In this document: in pieces, positions 1 through 39,053 of the stretch | How the letters are laid out: each line of letters starts with the position of its first letter | Position numbering within the stretch: the first letter of the stretch is position 1 | From: Aureispira sp. | GTDB lineage: Bacteria; Bacteroidota; Bacteroidia; Chitinophagales; Saprospiraceae | Direction of reading: 5' to 3' | Length of the DNA stretch: 39,053 nt | Assembly: GCA_024222455.1 (NCBI GenBank) | Contig: JAAEPD010000585.1 | Span: 1-39,053, forward strand | Program-made: the position numbers and the translations under genes | The notes under the pieces: generated by a model | The model's database searches: none | What the model was told of the DNA's origin: nothing | The model's input: the letters and a program-made list of their open reading frames with translations, nothing else

Positions 1-58
1 GAACCCCCGACCCCCTCGGTGTAAACGAGGTGCTCTGAACCAACTGAGCTAATCACCC
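1..58 (-). tRNA. tRNA-Val (anticodon TAC), partial at window edge
   Basis: The 58 bases are identical to 107-164, the 5' part of the complete tRNA-Val gene next door. On the minus strand they give the 5' acceptor strand, the D arm, an anticodon stem CCTCG/CGAGG with loop TTTACAC (anticodon TAC, valine) and most of the T arm. The 3' end lies beyond the window. It is the second gene of a tandem pair read right to left, 31 bases after the first. Confidence 0.93.
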
Positions 59-89
59 GAAAATATCAATAAAAACTAAAATAAACTAG

Positions 90-164
90 TGGGTAATGAG
101 GGACTCGAACCCCCGACCCCCTCGGTGTAAACGAGGTGCTCTGAACCAACTGAGCTAATCACCC
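90..164 (-). tRNA. tRNA-Val (anticodon TAC)
   Basis: On the minus strand this folds as a full cloverleaf. The acceptor stem pairs GGGTGAT with ATTACCC (one G-U pair), the D arm contains AGCTCAGTTGGTT, the anticodon stem is CCTCG/CGAGG around loop TTTACAC with anticodon TAC, and the T loop contains GTTCGAGTCC. The discriminator base is A, and CCA is not encoded, since the next bases read CTA. It is the first gene of a tandem pair. A good Bacteroidota-type promoter lies just upstream at 202-231. Confidence 0.96.
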
Positions 165-201
165 TAGTATTTGTTGCTCTAACCTTGTGTTTTGAGCACG
201 A

Positions 202-231
202 CAAAGATACAACCCTTTTTTATTTATCCAA
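202..231 (-). promoter_or_regulatory. Bacteroidota-type promoter of the tRNA-Val pair
   Basis: On the minus strand a perfect -7 box TATCTTTG (209 to 202, consensus TAnnTTTG) lies 19 bases after a TTG -33 element (231 to 229). Transcription would begin near 195, about 30 bases before the mature tRNA. The match and the position fit the established Bacteroidota sigma-70 promoter. Confidence 0.7.
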
Positions 232-292
232 ATTTTTAAAATGTTTTTTTTGCTACAACCACCTTCTTGTAGGACTGTGTAGTAGCTAAACT

Positions 293-313
293 ATTGACAG
301 TTAAAAGATTGAA
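293..313 (+). repeat. 21-base direct repeat, copy 1 (left of AsmA-like gene)
   Basis: ATTGACAGTTAAAAGATTGA plus one A matches 3196-3216 at 19 of 21 positions in the same orientation. The two copies flank the AsmA-like gene. No inverted ends or other mobile-element features are visible. Confidence 0.45.
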
Positions 314-445
314 ATGCAAAAAGGAAATGATAAAAAATCTTAGGGTAAATTAATCAAAATCCTATATCTTTACAAGTATGTAAATTTTACAGAATAGAAC
401 AGATTATAAAAATCCACTATAAACGCATCTCAACTGTATTAAAAT

Positions 446-3106
446 ATGGCAAAGAAAGATAAACCAATTAAAGACCCCAAGAAAAAGAAGAATCCATTAA
501 TGAAACTGCTTAAATGGCTAGGGCTACTTATATTAGGTGTTTTGTTGATTTTAATTATTGCAGCTGCATTTTTTGAAGAAAAAATAGGTGGTCTTGTAAT
601 TAATGTATTGAAGAAGTCTCTCAAAACGGAGTTAAGTGTAGAGACCGCTGAGCTTTCCTTGATTTGGAGTTTCCCCAATGCCTCCGTGAACCTCAAAAAT
701 GTTCGTCTAGAAGGAACAGGGAAGCAAGCCAAAGATTTGTTAGATGTAGAAACTATATCGCTCAAATGTGGAATTTTTGGATTGTTGACTGGCAATTATG
801 ATTTTAATACCCTAAAGATGTCTAATGGGGATATATTTGTACATGTTGATGAGAAAGGTCTTTCTAATTATGATGTATTTGTAACCGATGAAACTGCGGT
901 CGAAGAAGAAACAGAAAGTGGAGAGTTGAACCTTTCTATAGAGAATGCAGCATTGAGCAATGTGAATGTGCATTATATCCACGAGGCACACGAACAAGAC
1001 ATAAAACTCAACTTCAAGTCTGCAGAATTTGAAGGGAGTTTTACCAACGATAAGTATGATATGATAAGCAATGCAGAAATTTATTCTGATCATATCGAAA
1101 TGGGAGAAGATGTTTATTTAGTAGGCAAACAGATTGCTTATGATGCAGTTGTTGGTATTGACAATATAGCAGGGAAATATACATTTGAAGATATCTTGTT
1201 TAATATAGAAGGCAATGATTTTAATGTAGATGGAAGTTTTACACAGAGTGATAAAGGAACCGAGATGGATATGGTTTTTGAAACTCAAAAAGCTCGACTT
1301 AACTCCTTGTTACAGTTACTTCCTGCCTCTTATCAAGGTGTTTTGGGAGGTTTTGAAAGCTATGCAAATCTTACCTTCAATGCAACTGTTAAAGGTTTAT
1401 ACACTGGAAAACAACTGCCAGCAATCAATATGGGCTTTGGGTTGAAAGACGGATACGTAACACATCCAGATATGGCTAGTGATATGGAAAATGTGAATTT
1501 TGAAGTCTCCTTTACTACAGGTGATGGCAAATCAGATCAATCTGCCCTTTTTGAACTCAAAAACTTTGAAGCAAGTTTGGATGGAGATCCTATTGGTATT
1601 AATTGGAAAATGCAAGGTTTAGAAAATCCTAAAATTGATTTTTCTTTTAATGGTGGAATATCTCTAGCTGGTATATATGGCCTTTTGGGTAAACAGGTAA
1701 CCAATGGTAGTGGCTATATAGATATCGAAGAATTGTCTCTAAATGGTTACTACAAGGATATGGTGGATACTCGCCGTATCTCTAAAGTAAAACTAGTTGG
1801 AGCTATTAATTTTGATAAGGCTAGCTTATTGGTCAACGAAATACCTTTAGGTATAGAAACAGGAAGAATGGTATTGAACAATAATGCGTTCAATATTGCT
1901 AACTTTATATTGGTGACACCCAATAATCATATTGCCATCAATGGCGATTTCCAAAATGCTTTGCCTGTATTATTTTCAGATTCGCTTAATTCCAAAAATG
2001 CAGAGTTAACATTTAGTGCTTCTCTGAACTCTCAGAAAATGGATGTTGATGAGTTGGTAGCCTTAGGTGGGACAGATGTAGAGGAAGTAGCAGCAGCTCC
2101 CGAAGAAATAAAAGATTCTATTACACAAGAGAAATATGAGAGCAGGGAGTTTATTACACAATTCCTAAAAGGGACATTTATTACCAATATATTAGAGTTT
2201 AAGTATGGAAAACTTGCAGCCAATAATATTAATGGGGAAATGGTTTTTGATAATAATATATTGAGTGTGAAAGGTGTAAGTATGGATGCTATGGCAGGCC
2301 ATTGGGAGCTCAACAGTAAAGTGTTTTTTGAAAAAGCACCTTATATGGAGGCTTATCTAGAGTGTAAAGGTGTAGATATGCAACAATTACTGTATCAATG
2401 CGAAAATTTTGGGCAAGATGTAATTCAAGATCACCAAATGCGTGGAACATTGAATTCACTTATCAAAGTGAATGCTTCTTTTGATGAGGTAGGTAATTTT
2501 ATGAGTGATGACTTAAAAGTTTTGGCCGATGTAGATTTGCAAAATGGAGAGCTAATTGGACTAAAAATGTTGGAAGATTTTTCGGCCTTTATCAAACTAA
2601 AAGATCTCAGGCACATCAAGTTTACAAACCTTCGTAATCAATTCAAGATAGAGAAAGGTGTATTCCATATACCTGCTATGTTTATCCGAAGCAATGCCCT
2701 AAACTTAACTATAGCTGCCAAGCATTCTTTTAATCAAGATATGGATTATAAGGTTAAGGTGAATGTAGGGCAAGTCTTAGCAGCCAAAATGAAAAAGTAC
2801 AACCCTGATATGAAACCACTCAAAGCTCGCCAAAAAGGCCTGTTTAATATCTATGTTCGCTATTGGGGCAATCTGTATGGCGAAACGCAATGGAAAAAGG
2901 GTAAAAAGCATGCTAAAAAGGAGTTGGACGAGCAGTTAGCACAAGATTTGCCAGCTATTGCCAATACATTGCGTGCAGAGTTTAGTGGTGCTTCTGTCAG
3001 AAGTGGGAACAGTCCTACTGCCGATAATGTACAAACCCTAAAAGAACCAGAGGAGTGGACGGATTTGGGAGAAGGAGAGGATGAATATGTGGAATGGCAA
3101 GATTAG
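446..3106 (+). CDS. AsmA-like envelope protein
   Basis: An 886-residue protein with a basic N-terminus (residues 1-20, many Lys), one membrane anchor at about 22-42, then a long periplasmic part rich in beta structure. The opening after the anchor (a short amphipathic stretch, then a segment containing LSLIWSFPNASVNLKNVRL) is typical of the AsmA/TamB-like family, and the C-terminal third fits the AsmA-like C-terminal domain. The family is thought to form grooved bridges that move lipid between the inner and outer membrane; this role is inferred from the family. The gene stands alone: tRNA-Val genes diverge on its left and a strong two-way terminator follows. A near-consensus box TATCTTTA lies at 365-372, without a clear TTG partner. 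The ATG at 446 is the first in-frame ATG and gives a plausible basic N-terminus. Confidence 0.85.
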   Translation: MAKKDKPIKDPKKKKNPLMKLLKWLGLLILGVLLILIIAAAFFEEKIGGLVINVLKKSLKTELSVETAELSLIWSFPNASVNLKNVRLEGTGKQAKDLLDVETISLKCGIFGLLTGNYDFNTLKMSNGDIFVHVDEKGLSNYDVFVTDETAVEEETESGELNLSIENAALSNVNVHYIHEAHEQDIKLNFKSAEFEGSFTNDKYDMISNAEIYSDHIEMGEDVYLVGKQIAYDAVVGIDNIAGKYTFEDILFNIEGNDFNVDGSFTQSDKGTEMDMVFETQKARLNSLLQLLPASYQGVLGGFESYANLTFNATVKGLYTGKQLPAINMGFGLKDGYVTHPDMASDMENVNFEVSFTTGDGKSDQSALFELKNFEASLDGDPIGINWKMQGLENPKIDFSFNGGISLAGIYGLLGKQVTNGSGYIDIEELSLNGYYKDMVDTRRISKVKLVGAINFDKASLLVNEIPLGIETGRMVLNNNAFNIANFILVTPNNHIAINGDFQNALPVLFSDSLNSKNAELTFSASLNSQKMDVDELVALGGTDVEEVAAAPEEIKDSITQEKYESREFITQFLKGTFITNILEFKYGKLAANNINGEMVFDNNILSVKGVSMDAMAGHWELNSKVFFEKAPYMEAYLECKGVDMQQLLYQCENFGQDVIQDHQMRGTLNSLIKVNASFDEVGNFMSDDLKVLADVDLQNGELIGLKMLEDFSAFIKLKDLRHIKFTNLRNQFKIEKGVFHIPAMFIRSNALNLTIAAKHSFNQDMDYKVKVNVGQVLAAKMKKYNPDMKPLKARQKGLFNIYVRYWGNLYGETQWKKGKKHAKKELDEQLAQDLPAIANTLRAEFSGASVRSGNSPTADNVQTLKEPEEWTDLGEGEDEYVEWQD

Positions 3107-3129
3107 TTTTTGAGACAAGAAAAATCAAT

Positions 3130-3167
3130 AAAAATAGGTTTAGGAGTATGCTCCTAAACCTATTTTT
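3130..3167. terminator. Two-way intrinsic terminator
   Basis: A perfect 17-bp stem (3130-3146 with 3151-3167) encloses loop TATG. The arms begin with A5 and end with T5, so it can end transcription of the AsmA-like gene from the left and of the peptidase gene from the right. It lies between these convergent genes. Confidence 0.88.
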
Positions 3168-3195
3168 TATATCAATCAACATCAAAATAAAGATT

Positions 3196-3216
3196 GTTGA
3201 CAGTTTAAAGATTGAA
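3196..3216 (+). repeat. 21-base direct repeat, copy 2 (right of AsmA-like gene)
   Basis: GTTGACAGTTTAAAGATTGA plus one A matches 293-313 at 19 of 21 positions. It ends directly against the stop codon of the minus-strand peptidase gene. Confidence 0.45.
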
Positions 3217-4812
3217 CTAATACTTATCAATAGTCATGACTACAGCTACAGCATCTCTACTGCCCTTAGCAGCAGCTTCAAAACCAATTTGTGAATTTCC
3301 TCTAGTTTTAAATTTAACATTAGAGATCAAACGATCAGAAAGTGCATCCATTACACGATCTTCATAGTTTGACTTGCGACTATTGGTTATTCTACGGCTA
3401 ACTGCATCATAGTCTAATGGTTTTTTGGAGAATACTAAAGTAAAGCGCTCTTGAACATCTGAATCGTCAGCAAAAAAGAATTGATTTTCTGCTTTAGGAA
3501 TATGTCTAGGGCCTACAATCCCACAATAAGGAGATGTTTTAGCATCGTGTGGAAATATTCGAGTGCTAGTTCGGCCATCTGCTTCTAAAGTAAAAGCATA
3601 CATGTAACATTCTGTATTATTAACAGACTCAATCTTGAATTTTTCGCCTTTTCTTAAAGGTTTAATGACATCAAAAACATTTCCACGAGTTCTTTTTACA
3701 GGAATGGGTTGATTAGTATTTCCTTCATCCCAAGTAATTAGACCAAAGTCAATAGAAAATTTAGAATCAGAAGAAGTTTTAGCTTTAGGGTGCGGATAAA
3801 GTCCATAAGCTTCTCTACAAAACGTCTGAAAATCTCTATAATTGACCCAAGTAACTCCATCGTTACCCCAATCACGTCCCCAACTATTCATTATTTGGAA
3901 AGAACCGCCATTTTTATTTTCGTCATAACCAATTAGACACATGGCATGACCACCATAGTTCCGAACATTGTTTGCTTCATGGCTATCAGGTTTCCAACGA
4001 TCTCCATTTACATAATTGAAAGAAGGTGGAACCTTAACAGCAATAACTACAGGAGCACCTTGTGCTATATTTTGTTTGATTGCCTCTATGTCTACATCAT
4101 AATTCCCTCCAGTCATTGTTAGGCGATTGTAACCTCTAATACGGAAGTTTCGAGCTTCGCTTAATTGGCTAGAACTGGGTTGAGCATTACAGCTGTTTTG
4201 ATTGTAAGGAAATTTAGAAAAAGCCAGAAGTCCATCTCTTTTCATTTTTTCGAGTGCTTCACTAGTGTAAGAACCATTACAGCCTCTTAGTGCAATTTGG
4301 TTGTACAGAAAAGAAGGGCTAAATGCAATATCGTCAGGATTTCGGCCTGTAGTATGAGCTTCTAAGATAGTACGAGCAGCATAAGCACTTGCCCAACCTA
4401 CACAAGAACCTTGTTGCCCTTGATTTCTACGACTAGGAGCGTACTTAAGCAAAGATGCTCTTGATGGGATATTGTAGTGACTACTGCTAGCTGCTAAGGC
4501 CTCAAAAGCTTCAGTATCATCGTATTTTTCTGGATCTATGCTACAACCCATCGAATAAATACTCTCACTGTCTGTAGTAGTATCATCCCCCAGTATTTGC
4601 TGTTGAAGTTCTTCTGGAGCAAATATGAAAAAAGCAACGGCCCCAACAAGTAATAAAGGAATAGCTATCTTAGGTTTTTTAAATACAAAAAGCAAGATAG
4701 CTAAGAGTATGGCTGCTCCTGCACGGTTGTCGTTATTGTTTCCGGAGTTCCTTCCACCACCTCCTCCTCCAGAGTTTGTATTTCTATTATCTTCTCCAAA
4801 TCTTATTGCCAT
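3217..4812 (-). CDS. Membrane-anchored papain-like (C1) cysteine peptidase with C-terminal DUF4384-like domain
   Basis: A 531-residue protein. The N-terminus is a soluble Gly/Asn-rich segment (1-30) followed by two close hydrophobic stretches (about 32-45 and 49-65), so the peptidase is tethered to a membrane. The peptidase domain (about 115-345) has all papain-family residues in order: the oxyanion Gln and nucleophile in QQGSCVGWA (Gln134, Cys137), the general base in NYGGHAMCLIGYD (His289) and the orienting Asn in MNSWGRDWGNDG (Asn309). The C-terminal part (about 385-531) has KGEKFKIESVNNTECYMYAF, the pattern of DUF4384, a beta domain often fused to bacterial peptidases and kinases. The substrate is unknown. 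The gene diverges from glyA over a shared 285-base region that holds a palindrome, and it ends at the two-way terminator near 3150. Confidence 0.9.
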   Translation of the reverse strand: MAIRFGEDNRNTNSGGGGGGRNSGNNNDNRAGAAILLAILLFVFKKPKIAIPLLLVGAVAFFIFAPEELQQQILGDDTTTDSESIYSMGCSIDPEKYDDTEAFEALAASSSHYNIPSRASLLKYAPSRRNQGQQGSCVGWASAYAARTILEAHTTGRNPDDIAFSPSFLYNQIALRGCNGSYTSEALEKMKRDGLLAFSKFPYNQNSCNAQPSSSQLSEARNFRIRGYNRLTMTGGNYDVDIEAIKQNIAQGAPVVIAVKVPPSFNYVNGDRWKPDSHEANNVRNYGGHAMCLIGYDENKNGGSFQIMNSWGRDWGNDGVTWVNYRDFQTFCREAYGLYPHPKAKTSSDSKFSIDFGLITWDEGNTNQPIPVKRTRGNVFDVIKPLRKGEKFKIESVNNTECYMYAFTLEADGRTSTRIFPHDAKTSPYCGIVGPRHIPKAENQFFFADDSDVQERFTLVFSKKPLDYDAVSRRITNSRKSNYEDRVMDALSDRLISNVKFKTRGNSQIGFEAAAKGSRDAVAVVMTIDKY

Positions 4813-4950
4813 AATTATTGAGTTTTTAGTTGTACTAATTACACTAAAATTAAAAAGTATAGAATGTTTTAAAAATATTAGTGTAGTATCAATGTTAAAT
4901 AAACGGGGATTATTATGAATAATTATTCAGCCTAAGATACATTTTTTTGT

Positions 4951-4972
4951 GGTATTTTGAATACAAAATACC
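4951..4972. promoter_or_regulatory. Palindrome between peptidase and glyA, candidate operator
   Basis: GGTATTTTG (4951-4959) and CAAAATACC (4964-4972) form a perfect 9-bp inverted repeat around AATA. It lies in the shared upstream region of two divergent genes, about 60 bases upstream of the candidate glyA -7 box. No U-run follows on either strand, so it is more likely a protein-binding site than a terminator. The binding factor is unknown. Confidence 0.4.
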
Positions 4973-5029
4973 ATTCTTTGAATTTTGGAACAAAAGTCAA
5001 AAACATACAAACTATTTTAATGAAGTATT

Positions 5030-5037
5030 TATCTTTG
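5030..5037 (+). promoter_or_regulatory. Candidate -7 box of glyA
   Basis: TATCTTTG matches the Bacteroidota -7 consensus TAnnTTTG exactly and lies 61 bases before the glyA ATG. No convincing TTG element stands 19-23 bases upstream, so this is only half a promoter. Confidence 0.4.
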
Positions 5038-5097
5038 GGCTGAATTATCAGGTATTTCTAATATAATTATTCAACCACAAAAAAAAAATAGTTGGTT

Positions 5098-6408
5098 ATG
5101 CAAAAGGATACACAAATCCAAGAGCTTCTTCAGAAAGAGTTTCACCGTCAGAGCACGGGGATAGAGTTGATTGCATCTGAGAATATTGTAAGTCAGCAAG
5201 TCATGAGTACCATGGGATCTTGCTTGACCAATAAATATGCAGAAGGTTATCCTGGTAAACGATATTATGGAGGCTGCGAAGTTGTTGATCAAGTCGAACA
5301 ATTAGCCATAGATAGAGCCAAAGAATTGTTTAATGCAGACTATGTCAATGTACAACCTCATTCTGGGGCGCAAGCCAATGCAGCTGTTTATTTAGCATTG
5401 CTCAATGCAGGAGACAAAGTACTAGGTTTTGATCTTGCACATGGAGGACACTTGACACATGGTTCGCCAGCTAATTTCTCAGGTAAATTATACGAACCTT
5501 CATTTTATGGAGTAGAAGAGGATACAGGGCGAATAGATATGGATAAGGTAGAGGCTATAGCCATCAAAGAACAGCCTAAATTGATTGTTTGTGGTGCTTC
5601 TGCTTATTCTAGAGAGTGGGAATATGAGCGTTTTAGAGCAATTGCAGATAAAGTAGGTGCACTACTTTGGTGTGATATGGCACATCCTGCAGGTATGATC
5701 GCAGCAGGGTTGCTCAAAAACCCTTTAGATTATTGCCATGTTGTAACCACAACTACACACAAAACATTGAGAGGCCCTAGAGGTGGAATGATCTTAATGG
5801 GGAAAGATTTTGATAACCCATTTGGCCTAAAGTGGAAAAAGAGTGGGAAACTCAAAAAAATGTCTGGTATTTTCAATGGAGCAGTATTTCCTGGGATACA
5901 AGGTGGGCCTTTAGAGCATGTTATTGCTGCTAAAGCTGTAGCTTTTCATGAAGCTTTGCAACCAGAATTTAAGGCTTATCAGCAACAGGTTGCCAAAAAT
6001 GCGCAAGCTATGGCTGCTGCCTTTGTGAAATATGGGTATAAAGTGATTTCAGGTGGAACAGATAATCACCTCATGTTGATTGATTTACGTTCTAAAAATG
6101 TAACAGGTAAACAAGCTGAAAACACCTTGATTTTAGCAGATATTACAGTTAATAAAAATATGGTGCCTTTTGACACCAAGTCACCTTTTGTAACATCAGG
6201 GATACGTGTAGGTACACCAGCTATTACTACTCGTGGATTCAAAGAGGCTGATTGCGCAAAAACTGTAGAATGGATTGATCGTATCTTGTCGGATATAGAA
6301 AATGAAGAGACTATAGCTACTGTAAGAGCAGAAATTAATGCTTATATGGAAAACTTTCCATTATTCGCTTCTGATAATGCTGATTTATTGGTGAAACATT
6401 TAGATTAA
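5098..6408 (+). CDS. glyA: Serine hydroxymethyltransferase
   Basis: A 436-residue protein counted from the ATG at 5098. It converts serine and tetrahydrofolate to glycine and 5,10-methylene-tetrahydrofolate, the main source of one-carbon units. The family signature is clear: IELIASEN near the start, [17 protein letters not shown] (cofactor and dimer contacts), and the PLP-binding lysine in [13 protein letters not shown] (Lys222). The length is that of a usual bacterial enzyme. A TTG at 5092 could add two residues, but ATG at 5098 gives the family's usual MQ-K/R-D-T start and follows an A-rich leader typical of the phylum. It is a single gene, ended by a hairpin at 6431-6461. Confidence 0.97.
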
Positions 6409-6430
6409 GCACTTCAATATATATAATAAT

Positions 6431-6461
6431 AGCATCATACTTTTGAGTATGATGCTCTTTT
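6431..6461 (+). terminator. Intrinsic terminator of glyA
   Basis: A perfect 11-bp stem AGCATCATACT / AGTATGATGCT (6431-6441 with 6446-6456) with loop TTTG, followed by CTTTTGTTT. It begins 22 bases after the glyA stop codon. Confidence 0.82.
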
Positions 6462-6549
6462 GTTTAAGGAGAATTTGTAATTATAAACTTTCCTACATAT
6501 TGAGTTTTTGAATTGGAGATAGTATAGAAATTATAGCTTTGCGTCGAAA

Positions 6550-7350
6550 TTAACTGTTTTCAGGTTCTTCTGTTAGGACAAAACGTTCAGAAACAGGACC
6601 ATAAATTACATTTCCACTCGAATTGATTAGACTAAGCTCCAGAGTATGCATACCTAAGGTAAGTCCATTAATATAATGAGCCTGCCATTGGTCTAAAATA
6701 AATTCCTCTTGATCTATTAACACCCTTACTTTATTACCTTCAGGAGACAGATTGGTGTTAAATAAATGAAAGTCGAGCACTACTTTTTTAGTGTCATCAT
6801 TTTTGTAGAGCCCTCTAGGAGCGTTGATGGCAATAGCTGCTTGGTCAAAATTTTGACTTTTTTGAAGCTGTTTGTTTTTTATGCTAATAGTTTTCGAAAT
6901 AGATGCTGTTGGTGTTTTTATGCTTTCGTGGTAGGACCTAGATAGGAAACTTAATAAAGTGTATTCTCCATCAGGTAACTCATGAATAAAATGCTGATAA
7001 TCACTAGTGTGATGGTCCTTGTCATTGAGCACTATATGTATATAGTTGCCTTTTTTGCTAGTAGCAGATTCTTTTTTTTCAGCACCAGGAGTCTTAGCTC
7101 CTAATGCAACACCTTCTACTCCAAACATAAATTTACCATTTTGATAAGTATATGCTTGCATGAGGACATTATTGTATAATGCTTCTTGTATTAAAGGTTC
7201 ACAAGGCTCTAAATTGAGCGAACTCTCTGTAGTCGTTGTTATAGGGGCTTCTTTTGTGTTTTCTACTTCTGAACTGGTGGTAGATTGGCAGCTTAGGGCA
7301 GTTAGTGTCAAACATAGATAAAACGAAAAATGCAAAAATAATTTATGCAT
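6550..7350 (-). CDS. Predicted lipoprotein of a Bacteroidota family, function unknown
   Basis: A 266-residue protein with a signal peptide ending in a lipobox (LTALSC, Cys about residue 21), then a Ser/Thr-rich linker to about residue 45. The folded part looks all-beta, with motifs such as GVEGVALGAKTP, YIHIVLND, ELPDGEYTLLSFLSRSYHES and IYGPVSERFVL. I recall FLSRSYHESIK-like segments in Bacteroidota proteins often annotated only as phosphopeptide-binding or hypothetical, but I cannot confirm that link. It is probably anchored to the periplasmic side of a membrane or to the cell surface. It lies between glyA and the PorP/SprF gene, transcribed on its own, divergent from the latter. No promoter box was found. 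Confidence 0.75.
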   Translation of the reverse strand: MHKLFLHFSFYLCLTLTALSCQSTTSSEVENTKEAPITTTTESSLNLEPCEPLIQEALYNNVLMQAYTYQNGKFMFGVEGVALGAKTPGAEKKESATSKKGNYIHIVLNDKDHHTSDYQHFIHELPDGEYTLLSFLSRSYHESIKTPTASISKTISIKNKQLQKSQNFDQAAIAINAPRGLYKNDDTKKVVLDFHLFNTNLSPEGNKVRVLIDQEEFILDQWQAHYINGLTLGMHTLELSLINSSGNVIYGPVSERFVLTEEPENS

Positions 7351-7450
7351 AGTGAGTAAATTTAATTAGTGGAATAAATACAATAAATCTAGAGAAGAAA
7401 TAACCTGTAAAATGTAAAAATTTAATATTAATTAAACTTAGTGTTTATTT

Positions 7451-7484
7451 TTGACAGAATTTCATAACTAAATATTTATATTTA
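7451..7484 (+). promoter_or_regulatory. Candidate promoter of the PorP/PorE-like operon
   Basis: TTG at 7451-7453 (within TATTTTTGACA) is followed after 23 bases by TATATTTA (7477-7484), one mismatch from TAnnTTTG. It would leave a leader of about 180 bases before the ATG at 7668, which contains two palindromic sites. The preceding TATTTTTG at 7446-7453 is itself a perfect -7 box, so the assignment is uncertain. Confidence 0.35.
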
Positions 7485-7526
7485 CGGCTCGAACTGTACA
7501 ATAACTTAATGAGTTTTTCTAAACTG

Positions 7527-7538
7527 TTGATAATCAAA
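7527..7538 (+). repeat. Palindromic 12-mer TTGATAATCAAA, copy 1
   Basis: The 11-base core is an inverted repeat TTGAT-A-ATCAA. An identical 12-mer is at 7573-7584, 46 bases on, in the long leader of the PorP/SprF gene. The paired sites could be an operator; this is inference. Confidence 0.4.
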
Positions 7539-7572
7539 TAAATATAAAATCACTTTAACGCAACCTAATTTA

Positions 7573-7584
7573 TTGATAATCAAA
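7573..7584 (+). repeat. Palindromic 12-mer TTGATAATCAAA, copy 2
   Basis: Identical to 7527-7538. It lies 83 bases before the chosen ATG of the PorP/SprF gene. Confidence 0.4.
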
Positions 7585-7667
7585 GATTTGTGCTTGTTGA
7601 ATTGTTGAACTGCCTAAAAACTAACATTATACTTGACTATTTTTATTATAACAGCTATCAAAAAAAG

Positions 7668-8759
7668 ATGACGATGAGATTTGCAAAAAAAATGCTATTG
7701 TTCTGCTTCACAATGTGGGGAACAATAACTAGTGCGCAAGATATCCACTTCTCAATGTTTGATATGGCCCCCTTGGAGTTAAACCCTGCCTATACAGGTT
7801 TCTATGAAGGTACATTTCGCATTGGAGGTATATACAGAACACAATGGCAAGGACTTAGCATAAACAGTATGAGTGGTGGAACCGACAAGTTCTCGGGCTA
7901 TCAAACACCTTCTGCATACATTGATGTACCATTTGGCTTCCCTAGCCCAAAGGTTAAAAAAACAGGAGCAAGAATGAAAAACTGGGCTGGTATCGGTATT
8001 TCTTTCTTTGCAGATCAAGTTGGGCAATTGTCTAACCTTGCAGCTAGCTTATCATTGTCTTATCACTTAGGCTTTGGCAAACGAGGCAACACTCGTTTAT
8101 CTTTAGGTGTACAGGGTGGTATTGCACAACAACGTGTAAAAGATCCTACACAATTTAGATTTGAAGACGGAATTATTTTAGGTGGTGGTCTTGGCGGAAC
8201 ATATGTTCAAGTAAGCGATAATATGCTAACAGAAACATCAGCAGCCTACCCAGATTTCTCTGGTGGATTGATGCTTAGCCACAGAAGTTCTAGATTTGGT
8301 TTAGAAGCTGGCTTTAGCCTTAATCACTTTAGCCAACCTAAATACAACTTTTTAGGTCAAGACTTCAAAGAAAGTATGGAATATATAGCTAATCTATTAG
8401 TGGATATAGGATTAACTGATCGTTTCTTCTTACGTCCATTGGTATTCTACAAAAACAAAGCAAATACTCAAGATTTGAACATGCAACTATTATTAGGTTT
8501 GCACTTCAATGATATGAAAGATATTACACTTTTCTTAGGAGGTGGTTATCGCTTATTCGACTCAGCAATTATGCGTGTGGGATTAGATGTTAAAGGATTA
8601 CGCTTTGGATTTGCTTATGATCTCAATGCTACTGGTTTGAGTTCTAAAATTTATTCTAAAGGAAATAGAGGAATGGGCTTCGAAGTTGCCTTATCTTATA
8701 TAGCTAAGATTTACAAAAACCCTGTGGTTAAAGAAATCTTATTCTGTCCTCGTTTCTAA
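7668..8759 (+). CDS. PorP/SprF family outer-membrane protein
   Basis: 363 residues from the ATG at 7668. A signal peptide (about residues 1-23, ending TSAQ) is followed by DIHFSMFDMAPLELNPAYTG, the hallmark opening of the PorP/SprF family, and by a beta-barrel-like sequence with alternating aromatic strands. Members of the family are part of, or partner with, the type IX secretion and gliding machinery, and many genomes carry several paralogues, so secretion of one particular adhesin is as likely as a core role. A longer reading frame from a GTG at 7590 is open, but it would put 26 residues before the signal peptide; ATG 7668 or 7674 is preferred. It is followed after 69 bases by the PorE-like gene on the same strand, which fits a PorP-PorE pair. 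Confidence 0.9.
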   Translation: MTMRFAKKMLLFCFTMWGTITSAQDIHFSMFDMAPLELNPAYTGFYEGTFRIGGIYRTQWQGLSINSMSGGTDKFSGYQTPSAYIDVPFGFPSPKVKKTGARMKNWAGIGISFFADQVGQLSNLAASLSLSYHLGFGKRGNTRLSLGVQGGIAQQRVKDPTQFRFEDGIILGGGLGGTYVQVSDNMLTETSAAYPDFSGGLMLSHRSSRFGLEAGFSLNHFSQPKYNFLGQDFKESMEYIANLLVDIGLTDRFFLRPLVFYKNKANTQDLNMQLLLGLHFNDMKDITLFLGGGYRLFDSAIMRVGLDVKGLRFGFAYDLNATGLSSKIYSKGNRGMGFEVALSYIAKIYKNPVVKEILFCPRF

Positions 8760-8828
8760 TTCTTGTTGAGAACGATTTATATTTCTATCTAATAAAAACT
8801 TGACTTAATACTTAAACTGTATAAAGTA

Positions 8829-11168
8829 ATGAAAAAATATTTCATCCTATCCTTAATTTGCCTTTTTGCAACTCAATACATGTGGGCACAGCCTACCACA
8901 AATCGTATTCCCAAAGAAAAAATGATGCAAATCGGGGATGAGCGCTTTGATGCAAAAGACACCTATACAGCACTAGAGTGGTACCAAAAAGCTCATGATG
9001 CTGATCCTAGTGATGTTTTTGCTATTTATAAAGTAGCTAACACACATGATAAACTTAGAGATTATGCTCAAGCTTCAGAGTGGTATGGTAAATTGGTAGA
9101 GGCAGATACCAAAAACGAATATCCTCTAGCTAGATACCGTTATGCAAACGCTCTAAAAATGAATGGTGAGTATGACAAAGCAATTGGTGAGTTCCAAAAG
9201 TTTAATGCAGCTTACACAGGTGATGATGCTGATTATCACAAAACTCGTGCAGGAATCGAAATTGAAGGAGCACAGTTAGCTAAAGAATGGGGCGAAGAGT
9301 TACCAGAAGAATTAGTTATCGAAAACTTAGGAGGTAATGTAAACTCACCTTCTTCTGAAGGTGGTGCTTATCCTATGGGGCGTGAAACTATCATTTACTC
9401 TTCACTAAGATCAGATACACTTATCTTTGTAGAGGAAGGAACAGAAGATGATAGTAAATTTGCTAAAATCTATACAACTAAAAAACCTGATGAAGATGGC
9501 GCAGAATGGGAAGAAGCTCAACCATTCAATGCAGACGCAATCCTTAAGAAAGGTTTTCATGTTGTACAACCTGCTTTTTCTACAGATTTATCTAAATTCT
9601 ATTTTGTAAGAGCACAGTTGTCTGGTAACATGCTAGAAAATAGTCGTATCTACTATGCTCCATACAATGATGGTGAAATAGGAGAGCCTGCTCAACTAGA
9701 TTTTAACTCTAACAAGTATGCTTGTAAAAATCCATCTGTTGCTAAATGGGGAGACAAAGAATATTTATTATTCTCTTCTAATATGCCTGGTGGTGAAGGT
9801 GGATTTGATATCTGGTATGCAGAAATCAATGAAGATGGTACTACTAAGCAACCTCTTAATATGGGATCTACTATCAATACAATAGCAGATGATATTACAC
9901 CTTTCTTTGATGAGCGTGACAATAACTTGCACTTTGCTTCTCAAGGACATCCTGGTATGGGAGGTTTTGATATCTTCCGTATCCAACGTAATCCAGATAC
10001 AGAAGAATGGACACAAGTAGAAAATATGAAAGCTGGTTTCAACTCTCGTGTTGATGACTTTGGTTTTATTATCAATAAGGAAGGAAAAGATGATTGCTAT
10101 GCTTATGTAATCTCTAACCGTCCAGGTACAATGTCACTTGCACACAAAAGTGAAACTTGTTGTGATGATATTTTCTCTGTATTGATGCCTGAGCGTTGTG
10201 ACATCATTTGTAATGTAGATGTTTATGATCAAGATAGCAACGCTCCATTAGATGGTGCTACAGTGCAAGTTATCGATAAAGCTACTGGTGAAGTAGTTGA
10301 TGAGCAAACAAATACAGAAGGTAACAATTATACTTTCCTATTAGAAATGGGTAAAGATTATGAGATTGTTGCTAAAAAAGAAGGTCGTGAAGCTGGTAAA
10401 ACAGAAACAACTACTCAAAAAGAAGAGTTAATAGCTAAAGGTTTTGATATCACTCGTCCTGTTGAGTTTGGTGAGCAAGTTGCACTGAAAGAACTAGGAC
10501 TTATGGTTGAAACTTACAACAAGAAGACAGGACAGCCTCTTTCTGGGGTAACTGTAGTTGTATATGATGCAGCCTCTGGTGATGTAGTAAAAGAATTATC
10601 TGAAGCAGGTGGTAACCGATTTACTTTTGTAATTCCTCGCACTAAAAACTATAAAATAGCAGCTAGAGCAGCTGGTTTTGTAGGTGACAACAAAGATGTT
10701 GCAAAAGCAGATATGGGAACACTTCAAAAATTATATTTGACACCTCCACCATTGTTTGTAAACATCTACTTTAACTTTGATAAACACAATATCCGTCAAG
10801 GTGCTGCAGATACTTTAGATCAAGTATTGGCTACATTGAATGAGTATCCAGAGTTAATCGTAGAAGTTCGTGGACACACTGATGCTAAAGGTAGTAACAC
10901 ATACAATGATAAGTTATCTCAACAACGTTCGGATGCTGCTATCAAATACCTTATTGATAAAGGTGTTGATAAGAGTCGTTTAGTGCCTAAAGGTTTTGGA
11001 GAAGACCAACCAGCAGCACCTAATGCAAGCCCAGAAGGTGTAGATGATCCTAAAGGACGTCAGCTTAACCGTCGTGTAGAGTTCAAAATTTTGGAAGGTA
11101 CTGTAGGAGCAACTGAGTCTTCTGAGCCTGCTAATGTAGCAACTACTGATACAAAAAAAAAACAGTAA
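8829..11168 (+). CDS. PorE-like protein: TPR, PD40 beta-propeller, CRD-like and OmpA domains
   Basis: A 779-residue exported protein with a signal peptide (1-20, ending MWAQ), TPR repeats (about 30-150), a PD40/WD40-like propeller (about 170-450, with FSSNMPGGEGGFDIW and FASQGHPGMGGFDIF), two carboxypeptidase-regulatory-like beta domains (about 455-640) and an OmpA C-terminal peptidoglycan-binding domain (about 645-755, with YFNFDKHNIRQGA, VRGHTDAKGS and LNRRVEF). This is the order known for PorE of the type IX secretion system, which links the PorP-containing outer-membrane complex to peptidoglycan. The upstream gene is PorP/SprF-like. The last codons lie in a run of ten A (11153-11162), and the stop comes four bases later. 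In the -1 frame the reading continues into a DUF1573 domain, so the natural product may be about 902 residues. Confidence 0.9.
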   Translation: MKKYFILSLICLFATQYMWAQPTTNRIPKEKMMQIGDERFDAKDTYTALEWYQKAHDADPSDVFAIYKVANTHDKLRDYAQASEWYGKLVEADTKNEYPLARYRYANALKMNGEYDKAIGEFQKFNAAYTGDDADYHKTRAGIEIEGAQLAKEWGEELPEELVIENLGGNVNSPSSEGGAYPMGRETIIYSSLRSDTLIFVEEGTEDDSKFAKIYTTKKPDEDGAEWEEAQPFNADAILKKGFHVVQPAFSTDLSKFYFVRAQLSGNMLENSRIYYAPYNDGEIGEPAQLDFNSNKYACKNPSVAKWGDKEYLLFSSNMPGGEGGFDIWYAEINEDGTTKQPLNMGSTINTIADDITPFFDERDNNLHFASQGHPGMGGFDIFRIQRNPDTEEWTQVENMKAGFNSRVDDFGFIINKEGKDDCYAYVISNRPGTMSLAHKSETCCDDIFSVLMPERCDIICNVDVYDQDSNAPLDGATVQVIDKATGEVVDEQTNTEGNNYTFLLEMGKDYEIVAKKEGREAGKTETTTQKEELIAKGFDITRPVEFGEQVALKELGLMVETYNKKTGQPLSGVTVVVYDAASGDVVKELSEAGGNRFTFVIPRTKNYKIAARAAGFVGDNKDVAKADMGTLQKLYLTPPPLFVNIYFNFDKHNIRQGAADTLDQVLATLNEYPELIVEVRGHTDAKGSNTYNDKLSQQRSDAAIKYLIDKGVDKSRLVPKGFGEDQPAAPNASPEGVDDPKGRQLNRRVEFKILEGTVGATESSEPANVATTDTKKKQ
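11153..11162 (+). other. A10 homopolymer, possible slippage site
   Basis: Ten consecutive A lie at the end of the PorE-like reading frame. Adding one A in the mRNA, or slipping back by one base in translation, moves the frame past TAA at 11166-11168 and into an open frame that runs to 11536 and encodes a DUF1573 domain. A10 is long enough for known RNA-polymerase slippage. A miscounted homopolymer in the assembly would give the same picture. Confidence 0.6.
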
Positions 11169-11242
11169 CGAATAGTGTAACGGTTAATACCAATACACCT
11201 AAAAAACCGCCTGTTACTGAACTAGCTTTTGAACCTAAAGGT

Positions 11243-11536
11243 GTGATGAAGCTAGGGACTATGAAGTTTGGTGATAAAAAGGATTATACAATCACTTTCA
11301 CGAATACAGGCAAACATGATTTTTCAATATTGCACATACAAGGTGCATGTACTTGTACTCAAGTAACGGATTATCCTAGAGGTGCTGTTAAGCCAGGAGA
11401 AAAAGCAACAATTAAGTTTACTTTTGATTCTGGAATGGCTGAGATCCAAGAAGGGTACAACTCAGGAATAGAAATCTATGGTAATATTAAAGATGATCTC
11501 ATTATTTATGAATTAGAAGCAGATATTACCAAGTAG
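11243..11536 (+). CDS. DUF1573 domain, probably the C-terminus of the PorE-like protein in the -1 frame
   Basis: The stand-alone frame (GTG 11243 or ATG 11246) gives 96-97 residues: KFGDKKDYTITFTNTGKHDF, then GACTCTQVTDYPRGAVKPGE, as in DUF1573, an Ig-like domain common in exported Bacteroidota proteins. Two things speak against a separate gene. There is no signal peptide, although DUF1573 proteins are normally exported. The frame is also open upstream with no other start codon and reads a linker-like stretch rich in Thr, Asn and Pro, then ELAFEPKG, which looks like the first strand of the domain. The open frame goes back through the A10 tract into the PorE-like gene. A one-base shift there would make one exported protein of about 902 residues. 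A strong terminator follows. Confidence 0.75.
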   Translation: MMKLGTMKFGDKKDYTITFTNTGKHDFSILHIQGACTCTQVTDYPRGAVKPGEKATIKFTFDSGMAEIQEGYNSGIEIYGNIKDDLIIYELEADITK

Positions 11537-11557
11537 TAAGATATAATAGAATTTTTG

Positions 11558-11592
11558 GAAGGAGCTAATCATTGATTAGCTCCTTCTTTTTA
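11558..11592 (+). terminator. Intrinsic terminator of the PorP/PorE-like operon
   Basis: A perfect 13-bp stem GAAGGAGCTAATC / GATTAGCTCCTTC (11558-11570 with 11574-11586), loop ATT, followed by TTTTTAT. Confidence 0.85.
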
Positions 11593-11649
11593 TTATACTA
11601 ATTCTTGTAAGGAAGAATGGTTATAGACTGTTTTGCATTTTTCAAAGAA

Positions 11650-13059
11650 ATGAAAAATAAAATGTATTCAAAGATAGATACTAAAATAATAGAAGAGCTT
11701 GGTGCAATAGTAGGGCAGACCAATGTGCAAACTACCAAAGATATTCTCAAGGCTTATGGTCATGATGAAACCGAAGATTTTGTCTTTTTGCCAGAGGTAG
11801 TTGTTATACCCAATACTGTAGGAGAAGTGAGCAAAATTATGCGTTTGTGCAATCAACAAAAAATACCTGTGACCCCTAGAGGAGCGGGTACTGGTTTAGC
11901 TGGTGGTGCTTTGCCTGTTTGTGGGGGCATTTTGTTGTCTATGGAGCGTTTCAATAAGATACTGAATATAGATGAACAAAATCTACAGATAACTACCGAA
12001 ACGGCTGTAATTACAGAAGTTTTGCAAAATGCAGTAAAAGAAAAAGGACTATACTATCCTCCCGATCCTGCTAGTAAAGGAACTTGTTATATAGGAGGTA
12101 ATATTAATACCAATTCGGGTGGCCCTCATGCCGTGAAATACGGAGTCGTCAAGGATTATGTACTCAACTTGGAAGTCGTATTGCCTAATGGCGAAGTGAT
12201 TTGGACTGGTGCTAATACACTCAAAAATTCTACAGGCTACAATCTTACACAACTAATGGTAGGGAGCGAAGGCACTTTGGGCATAGTGACCAAGGCTGTT
12301 CTTAAATTAATACCACAACCTAGTCAAAGTTTACTTCTATTAATCCCTTTTGAGTCACCAGAAAGTGCCTGTGCAGCTGTTTCGGCTATTTTTAGGGCTG
12401 GTATTACACCTTCTTGTTTAGAGTTTATGGAGCGAAGAGCTATTGAGTATGCTTTAGTCTATTTAGGCGACATGAAAATGATGATCCCTGATGAGGTACA
12501 AGCGCACCTATTGCTAGAAGTAGATGGGTATTATATAGAAAGCTTGTATGAAGATTGTGAACAGATTGCAAAGGTAGTAGAAGGGTTTGGAGCAGAGGAG
12601 ATTTTGTTTGCTGATAATGATGCTCAAAAAAGAGAACTTTGGCGCTTGAGAAAATGTGTAGGGCGAGCTGTGAAAAAAGGAACAATCTATAAGGAGGAAG
12701 ATACTGTAGTACCACGTGCAGAACTGCCTAAGTTGTTAAAAGGAGTCAAAATGATTGGGCAAAACTATGGTTTTGAATCAGTTTGTTATGGTCATGCAGG
12801 TGATGGTAACTTACATGTGAATATCGTAAAAGGAGAGTTGACAGAACAGCAGTGGAATGAGGAATTGCCTAAGGCAATTACCGAAATTTTTGAGTTGGTT
12901 AAATCTCTAGGTGGAACTATATCTGGTGAGCATGGAATTGGTTGGGTACAGCGTCCTTATATGCCTATTGTATTTGGAGAAGTAGAATTGGGGTTAATGT
13001 CTGCTATTAAGAATGTTTTTGACCCTAATAACATACTCAACCCCCAAAAGATTTTTTAG
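11650..13059 (+). CDS. FAD-linked oxidase, GlcD/D-lactate dehydrogenase family
   Basis: 469 residues from the ATG at 11650 (465 from 11662). An N-terminal FAD-binding domain of the PCMH type has the pyrophosphate loop TPRGAGTGLAGGALPVCGG and, further on, NINTNSGGPHAVKYG and LMVGSEGTLGIVTKAVL. The C-terminal FAD-oxidase domain has CYGHAGDGNLHVNI and GGTISGEHGIGW, the metal and substrate region of 2-hydroxyacid dehydrogenases. It probably oxidises glycolate or D-lactate and passes electrons to the respiratory chain or an electron-transfer flavoprotein; the exact substrate cannot be told from sequence. An ATG at 11617 would add 11 residues but lies only 25 bases after the preceding terminator and gives an unlike N-terminus. 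The family usually begins just before the segment EELGAIVGQTNV. Confidence 0.92.
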   Translation: MKNKMYSKIDTKIIEELGAIVGQTNVQTTKDILKAYGHDETEDFVFLPEVVVIPNTVGEVSKIMRLCNQQKIPVTPRGAGTGLAGGALPVCGGILLSMERFNKILNIDEQNLQITTETAVITEVLQNAVKEKGLYYPPDPASKGTCYIGGNINTNSGGPHAVKYGVVKDYVLNLEVVLPNGEVIWTGANTLKNSTGYNLTQLMVGSEGTLGIVTKAVLKLIPQPSQSLLLLIPFESPESACAAVSAIFRAGITPSCLEFMERRAIEYALVYLGDMKMMIPDEVQAHLLLEVDGYYIESLYEDCEQIAKVVEGFGAEEILFADNDAQKRELWRLRKCVGRAVKKGTIYKEEDTVVPRAELPKLLKGVKMIGQNYGFESVCYGHAGDGNLHVNIVKGELTEQQWNEELPKAITEIFELVKSLGGTISGEHGIGWVQRPYMPIVFGEVELGLMSAIKNVFDPNNILNPQKIF

Positions 13060-13067
13060 AGAAGTCT

Positions 13068-13330
13068 TTAATCATTTTCTACAAAAAATATATCTACATC
13101 TTTATTCCTGATAAGTAAGCGATAGCTAGTTTGATTTATTTTTGATTTATCAATGATTAGATCAACTAGTTTTTGTGCTAATTGATCATCAAAACAGTTT
13201 GTGCAGTTAGATGATTTGGTTAATTAAAATCCTCGATTAGTTGGGATGCAATGAATACTACAAGTCTCATCTTCTGTTCTAATATGAATAGAATCTTCTC
13301 CTACAAAATTGAGGATATATTTTTTTTGAG
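13068..13330 (-). pseudogene. Decayed copy of the META-like lipoprotein C-terminal domain
   Basis: Directly after the stop codon of the lipoprotein gene at 13338, the minus strand can be read as a broken homologue of its second domain. KKYILNFVGEDSIHIRTEDE lines up with KKPYILSFSKENIIIKLDVN. After an in-frame TAA (13224-13226), the same frame continues LTKSSNCTNCFDDQLAQKLV, which lines up with LEFAKSMGCTRACCDSDLAK, and it ends in TAA at 13068-13070. No start codon or signal peptide is left. It is the fourth and most decayed member of the tandem family. Confidence 0.75.
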
Positions 13331-13337
13331 TAAAGAC

Positions 13338-14126
13338 TTATTCTCCTCCTTTTTTGTATCTAGCAAACTCTAATTCTACAGCAGTATTACCTAGGATTAG
13401 TTGATCTCCTTTGACCTTGAAATCTAATGTTCCAGAAAGATAAGCTGCTAATTGTTTGGCAAGGTCACTGTCGCAACAAGCACGCGTGCAGCCCATACTT
13501 TTAGCAAACTCTAATTGATCTCCCTTGTTTTTGATATAGCTTGTATTACACTCATTTACATCCAATTTGATAATAATATTCTCTTTAGAGAAACTAAGAA
13601 TGTAAGGTTTTTTGAATAGATGATCAGCTCCTTCTTCTTTAGGTTGCATCCGAACTGCTCTCCAACTTGTACCAGAAAGGTCAGATGCATTATGTCGCTT
13701 AAGCTGAATTATTTTTTTGTCTTTAGTCCAAGTCATAAGTTCCCCATCAAGGGTGTATGTCCATGTATCACCAATGATTTGGCTAATGCGTTGAGCTGCT
13801 TTGTCATCACAACATTTTTCAGTGCAAAAGATGTTTTTTGTCACCTCTATTTGATGTTTAGGAAGAATGGTATATCCACCTCCACAATTATTGACATCTA
13901 AGCTTAGGCTAAGTTTATTCTCTTCTAAATTGAGAGGGTAAGCTTTTTTGAGTTGATACTCCTTTTCTCCATCATTAATTTGGGTAACCATCCATTGCCC
14001 ATCTATTTTTTCGAGGACCTGCAGAGGTTTTGGTGTTTTGTTATCAGTAGGTGTTTTGCTGCTGTTGGTACAGCTCCCCAATCCTATTACTAGTAAACTC
14101 CAAAAGGTCAAATAGTGTAGCTTCAT
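13338..14126 (-). CDS. Two-domain META-like lipoprotein, paralogue C
   Basis: 262 residues with a lipoprotein signal ending GLGSC (Cys19). Two similar domains of about 110 residues follow (about 40-147 and 150-257), each with an opening like GQWMVTQI or GTSWRAVRM, an asparagine-cysteine motif (NNCGGGYTI, NECNTSYI), a cysteine cluster (FCTEKCCDD, GCTRACCDSD) and a closing pair like LDGELMTWT or VKGDQLILGN. This resembles the META/HslJ-like lipocalin-type fold, but the paired cysteines are not usual there. It is the last intact copy of three tandem paralogues; a decayed copy lies right after it, and a relic of a kinase 3' end lies in front. The function is unknown. Confidence 0.85.
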   Translation of the reverse strand: MKLHYLTFWSLLVIGLGSCTNSSKTPTDNKTPKPLQVLEKIDGQWMVTQINDGEKEYQLKKAYPLNLEENKLSLSLDVNNCGGGYTILPKHQIEVTKNIFCTEKCCDDKAAQRISQIIGDTWTYTLDGELMTWTKDKKIIQLKRHNASDLSGTSWRAVRMQPKEEGADHLFKKPYILSFSKENIIIKLDVNECNTSYIKNKGDQLEFAKSMGCTRACCDSDLAKQLAAYLSGTLDFKVKGDQLILGNTAVELEFARYKKGGE

Positions 14127-14166
14127 GATCTATAGATATAATTAAATTAATAAGAACAAATCTAAT

Positions 14167-14208
14167 AGATTCTAGACTAAAAGGTGAATTATTGCGAGGA
14201 TAGTTGTG
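14167..14208 (-). pseudogene. Relic of a histidine kinase 3' end
   Basis: Positions 14167-14207 match 15962-16002, the end of the GAF histidine kinase gene, at 34 of 41 bases. On the minus strand the relic still reads TTILAIIHLLV-stop (stop at 14172-14174), beside TTIQIIIPLLD-stop in the kinase. It sits immediately upstream of lipoprotein copy C, just as the real kinase end sits upstream of copy A, so the duplicated unit was kinase tail plus lipoprotein. Confidence 0.7.
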
Positions 14209-14222
14209 CTTTGATAGGCTAT

Positions 14223-15074
14223 TTATTCAGTGTCTCTAGCAAACTCTAATTCCACATTGGCATTACTCAAAATTAGCTGATCACCATCTACTTTGAACTC
14301 TAATCTTTCTGTTGTAAAATAATATCTAAGTGTATAAGGTTTAGTTCTTGGGCAACAGCTTCTACTGTAAGCTTCAAATTCATCATTGAAAGATAATTGA
14401 GTCTCTTTTTGTATAAAATGATTGAAACATCCATGTTTACCTAATTGTAGCCTAATAACATTTTGATTAAGGAAATGGAGGTGGAAATTATCCTCCTCCT
14501 CAAAAATATAGTCTGTACTATCTCGCTCAGACATGCGAATTGCACGCCATTTTGTTTGAGATAGTTGAGGATCTGCATGCCTTGTAAAGCTGATTTTTTT
14601 AGTGCTATTTTTTATAGTCCAAGTCATATGATTACCTACGATAGAGCAATCCCACTTATTGGGAAGTAAGGCGGAGTAGTTTTTTATTTCAGTAGAGTCA
14701 CAGCATTCTTTTGTACATAATATACCTTTTTCTATATTGATCTGGTTATCTATGATAGTGTATGAACCCTTGCAAGTATTGTTATCTAGTTGCAAACTAA
14801 TATTGCCAGTATTCATGTCAAATACATCAAATTCCCCAAAATCGTAATCGTTGTCTCCAAATCCATTGTTTAGCCCCAGATTTATGCCAGTTATTAGCCA
14901 TTTACCTTCTAATATTGCAGCTGTTATTTTTTGGACAGGTACCTCTTTTTCTGTTGAATCTATAGCAGGTTCTACCAACTCAACCTTGTCTGTAGGCGTT
15001 ATAGGTTTAGTTTGGTGACAGGCCGCTAAACTAATTGAGAGAATGGTTAAATAGACTATGTATTGTATATTCAT
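14223..15074 (-). CDS. Two-domain META-like lipoprotein, paralogue B
   Basis: 283 residues with a lipoprotein signal ending SLAAC (Cys19) and a longer linker (to about residue 50) than its paralogues. The first domain has GKWLITGINLG, NTCKGSYTI and LCTKECCDST; the second has TKWRAIRM, HGCFNHFIQ, SRSCCPRT and VDGDQLILSNANVELEFARD. The 3' ends of the three genes are close to identical in places (for example TCTAGCAAACTCTAATT on the plus strand), which suggests recent duplication or gene conversion. It follows copy A after only 25 bases, so the two are probably co-transcribed. The role is unknown; it is probably an envelope lipoprotein. Confidence 0.85.
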   Translation of the reverse strand: MNIQYIVYLTILSISLAACHQTKPITPTDKVELVEPAIDSTEKEVPVQKITAAILEGKWLITGINLGLNNGFGDNDYDFGEFDVFDMNTGNISLQLDNNTCKGSYTIIDNQINIEKGILCTKECCDSTEIKNYSALLPNKWDCSIVGNHMTWTIKNSTKKISFTRHADPQLSQTKWRAIRMSERDSTDYIFEEEDNFHLHFLNQNVIRLQLGKHGCFNHFIQKETQLSFNDEFEAYSRSCCPRTKPYTLRYYFTTERLEFKVDGDQLILSNANVELEFARDTE

Positions 15075-15099
15075 AAGTTGGGGGGACTATTGTTTCCTG

Positions 15100-15885
15100 C
15101 TATTTAAGAACTCTTGAGAACTCTAGCTCTACATTTTCGTTACTCAAAGTTAGCTGATTACCACTAATATTGAATTTAAGGGTTTGATTGGTAAAATAGT
15201 CTTTGAGTTGGTTGGCTTCTTTTGTATCACAACAAGCTTTGGAGCAGCCGATATAGTCAAAGAAAGATAATTTATCGCCTTTTTGGGTGAAACTTGCTAC
15301 ACAATGATTTGCTTTGAGTTGTACTCTAACTGAGTTTTGGTTGGAAAAGAGAATTTTGTAATGTTCTCCTTCAAAAAGGTGTTCCATTTCTCCTTTTTCC
15401 TTAGAAACCATCCGAGTAATTTCCCATTCTGTTACAGAGAGTTGTTTATCCGTTTGACGTATGAATTTGATTTCCTTGTTTTTGTCTTCAATAGTCCAAA
15501 TCATCCAGTTTTCGTCTAGTTTACAGTCCCAAGTCCCTACAAGTACTTGACTAAAAAGTAGCCCTTCTGGAGTATCACAGCATTTTTCGGTACATTTTAT
15601 ACCTCTTTCTACCTTAATTTGATTGTTGAGGATAGAATACTTGCCACCACAAGTATTAGCTTTTAGATTTAGGTTGAATTTTTTCTTAAGTAAGTTAATA
15701 TCAAGATAATTCTCAAAATCATATTTTTCTAGCCCAGAATCCATGCTAACTACAAACCAGTTGCCTTCAACTTGTTCAGTATTTAATTGTTTAGAGTCAG
15801 AAGTAGATGTGCCTGATTTAGTGTTTTGGCAAGCTGATAGGCTAAATAAAAGAATGTAAAGCCCAACTATAGTGATGAGTTTCAT
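15100..15885 (-). CDS. Two-domain META-like lipoprotein, paralogue A
   Basis: 261 residues from the ATG at 15885; the reading frame is open to 15954, but only the internal ATG puts the lipoprotein signal (MKLITIVGLYILLFSLSAC, Cys19) at the N-terminus. The first domain has GNWFVVSM, NTCGGKYSI and KCTEKCCDTPEG; the second has TEWEITRM, NHCVASFTQ, GCSKACCDTKEA and ISGNQLTLSNENVELEFSRV. It is the first lipoprotein gene after the GAF histidine kinase (81 bases between the kinase stop and this ATG) and is read in the same direction. The repeated Cys pattern predicts conserved disulphides in each domain. The ligand is unknown. Confidence 0.85.
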   Translation of the reverse strand: MKLITIVGLYILLFSLSACQNTKSGTSTSDSKQLNTEQVEGNWFVVSMDSGLEKYDFENYLDINLLKKKFNLNLKANTCGGKYSILNNQIKVERGIKCTEKCCDTPEGLLFSQVLVGTWDCKLDENWMIWTIEDKNKEIKFIRQTDKQLSVTEWEITRMVSKEKGEMEHLFEGEHYKILFSNQNSVRVQLKANHCVASFTQKGDKLSFFDYIGCSKACCDTKEANQLKDYFTNQTLKFNISGNQLTLSNENVELEFSRVLK

Positions 15886-15966
15886 AAGTTTTTTGATGGG
15901 AGTTAAATGATTGATTAGTTTGTGGTCTTTTATAAACCTATAAGATAAACCCAAATTTAAGAGATT

Positions 15967-17115
15967 CTAGTCTAAAAGGGGAATAATTATCTGGATAGTT
16001 GTACCCTTATCCTTTAAGCTAGAAATTGTAAAAGAACCTCCAAGGAGTTTTGCTCGTTCTTGCATTCCTATTAATCCAAAATGTGTTTGGTTGCTTATAT
16101 CCATCTGCACATTACCTATTCCATTGTCTTTTATAGATAAGAGTAGTTGAGTAGGGCTGTATTTTAATTCTAAATGGAGCTGTGTAGCTTGAGCATGTTG
16201 CAAGCTATTGTTAATAGCCTCTTGAGCTATGCGATAGACACCCATTTCTAGACGTTTAGATAGTGGTTTATATTCTCCCAAAATAGAAAAATGGTTGTCC
16301 AAGTTAGACGGGGCTAAAAGTAGTTTTAGAGCAGTGGGCAACATGTTTTCTTGGAGAACTGTAGTCCGTAAATCTAAAACAGAGTTGCGAATTTCTGTTA
16401 AGTTGCTTTTTGCTAAGGTTGTTGTTGCGTTAAGGATTTTTTGCATTTGTTCCTTTGTATTAGTTTTGGGCAAAAGCAAATCTAGTGTTTCTAGTTTTAG
16501 TATAATAGCACTAAGTCCCTGTGCAACAGTGTCATGGATTTCTCTAGCTAAACGATTACGCTCTTCAACTATTCCGAGCTGTTTGCTTTGTTCAAAGAGC
16601 TGTGCTCTATGTATAGCCACACTGAGCATATCGGCAATGGTGTATAAGAGTTGCAACTGTTGGTTGTTTAGACGTTGAAGTTTGGGGCTAACGACATTAA
16701 AAATGCCAAAAACCTGTTCTTGATGTTGTAGAGGAACACTTGCATGATAGCGTAATTGGCTACTGCTTTTATTCAAATCTTTTAGTCGAGTACAAGTAAT
16801 TTCATTGATATTGATTGCTTTTGCTTTTTTGATCTTTTGAGAAAAGTAAACGTCTATACAATAGCAATTGCCTTGCAATAAACTAGGCTGCTCCATAAAA
16901 ATATTAGGCAGATTAAACGAAGCTGCTAGATAAGGAGTCTTAGTGTCTGTTGGGAGCATCCAGATCCAGCCTGTATCTAACTCTAAATGTTGAGCAGTAA
17001 GCTCTAAGGTCTGATTAAGGGCACTTTGCAATACAGTTGTTTTATTGAGTGTTTGGGCTATGGTATTAAGGATGTTGAGTTCCTTGTTGCGTTGTTTTAT
17101 ATTTTTGATGCTCAT
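15967..17115 (-). CDS. GAF-domain sensor histidine kinase of the NarX/DesK (HisKA_3) type
   Basis: 382 residues with no membrane segment, so a cytoplasmic sensor. The GAF domain (about 10-175) holds a cysteine pair in GNCYCIDVYF. The dimerisation and phospho-acceptor helix of the HisKA_3 family is EERNRLAREIHDTVAQGLSA, with His194. The ATPase domain has an N box in YRIAQEAINNSLQHAQ, a G1 box IKDNGIG and a G2-like GLIGMQERAKLLGG. Such kinases normally phosphorylate NarL/LuxR-type regulators. None is encoded beside it; the only NarL-type regulator in the window, at 27668-28324, has its own kinase. It is the first gene of a same-strand run with the META-like lipoproteins and diverges from the lipocalin-like gene at 17200. 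Confidence 0.92.
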   Translation of the reverse strand: MSIKNIKQRNKELNILNTIAQTLNKTTVLQSALNQTLELTAQHLELDTGWIWMLPTDTKTPYLAASFNLPNIFMEQPSLLQGNCYCIDVYFSQKIKKAKAININEITCTRLKDLNKSSSQLRYHASVPLQHQEQVFGIFNVVSPKLQRLNNQQLQLLYTIADMLSVAIHRAQLFEQSKQLGIVEERNRLAREIHDTVAQGLSAIILKLETLDLLLPKTNTKEQMQKILNATTTLAKSNLTEIRNSVLDLRTTVLQENMLPTALKLLLAPSNLDNHFSILGEYKPLSKRLEMGVYRIAQEAINNSLQHAQATQLHLELKYSPTQLLLSIKDNGIGNVQMDISNQTHFGLIGMQERAKLLGGSFTISSLKDKGTTIQIIIPLLD

Positions 17116-17199
17116 AGCTTAAGGTTAGTGACTATTATTGTTCTATAGAGTCTAGTAATTGAGTATATTGTAAAAAAGTTTAATAAACTTATAGGAATT

Positions 17200-18150
17200 A
17201 TGAATTATAAGATAATAATATTTGGACTACTTATTACTGTTTTGAGTATAGGATGTGGAACAAAGAAGAAACTTATTGGTAGTTGGAAGGTGGTGCAGCC
17301 AGAAGGAATGAAGAATGCCGAAATGGTTATTCAGAAAGATGGAATACTAGAACTGAGAACGACTAAAAGTACTATACTGCGAAATTGGATATATGACAAA
17401 AGCGAAAAGGCTTTGATTATATCTGAAGAAAATGGTAGAAAAGTCGATGCTTTGAAGGTGAATGTAATAGACCCTATTCATTTGAGTTTGCTAGGCGAAA
17501 AGGAACAGTTTGAGTTGGTTCGATTGCTGAAAGTGAAATCATTAACTTATCATGATGTATATAAAAGATTGGTTGGGAAATGGGAAATTAGTGCAGTAGA
17601 TGGTAAAAAACTGGAAGGAGAGGAGATAGATTTGACAATAACCTTGTTTGCTAATGGAACTGTAGAAGAAGTAGAGAATGATCGAAAACGTATTGGGAAT
17701 TGGTCTTTAAGTGATGATGCTAAACACATAACCTTATCAGGTGGAGGACAGACAGAAACAATGTCTATTTTGTTGATGAGCAAAAAAGGATTAGATCTTA
17801 CAGACAAACACAATACTTATTCTTTTGAGATGATAGCCAAGGCACCTAGCCGAAAAACAAACCTGAAAATAGAACGTAAATTGATAGGAGAGTGGGCTGT
17901 GATAAAGGTTGGTGACGAGTCTATAGAGAAGGGAGGCGTAGTGATGTCTCTTAATGCAAATGGAACTGTTAAGACATTTGAAAATGGACAAGTAGAAAGG
18001 ACTGGAAAATGGAGCATTAGTGGCGATGGGAAATACCTTATACTAGTGGATTCGAATGGAGAGGAGCAGTTCCCTATTGAGTCTATTAGCAAAAAGTCGT
18101 TTAAGATTAAAGATAATTTTAAAACAATTGTATTAGAAAGACAACAATAA
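17200..18150 (+). CDS. Lipoprotein with three lipocalin-like domains
   Basis: 316 residues with a lipoprotein signal (LSIGC, Cys19). Three tandem domains of about 95-100 residues each begin with a Gly-x-Trp motif: KKLIGSWKVV (about 24), KRLVGKWEIS (about 121) and RKLIGEWAVI (about 226). Each goes on with strands such as FANGTVEEVEN / LNANGTVKTFEN and a second Trp strand (IGNWSLSDD, TGKWSISGD). This is the pattern of lipocalin-like domains of the DUF4488/DUF5004 kind that bind unknown ligands in Bacteroidota envelopes. The next gene is a paralogue six bases downstream, so they form an operon. The function is unknown. Confidence 0.85.
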   Translation: MNYKIIIFGLLITVLSIGCGTKKKLIGSWKVVQPEGMKNAEMVIQKDGILELRTTKSTILRNWIYDKSEKALIISEENGRKVDALKVNVIDPIHLSLLGEKEQFELVRLLKVKSLTYHDVYKRLVGKWEISAVDGKKLEGEEIDLTITLFANGTVEEVENDRKRIGNWSLSDDAKHITLSGGGQTETMSILLMSKKGLDLTDKHNTYSFEMIAKAPSRKTNLKIERKLIGEWAVIKVGDESIEKGGVVMSLNANGTVKTFENGQVERTGKWSISGDGKYLILVDSNGEEQFPIESISKKSFKIKDNFKTIVLERQQ

Positions 18151-18156
18151 ATAAAG

Positions 18157-19089
18157 ATGAAACATAGGATCGGAGGATTGTTTTTAATTTTAGGATTTTT
18201 ATCTAGTTGTAATCCTAAACTGAAACTTGTGGGGACTTGGAATATAGTGGGGGGTAGTCCTTTTATGGCAAAGGCAATGACTTTGACAAAGGAGGGGGCG
18301 CTGAAAATGACAATTGGCGAACGAGAATTTGAAGAACGATGGATTTATGATGAGGACTTGAATGTATTTGTGATTTTAGGCAAAGACTTTGGAAGAGATG
18401 CTACAAAAGCATCCGCCTACAAAGTAACATGGGAAAATTCTAAGCGAGCTAACTTTTCAAATGGTAGTGAAACATTTGAACTGAGTAGAGAAAAGGAGCT
18501 GACATTGGATAAAACGGCTCTGAATACTTTGTTAGTTGGTCGTTGGCAATTAAAATCATTAAATGGGATAGATCATTCTGCTGAAACAGGAGGTTATCAG
18601 TTCAAAATGAAATTGAAGGCTGATGGTATTTTGGAAAAGGTGGAGGCAGGGGAACTCCAAAAGGGGAAGTGGTCACTTAGTGAAGATAATAAAGAGTTGA
18701 CCTTGAGCGATAATCGAAGTGGAGATGAACTTATGCAATTAGCTCTAAAAGACAAAAAAACGATTAGTCTGACTTCTAAAAGGGGACATGTCTTTGTTTT
18801 CGAAAAACTGATAAAAGGGAAGGATGGCCAAAAGTTAGAAAAAAGCTTAGTTGGAAAGTGGAAGAATGAAACTAATGGATTACTTGTATTTGATGCGAAA
18901 GGTGGAGTAGAAATGTTTGAAAATGATATATTAGATAAGACTTTTAGGTGGGAAGTTGATGCTGATGGCGATTTTTTGATGCTGAGCCCAAAAGAAGGAC
19001 CACCTATTTATATGCCATTCAATATTGTTAATAAAAACACACTAAATCTTATAGATCTTCAGGTCTTGACATATACAAGACAAGAATAA
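18157..19089 (+). CDS. Lipoprotein with three lipocalin-like domains, paralogue
   Basis: 310 residues with a lipoprotein signal (FLSSC, Cys18). It repeats the plan of the gene before it: LKLVGTWNIV, NTLLVGRWQLKSLNG and KSLVGKWKNETNG open three domains, and KGKWSLSEDNKELTLSDN matches the Trp strand of the neighbour. The gap to the upstream gene is six bases, so the two are co-transcribed and came from a tandem duplication followed by much divergence. A weak hairpin and a new promoter follow before the next gene. Confidence 0.85.
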   Translation: MKHRIGGLFLILGFLSSCNPKLKLVGTWNIVGGSPFMAKAMTLTKEGALKMTIGEREFEERWIYDEDLNVFVILGKDFGRDATKASAYKVTWENSKRANFSNGSETFELSREKELTLDKTALNTLLVGRWQLKSLNGIDHSAETGGYQFKMKLKADGILEKVEAGELQKGKWSLSEDNKELTLSDNRSGDELMQLALKDKKTISLTSKRGHVFVFEKLIKGKDGQKLEKSLVGKWKNETNGLLVFDAKGGVEMFENDILDKTFRWEVDADGDFLMLSPKEGPPIYMPFNIVNKNTLNLIDLQVLTYTRQE

Positions 19090-19104
19090 GGAGAGTTCAA
19101 AATC

Positions 19105-19132
19105 AGTAGTTTATCTACTTTTAATATTTTTT
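19105..19132 (+). terminator. Weak hairpin with T-rich tail after the lipocalin-like operon
   Basis: A 5-bp stem AGTAG / CTACT (19105-19109 with 19115-19119), then TTTAATATTTTTT. The stem is short, so termination is only likely. Its position between the operon end and a new promoter supports the call. Confidence 0.4.
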
Positions 19133-19134
19133 AG

Positions 19135-19165
19135 TTGGGGATATAGGTACAAATTTGTATTTTTG
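19135..19165 (+). promoter_or_regulatory. Bacteroidota-type promoter of the TPR gene
   Basis: TTG (19135-19137), 20 bases, then a perfect -7 box TATTTTTG (19158-19165). Transcription would start near 19172 and the ATG is at 19199. The promoter overlaps the alternative TTG start codon at 19163, which rules that start out. Confidence 0.68.
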
Positions 19166-19198
19166 TACTCAATTTTTTCAACACCAAATCCCAAATTC

Positions 19199-19963
19199 AT
19201 GATGCGTACTATATTGTGCCTATTTTTGTTAAGTAGTTTTGTAACAACAGTATCTTTTGCTCAAGAAACTGAATTTCAGAAGACTTATGAGCAGGGCAAA
19301 GCTGTATTGGCAAAAAAAGATTATGGACAAGCTATTCAACATTTTACAAAAGCTTCAGAAATAGAGCCTAAAAACCCAGAAGCTTATCTTAAACTAATAG
19401 AAGCTGCTATTGGCAAAAAAGATTTAGCTGTGTATAAAAGAGCTTTGACTGGCTTAGAAACTATAAAATATACTAAGTTAGATGCTGCTGTTTATTTGGC
19501 TTATGGAAACATTGCAAAGAAACAAAAGCAGTATAAAAACTCTTTGGATGTAATAGATAAAGGCATGCAGAGTTTTCCAGAAAATGTAGATTTATTGATT
19601 ATGTCAGCTTCTATCTATAAGAAATTGAATAACAATGATGAGGCTATTCGCAAGTTGAGCAAGGCTAAAGGGTTATCTCCCAATAATGTGGTAGTTTTAG
19701 CTGATTTAGGTGAGTTGTATCTGCAAGAGAATAAGAATCGTTCACAAGAGCTGTTTGAGCAGGTTGTCAAACTAGATCCTAATCATGATTTAGCATTATC
19801 TGCTTTAGGAATGTTGTACTTGCGTAAGTATAATATAGAAACAACAAACAATGATGCGCTAAAGAAAGCAGTAAGCTACTATGAGCGTTATGCTAAAAGA
19901 CATCCTAATGATAATAATGTAACTAAGATTTTAGAAAATCTTTATGTGTTGATGGAGAAGTAA
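19199..19963 (+). CDS. Exported TPR-repeat protein
   Basis: 254 residues from the ATG at 19199. A Sec signal peptide (about 1-22, ending SFAQ) precedes a run of TPR helices: KTYEQGKAVLAKKDYGQAIQ, HFTKASEIEPKNPEAYLKLI, KSLDVIDKGMQSFPENVDLL, EAIRKLSKAKGLSPNNVVVL and ELFEQVVKLDPNHDLALSAL. TPRs mediate protein contacts. With no other domain, the partner cannot be named; it acts in the periplasm. The alternative start TTG 19163 would put 12 residues before the signal peptide and lies inside the promoter. The gene is transcribed on its own and ends at a strong two-way terminator shared with the sigma factor gene. Confidence 0.85.
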   Translation: MMRTILCLFLLSSFVTTVSFAQETEFQKTYEQGKAVLAKKDYGQAIQHFTKASEIEPKNPEAYLKLIEAAIGKKDLAVYKRALTGLETIKYTKLDAAVYLAYGNIAKKQKQYKNSLDVIDKGMQSFPENVDLLIMSASIYKKLNNNDEAIRKLSKAKGLSPNNVVVLADLGELYLQENKNRSQELFEQVVKLDPNHDLALSALGMLYLRKYNIETTNNDALKKAVSYYERYAKRHPNDNNVTKILENLYVLMEK

Positions 19964-19990
19964 GATTCATAACCGCACATTACAATAAAT

Positions 19991-20029
19991 AAAAATGCGT
20001 CAATCTCATATGGAGATTGACGCATTTTT
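19991..20029. terminator. Two-way intrinsic terminator
   Basis: A perfect 17-bp stem (19991-20007 with 20013-20029) encloses ATATG. The arms start with A5 and end with T5-T6, so it can stop both the TPR gene and the convergent sigma factor gene. Confidence 0.88.
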
Positions 20030-20052
20030 TATACTAGAAAAATTACTAAGAT

Positions 20053-20925
20053 CTATCTACCCAAATAAGCTTTTAATAACTTACTCTTAGAAGAAGATGT
20101 ACGTAATTTATTGATTGCTTTGTCCTTGATTTGACGAACACGCTCACGTGTCAAACCAAATTTTTCGCCAATATCTTCTAAAGACATTGGGTGCTCATAA
20201 CCAATACCAAAGTAAAGTTTGATAACATCACGCTGACGATCAGTCAAAGAACATAGAGAACGCTCAATTTCGTTGCGCAAAGACTCTAAGTATTCTAATT
20301 GTGAATCGGTATGAGGTGTATTTTTGTTTTCTAATACATCTAGTAAGGAGTTGTCTTCACCTTCTACAAAGGGAGCATCCATGGACACGTGTCTTGCTGC
20401 TACTCCAAGCGTAGTTTCTACCTCATCTGCTGCAATCTCGAGCATTTCAGCAAGCTCATCAGCAGATGGCTCTCTTTCGTATTCTTGCTCTAATTTAGAG
20501 AATGCTTTGTTAATCTTGTTTAGAGAACCTACCTTGTTAAGAGGCAAACGAACAATACGTGATTGCTCAGCCAATGCTTGCAAAATAGATTGACGAATCC
20601 ACCATACAGCATAAGAAATAAATTTAAAACCTCTAGTTTCATCAAAACGTTGAGCAGCCTTTATTAAACCCAGATTTCCTTCGTTGATCAAATCACTCAA
20701 AGAAAGGCCTTGGTTTTGGTATTGCTTAGCTACAGACACCACAAAACGTAAGTTAGCTTTGGTTAGTTTCTCTAAAGCCACTTGGTCACCCTGTTTTATG
20801 CGTTTTGCTAGATCTACTTCTTCTTCGGGAGTCAATAGGTCGACCTTCCCAATTTCTTGAAGATATTTTTCTAGTGATTGGCTTTCACGGTTGGTAATGG
20901 ATTTAGTTATCTTTAGTTGTCTCAT
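20053..20925 (-). CDS. rpoD: Primary sigma-70 factor of RNA polymerase (Bacteroidota type)
   Basis: 290 residues, the short form of the primary sigma factor found in Bacteroidota, which lacks region 1.1. Region 1.2 is [20 protein letters not shown], region 2 includes [20 protein letters not shown] and [18 protein letters not shown] (promoter melting and -7 box), region 3 follows to about 215, and region 4 has [20 protein letters not shown] (helix-turn-helix for the -33 box). The opening [20 protein letters not shown] is the usual one in the phylum. The gene has its own consensus promoter at 20993-21023 and a terminator at 19991-20029. It is the sigma factor expected to read the TTG-N20-TAnnTTTG promoters in this window. 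Confidence 0.96.
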
Positions 20926-20992
20926 AAAGCGAAATTAAATTTAAAAAATGGACTTCTCATGTTTTCTAATTAATGCGTAGGTAGGCATCTTG

Positions 20993-21023
20993 CAAAAGTA
21001 CGCCATTTTGGGGAATTAAACAA
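20993..21023 (-). promoter_or_regulatory. Bacteroidota-type promoter of rpoD
   Basis: On the minus strand TTG (21023-21021), 20 bases, then a perfect -7 box TACTTTTG (21000-20993). Transcription would start near 20986, giving a leader of about 60 bases before the ATG at 20925. Confidence 0.68.
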
Positions 21024-21126
21024 GTGACCCATGTGTATATAGACGTTTGTTATTTTATAATAGTAACAATAAATAATGTTTAAGGTTCCAGTATTAGTAA
21101 ATATTTAACTGATAATCAATTAAATG

Positions 21127-21162
21127 AAAAAGGCTGTTCAATGTTTCATGAACAGCCTTTTT
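21127..21162 (-). terminator. Intrinsic terminator of the M19-like gene
   Basis: A 14-bp stem AAAAAGGCTGTTCA / TGAACAGCCTTTTT (21127-21140 with 21149-21162) around eight bases. It lies 23 bases after the stop codon of the minus-strand gene at 21186, and TTTTTCATTT follows on that strand. Confidence 0.8.
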
Positions 21163-21185
21163 TTTATTTTTATAGAAAAATATAT

Positions 21186-22793
21186 TTATTTTATTTTAGG
21201 CAAGTGTTTTTTGACAAAGCTAAGTGCATTTTTATACATGATTTTGTCTACAATTTCCTGTGGAGTATAATCATACATCAAATCCTTAATATCTTTAGCA
21301 TCAAAGGTACCTTCTATATCTCTAGGATTGCGGAAATACAACAACAAATCTTTATATAGCTGGTACATATCAGAAGATTGGTTGTACATTTCTAAGTGTC
21401 GAGCATGAGTATCAAACTGAGACCCAATACTGATAATATCCCAAGCTTCTATAGAATAACAGTTCTTAATGATCTTACAAACATTAGAGACAATAGCATC
21501 TACCGCAACTCTTCTTCTGTTGGCAGAACCCGCCACTGTAGCATTATAACGAGTTTGAAACGATTTTCCCATCAGTTTATCACGCTCCAAAGATATTCCA
21601 ATAAGGCCGTTTGATCTTAGCACCTCTAATACATCTTCCTTACAAAGGTTAGCATGACGGTGATTGAGCATGGCATTAGAATTCTTAAGCTTAGCATCTT
21701 CATTGCTATAGTTTTTATCTTTTTTGCTCAAACCACTGATCCCTACATTGGTAGCTAAAATAGGAATTGTATCTTTTTCAAAACGACGATCTCTGATATG
21801 TTTATAGTACCATTCTCTTGCTTTTAGACTAATTCCTCCTACATCTACAAGTATTCTGCGACCACCTTTTCTAGTTAGTAAACGTTCTACTACAGCTTTA
21901 CCCAAGTCAGAAAAATCTTCACCAATATTATCTTGACGTTTGAATGCATCTTCCTCCGATAGTGAAAACTGAGCAACCTTACCACAGATACCATCTTGGA
22001 AAAAGTTGCCAAAGCTAATGGAGAAGATAGGGACTTTTAAGTACTCTTTAGTCTTGAGTCGTAGAGGTTTCGCCCCTTTCAAAATATCAATATTTCCCAT
22101 TACAGTATTTCGATACTCGTTAGTTCTGTATTGTGCCTGTTCTATGAATAGAAAGTTTCCTAGAGTATGTCCTCCTGCTATACTTAACAACCAACCTATT
22201 TCCAAAGGGTTGTTCATTACAGAATCTATATCCGATGGTTTTTTAATGATTTTGCAACTATAAGAACGTGGACCTACATGATATTTATACTGAAGTTCAT
22301 CTTGTATATACTCTATATTTTCAATTATTATCTTAAAATAATTAACATTAGAAAGTATAAAACTTTCTTCTTTATAAGACATTCCTGTTAGGCAGCCAAA
22401 AGTCTTAGATCTACTTCCTGAGCTAAGGAACTCACTTTGGAAAAACTGTCGTTCGGTAGGAGCTATAATTTGGTTAGAAATTTTGACATTCCCTTTTACC
22501 AAACTATACATATGACTTTGGGAGCGCTTGCTTACTCCCTCAAATGCTGATGTTAGTTCTGTAGGAATCTCTGCAGTATTGAAAGCACAATTGTTTTCAA
22601 TACGCTCCCACATGCTATAGCGCTCTACTTTTCTAGATTTGAATGCTTTTTGAGAAGAAGCGACAAACATATCTATACAAATAGGCTTAACAGGTTTCTT
22701 TTTTGTTTGACCTTGAGCTATATATACAACAGCTATACTCCAAAAAACAGATAACCCGAGTATCTTTTTTATCATAACAATAATACTTTTCAT
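21186..22793 (-). CDS. Exported protein resembling membrane dipeptidase (peptidase M19), probably catalytically dead
   Basis: 535 residues with a Sec signal peptide (ending about residue 29, IAQGQT). The start may be ATG 22793 or the Met seven residues in. I recognise the frame of the M19 (renal dipeptidase) fold as it occurs in long Bacteroidota members: an opening with CIDMF (39-43), FEGVSKRSQSHMYSLVKGNV, WLLSIAGGHTLGNF (202-214), GGRRILVDVGGISLKAREWY (310-329), IPILATNVG (343-351), EVLRSNGLIGISLERD and IGSQFDTHARHLEMYNQSSD (456-475). M19 zinc ligands are expected in HxD, E-GGH, D-SH and SH-N motifs at these places. Here they read IDM, A-GGH, V-GG and ATN, and GSDFDG reads GSQFDT. The protein may bind a ligand without cutting it. 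The family call is from recall, without a search. Confidence 0.6.
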   Translation of the reverse strand: MKSIIVMIKKILGLSVFWSIAVVYIAQGQTKKKPVKPICIDMFVASSQKAFKSRKVERYSMWERIENNCAFNTAEIPTELTSAFEGVSKRSQSHMYSLVKGNVKISNQIIAPTERQFFQSEFLSSGSRSKTFGCLTGMSYKEESFILSNVNYFKIIIENIEYIQDELQYKYHVGPRSYSCKIIKKPSDIDSVMNNPLEIGWLLSIAGGHTLGNFLFIEQAQYRTNEYRNTVMGNIDILKGAKPLRLKTKEYLKVPIFSISFGNFFQDGICGKVAQFSLSEEDAFKRQDNIGEDFSDLGKAVVERLLTRKGGRRILVDVGGISLKAREWYYKHIRDRRFEKDTIPILATNVGISGLSKKDKNYSNEDAKLKNSNAMLNHRHANLCKEDVLEVLRSNGLIGISLERDKLMGKSFQTRYNATVAGSANRRRVAVDAIVSNVCKIIKNCYSIEAWDIISIGSQFDTHARHLEMYNQSSDMYQLYKDLLLYFRNPRDIEGTFDAKDIKDLMYDYTPQEIVDKIMYKNALSFVKKHLPKIK

Positions 22794-22943
22794 TGAAAAC
22801 TAACCTAAGCATTTCTATTACTTTATGCACAGTTCAAATCCCACTAAAGGTAAACTATTAGCAGCTTGAGTTAGTTTAAGTTTTGGCTGTTAAATTTTTA
22901 TAAAAATCCTTAATTAGAACTAGACCACAAAATCTTAATTAGA

Positions 22944-24155
22944 TTAAATGAAAGAAATAATTAAAAATAATAAAACACATAATATAAAACCAATTAAGAA
23001 AATTGCGTAAGAATATCTTAATAGACTATATTTTGTATCTAGAACTTTTCCTAGGTGGTAAATATCACGCACCATATTTCCATAAAGCAACTCTCCATCA
23101 TTAAGCACCTCTTGCATTGTTTCTTCATAAACATCAAGAGGGAGTTTAGCAAAGTTTCCAAAAAATCCAATATTCTTTTTTAGCTCTTCTTGTGCAACGC
23201 TGTTAGGGAATCCTTTATTGTGTTTTGTTATAGAAGGCATCACCGAAAATACTGCCAAAATTAGCGAACTTAAGGAAGTTACTACAAAAAATACAATTGG
23301 GACTAAATAATCAGAAGCACGCAGTTCTACAAAAGAATCGCTACCCAAAGAGAATACAGCAACGATAAGCGTAATGACAATAGAGTTGATACTAATGACC
23401 ATATTTGCTTTGCTATCAGCAATAGAACTAAGGTTGATCTGATTTCGGTAGACTGTTCTAAAAAACGATTGAACACCTCTGGTTGGGCTGTCGTTGCTCT
23501 CTATACTTTCATAATTAGAGATAGTTTCTTTTATTGTAGGAGCTGTTGGGGATTGTTTCTTTTTAGCTTTTTTTAGAATATCTTTTTGCTTAAGCAAATT
23601 TGCGGACACAATTGGCCTGAAATTGATATGAGCATAGGTAGAGTGAAACTGGACATTGGATAAGAATTTGAACTGAAGCTTTTCCCACTCTATTTTTTTA
23701 TAGGTTTTGCCAAGCTGTTTTTCCCATTCTAGGCGGAGTAAAGGTCCTCTCTTGAAAAAATTAGAGGTGACACCAAAACCTAAATCTGCATCTTTGAGCA
23801 TTGATTCCAGTAGGGTAGTCGGTCTTTCTGACAGTTTAGTAGCGGCAATACAGCCTACAATTTTTTCTAATTGCTCTACAGGATAATTTATAGCCTTGAA
23901 ATAATCTTGGGCAAGCTCTATACTTTTAGCTTCATGTTCATGATATGTATAAAGGTAACCAACATCATGGAACCATGCAGAAAGCACTAGAATCTCTGTA
24001 TCTACAGGATTAAGAGGCTCAGCTAAAGCCATTTTTTTTACAGTATCTACAACCTCTACAGTGTGGTTATAGCTGTGAAAAAAGAGCTTAGAAGCATCTT
24101 CTTTACAAAAAAGTTCTGCAATATGTTTTTGTACATTAGATTCTATTGTAGTCAA
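22944..24155 (-). CDS. HD-domain phosphohydrolase fused to a PycTM-like (DUF5706) membrane module
   Basis: 403 residues. Residues 25-190 form an HD domain with H31 (NHTVEVVD), the HD pair H63-D64 (WFHDVGYLYT) and D122 (MLKDADLGFG), so metal-dependent hydrolysis of a phosphate ester is plausible. A charged linker (190-225) leads to FFRTVYRNQINLSSIADSKA, then membrane segments at about 251-270, 284-306 and 381-402. This second half resembles DUF5706, the PycTM effector module known from Pycsar anti-phage systems. No nucleotide cyclase is seen beside it. The start codon must be TTG (24155): a stop lies just upstream in frame, and the first ATG would cut the HD domain. A near-consensus box TATCTTTA (24191-24184) fits that start. 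It follows an OmpA protein and a coiled-coil protein on the same strand, 83 bases apart. Confidence 0.85.
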   Translation of the reverse strand: MTTIESNVQKHIAELFCKEDASKLFFHSYNHTVEVVDTVKKMALAEPLNPVDTEILVLSAWFHDVGYLYTYHEHEAKSIELAQDYFKAINYPVEQLEKIVGCIAATKLSERPTTLLESMLKDADLGFGVTSNFFKRGPLLRLEWEKQLGKTYKKIEWEKLQFKFLSNVQFHSTYAHINFRPIVSANLLKQKDILKKAKKKQSPTAPTIKETISNYESIESNDSPTRGVQSFFRTVYRNQINLSSIADSKANMVISINSIVITLIVAVFSLGSDSFVELRASDYLVPIVFFVVTSLSSLILAVFSVMPSITKHNKGFPNSVAQEELKKNIGFFGNFAKLPLDVYEETMQEVLNDGELLYGNMVRDIYHLGKVLDTKYSLLRYSYAIFLIGFILCVLLFLIISFI

Positions 24156-24238
24156 GGTCGTTTCAGGGCTAGTTAGTTAACATTAAAGATATATCCAAAA
24201 AAAATTATCCATGAAGTAAAAAATGAAGGTCAAAGTTA

Positions 24239-25252
24239 TTACTTAAGAGTCAAATCTGTACGACCAACTTGGTAACCTTTGTTATACAACTCCATTCTAT
24301 ATTTACCAGAAACTAGCTGAAAATCAGGTGTTTTTTTCCAACGAATACACAAGGAAAAAATACCAGGATCATAGTTTATTGCTTTTTCTGTAGTATAATA
24401 AACAGCTTGACCATTATCGGCTAAAGGAAAAGATCCAGAACCACCTGCCTTATCTATAATCGCAGTACCTGTAGGGTCTACAATACGTAGATAAAAACGA
24501 TTTGGACCAGCTTCTACCACTTCATTTTTAGCAATCTCAAAACAAGCCTCTAGAAACTCTGCACGGTTAGCTATTTGGACCTGTTTAGCATCTCCATTGC
24601 TACGCAATTTGAGCGCTTTGGCTGTTACATTAGCTGTTTGAAGTACAGAGGCTACATCAATCTTATCATTCAGTGCTTTATTAGTATCTTCAAGCTTTTC
24701 TGTCTGATTTTTCAATTCTTCATTATTTTCTTGCTCCTTTTTGTATTGTTCTGCCAGTTCATCTTTTTCGGCTTGTAGACGTTTGTTCTCTTTTTCAAGT
24801 TCGGCTAAATCACTTGATTGTTGTTGAGCTAATTCTCGCAAGGACTCTACTTCTGCTGTCAAGGCTTTTAGTTTTGCATCTATCTCCTTTTTAGCACTTT
24901 TATCTCGCTTAGCTTGACTTATCAAGCGTTGTATTTTGCTATACTTCTTTTCAAGCTCTGTTTCACGTTGAGCTACTTGAGCATATAGTGCTTGATTATC
25001 TTTTTTGTAGTTAGCTAATTCTTTTTTGAGCTCTTGATAAGTACTGTCAGACTGTGTTTTAGCCTGTTCTAAAGTGAGAATTTGAGCTTCAAATTTTGCA
25101 TTGTTACTGCTCACATACAGATAACCTAAACCTGCTATAATAAGCAAAACGACAATAGCTATAATAGCTATAGGTCCTTTTTTACTGCCAGAAGAAGAGT
25201 CTATTGGGCTTTCTGGGATAGGACTTGGTTGCGGGGGTGTTGTATTTTCCAT
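24239..25252 (-). CDS. Membrane-anchored coiled-coil protein with C-terminal beta domain
   Basis: 337 residues. A Pro/Ser-rich cytoplasmic tail (1-25) and one membrane segment (about 27-48) are followed by a long coiled coil (about 55-200; heptads rich in Glu, Lys, Leu and Gln, such as ELEKENKRLQAEKDELAEQY). A globular, probably all-beta end (about 208-337) contains VTAKALKLRSNGDAKQVQIA, NRFYLRIVDPTGTAIIDK and SGKYRMELYNKGYQVGRTDL. With no signal peptidase site it should be a bitopic inner-membrane protein with the coil in the periplasm. Such proteins are common in Bacteroidota; no function is assigned. It lies 32 bases downstream of the OmpA-CRD-OmpA gene and is almost certainly co-transcribed with it, suggesting a link between inner membrane and peptidoglycan. 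Confidence 0.82.
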   Translation of the reverse strand: MENTTPPQPSPIPESPIDSSSGSKKGPIAIIAIVVLLIIAGLGYLYVSSNNAKFEAQILTLEQAKTQSDSTYQELKKELANYKKDNQALYAQVAQRETELEKKYSKIQRLISQAKRDKSAKKEIDAKLKALTAEVESLRELAQQQSSDLAELEKENKRLQAEKDELAEQYKKEQENNEELKNQTEKLEDTNKALNDKIDVASVLQTANVTAKALKLRSNGDAKQVQIANRAEFLEACFEIAKNEVVEAGPNRFYLRIVDPTGTAIIDKAGGSGSFPLADNGQAVYYTTEKAINYDPGIFSLCIRWKKTPDFQLVSGKYRMELYNKGYQVGRTDLTLK

Positions 25253-25284
25253 ATATACTTTATATCTAATTGATTGCGTTATAT

Positions 25285-26349
25285 TTATTCTATAATTTTC
25301 AACTCTACACGACGGTTCATTTGTTGCTGTACTGTAGTAGATGCTCTAGGGTAAAGCATCTCTGAATTGCCATAACCCTTATAAGATAATCGTTCTCCAT
25401 CAATACCATTGATGATTAGGTATTTATAAACTGCTTCTGCTCTTGACTCAGAGAGTATAAAAGAAGAGCTTTCTTTGGCTACAGGAGCCCTGTTGGGTTT
25501 ATTGATATGGCCCCCAATTTCTATTTTTAGTGTGTTATTGTATTGCATAAAAGCTAAGAGTCCTTCCAATGATTTATCAGATGCTGGCAATAAAGCAGGC
25601 GACCCTGAATGGAAGTATAAGTTACTCAAAGCCATTTTTTCGCCTAAAAGGGCAGGCTCTAGAGAGAAACTAAGCTCTTGAGTAGTGCTGTCTTGCAAAT
25701 CGGCTAATTTAGATACAAAGAAATAACCTTTTGCATAGACTCGGACTTCTACACGAGCCTCTCTGTCTAGTTCTAAATCAAATGTCCCATTTTTATCTGT
25801 AAATAAGGTGTCCATTCCACCACCTAAATAGATACACAACAATCGTGCATCCAAGGGGGTGCCCGTTTTAGCATCTTTCACAAGACCTTTTAGGGTACAA
25901 TGGATTTTCTTTTTTACTTTAGGAATATAAGGGATGACTACTTGCAAACTAACTCTTCGATTTTGAGCTCGTCCCTTGACTGTGCCATTGTCTCCTAGAG
26001 GAATATATTCGCCATAAGCACGAATATCTATTTGTGCAGTATCAACATTTATACTTTCTAGATAATCATAGACAACTTGAGCACGTTGAGCAGCTAATAT
26101 TTCATTAGATCTAAAAGATCCCACCGAATCGGTATGAGAGTGTATGAAAATTAAGGCATCCTCATTTTGTTGAACTATTTTGGCTGCATTTTGTAAATCT
26201 ATTTTAAACTTTGGGGAGATGATCGCTTTTCCAGAATTAAAGTAAACGGTACTAGAAGATAACAACTTAAACTTTTTACCTTTTTGGCCCCATCCAGAAA
26301 TACTGAAAGCAAATAGGCTAATGGCTATAAAAAATAGCTTTGAATACAT
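25285..26349 (-). CDS. Exported protein with two OmpA domains around a CRD-like domain
   Basis: 354 residues with a signal peptide (about 1-21, ending GWGQ). The first OmpA domain (about 30-140) has STVYFNSGKAIISPKFK, FIHSHTDSVGSFRSNEILAA and GRAQNRRVSLQ. A carboxypeptidase-regulatory-like beta domain (about 150-225) has LKGLVKDAKTGTPLDARLL. The second OmpA domain (about 235-354) has SNLYFHSGSPALLPASDKSL, IEIGGHINKPNR and QQQMNRRVELKII. OmpA domains bind diaminopimelate in peptidoglycan; the first keeps the HTDS and NRRV signature well, while the second has GGHIN in place of GHTD and may have lost binding. Two OmpA domains in one chain is uncommon. It is the first gene of a likely operon with the coiled-coil protein. 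Confidence 0.88.
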   Translation of the reverse strand: MYSKLFFIAISLFAFSISGWGQKGKKFKLLSSSTVYFNSGKAIISPKFKIDLQNAAKIVQQNEDALIFIHSHTDSVGSFRSNEILAAQRAQVVYDYLESINVDTAQIDIRAYGEYIPLGDNGTVKGRAQNRRVSLQVVIPYIPKVKKKIHCTLKGLVKDAKTGTPLDARLLCIYLGGGMDTLFTDKNGTFDLELDREARVEVRVYAKGYFFVSKLADLQDSTTQELSFSLEPALLGEKMALSNLYFHSGSPALLPASDKSLEGLLAFMQYNNTLKIEIGGHINKPNRAPVAKESSSFILSESRAEAVYKYLIINGIDGERLSYKGYGNSEMLYPRASTTVQQQMNRRVELKIIE

Positions 26350-26539
26350 AGGTGATTTGGGTTTGTTTATTGTAACTTAAAACTCTTATTGATAACTATT
26401 TAACTACTAATATTAGTGCCAATAATGCTATAGAGCTACTATAAAATGATTACTTCATGTCTTATAAAGACGAAAAAAAGGCAAGAAAAGTAACTAACTC
26501 TTAGAAATATTGGTTAAAATTATAAAAAATTGACTAAAA

Positions 26540-27617
26540 ATGACAATCGAACAATTAAAAGAACTACAAAACCAGTTGGAATTATTAAGGGGGTATCTTT
26601 GACGTCGCTAACAAAATAATGCAAGTCGAAGAAGAAAAAAAACATACCTATGATCCCAATTTTTGGACTGATGCCAAGCGTGCTGAACAAATCATGCGTA
26701 GCATTTCTGAAAAAGAATACTGGATTAAGAAATACAATAAGACCAAAGACATAGTAGATGACCTAGAAGTACTTCATGAGTTTTATGAAGTAGGGGAGGT
26801 TTCTATGGATGAAGTGGATGCACAATACACCAATGCACAAGAATCTTTGGCTGAGTTAGAGCTGGCCTCTACACTCAATGAACCAGAAGACTCCATGAAC
26901 TGTATGCTCAAGATAAATTCTGGAGCAGGAGGTACTGATGCCTGTGATTGGGCCGAAATGCTGATGCGCATGTATATCATGTGGGCTGAAAAAAGCGGTC
27001 ACAAAATTAAAGAACTCTCTAGATTGGATGATAGTGTAGCAGGTATTAGAGCTGTAACTCTCGAAATTTCGGGTGACTATGTTTATGGTTTACTCAAGGG
27101 TGAGAATGGAGTGCATCGTATGGTGAGACCTAGCCCTTTTAATGCTCAAAGTAAGCGACAAACCTCTTTTGCCTCTGTTTATGTCTATCCTATGATTGAT
27201 GATCGTATAGAGGTAGAAGTCAATCCTGCAGATATTGAGTGGGATACCTTCAGGGCTAGTGGCGCAGGAGGGCAACATGTCAATAAGACAGAGTCTGCTG
27301 TACGTTTGCGACATCTGCCTTCTAAGATTGTGGTCGAATGCCAAGAAGAACGTTCGCAACACATGAATAGGGATAGAGCAATGCAGATGCTTAAATCAGA
27401 GCTGTATAAGGTAGAAATAGAAAAACGAAATGCTGCTAGGGATAAGATAGAATCTGGCAAAATGAAGATAGAATGGGGTTCTCAAATTCGGAGTTATGTT
27501 TTGGATGATAAACGTATCAAAGACCACCGTTCTAATCATCAGGTACACAATATCAAAAAAGTATTGGATGGCGATATCGATGATTTTCTGAAAGCAACTT
27601 TGTTGGTGATGAAGTAG
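26540..27617 (+). CDS. prfB: Peptide chain release factor 2 (programmed +1 frameshift)
   Basis: 358 residues after frameshift. Translation starts at ATG 26540 (MTIEQLKELQNQLELLRGYL) and meets TGA at 26600-26602. A +1 shift at CTT-TGA-C continues as DVANKIMQVEEEKKHTYDPN to TAG at 27615-27617. The catalytic motif is in GAGGQHVNKTES and the stop-codon reading motif of RF2 is in VRPSPFNAQSK, so this releases peptides at UGA and UAA. The length is normal for RF2. The frameshift lets the cell sense its own RF2 level: when RF2 is scarce, UGA is read slowly and the shift happens. A reading frame beginning at 26619 would be a false, shortened start. A hairpin shared with the convergent response-regulator gene follows. 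Confidence 0.97.
26588..26603 (+). promoter_or_regulatory. prfB programmed +1 frameshift signal
   Basis: AGGGGGTATCTTTGAC. The Shine-Dalgarno-like AGGGGG (26588-26593) is three bases before the slippery CTT (26597-26599), and UGA followed by C is the poor-context stop. This is the classical prfB arrangement, kept here although start sites in the window lack Shine-Dalgarno sequences. Confidence 0.95.
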
Positions 27618-27630
27618 GTTATTAAAATAA

Positions 27631-27662
27631 TTAGAGCAAGGAATTGAAAAAGCTTGCTCTAA
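27631..27662. terminator. Hairpin between prfB and the response regulator gene
   Basis: A perfect 10-bp stem TTAGAGCAAG / CTTGCTCTAA (27631-27640 with 27653-27662) with a 12-base loop. It lies between convergent genes, but no clear T-run follows on either side, so efficiency is uncertain. Confidence 0.5.
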
Positions 27663-27667
27663 CTATC

Positions 27668-28324
27668 TTATAACTCTACAATCTTATGCTTAATTGCAAA
27701 TTTAATCAATTGAGCATTATTGCTCAGCTCTAGTTTCTCAAATATGCTTTTTTTGTGACTTTCTACAGTACGAGGAGAGATAAACAGCTCTTTGGCAATT
27801 TCCTTATAGCTCATACCATCACTTAGGTGTTTGATTACTTCCAACTCTCGTTCACTTAGGGCATCAAGAGCTGTGTTAGTTTTTTGAGGATTCTGAACAC
27901 CATCTACAAAGCCTTTAAAAACAGTAGATAGAATATTCTGACCAAAATAATTTCGTCCTTTAGCTATTGTATTTATAGCCTCTATCAATTCAGATTTAGA
28001 ACAATCTTTAGGCAAAAAACCTTTAGCTCCATTTTCTATAGCTTGATGAATACTTTGTTCATCTGTTTCAGCAGAAAGCATCAATGGTTTTATATCAGGA
28101 AAATCTTTTTTGAGCATGCCCGCTATTTCTATACCTGAATGGCCAGGCATACGAATATCCAAAATAACAATATCAGGTGTTTGGTTTTCTAGATATTCAA
28201 ACAACTCTTCAGAGTCGCAAGCATCACCAATAATTTTGATTTGAGGTTGTCCCAAGAGCAAGGCCCGAATGCCATCTCTTACAATCTCATGATCGTCTAC
28301 TAATATTATTTTGATGGTTGACAT
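27668..28324 (-). CDS. NarL/FixJ-type response regulator
   Basis: 218 residues. The receiver domain (1-122) has the acidic pair in ILVDDHEIVRDG, the phosphoryl acceptor in DIVILDIRMPGHSG (Asp56), the Ser in MLSAETDE and the Lys in KGFLPKD. A LuxR-type helix-turn-helix domain follows (about 152-218) with LSERELEVIKHLSDGMSYKE, IAKELFISPRTVESHKKSIF. It should bind DNA as a phosphorylated dimer. The gene follows the TPR histidine kinase gene by 21 bases on the same strand, so the pair is an operon and a two-component system. The targets are not visible. Confidence 0.95.
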   Translation of the reverse strand: MSTIKIILVDDHEIVRDGIRALLLGQPQIKIIGDACDSEELFEYLENQTPDIVILDIRMPGHSGIEIAGMLKKDFPDIKPLMLSAETDEQSIHQAIENGAKGFLPKDCSKSELIEAINTIAKGRNYFGQNILSTVFKGFVDGVQNPQKTNTALDALSERELEVIKHLSDGMSYKEIAKELFISPRTVESHKKSIFEKLELSNNAQLIKFAIKHKIVEL

Positions 28325-28345
28325 AGTTCTATGCGTTTGAGGTGT

Positions 28346-30349
28346 TTATTTATTAGGAATACTAAAGTTAAAAATACTTCCCTTATCTAACTCACTTTCT
28401 ACCCATATTTTCCCACCATGTTTTTCTATCAGTTCTTTGCAGAGAATCAACCCTAAACCAGTACCTTTATTTTTAGAATTGCCTATTTTATTATAGTTCG
28501 TCTCTGTTTTGAACAATTTCTGTTGATCTTCCTTACTCAACCCGATTCCAGTATCTTTTATGCTAATTATAACCTCATTGTGTTGTTGCTTAGCTTCAAT
28601 GCTGACCTGTCCTCTACGAGGGGTGAATTTGATAGCGTTAGAGGTTAAGTTTCTTATAATTGTTTTTAGCATTTTTTCATCAGCATAGACATGCAGTCCT
28701 TCTGGAATATTATAGTTAAGCTCTATTTTTCGTTCTTCTGCGTTGAGTTGTAGTAAGTTTGCTACCTCTCTTATATTATCTTCAAGGTTGATGTTATTAG
28801 GCTCAAAACTAAGATCTCCAGTTTGACTAATAGCCCATTGCAAAAGGTTTTGGAGCAATCCATAGAGTTGGTCTGAAGACTTATTAAGCTTATTCAAAAA
28901 ATAAAAAATGTCATCTTTCGGGATATTAAAAAGATTGCTAGAAAGCGATTGTGTGATAGATCTAAATGCAGATAGAGGGTTTTTGAGATCATGAGCAATC
29001 AATGCAAACAAGCGATCCTTAGTTGCATTAAGCTCCCTTAATTGTTGATTAGTTTTGGTCCTATAATGATATAAAATAGCTAAAGCAATTACAAAGGCCA
29101 GTAGCAATATTGCGGCTATACTTAGCAGCCAAAACTGTCGATTACTACTTTCTAATTTGGCAGCTTGGAGTTCGTTATCTTTATTGAGTAACTCTATTTG
29201 ACGCTGTTTTTTTTCGGTTTCGTACTGTGTTTCAAGTTCACGTATTTGCTTGTTAATTTCCTCTTTTTGGGTACTATTTTCTAAATCATTTTTTAGCAAA
29301 AAATATTTGTTTGCAGAATCATATTGTTCTGTATGTAGGTAGTAACTAGCCAAACGATTATAGTGTATACTAAGGATGCTAGAATCTACTCCAATAAAAG
29401 TGGCTTCATCCAATAGCTTTTTAGCATCATCCATTCGACCTAAAGCTAGGTTAGCCTTAGTCATCCAATGTAAGGCATTTATCATGAAGTGTTTATGTCC
29501 AAGTTCTTTTTTTATTTTATACATTTCCTTACCATAACTCAATCCTTTTTGATGTTGACCTATAGTAATATATATACTAGTAAGAGAGCCCAAGGAATTA
29601 GAAATCATTTCTTTATGTCCAAGCTCCGTAGCCATTTTTAAGGCTTTCTCTTGGTAATAAATAGCACTATCTATCTGCCATAAATCTTCATAAATACGGC
29701 TGATATTATTGAGGCTATTAGGTAGTTGGTGATTTAGACCTCTCTTTTTCTTTTCTATAGCAGAACGTTTGTAAAAATCTAAGGCTTTGGGTAAATCTTC
29801 CATGTTCTCATAGACCAATCCTAAATTATTGAGAGAAGATCCAATTCTTTTATCGTTGATTGCTTCGCGAATTTTTAATGCCTCCAAATGTGCTTCTGCT
29901 GCAGCAAGCAGTTTGCCATTCATATAAGTATAGTTAACTCCTATGTTGTTAAGAATCATAGCCTTTTTCCATTGAGGAAAGGTTTTAAGCGTTTCAGAGA
30001 GATCAATAGATTTTTGTAGATACCAAACTGCAGAGTCGTATTGAGACTGTCTTTGAAAACCTATAGCATTATTAACATAGGCTATAATCAAGTTATTTTT
30101 AGTAGTTGTATCTTGAGGCTGCTCTAAGGTTAGTTTTATAGCTTCTAAGGCATATTGACATACACGCTGAGGGTTATTGCCGAAATTTTGCTTACTTAGA
30201 CTGTTGAGTATACTAAATTGGGTGGTATAACTTTGCGCAGTATCTAAATCTGCTAATAAAGCAGAATCAGGATCTTGAGAAAATAAGTTGTTAGCCCAAT
30301 AAAGCGGGCTTAATAAAAGTAAAACAAGACAAAAACGCATAGGGGGCAT
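28346..30349 (-). CDS. Periplasmic-TPR sensor histidine kinase
   Basis: 667 residues. A signal peptide or first membrane segment (about 1-24; translation could start at the Met three residues in) leads to a periplasmic sensor of about eight TPR repeats (40-360), with lines such as GSSLNNLGLVYENMEDLPKA and NSLNNISRIYEDLWQIDSAI. A short coiled coil (360-403), a membrane segment (about 406-428) and the kinase core follow: the H box in LFALIAHDLKNPLSAFRS (His453), then the ATPase domain (about 545-667) with IIRNLTSNAIKFTP, IKDTGIGLSKED and GTGLGLILCKEL. This HisKA-type kinase is paired with a NarL-type regulator, a mix seen in Bacteroidota. The TPR array suggests it senses a protein or peptide. 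Confidence 0.93.
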   Translation of the reverse strand: MPPMRFCLVLLLLSPLYWANNLFSQDPDSALLADLDTAQSYTTQFSILNSLSKQNFGNNPQRVCQYALEAIKLTLEQPQDTTTKNNLIIAYVNNAIGFQRQSQYDSAVWYLQKSIDLSETLKTFPQWKKAMILNNIGVNYTYMNGKLLAAAEAHLEALKIREAINDKRIGSSLNNLGLVYENMEDLPKALDFYKRSAIEKKKRGLNHQLPNSLNNISRIYEDLWQIDSAIYYQEKALKMATELGHKEMISNSLGSLTSIYITIGQHQKGLSYGKEMYKIKKELGHKHFMINALHWMTKANLALGRMDDAKKLLDEATFIGVDSSILSIHYNRLASYYLHTEQYDSANKYFLLKNDLENSTQKEEINKQIRELETQYETEKKQRQIELLNKDNELQAAKLESSNRQFWLLSIAAILLLAFVIALAILYHYRTKTNQQLRELNATKDRLFALIAHDLKNPLSAFRSITQSLSSNLFNIPKDDIFYFLNKLNKSSDQLYGLLQNLLQWAISQTGDLSFEPNNINLEDNIREVANLLQLNAEERKIELNYNIPEGLHVYADEKMLKTIIRNLTSNAIKFTPRRGQVSIEAKQQHNEVIISIKDTGIGLSKEDQQKLFKTETNYNKIGNSKNKGTGLGLILCKELIEKHGGKIWVESELDKGSIFNFSIPNK

Positions 30350-30448
30350 TTATTGAGCTGATGAGGTGAAAATACAAAGGCATGAAAAATACATATTTTT
30401 TTCTGAACTAGCAAGCTTAGCATGAATAGAGAAAGTTTGAAACAAAAT

Positions 30449-30477
30449 AAGCAGCTAAACACAAGGTTTAGCTGCTT
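30449..30477 (-). terminator. Intrinsic terminator of the GIN-domain gene
   Basis: A perfect 12-bp stem AAGCAGCTAAAC / GTTTAGCTGCTT (30449-30460 with 30466-30477) with loop ACAAG. On the minus strand ATTTTGTTTC follows. It lies 31 bases beyond the stop codon of the DUF2807 gene. Confidence 0.75.
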
Positions 30478-30508
30478 AGAATTGATTATAGCTGAAACTT
30501 TTATGCCA

Positions 30509-31219
30509 TTAATTCTTATTACTAACCTCACCACTGCCACTAATGTTCACCTCAATAGTAGGTTCACCTTTATAATCCACGTCACCGCTGCCACTAATAT
30601 TCACATCTAAGTCACTATTGACATAGGCTTCCACATTTCCAGAGCCTGTTATTTCTGCAGAGCATGTGTTGGCTTTCAAACCAAAAGCTTTGTAATCTCC
30701 AGAACCTGTTATTTCTATATATGTGCGATCTGCAGAACCTTGGATTTCTATTTGCCCAGAGCCTGTTATTTTAGAATCTACATCATTAGAGAGAGTTAGG
30801 ATACCTGTTTTAATATCTCCAGAACCTGTAATAGTAAGTTCTAAATCAATTAAATTAGAGAATTGATCGATCCATACATCTCCAGAACCTGTAACCTTCA
30901 CATAATCAATTCTAGGAATGGTAATGTCAGCTACAATATTTTGATTGTGTAGATAAGTACCATTTTTCATTTTCATGATTAAGCGTCCATTTTCTACATA
31001 GATATTGACTTTTTTAAGCAAGTCTTCTGGTCCTGTAAGTGTTACTGATTGTTGATCTCCATAATATATGTTTGCATCAATGCAAGATTGTGTGGATACT
31101 CCAGTAAAAGCATCCAAATCTTTAGTTTCTGTAATAGTTGGGCCACTATTTTCTTCCTTTTTGCATGATGAAAATGTGATTAATGCTGTTGCTAAAACTA
31201 AAAAAAATAAATTTTTCAT
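30509..31219 (-). CDS. GIN-domain (DUF2807) lipoprotein
   Basis: 236 residues with a lipoprotein signal (ITFSSC, Cys about 19). The rest is a DUF2807 (putative auto-transporter adhesin, head GIN) domain: after FTGVSTQSCIDANIYYGDQQ the chain forms a right-handed beta-solenoid in which turns carry the motif TGSGD or SGSGD. Seven such turns are visible (VTGSGDVWI, ITGSGDIKT, ITGSGQIEI, ITGSGDYKA, ITGSGNVEA, ISGSGDVDY, ISGSGEVSN). It is probably surface- or periplasm-exposed and may have an adhesive or scaffold role; this is only inferred. It follows the TonB receptor gene by 42 bases and shares its transcript, and it ends at a good terminator. Confidence 0.92.
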   Translation of the reverse strand: MKNLFFLVLATALITFSSCKKEENSGPTITETKDLDAFTGVSTQSCIDANIYYGDQQSVTLTGPEDLLKKVNIYVENGRLIMKMKNGTYLHNQNIVADITIPRIDYVKVTGSGDVWIDQFSNLIDLELTITGSGDIKTGILTLSNDVDSKITGSGQIEIQGSADRTYIEITGSGDYKAFGLKANTCSAEITGSGNVEAYVNSDLDVNISGSGDVDYKGEPTIEVNISGSGEVSNKN

Positions 31220-31261
31220 TGTTGTGGTATTTATGAATTATTAAAAATAGATTGTTCTTTC

Positions 31262-33655
31262 TTAGAAATTGATCTTGTAGTTTAAGTTGGGGAAGATGCC
31301 TCCCTGATAGAAGTATTCTAGCTTTTCTGTTTCGGCATTGTAATATTGAGAATAGATGTTTTGATAGTTGATTACATTCTGAATATCTACACTGATAGAA
31401 TGTGTTACTTTTTTAGCATTGATTTTGTAGCTCAAACCTAGATCTAGACGTAAGTAAGGAGCTACTTGTTCAGTATATGTTTTATCTACTTCTTGTATAG
31501 TATAACCTGCAAGTTTAGACTGCTCCAAATTGACAGGAGTATAGCGAGAACCACCTGCAAATAAGAATTTGCTGTTTATCCCAAAGATGTTGTTTTTCTT
31601 TTTGCCAATTTTGAACTCCTTGCCACCCAATAGCGTGATTTGATAGTTGGTGTTGAATCTTGTATTGTACCATTCGCCATTTTGAGCCTGATATTTAGAG
31701 TCAAAAACCGAGGCAGTTAGTAAGAAGTAATATTGTTTGGTAAAGAACTTTTCGAAGGTCAAGTCAATACCATAATTTCTACCAATTCCTGTGCTTGTCA
31801 AGCCTTCTTTTGCATTCAGTAAATCCCAAAAAGAAGTAGCATTAATACTTGACAAAACACTTTCTCCATCATTCTCTACAGGAACATCATATAAGTGTTG
31901 GTAATAGCCTTCTAACTTTAGATTGAAATCTGTTGCAATAGCAAAATCATAAGCCAAAACAGCATGAACAGATTTTTGAAGTTCTAAGCTTTTATTAGGT
32001 CTAGTTACTTCTCCTTTAGGAGAAGTGTATTCTATAAAGTAGTAAGAAATATCTTCCATTCTAGAGTGCATACCTCCTGCAAGACTAACAGAGTGTTTAG
32101 GTGTCATCTGCCATTTGGCAGAGAGTCGAGGCTCTATAGAAGAATTGTTGTTTAAGGTCAAATGGTTGTAGTGTAAACCTGCATTGATTGTCCAATTATT
32201 GTGTGGACGAAATTTCCATGCAGCATAACCTTGCAAAAGCTGTGTATTGCCTTTACTATTAAGGAAACTAACAGACAAATCTCCATCATCTCCTCTTACA
32301 TCATAATTAAAGAAATAGTGATTGAATATAGCACCAACCTTTAGAGTATGTTGAGCATTAAACTTATGCGTATATGCAGTAGTTGCTCGAAGTGTATATT
32401 TATTGAAATCATCAATAGAAGAAACATCTTGATCATAGTTTTTACTTGGATCTAAGTTGTAACTTATGTCTTTAGATTGAGATGCAGATACAGCTACTAT
32501 TGTTTTTAAGTAACTCTTCTCAGACAATAGAATACGATGAGTTAGGCCAGTAACCCCCATTCTACCTCTAGCATCATAACCATAACTATCTGATTGACTA
32601 TCCCATGAGCTAGAGTCCTTTTTTGGTTCTAATAAGGCTAAATTATCTCCTCCAATTCCCCACAAAGAAAAGGTTCCTGCTTTACCTGTTGGCACATTAA
32701 TTTTGAAAGAAACATCTTGATAAGTTGGCAATACATCACCTACTGGACTAATCTTAAGTGCTCTAACCAAACCTAGAGTAGAGTAGCGATAATTGATAAG
32801 GAAGGAAGCCTTAGATTTTTTGCTAAAATAACCTTCTGCTGAGGCTTCTATGCCTAGTAGACCTATTCCTATAGAGAACTCATGCTTTTGATTGTTACCA
32901 TTACGGAGATTAAGATCAAACACCCCAGCAGTTGCATTTCCATATTCACTAGGGAAGGCACCTGTCAAGAAATCAGAGGTAGATAGCGTATTGGAGTTGA
33001 GCATGCTAATAGCACCACCAGAGCTTCCAATATTTGCAAAGTGATTAGGATTTGGTATCTCAATACCTTCCATGCGCCAAAGCATACCACTAGGAGAGTT
33101 GCCACGAATGACAATCTCGTTTTCCATATCATAAGTTCCTCCACCTACGCTTACTCCAGCATAGTTGCTCGCCATACGACTTGGGTCTCCAAAACTACCT
33201 GCATAACGTCCTGTTTCTTCTACCGAAAAGGAGCGAGCACTCACCGTTGCCATCTCATTGAGTGCTGCGCCTTTATCACGACCATTGTCGGCCGTTACCA
33301 CAACTTCTTCTACCTGTTCTGTAGCCTCTTGCATTTCTATATTCAGATTCAGTTCTTTTCCTGAAGTCAGCATAATACTGTTGAGTCGAATGGGATCATA
33401 TCCTAGGTAGGTTATTTCTACATCCAAGCGCCCTACAGGCACATCTTTGATGTGAAAATCGCCATCTATATCTGTAGTCGCTCCGTATATTTTGTCACCA
33501 CTTTTTACCCCAATAGTTGCTCCTATTAGTGGTGTTTTAGAGTCTTGGTCTATTAATGTACCATGTATAGATTGTGTATGTGTTTGTGCCCAAAGATTAG
33601 GCTGAGCAAAGGATATTACTATAATTATTAAAATTAGATTTATTGTTGTTCTCAT
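31262..33655 (-). CDS. TonB-dependent outer-membrane receptor with N-terminal CRD-like domain
   Basis: 797 residues. A signal peptide (about 1-24, ending LWAQ) is followed by a carboxypeptidase-regulatory-like domain (about 28-112: IHGTLIDQDSKTPLIGATIG, VTYLGYDPIRL-like strand), then a plug domain (about 125-240, with ENEIVIRGNSPSGMLWRMEG and FPSEYGNATAGVFDLNLRNG) and a 22-strand barrel rich in aromatic girdles that ends in an aromatic residue (NLNYKINF). It should take up a substrate with energy from TonB; none is suggested by the neighbours. There is no SusD partner, so it is not a typical SusCD pair. A hairpin lies in the region just upstream (33681-33719). The DUF2807 gene is downstream in the same operon. 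Confidence 0.93.
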   Translation of the reverse strand: MRTTINLILIIIVISFAQPNLWAQTHTQSIHGTLIDQDSKTPLIGATIGVKSGDKIYGATTDIDGDFHIKDVPVGRLDVEITYLGYDPIRLNSIMLTSGKELNLNIEMQEATEQVEEVVVTADNGRDKGAALNEMATVSARSFSVEETGRYAGSFGDPSRMASNYAGVSVGGGTYDMENEIVIRGNSPSGMLWRMEGIEIPNPNHFANIGSSGGAISMLNSNTLSTSDFLTGAFPSEYGNATAGVFDLNLRNGNNQKHEFSIGIGLLGIEASAEGYFSKKSKASFLINYRYSTLGLVRALKISPVGDVLPTYQDVSFKINVPTGKAGTFSLWGIGGDNLALLEPKKDSSSWDSQSDSYGYDARGRMGVTGLTHRILLSEKSYLKTIVAVSASQSKDISYNLDPSKNYDQDVSSIDDFNKYTLRATTAYTHKFNAQHTLKVGAIFNHYFFNYDVRGDDGDLSVSFLNSKGNTQLLQGYAAWKFRPHNNWTINAGLHYNHLTLNNNSSIEPRLSAKWQMTPKHSVSLAGGMHSRMEDISYYFIEYTSPKGEVTRPNKSLELQKSVHAVLAYDFAIATDFNLKLEGYYQHLYDVPVENDGESVLSSINATSFWDLLNAKEGLTSTGIGRNYGIDLTFEKFFTKQYYFLLTASVFDSKYQAQNGEWYNTRFNTNYQITLLGGKEFKIGKKKNNIFGINSKFLFAGGSRYTPVNLEQSKLAGYTIQEVDKTYTEQVAPYLRLDLGLSYKINAKKVTHSISVDIQNVINYQNIYSQYYNAETEKLEYFYQGGIFPNLNYKINF

Positions 33656-33680
33656 AGTGATTTTGGTTGTTTTTGAGCAT

Positions 33681-33719
33681 AGCTTCGCTATTATCTCCGC
33701 AAAAAGTAATAGCGAAGCT
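33681..33719. other. 13-bp hairpin between fatty acid hydroxylase and TonB receptor genes
   Basis: AGCTTCGCTATTA (33681-33693) and TAATAGCGAAGCT (33707-33719) pair perfectly around 13 bases. It follows the hydroxylase stop codon by 38 bases on the minus strand and lies 25 bases before the receptor ATG. There is no T-run after it on the minus strand, so it could be a weak terminator or a leader element. Confidence 0.5.
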
Positions 33720-33757
33720 GCTTGTTAGATTTTAATAAATAGGTAGTATTCTGATTA

Positions 33758-34477
33758 TTAAAGTTTGGTTCCTAAGACTCGATCCCAGAGGGTTAGAGCA
33801 GAGGCATAGTTACCTTTTGATTTTAGATGATGTTTGTCGTGTTCTTCTGCTTTAGCTAATAGCGGAATGTGTTTGCTCCAGTTTGATTTTACGCCAGAAT
33901 GTATATCCAATTCGTGGATAGAACGGAAGGCACACCATACCCAAAATGCATAGACGTTGACAGGTGAAAAACTTGCAATAAGAATCACACTCAGAAAAGC
34001 TCCTGCATATCCCAATAACCATTCTACAGGATGGGCATAGATGAAATCTAGTGGAAAAGATTGAGCGGTACTGTGGTGTACACTATGGATTTTTTGGTGC
34101 AAGAATTTATTTTCATGCATTATTCTGTGAATCCAGTAAAAAGCAAAATCGTCTATAAAAAGAATGACTGCAAAATGCACTATTGCTATTGCCAGAGTTG
34201 TCCCATTCATGGCAAATAATCCTTGCCCAAGATAGAGGCCAACAATAGACAGGAGATACAAGGCAACCAGATTGAAAATAATCAAAGGCACTCGCTTCCC
34301 AAACTCTTTACGAGATAAGGCAGGCTCTAACTGCTTTTTTCTGATTTTGGCATTTTTGAACCAATTGGTGTACATTAATATATAGCTGTAGCAGAATCCT
34401 AACAGTAAACTGAGACTGAGGATGCTCAAGGTGATGATGATTAAAAACATAATATTGTTATATTTAGAATAGTCCAT
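33758..34477 (-). CDS. Fatty acid hydroxylase / sterol desaturase family membrane protein
   Basis: 239 residues with membrane segments at about 10-35, 63-86, 95-118 and 152-180. The di-iron histidine clusters of the fatty acid hydroxylase superfamily are complete: HRIMH (117-121), HSVHH (131-135), HP at 149, HELDIH (188-193) and EEHDKHH (211-217). It would use O2 to hydroxylate or desaturate a lipid, sterol-like or carotenoid substrate in the membrane; the substrate is unknown. It follows the DUF2141 gene by 61 bases on the same strand. The start codon lies in one arm of a 10-bp inverted repeat (34469-34478 with 34508-34517), so translation may be controlled by structure. Confidence 0.92.
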   Translation of the reverse strand: MDYSKYNNIMFLIIITLSILSLSLLLGFCYSYILMYTNWFKNAKIRKKQLEPALSRKEFGKRVPLIIFNLVALYLLSIVGLYLGQGLFAMNGTTLAIAIVHFAVILFIDDFAFYWIHRIMHENKFLHQKIHSVHHSTAQSFPLDFIYAHPVEWLLGYAGAFLSVILIASFSPVNVYAFWVWCAFRSIHELDIHSGVKSNWSKHIPLLAKAEEHDKHHLKSKGNYASALTLWDRVLGTKL

Positions 34478-34517
34478 GAAGCTTAGTATATATGAAGTTC
34501 AAAACCCCATGGACTAT
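34469..34517 (-). promoter_or_regulatory. Inverted repeat that can hide the hydroxylase start codon
   Basis: ATAGTCCATG (34469-34478) and CATGGACTAT (34508-34517) are perfect 10-bp inverted repeats 29 bases apart. In the minus-strand transcript the upstream arm can pair with the arm that contains the ATG (34477-34475) and the next two codons of the fatty acid hydroxylase gene. There is no U-run, so this is a candidate translation control element, not a terminator. Confidence 0.5.
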
Positions 34518-34538
34518 GAATTTTTTAATGAAAATTGA

Positions 34539-34961
34539 TTAGCGTAAAGCGATAGAAATAGCCTTAAAATCAGCTACAGAAAACTTTGTTCTCCAAAAAG
34601 ATGGTGCACTCAAGAGAGGCATTACATTGTTAGAAAAACCATAACCTTCTGTAGGTACTCCTACCCAGTTGGTATTGCATTCTCCATCTGAGTTACTATC
34701 ATGGTAAAGTGCAACTGCATATTCTCCTTTAGGGAGGTTTTTGAAGGTGTAAGTTGTTTCCTTGTCAGAGACTCTTACACGTACCTTTTTATATTCTTTC
34801 CCTTTCTGTGGGAATTGACTTGCTAGATTATATAAGCCTATTTGCATGGTGCCTGAAGCCTTTTCTATATTGGTAACTTTTACTTTTAGAGTTCCTTCTT
34901 GAGCTGTGCTACTATTCCAAAATGTAGCTAGTATGATGATGATAATTATGAATATTCGCAT
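34539..34961 (-). CDS. DUF2141 exported protein
   Basis: 140 residues with a signal peptide (about 1-20, ending SSTAQ). The DUF2141 domain fills the rest: GTLKVKVTNIEKASGTMQIG at the start, TYTFKNLPKGEYAVALYHDS in the middle and NTNWVGVPTEGYGFSNNVMP near the end. These are the family's conserved lines, including an acidic loop DSNSDGECN. The function is unknown; it is a small periplasmic or secreted beta-sandwich. DUF2141 genes often stand beside genes for membrane lipid or carotenoid enzymes, as here with the fatty acid hydroxylase 61 bases downstream. It is probably the first gene of that transcript. Confidence 0.92.
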   Translation of the reverse strand: MRIFIIIIIILATFWNSSTAQEGTLKVKVTNIEKASGTMQIGLYNLASQFPQKGKEYKKVRVRVSDKETTYTFKNLPKGEYAVALYHDSNSDGECNTNWVGVPTEGYGFSNNVMPLLSAPSFWRTKFSVADFKAISIALR

Positions 34962-35382
34962 GATGATCTAATTATTAATTGTTAAGAAATTCTGGGGTTA
35001 ATTAGCATTAATAAAGGCATAGATCTGTCATTACTATTAGCTAGCTTAATAGTAAAATGTACTGTTCTATATTGGTTTGGAATTGTTTTATAAGAACACT
35101 AGGGTTAGTGTTTTTTATAAAGAATACATGCTTTAGAAGTTTAGACTCATAGACTAATATTTATGTTATGTTTAGACAGACTTCGTCCTGTTCTATTTCA
35201 GGTCTAAAGTTGAAATAGTAGAAGTATAGGACTGTTATAATTATGATTAAAATAGAGTTTCTTTAGAGCTTTAGTCCTGATATAATTCTCCCAGTAATAG
35301 GCTTTTTTTAGCACCTATAGTCTAGTATATACCAGCTAAAATTTAAGGAAACTAGTAGAGCTTTGCTAAGCTCTTTATTGTA
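34962..35382. other. 421-base region without a gene, rich in inverted repeats
   Basis: No reading frame of note and no clear promoter. It holds several inverted repeats: TTTAGAC/GTCTAAA (35171-35177 with 35202-35208), CTATTTCA/TGAAATAG (35193-35200 with 35211-35218), AGGACT/AGTCCT (about 35228 and 35273) and AGAGCTT/AAGCTCT (35357-35363 with 35368-35374). The last lies just after the stop codon of the STN-domain gene and may be a weak terminator. The others lie upstream of the DUF2141 gene and could form a structured leader RNA. Confidence 0.5.
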
Positions 35383-37281
35383 TTAAAAACGGAATCCAGC
35401 AGTACCACCTACCCACATTTTTAGATTAGTATTGCTACTGGTTTGATCAAAAAAGGTGTAGGGCATAATGTTAGAACCATAAGTTTGTGTTGTTTCGTTA
35501 TATTTTTGGGAGACCATAGCATTATAGGTAGGCCCAAAAAAGAAGCTAATTTTCTTCGAAATTTTTATATCTAAAGTCAACTTAAATTGGTTGAGTAAGT
35601 TTAGTCTTGTGGTGAAAAACTCACCTTCATTCACATGTGATGATATGATTTCTGTATTCAGATGAAAACGATCATTGATTGGTATTCTAGCTCCTAATCC
35701 TAATCCAATAGCCCAAGAATGCTCGTTGCTGTTGTTCATAGACCAACCTGCCTGAACGATGTGGTACATAAATTTAGGACCAAATTTTAAGCTAGTGTTG
35801 ACATACATCGCATCACTCGCAGCTATCTCAAAACGGTTATAACCATTTTTTCGTACAATATTGATCAAGCCAATCGGAAACCCTTGCAAGCTATCTGTTA
35901 CATTGATTAAGCCAATCATAACGCCTCTTGTACGTTTACTTGTATTGATTACTCCAATTTGAGCACCATAGACTTCTTTTGCGGTGTTGATTACTCCAAA
36001 TTGCAAGCCTTTTAGGTTATGAGCCTTGTTGATGGTACTCATCTGAAATCCTTGAACTTCTTGAGCTGTATTGAATATACCAGCTACTTGAAACTGTGCC
36101 TTAGCACTCTTGTTGAACAGACCAGCTACTTGTATTGCATACTTTCCACCCCAAGCAATATTGCCTAGCCCAGCGATTTGTCCACCCCAAAGTTGGCCAT
36201 TGGCAAAGTTACACAAACCTGCTACCTGAAGACCTTTGACATCTGCTCCAAAGTTGCACAAACCTGCTACCTGAAAACCATTCAAGTTTTTACTAATATT
36301 CGTGATTCCAGCAACTTGCGCACCCGAAACAGTTTTTCCTATATTCCAAAAACTTGCCATTTGTGCACCACTTACAACACCTTTTGTCGTGTTAAATAGG
36401 CCTCCAACCTGCATTCCTTTCACATTGCCTCCAACAGTATTAAATAGACCTGCTACCTGAAAACCGTTTACATGACGTTTGATCGTATTTCCAAGGCCTC
36501 CAATCTCGAATCCATTGACACCACCATTGATGCCCCAAAATAAGTTGAATGAAAAGTTATGTGAGCGATCAAAATCACCTCCTGTTGTGCCTAGCATTGG
36601 TACTACCGAAAACTGAGCAATATTTTTGACTAAGGTCTTTTGAGGTGCCTCTGGTATATAGTCCTCTTCTTCAGGTTCTACACTATCTGTAGATATTTGT
36701 CTAACGGTGTTTGCTGTTAATGGATCTATATTGTTGGTAGCCAAATCTGCACGAAAATCTTGAGCAGGTTCTATTGCAGCTCCTTCCATTGGTCCTAGAG
36801 AACCTACCATATTGTTAGAAATCTCTGAATATAAATCAGTGTCAAATAACGTTTTTCGTTCTAATGTTTCTTGGTGTTTTAGATCACGCTGTTCAATTCT
36901 TTCCTTTCTTTGCTGCTGGCGTTTTTGTCGTCTGTATGTTTTGCTATCTGTCTGGCCAACTGTTTCTTGAATACCAGGTTTGAGCATAAATTGATTGCCC
37001 ACCTTCATATAGGCTAAGTTATTCTCTTTGAATAGTTGCTGAAGCGTAGCTTCTAGCGTTTTCCCTTCACTCTCAAAAGATATGGATTGGTTCGGATTGA
37101 TATGATCATTCCCATAAGAAAATTGCACACCATATTGCTGCTTGATCTGGTTAAGAACATCTCCTAAAGGTTCTTTTTCAAAGCGCATTTGCACAGTTGC
37201 AGTGTTGTTTAGCTCTTGAGCTGATAATACTCCAAAAGATAACAAGATTGCTAGGGTTAATATGATCGTATTCCAGTTCAT
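35383..37281 (-). CDS. STN-domain outer-membrane protein with about 15 short surface repeats
   Basis: 632 residues. A signal peptide (1-21, ending LSAQ) is followed by an STN domain (27-101: MRFEKEPLGDVLNQIKQQYG, ISFESEGKTLEATLQQLFKE), the signalling module at the N-terminus of TonB transducers. Next is a basic Gln/Arg-rich stretch (117-142) and a linker to about 225. Residues 257-475 contain about 15 copies of a 15-20-residue unit such as NGFQVAGLFN, KGLQVAGLCN and SGAQVAGITN, as in LA_2272-type surface repeat proteins. The end (about 480-632) looks like beta-barrel strands and finishes GTAGFRF. The gene is six bases after fecR and on the same transcript, in the position where a TonB receptor is usual. 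It has no TonB plug. A role as receptor or transducer for the FecR pathway is inference. Confidence 0.85.
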   Translation of the reverse strand: MNWNTIILTLAILLSFGVLSAQELNNTATVQMRFEKEPLGDVLNQIKQQYGVQFSYGNDHINPNQSISFESEGKTLEATLQQLFKENNLAYMKVGNQFMLKPGIQETVGQTDSKTYRRQKRQQQRKERIEQRDLKHQETLERKTLFDTDLYSEISNNMVGSLGPMEGAAIEPAQDFRADLATNNIDPLTANTVRQISTDSVEPEEEDYIPEAPQKTLVKNIAQFSVVPMLGTTGGDFDRSHNFSFNLFWGINGGVNGFEIGGLGNTIKRHVNGFQVAGLFNTVGGNVKGMQVGGLFNTTKGVVSGAQMASFWNIGKTVSGAQVAGITNISKNLNGFQVAGLCNFGADVKGLQVAGLCNFANGQLWGGQIAGLGNIAWGGKYAIQVAGLFNKSAKAQFQVAGIFNTAQEVQGFQMSTINKAHNLKGLQFGVINTAKEVYGAQIGVINTSKRTRGVMIGLINVTDSLQGFPIGLINIVRKNGYNRFEIAASDAMYVNTSLKFGPKFMYHIVQAGWSMNNSNEHSWAIGLGLGARIPINDRFHLNTEIISSHVNEGEFFTTRLNLLNQFKLTLDIKISKKISFFFGPTYNAMVSQKYNETTQTYGSNIMPYTFFDQTSSNTNLKMWVGGTAGFRF

Positions 37282-37287
37282 AAGCGA

Positions 37288-38313
37288 TTAAAATTCAGGA
37301 CTTTTGCATCCTTCTCCTGTGAGAATATAGGATAGACCTACTTTTTTAGATTTTATATTAGTTGTAAAATGTACTGCGTCTAAAATATCTTGTAATTGTG
37401 GATCACTAAAAGTACCTGTATAGTGACAGTTTAATATGTTTTCATTCTCCACTTCTATCAAAACATCAAAATAACGCTCTAGTATATTGATCACTTCTAT
37501 AAATGAAGTGTTTTCAAATATCAGTTCTTGTGTTTTCCATGCAATAGCGTTGCCTTGTTGTGCAACTGTATCCTTTTTCAATTGTTGGTTAGTCTTATTG
37601 AAAACAGCTCTATCTTTAGGCAACAACAACACTTTGTTTTCTTCTTTTTCTAACTCTTGAAAAGCAACTTTACCCGTAAAAACAGTCACCTCAGCAATAC
37701 TATCACTTTTGTATGCTCGAACATTAAAAGAGGTTCCTAATACTGTAGTTTGAGTTTTGGCTGTTTTTATTTCAAATTTAGCCCCATCTTGTTTCGTTAC
37801 CTCAAAGAAGGCTTCTCCTTCTAAAGTTACTTGTCTGTTTTTGAACTCCTTATTATAAGCCAAACTAGAATTTTGGTTAAGCATTACTGTAGAACCATCA
37901 GGAAGTTTAACTTCTTTTTGTTCTCCAACTCCAGTACTTACTTTTGCCAAAACTGGCGAAATTGGTTCAACTGTATTATTAGAATTATATAACCACCAAA
38001 CACTCAAAGAAACTACAATCAATGCTGCTGCAACAGCTTGCCAAGTTTTAAATATGCTCCTTACCTTCGTTTCTTGTGGAGCAGCAGTAGAAATATGTGA
38101 TTGTATATTTGTCCAAGCAGATTTTGAATCTATGGGTAAATCATCTACATAATCACCAACCAAATTCCAAGTCTTTGTAGTCTCTTCTACAAACTTTTTG
38201 TTCTCCTCATTTTCGTTAGCCCATTGCTCCAATTCCTTTTGCTCTTCAGCAGAAGTTTTGTTGTTTAGCTTTTTGGCTAAGAGGTTCAGATATTTATTTT
38301 TTTGGTTGTCCAT
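37288..38313 (-). CDS. FecR-type anti-sigma factor
   Basis: 341 residues. The N-terminal cytoplasmic part (1-88) has the anti-sigma segment with EEQKELEQWANENEENKKFV and the downstream Trp motif. One membrane segment (about 91-108, with VAAALIVVSLSVWWLY) leads to the periplasmic FecR domain (about 120-215: TGVGEQKEVKLPDGSTVMLN, TLEGEAFFEVTK, TTVLGTSFNVRAY) and a C-terminal DUF4974 domain (about 268-338: FENTSFIEVINILERYFDVL, GTFSDPQLQDILDAV). It should hold the ECF sigma factor encoded upstream until an STN domain in the outer membrane touches its periplasmic end. The stop codon is six bases before the STN-domain gene. Confidence 0.95.
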   Translation of the reverse strand: MDNQKNKYLNLLAKKLNNKTSAEEQKELEQWANENEENKKFVEETTKTWNLVGDYVDDLPIDSKSAWTNIQSHISTAAPQETKVRSIFKTWQAVAAALIVVSLSVWWLYNSNNTVEPISPVLAKVSTGVGEQKEVKLPDGSTVMLNQNSSLAYNKEFKNRQVTLEGEAFFEVTKQDGAKFEIKTAKTQTTVLGTSFNVRAYKSDSIAEVTVFTGKVAFQELEKEENKVLLLPKDRAVFNKTNQQLKKDTVAQQGNAIAWKTQELIFENTSFIEVINILERYFDVLIEVENENILNCHYTGTFSDPQLQDILDAVHFTTNIKSKKVGLSYILTGEGCKSPEF

Positions 38314-38453
38314 AGTTTAAAATTGCTTTCTACTTATAAGATGGGAGCGAAAGAATCGATCCCCCAAAGCTTTTTGATATAATTTGATTTTTTTTGGGAA
38401 TGCCCTATGCTTAGTTGAGTTGAAAGTTAGTGTTAGTCGAGGTTGTATGACTG

Positions 38454-39011
38454 CTAGAAAAAGAATAAAAAACTTTGTAAATAATTTTTTAAAAGTTTCT
38501 TTAGACTCTTTAGAGCTATTGAAATTTGGTTTTCAACAGTCTTAGGACTGATCTCTAGCTTTTTTCCAATCTCTTTATGTGATAGTTGCTCAAATCGACT
38601 TAGTACAAATATAGTTTTGCATCGATCAGGTAGGGTGTCTACAGCCTTATTGATTTGAGTTTGCAGTTCTCCATCCATATAGATGTCTTCTGCACTAGTG
38701 GTGAGTCCACTATGGGCTTCCGAGATTTCTTGTATTTCGTATTTCTTTCTTCTGAGGTGCTCTAAGGCTTGGTTGATGCCCATACGACGAAGATAGCCTC
38801 CTAAAATTCCTGTTATTTGGATTTTGTGGCGCTTTTCCCAAAACTGTATAAATACATTTTGAGCGAGTTCTTGACTAATACCTTGATCTGTTATCAATCT
38901 ATAGATGGCTTTGTATACAGCAGGGTAGTGCTCGTCAAAGATAGTTTTTAGAGCTTGTTGGTCATTGGCTTTTAGCCGTTTTAGTAGTATGGTGTTTTTA
39001 TCTTTAGGCAT
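38454..39011 (-). CDS. ECF sigma factor, FecI-like
   Basis: 185 residues. Region 2 (about 12-80) has FDEHYPAVYKAIYRLITDQG, ELAQNVFIQFWEKRHKI, and region 4 (about 118-175) has LPDRCKTIFVLSRFEQLSHK and EIGKKLEISPKTVENQISIA. This is the usual layout of the Bacteroidota FecI-like family (sigma-70 family-1 type). It is first in an operon with FecR (140 bases downstream) and the STN-domain protein. A -7 box TAAATTTG lies about 30 bases before the ATG; the -33 box is outside the window. Confidence 0.95.
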   Translation of the reverse strand: MPKDKNTILLKRLKANDQQALKTIFDEHYPAVYKAIYRLITDQGISQELAQNVFIQFWEKRHKIQITGILGGYLRRMGINQALEHLRRKKYEIQEISEAHSGLTTSAEDIYMDGELQTQINKAVDTLPDRCKTIFVLSRFEQLSHKEIGKKLEISPKTVENQISIALKSLKKLLKNYLQSFLFFF

Positions 39012-39040
39012 TCATAGCAGTTGTCTGTTCTATAGTACAG

Positions 39041-39048
39041 CAAATTTA
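39041..39048 (-). promoter_or_regulatory. Candidate -7 box of the ECF sigma operon
   Basis: On the minus strand TAAATTTG (39048-39041) fits TAnnTTTG. Transcription would start near 39034, a leader of about 23 bases. The -33 element would be beyond the window edge, so the site is unproven. Confidence 0.4.
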
Positions 39049-39053
39049 CATAA

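Follow-up and report, generated by a model that had tools for sequence, protein, structure and literature searches.

A conserved adenine run between a cell-wall anchor and a DUF1573 domain as a candidate programmed slippage site in the Saprospira/Aureispira group

Results

The window, by which we mean the whole stretch of 39,053 nucleotides of Aureispira sp. DNA analysed here (assembly GCA_024222455.1, contig JAAEPD010000585.1), contains a gene for an anchor protein (ORF0) that closes just after a run of adenines and, overlapping its end in the −1 frame, an open stretch (ORF1) that encodes a DUF1573 domain (Table 1). ORF0 has an N-terminal leader (recognised by eye), TPR and CarboxypepD_reg domains, and a C-terminal OmpA domain (PF00691, E 3.7e-20, residues 647–737, about 10767–11039). 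An earlier note, made from these letters alone, called the protein PorE-like. The NCBIfam models for the T9SS protein PorE (NF052230, 245.8 bits) and for the CHU_0125 OmpA protein (NF053607, 313.5 bits) do both match significantly, but the curated cut-offs of 600 and 620 are not reached, and the name is best used loosely. The gene upstream exceeds the TIGR03519 cut-off of 90.55 and belongs to the PorP/SprF family; an open reading frame with a PorP/SprF-like C-terminus likewise directly precedes the anchor gene in all four relatives inspected by eye (L100, L101, L102 and L209).

Table 1. Features of the anchor/DUF1573 locus in the Aureispira sp. window
Feature	Position	Strand	Remarks
PorP/SprF-family outer-membrane protein gene	7590..8759	+	TIGR03519 152.8 bits, PF11751 E 7.3e-40; upstream of anchor gene
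ORF0, PorE/CHU_0125-like anchor (short form), 779 aa, C-terminus TDTKKKQ	8829..11168	+	
A10 run, proposed slippage site	11153..11162	+	context ACA AAA AAA AAA CAG TAA
Short-form stop TAA	11166..11168	+	3 nt past A10 run
Remaining-frame stop TAG	11173..11175	+	10 nt past A10 run
ORF1, open −1 frame, 128 codons: Thr/Asn/Pro-rich linker and DUF1573	11150..11536	+	
DUF1573 domain (MSP/ASH/PapD-like fold)	11216..11533	+	profile match; AlphaFold2 model, fold comparison

The basic layout of the junction is as the earlier note had described it: exactly ten adenines are followed by a stop after TDTKKKQ, the −1 frame is open to 11536 and contains the domain (PF07610, E 7.1e-17, ORF1 residues 31–124; 61.7 bits against a Pfam gathering score of 26.1), and the joined protein would have 778 + 124 = 902 residues. 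Because the third frame is also closed, at the TAG, only one of the two possible shifts reaches DUF1573. The Cys-x-Cys pair of the domain is invariant in both alignments made. As the same note had proposed, the first possible starts within ORF1 are a GTG at 11243 and an ATG at 11246, and in the AlphaFold2 model (mean pLDDT 86.7) these are residues 32 and 33, past the first strand of the domain (residues 25–28), so that the strand would be lost if either were used. We therefore rejected the idea that DUF1573 is encoded by a gene of its own here; with no start that retains this strand, ORF1 is also without a leader. Across the family, six of the 28 tabulated junctions have no ATG, GTG or TTG anywhere between the run and a point 25 residues into the DUF1573 profile match. 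Seven others (in g45, g96, g43 and g70) have one of these codons in the linker ahead of the match, and a leaderless DUF1573 protein could begin there; termination–reinitiation was set aside on the strength of the former six, with the latter seven noted.

Both frames are under purifying selection. The median dN/dS of ORF1 is 0.115 in the genus g22 and 0.064 in g73, and that of ORF0 is 0.124 and 0.109, respectively; these values rest on 20 of 21 pairs (7 of the 8 g22 sequences) and 4 of 6 pairs (4 of the 6 g73 sequences), with several dS values above 1.5 and hence near saturation.

To place the junction in its family, 126 genomes from 112 genera of the Saprospira/Aureispira group were sampled systematically and 116 junctions classified. 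In-frame fusion is the commonest state (69 of 116); in 14 the DUF1573 gene is separate with a leader of its own, 19 lack DUF1573, and 14 are out of frame and leaderless. A run of at least nine adenines is present in 14/14 of the out-of-frame junctions, 3/69 of the in-frame fusions, 0/14 of the separate-gene junctions and 0/19 of those without DUF1573 (Fisher 2.6e-13 for out-of-frame versus in-frame). Relatives with a separate DUF1573 gene and signal peptide, which the earlier note had named as evidence against its reading, thus do exist, but in other genera and as an alternative architecture.

Several assignments in this sample were made by hand. L172 (G059) was called out-of-frame by script and reassigned to the separate-gene class on its lipobox-type leader; were it kept, 14/15 out-of-frame junctions would have the run. 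The OmpA pattern did not pick up four g73 genomes (L102 and L210–L212), which were entered manually, as was L192 (G108); the latter counts as in-frame and shows no run of eight or more A over the 400 nt that precede its domain. L107 was removed as a duplicate of L096, and L186 and L203 yielded no OmpA motif. Ten of the 126 genomes stayed unclassified, two of them having had no match, and the class without DUF1573, like the others, may contain paralogues. Among 149 genomes of the order, matches at E ≤ 1e-25 occurred in 14, all within the family; this cut-off is strict, since five listed family genomes were missed as well, and 115 of the genomes without a match are not named. ORF1 of the window, used by itself against named genomes, detected no relative; a second scan, with alignment A2, recovered the named strains.

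With further genomes from non-systematic searches, which contribute 15 of the cases, the out-of-frame junctions number 29 in 12 genera, and every one has a pure run of A9–A11. The same −1 shift, equivalent to one extra A, would be needed at 27 of them; G305 and G129 need the opposite (+1) shift. In 26 the ORF0 stop begins 0–4 nt past the run, and in the other three at 8, 10 and 17 nt. Over 63 of the 69 in-frame linkers, which served as the null, 13–19% of positions have a stop within 6 nt, and the median distances are 42 and 30 nt. All genomes of 10 of the 12 genera have the stop within 4 nt (binomial P ~3e-6 at 19%, genera taken as independent); by origin, as we counted origins, the same test gives 7/9 and P ~2e-4.

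The run, whose comparison among relatives the earlier note had suggested, is conserved together with the frame offset and near-immediate stop in g22 (8/8 genomes in which the gene was found, of nine in the genus) and in g73 (5/6, the sixth having the run with a +1 offset), and like sites occur in nine more genera beyond these two and that of the window. None of these 14 genomes is in frame. Saprospira grandis Lewin (NC_016940.1), S. grandis DSM 2844 and Aureispira sp. CCB-QB1 all have A10 and the −1 offset. Furthermore, the offset is held while run length changes, between A9 and A10 in g22 and between A9 and A11 in g17; in g22 substitutions compensate, A9-GT standing against A10-C before the same stop. 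Runs of A9–A11 are also kept across g1, g22, g72 and g73 while the linker behind them turns over. In g6 one species has A9 and the other A11; this pattern and the shifts at G305 and G129 could be expected if a hypermutable tract drifts, which speaks against a programmed site, and some junctions, such as those of g6, may be recent. Three in-frame junctions appear to be inverse sites: at G012 (A10), G133 (A10) and G079 (A9) one added A would lead to a stop 12, 12 and 0 nt past the run. The tree has little resolution, with 14 of its 129 inner branches starred; on it the out-of-frame state needs nine changes, and well-supported branches force three.

The lysine codons within the runs are AAA throughout: the runs are pure and at least nine long in 29/29 junctions, even where AAG is the commoner lysine codon (G042, 27/39; G104, 21/31), with a chance probability of about log10 P −6.2 for one gene per genus and 14 genera taken as independent. 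Runs of this length are not unique to the anchor gene; on 426 kb of the window's genome, in contigs picked because they contain runs of A≥9, there are ten sense runs within open reading frames, the A10 run included.

Discussion

A run of about A10 and a near-immediate stop between anchor and domain in several related genera make it most likely that two versions of the anchor are produced there, with and without the extra domain. The earlier note had proposed that slippage joins the two frames, and the conserved run, offset and stop support this; the production of two forms, which the note also raised, would follow from it. We consider it probable that the A10 is a programmed slippage site, used chiefly by RNA polymerase. 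From transcripts with ten adenines a periplasmic anchor of 779 residues would be made, closing two codons past the run. Other transcripts, presumably the smaller share, would come from a polymerase that slips and adds one A (or loses two), and on the slipped mRNA the ribosome would continue KKK-TVTNS... in the −1 frame. The resulting 902-residue form would carry the MSP/ASH-like DUF1573 at its C-terminus, after the OmpA domain that binds peptidoglycan, and the cell would keep bare and DUF1573-bearing anchors at a fixed ratio alongside their PorP/SprF partner. We infer from the sequence not only the slippage and its mainly transcriptional nature but also this ratio, the location of the products and whatever function DUF1573 has.

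Programmed −1 ribosomal frameshifting is a rival: acting on A AAA AAA/C in the A10 run, it would yield the same 902-residue product from unedited mRNA. All runs contain the in-phase slippery heptamer A AAA AAA and a stop codon lies directly past the site, and the sequence downstream is in places more stably folded than shuffles: over 60 nt, z is −3.1 to −3.5 in three of six g73 genomes (−1.4 to +1.1 in the others), −2.5 to −6.6 in three g96 genomes and −3.0 in G093, and over 100 nt it is −2.0 in the window and −1.7 to −2.1 in five of eight g22 genomes. However, the 60-nt folds of g1, g22 and g72 do not exceed shuffles in stability (z −1.3 to +1.0), the runs exceed the length that a heptamer requires, AAG occurs in 0/29 runs though several of the genes use it often or predominantly, and a −1 shift is unable to serve the two +1 cases. 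Pure long runs, also in AAG-rich genes, and the +1 cases favour slippage of the RNA polymerase, and we regard ribosomal frameshifting as unlikely, while taking it seriously.

Such A tracts are prone to replication slippage, as PMC1088944 also says, and the run could be a phase-variable contingency tract, with heritable switching of cells between the short form and the long one. The frame does change between species in g6 (A9 and A11) and in the one +1 genome of g73, but the near-uniform −1 state of g22 and g73, with no genome in frame, an offset maintained by compensating substitutions and stops directly past the run make this quite improbable. We give a little less credence still to a neutral frameshift in the A run of a linker, tolerated because leaky slippage rescues enough of the fusion, with a short form that has no role. 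The prevalence of in-frame fusions and the possible recency of some junctions would suit it, although neither the placement of the stop, so much closer than the null, nor the retention of A9–A11 over a changing linker does. Finally, a homopolymer undercalled by one would turn an A11 in-frame fusion into exactly this frame, and the earlier note had kept such a miscount as its alternative; it is extremely improbable given that 27/29 genomes from several projects, near-complete genomes and named strains among them, share the frame at differing run lengths.

If polymerase slippage is indeed used, its wider evolutionary meaning invites speculation. It is possible, and we put it forward tentatively, that a slippage-set anchor ratio is a selected device that evolved repeatedly in this family, with several conversions of plain fusions into poly-A toggles, and perhaps of toggles back into fusions, each at the same domain border and in both polarities. 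Recoding would then serve this T9SS-associated cell-wall anchor as a dosage dial that can evolve. That one family contains slip sites next to plain fusions and separate genes amounts to a natural experiment on the origin and turnover of recoding sites, and because named strains carry the site, both the ratio and what the extra domain does are directly testable. Annotation would probably break such a gene in two, leaving the anchor intact and DUF1573 as an orphan fragment or a pseudogene.

Searches of the open-access literature found no report of slippage at an anchor/DUF1573 junction and no paper that combines DUF1573 with frameshifting; by title and the start of the abstract, no open-access paper on transcriptional slippage in Bacteroidetes concerns an anchor junction, and OmpA, Saprospira and DUF1573 are absent from the main text of PMC3711429. 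The case may therefore be new: a widely conserved programmed slippage site in the Bacteroidota, in a PorP-linked cell-wall anchor. In one of the type IX secretion papers that mention slippage, the word denotes the slipping of a conveyor belt.

It is informative to compare the junction with known systems. The anchor itself resembles Porphyromonas gingivalis PorE (PMC7192894) and Cytophaga CHU_0125 (PMC5891637), anchors with a C-terminal peptidoglycan-binding or OmpA-type domain; ORF0 shares with them its significant matches to both NCBIfam models and has a PorP gene adjoining it, and it differs in falling below both curated cut-offs and in the extra DUF1573 in a second frame. Conservation of the run among homologues is a criterion for programmed slippage (PMC1088944), and at the anchor junction runs of 9–11 adenines recur in 12 genera, nearly all with the same −1 offset. 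In Thermus thermophilus dnaX an A9 run gives two protein lengths by transcriptional slippage (PMC1088944); there the in-frame product is the long one, unlike in the window but as at the three inverse sites. In the type III secretion system of Shigella, transcriptional slippage tunes components encoded by spa13, spa33, mxiA and mxiE, and in spa13 it adds a C-terminal extension (PMC4256274, PMC5009743); the proteins are unrelated to the anchor, and slippage there is proven experimentally. The closest precedent is tssM of Citrobacter. In the type VI secretion genes tssM1 of Citrobacter rodentium and tssM3 of Yersinia pseudotuberculosis, slippage was shown experimentally at about 20–25% (PMC4256274). 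The likeness to the anchor junction, as we read it, is that a run (A11 in tssM) stands a few bases before the stop, that the gene product belongs to the envelope part of a secretion system, that a C-terminal domain is gained by slippage, and that both polarities are known, slip to long and slip to short (PMC4256274). The secretion system, phylum and protein are different, and for the anchor it is the sequence that points to slippage; moreover, the authors of that work found one further tssM case only (PMC4256274), whereas the anchor junction is common to 12 genera.

The anchor gene and its second frame

An A10 run followed by a stop ends the PorE-like anchor gene of the window, and a DUF1573 domain lies open beyond it in the -1 frame (ORF1), just as the earlier note had described; the domain scores 61.7 bits (gathering score 26.1). 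In an AlphaFold2 model of the ORF1 stretch (mean pLDDT 86.7; residues 1-16 below 50), the first strand spans residues 25-28 and precedes the earliest possible starts, at residues 32 and 33, bearing out the claim that these starts would cut that strand off. The top structural neighbour of the model is 2qsv of P. gingivalis (Z 13.0, 104 residues, 2.3 A), and near-top neighbours also include HYDIN, CEP192, VesB/VesC and major sperm proteins; these make the modelled domain one of the MSP/ASH/PapD-like type. One relative (G018, locus L020) carries two tandem DUF1573 domains in frame behind the OmpA domain, in an open frame of 1008 aa.

Features of the window, of its genome (G000) and of loci from relatives
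Feature	Position	Strand	Remarks
PorP/SprF gene	7590-8759	+	upstream of anchor gene; profile match
PorE/CHU_0125-like protein, 779 residues	8829-11168	+	TPR, CarboxypepD_reg, OmpA domains
A10 run	11153-11162	+	within anchor's final codons ACA AAA AAA AAA CAG TAA
ORF1, -1 frame	11150-11536	+	open for 128 codons; Thr/Asn/Pro-rich linker, then DUF1573
A10 run	5079-5088		directly upstream of serine hydroxymethyltransferase gene (start given as TTG 5092)
Two neighbouring genes with META-domain matches	13338-15074	-	E 2.2e-14 for the first; the second, at 1.8e-4, falls short of the gathering score
A10 run	G000:C115:17-26 (L281)		contig edge, in 451-aa ORF
A10 run	G000:C99:25542-25551 (L273 5542-5551)		inside 961-aa ORF
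A9-A10 run in DUF1573, G113	L104 near 3673	reverse	in DUF1573 frame; possible further slip site
A9-A10 run in DUF1573, G129	L103 near 3737	reverse	in DUF1573 frame; possible further slip site
A9-A10 run in DUF1573, G108	L192 near 688	reverse	in DUF1573 frame; possible further slip site

Junctions across the family

The anchor protein was searched in 126 genomes from 112 genera of the family (match at 1e-50 in 124), 3' ends were fetched, and junctions were classed by frame and leader presence, blind to A runs, with some assignments corrected by hand. Among the 116 classified genomes, 69 have an in-frame OmpA-DUF1573 fusion and 19 lack DUF1573. In 14 the domain lies leaderless in a different frame. 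Another 14 show what the earlier note had taken to speak against slippage, a distinct, leader-bearing DUF1573 gene immediately downstream. At least nine consecutive A are present at all 14 out-of-frame junctions versus 3 of 69 in-frame fusions (Fisher 2.6e-13). With genomes from other searches the out-of-frame set grows to 29 junctions in 12 genera, and the proposed comparison of the tract among relatives finds A9-A11 in every one.

The -1 frame is needed at 27 of these 29 junctions and the +1 frame at two (G305, G129). The anchor stop begins 0-4 nt past the run in 26, and at 8, 10 and 17 nt in the remaining three; for comparison, 13% of positions in 63 in-frame linkers have a stop within 6 nt in one alternative frame and 19% in the other, with median distances of 42 and 30 nt. 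The third frame closes within 0-20 nt in all 28 tabulated junctions. A10-N-TA[AG] is the most frequent form of the site (G042 has A10-N-TGA), and the A10, -1 state is found in the named strains Saprospira grandis Lewin (NC_016940.1) and DSM 2844 and Aureispira sp. CCB-QB1. In the Saprospira-like genus g73, G305 (L209) has one base fewer past A10 than G329 (L213), which places its DUF1573 in +1; the difference may be genuine or may stem from misassembly of a MAG.

Is the second frame used, and by what route?

In the Aureispira-like genus g22 (this label and that of g73 come from junction sequences matching named loci), the gene is present in 8 of 9 genomes and out of frame in all eight, with A10-C-stop in seven and A9-G-T-stop, of equal length, in one; g17 has A11 and A9 runs and retains the same offset through other changes. 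This constancy of the offset speaks against the earlier note's alternative of a miscounted homopolymer and against phase variation. Past the run, ORF1 has a median pairwise dN/dS of 0.115 in g22 (20 of 21 pairs usable) and 0.064 in g73 (4 of 6), near the 0.124 and 0.109 of the last 200 codons of the anchor frame, several dS values being close to saturation. In 6 of the 28 tabulated junctions, the stretch that extends from the run to 25 residues beyond the point where the DUF1573 profile match begins contains no ATG, GTG or TTG; seven junctions (g45, g96, g43, g70) have one in the linker, which would yield a leaderless protein. A frame transition is the simplest route to DUF1573 consistent with all junctions.

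As to the agent, every run in the out-of-frame set is pure A of length at least nine, and at nine a large share of bacterial genomes show evident selection against slippage (PMC1088944). No run is interrupted by AAG, even in G042 and G104, where AAG makes up 27 of 39 (available part) and 21 of 31 Lys codons; the joint log10 probability is about -6.2 over 14 genera, treated as independent and including two with the inverse sites described below. The two +1 cases are out of reach of a -1 ribosomal shift. On these grounds transcriptional slippage is favoured, short of proof since in-phase A AAA AAA heptamers occur throughout the runs. Downstream folds give a mixed picture: 60-nt z-scores range from -6.6 to +1.6, with low scores in g96, in G093 and in three of the six g73 genomes, and in no genome of g22, g72 or the genus of the window. 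With 100 nt, the folds of the window (z -2.0) and of five of the eight genomes of g22 (-1.7 to -2.1) are somewhat stabler than shuffles.

Origin and possible role

On a weakly resolved OmpA-domain tree (133 rows, 166 columns), the out-of-frame state needs 9 changes, with 25.5 on average for shuffled labels; the starred branches alone force 3. The window's clade (its own genus, g22, g72, g73) looks like a single old origin, and g17, g45, g43, g96, g70, g105, g94 and g6 may be separate ones, gain and loss being indistinguishable. In g6 one species has A9 (-1) and the other A11 (+1), so its run may be a tolerated tract. Matches at 1e-25 to a profile of the PorE-linked DUF1573 are confined to this family among 149 genomes of the order sampled.

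The anchor's OmpA domain should bind the protein to peptidoglycan, by analogy with P. gingivalis PorE, whose solved C-terminal domain holds to it (PMC7192894). In the window the anchor gene is preceded by PorP/SprF, and in the four relatives examined an ORF whose C-terminus is similar by eye occupies that position. In the long form an extra MSP/ASH-like module would follow the anchor and probably serve to contact a periplasmic partner. Three arrangements occur among relatives (plain fusion, separate gene, slip site), which suggests that what varies is the amount of DUF1573 relative to anchor.

Three in-frame fusions have the inverse arrangement, in which slippage would lead to a stop: G012 and G133 (A10) and G079 (A9). 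One added A brings a stop 12, 12 and 0 nt past the run, respectively, and one lost A a stop at 5, 5 and 35 nt. Judged from sequence, the anchor-DUF1573 junctions would have both polarities, as reported for tssM, where slippage leads to the long form in Citrobacter, which needs both forms, and to the short form in Yersinia pseudotuberculosis, with an efficiency of about 20-25% (PMC4256274).
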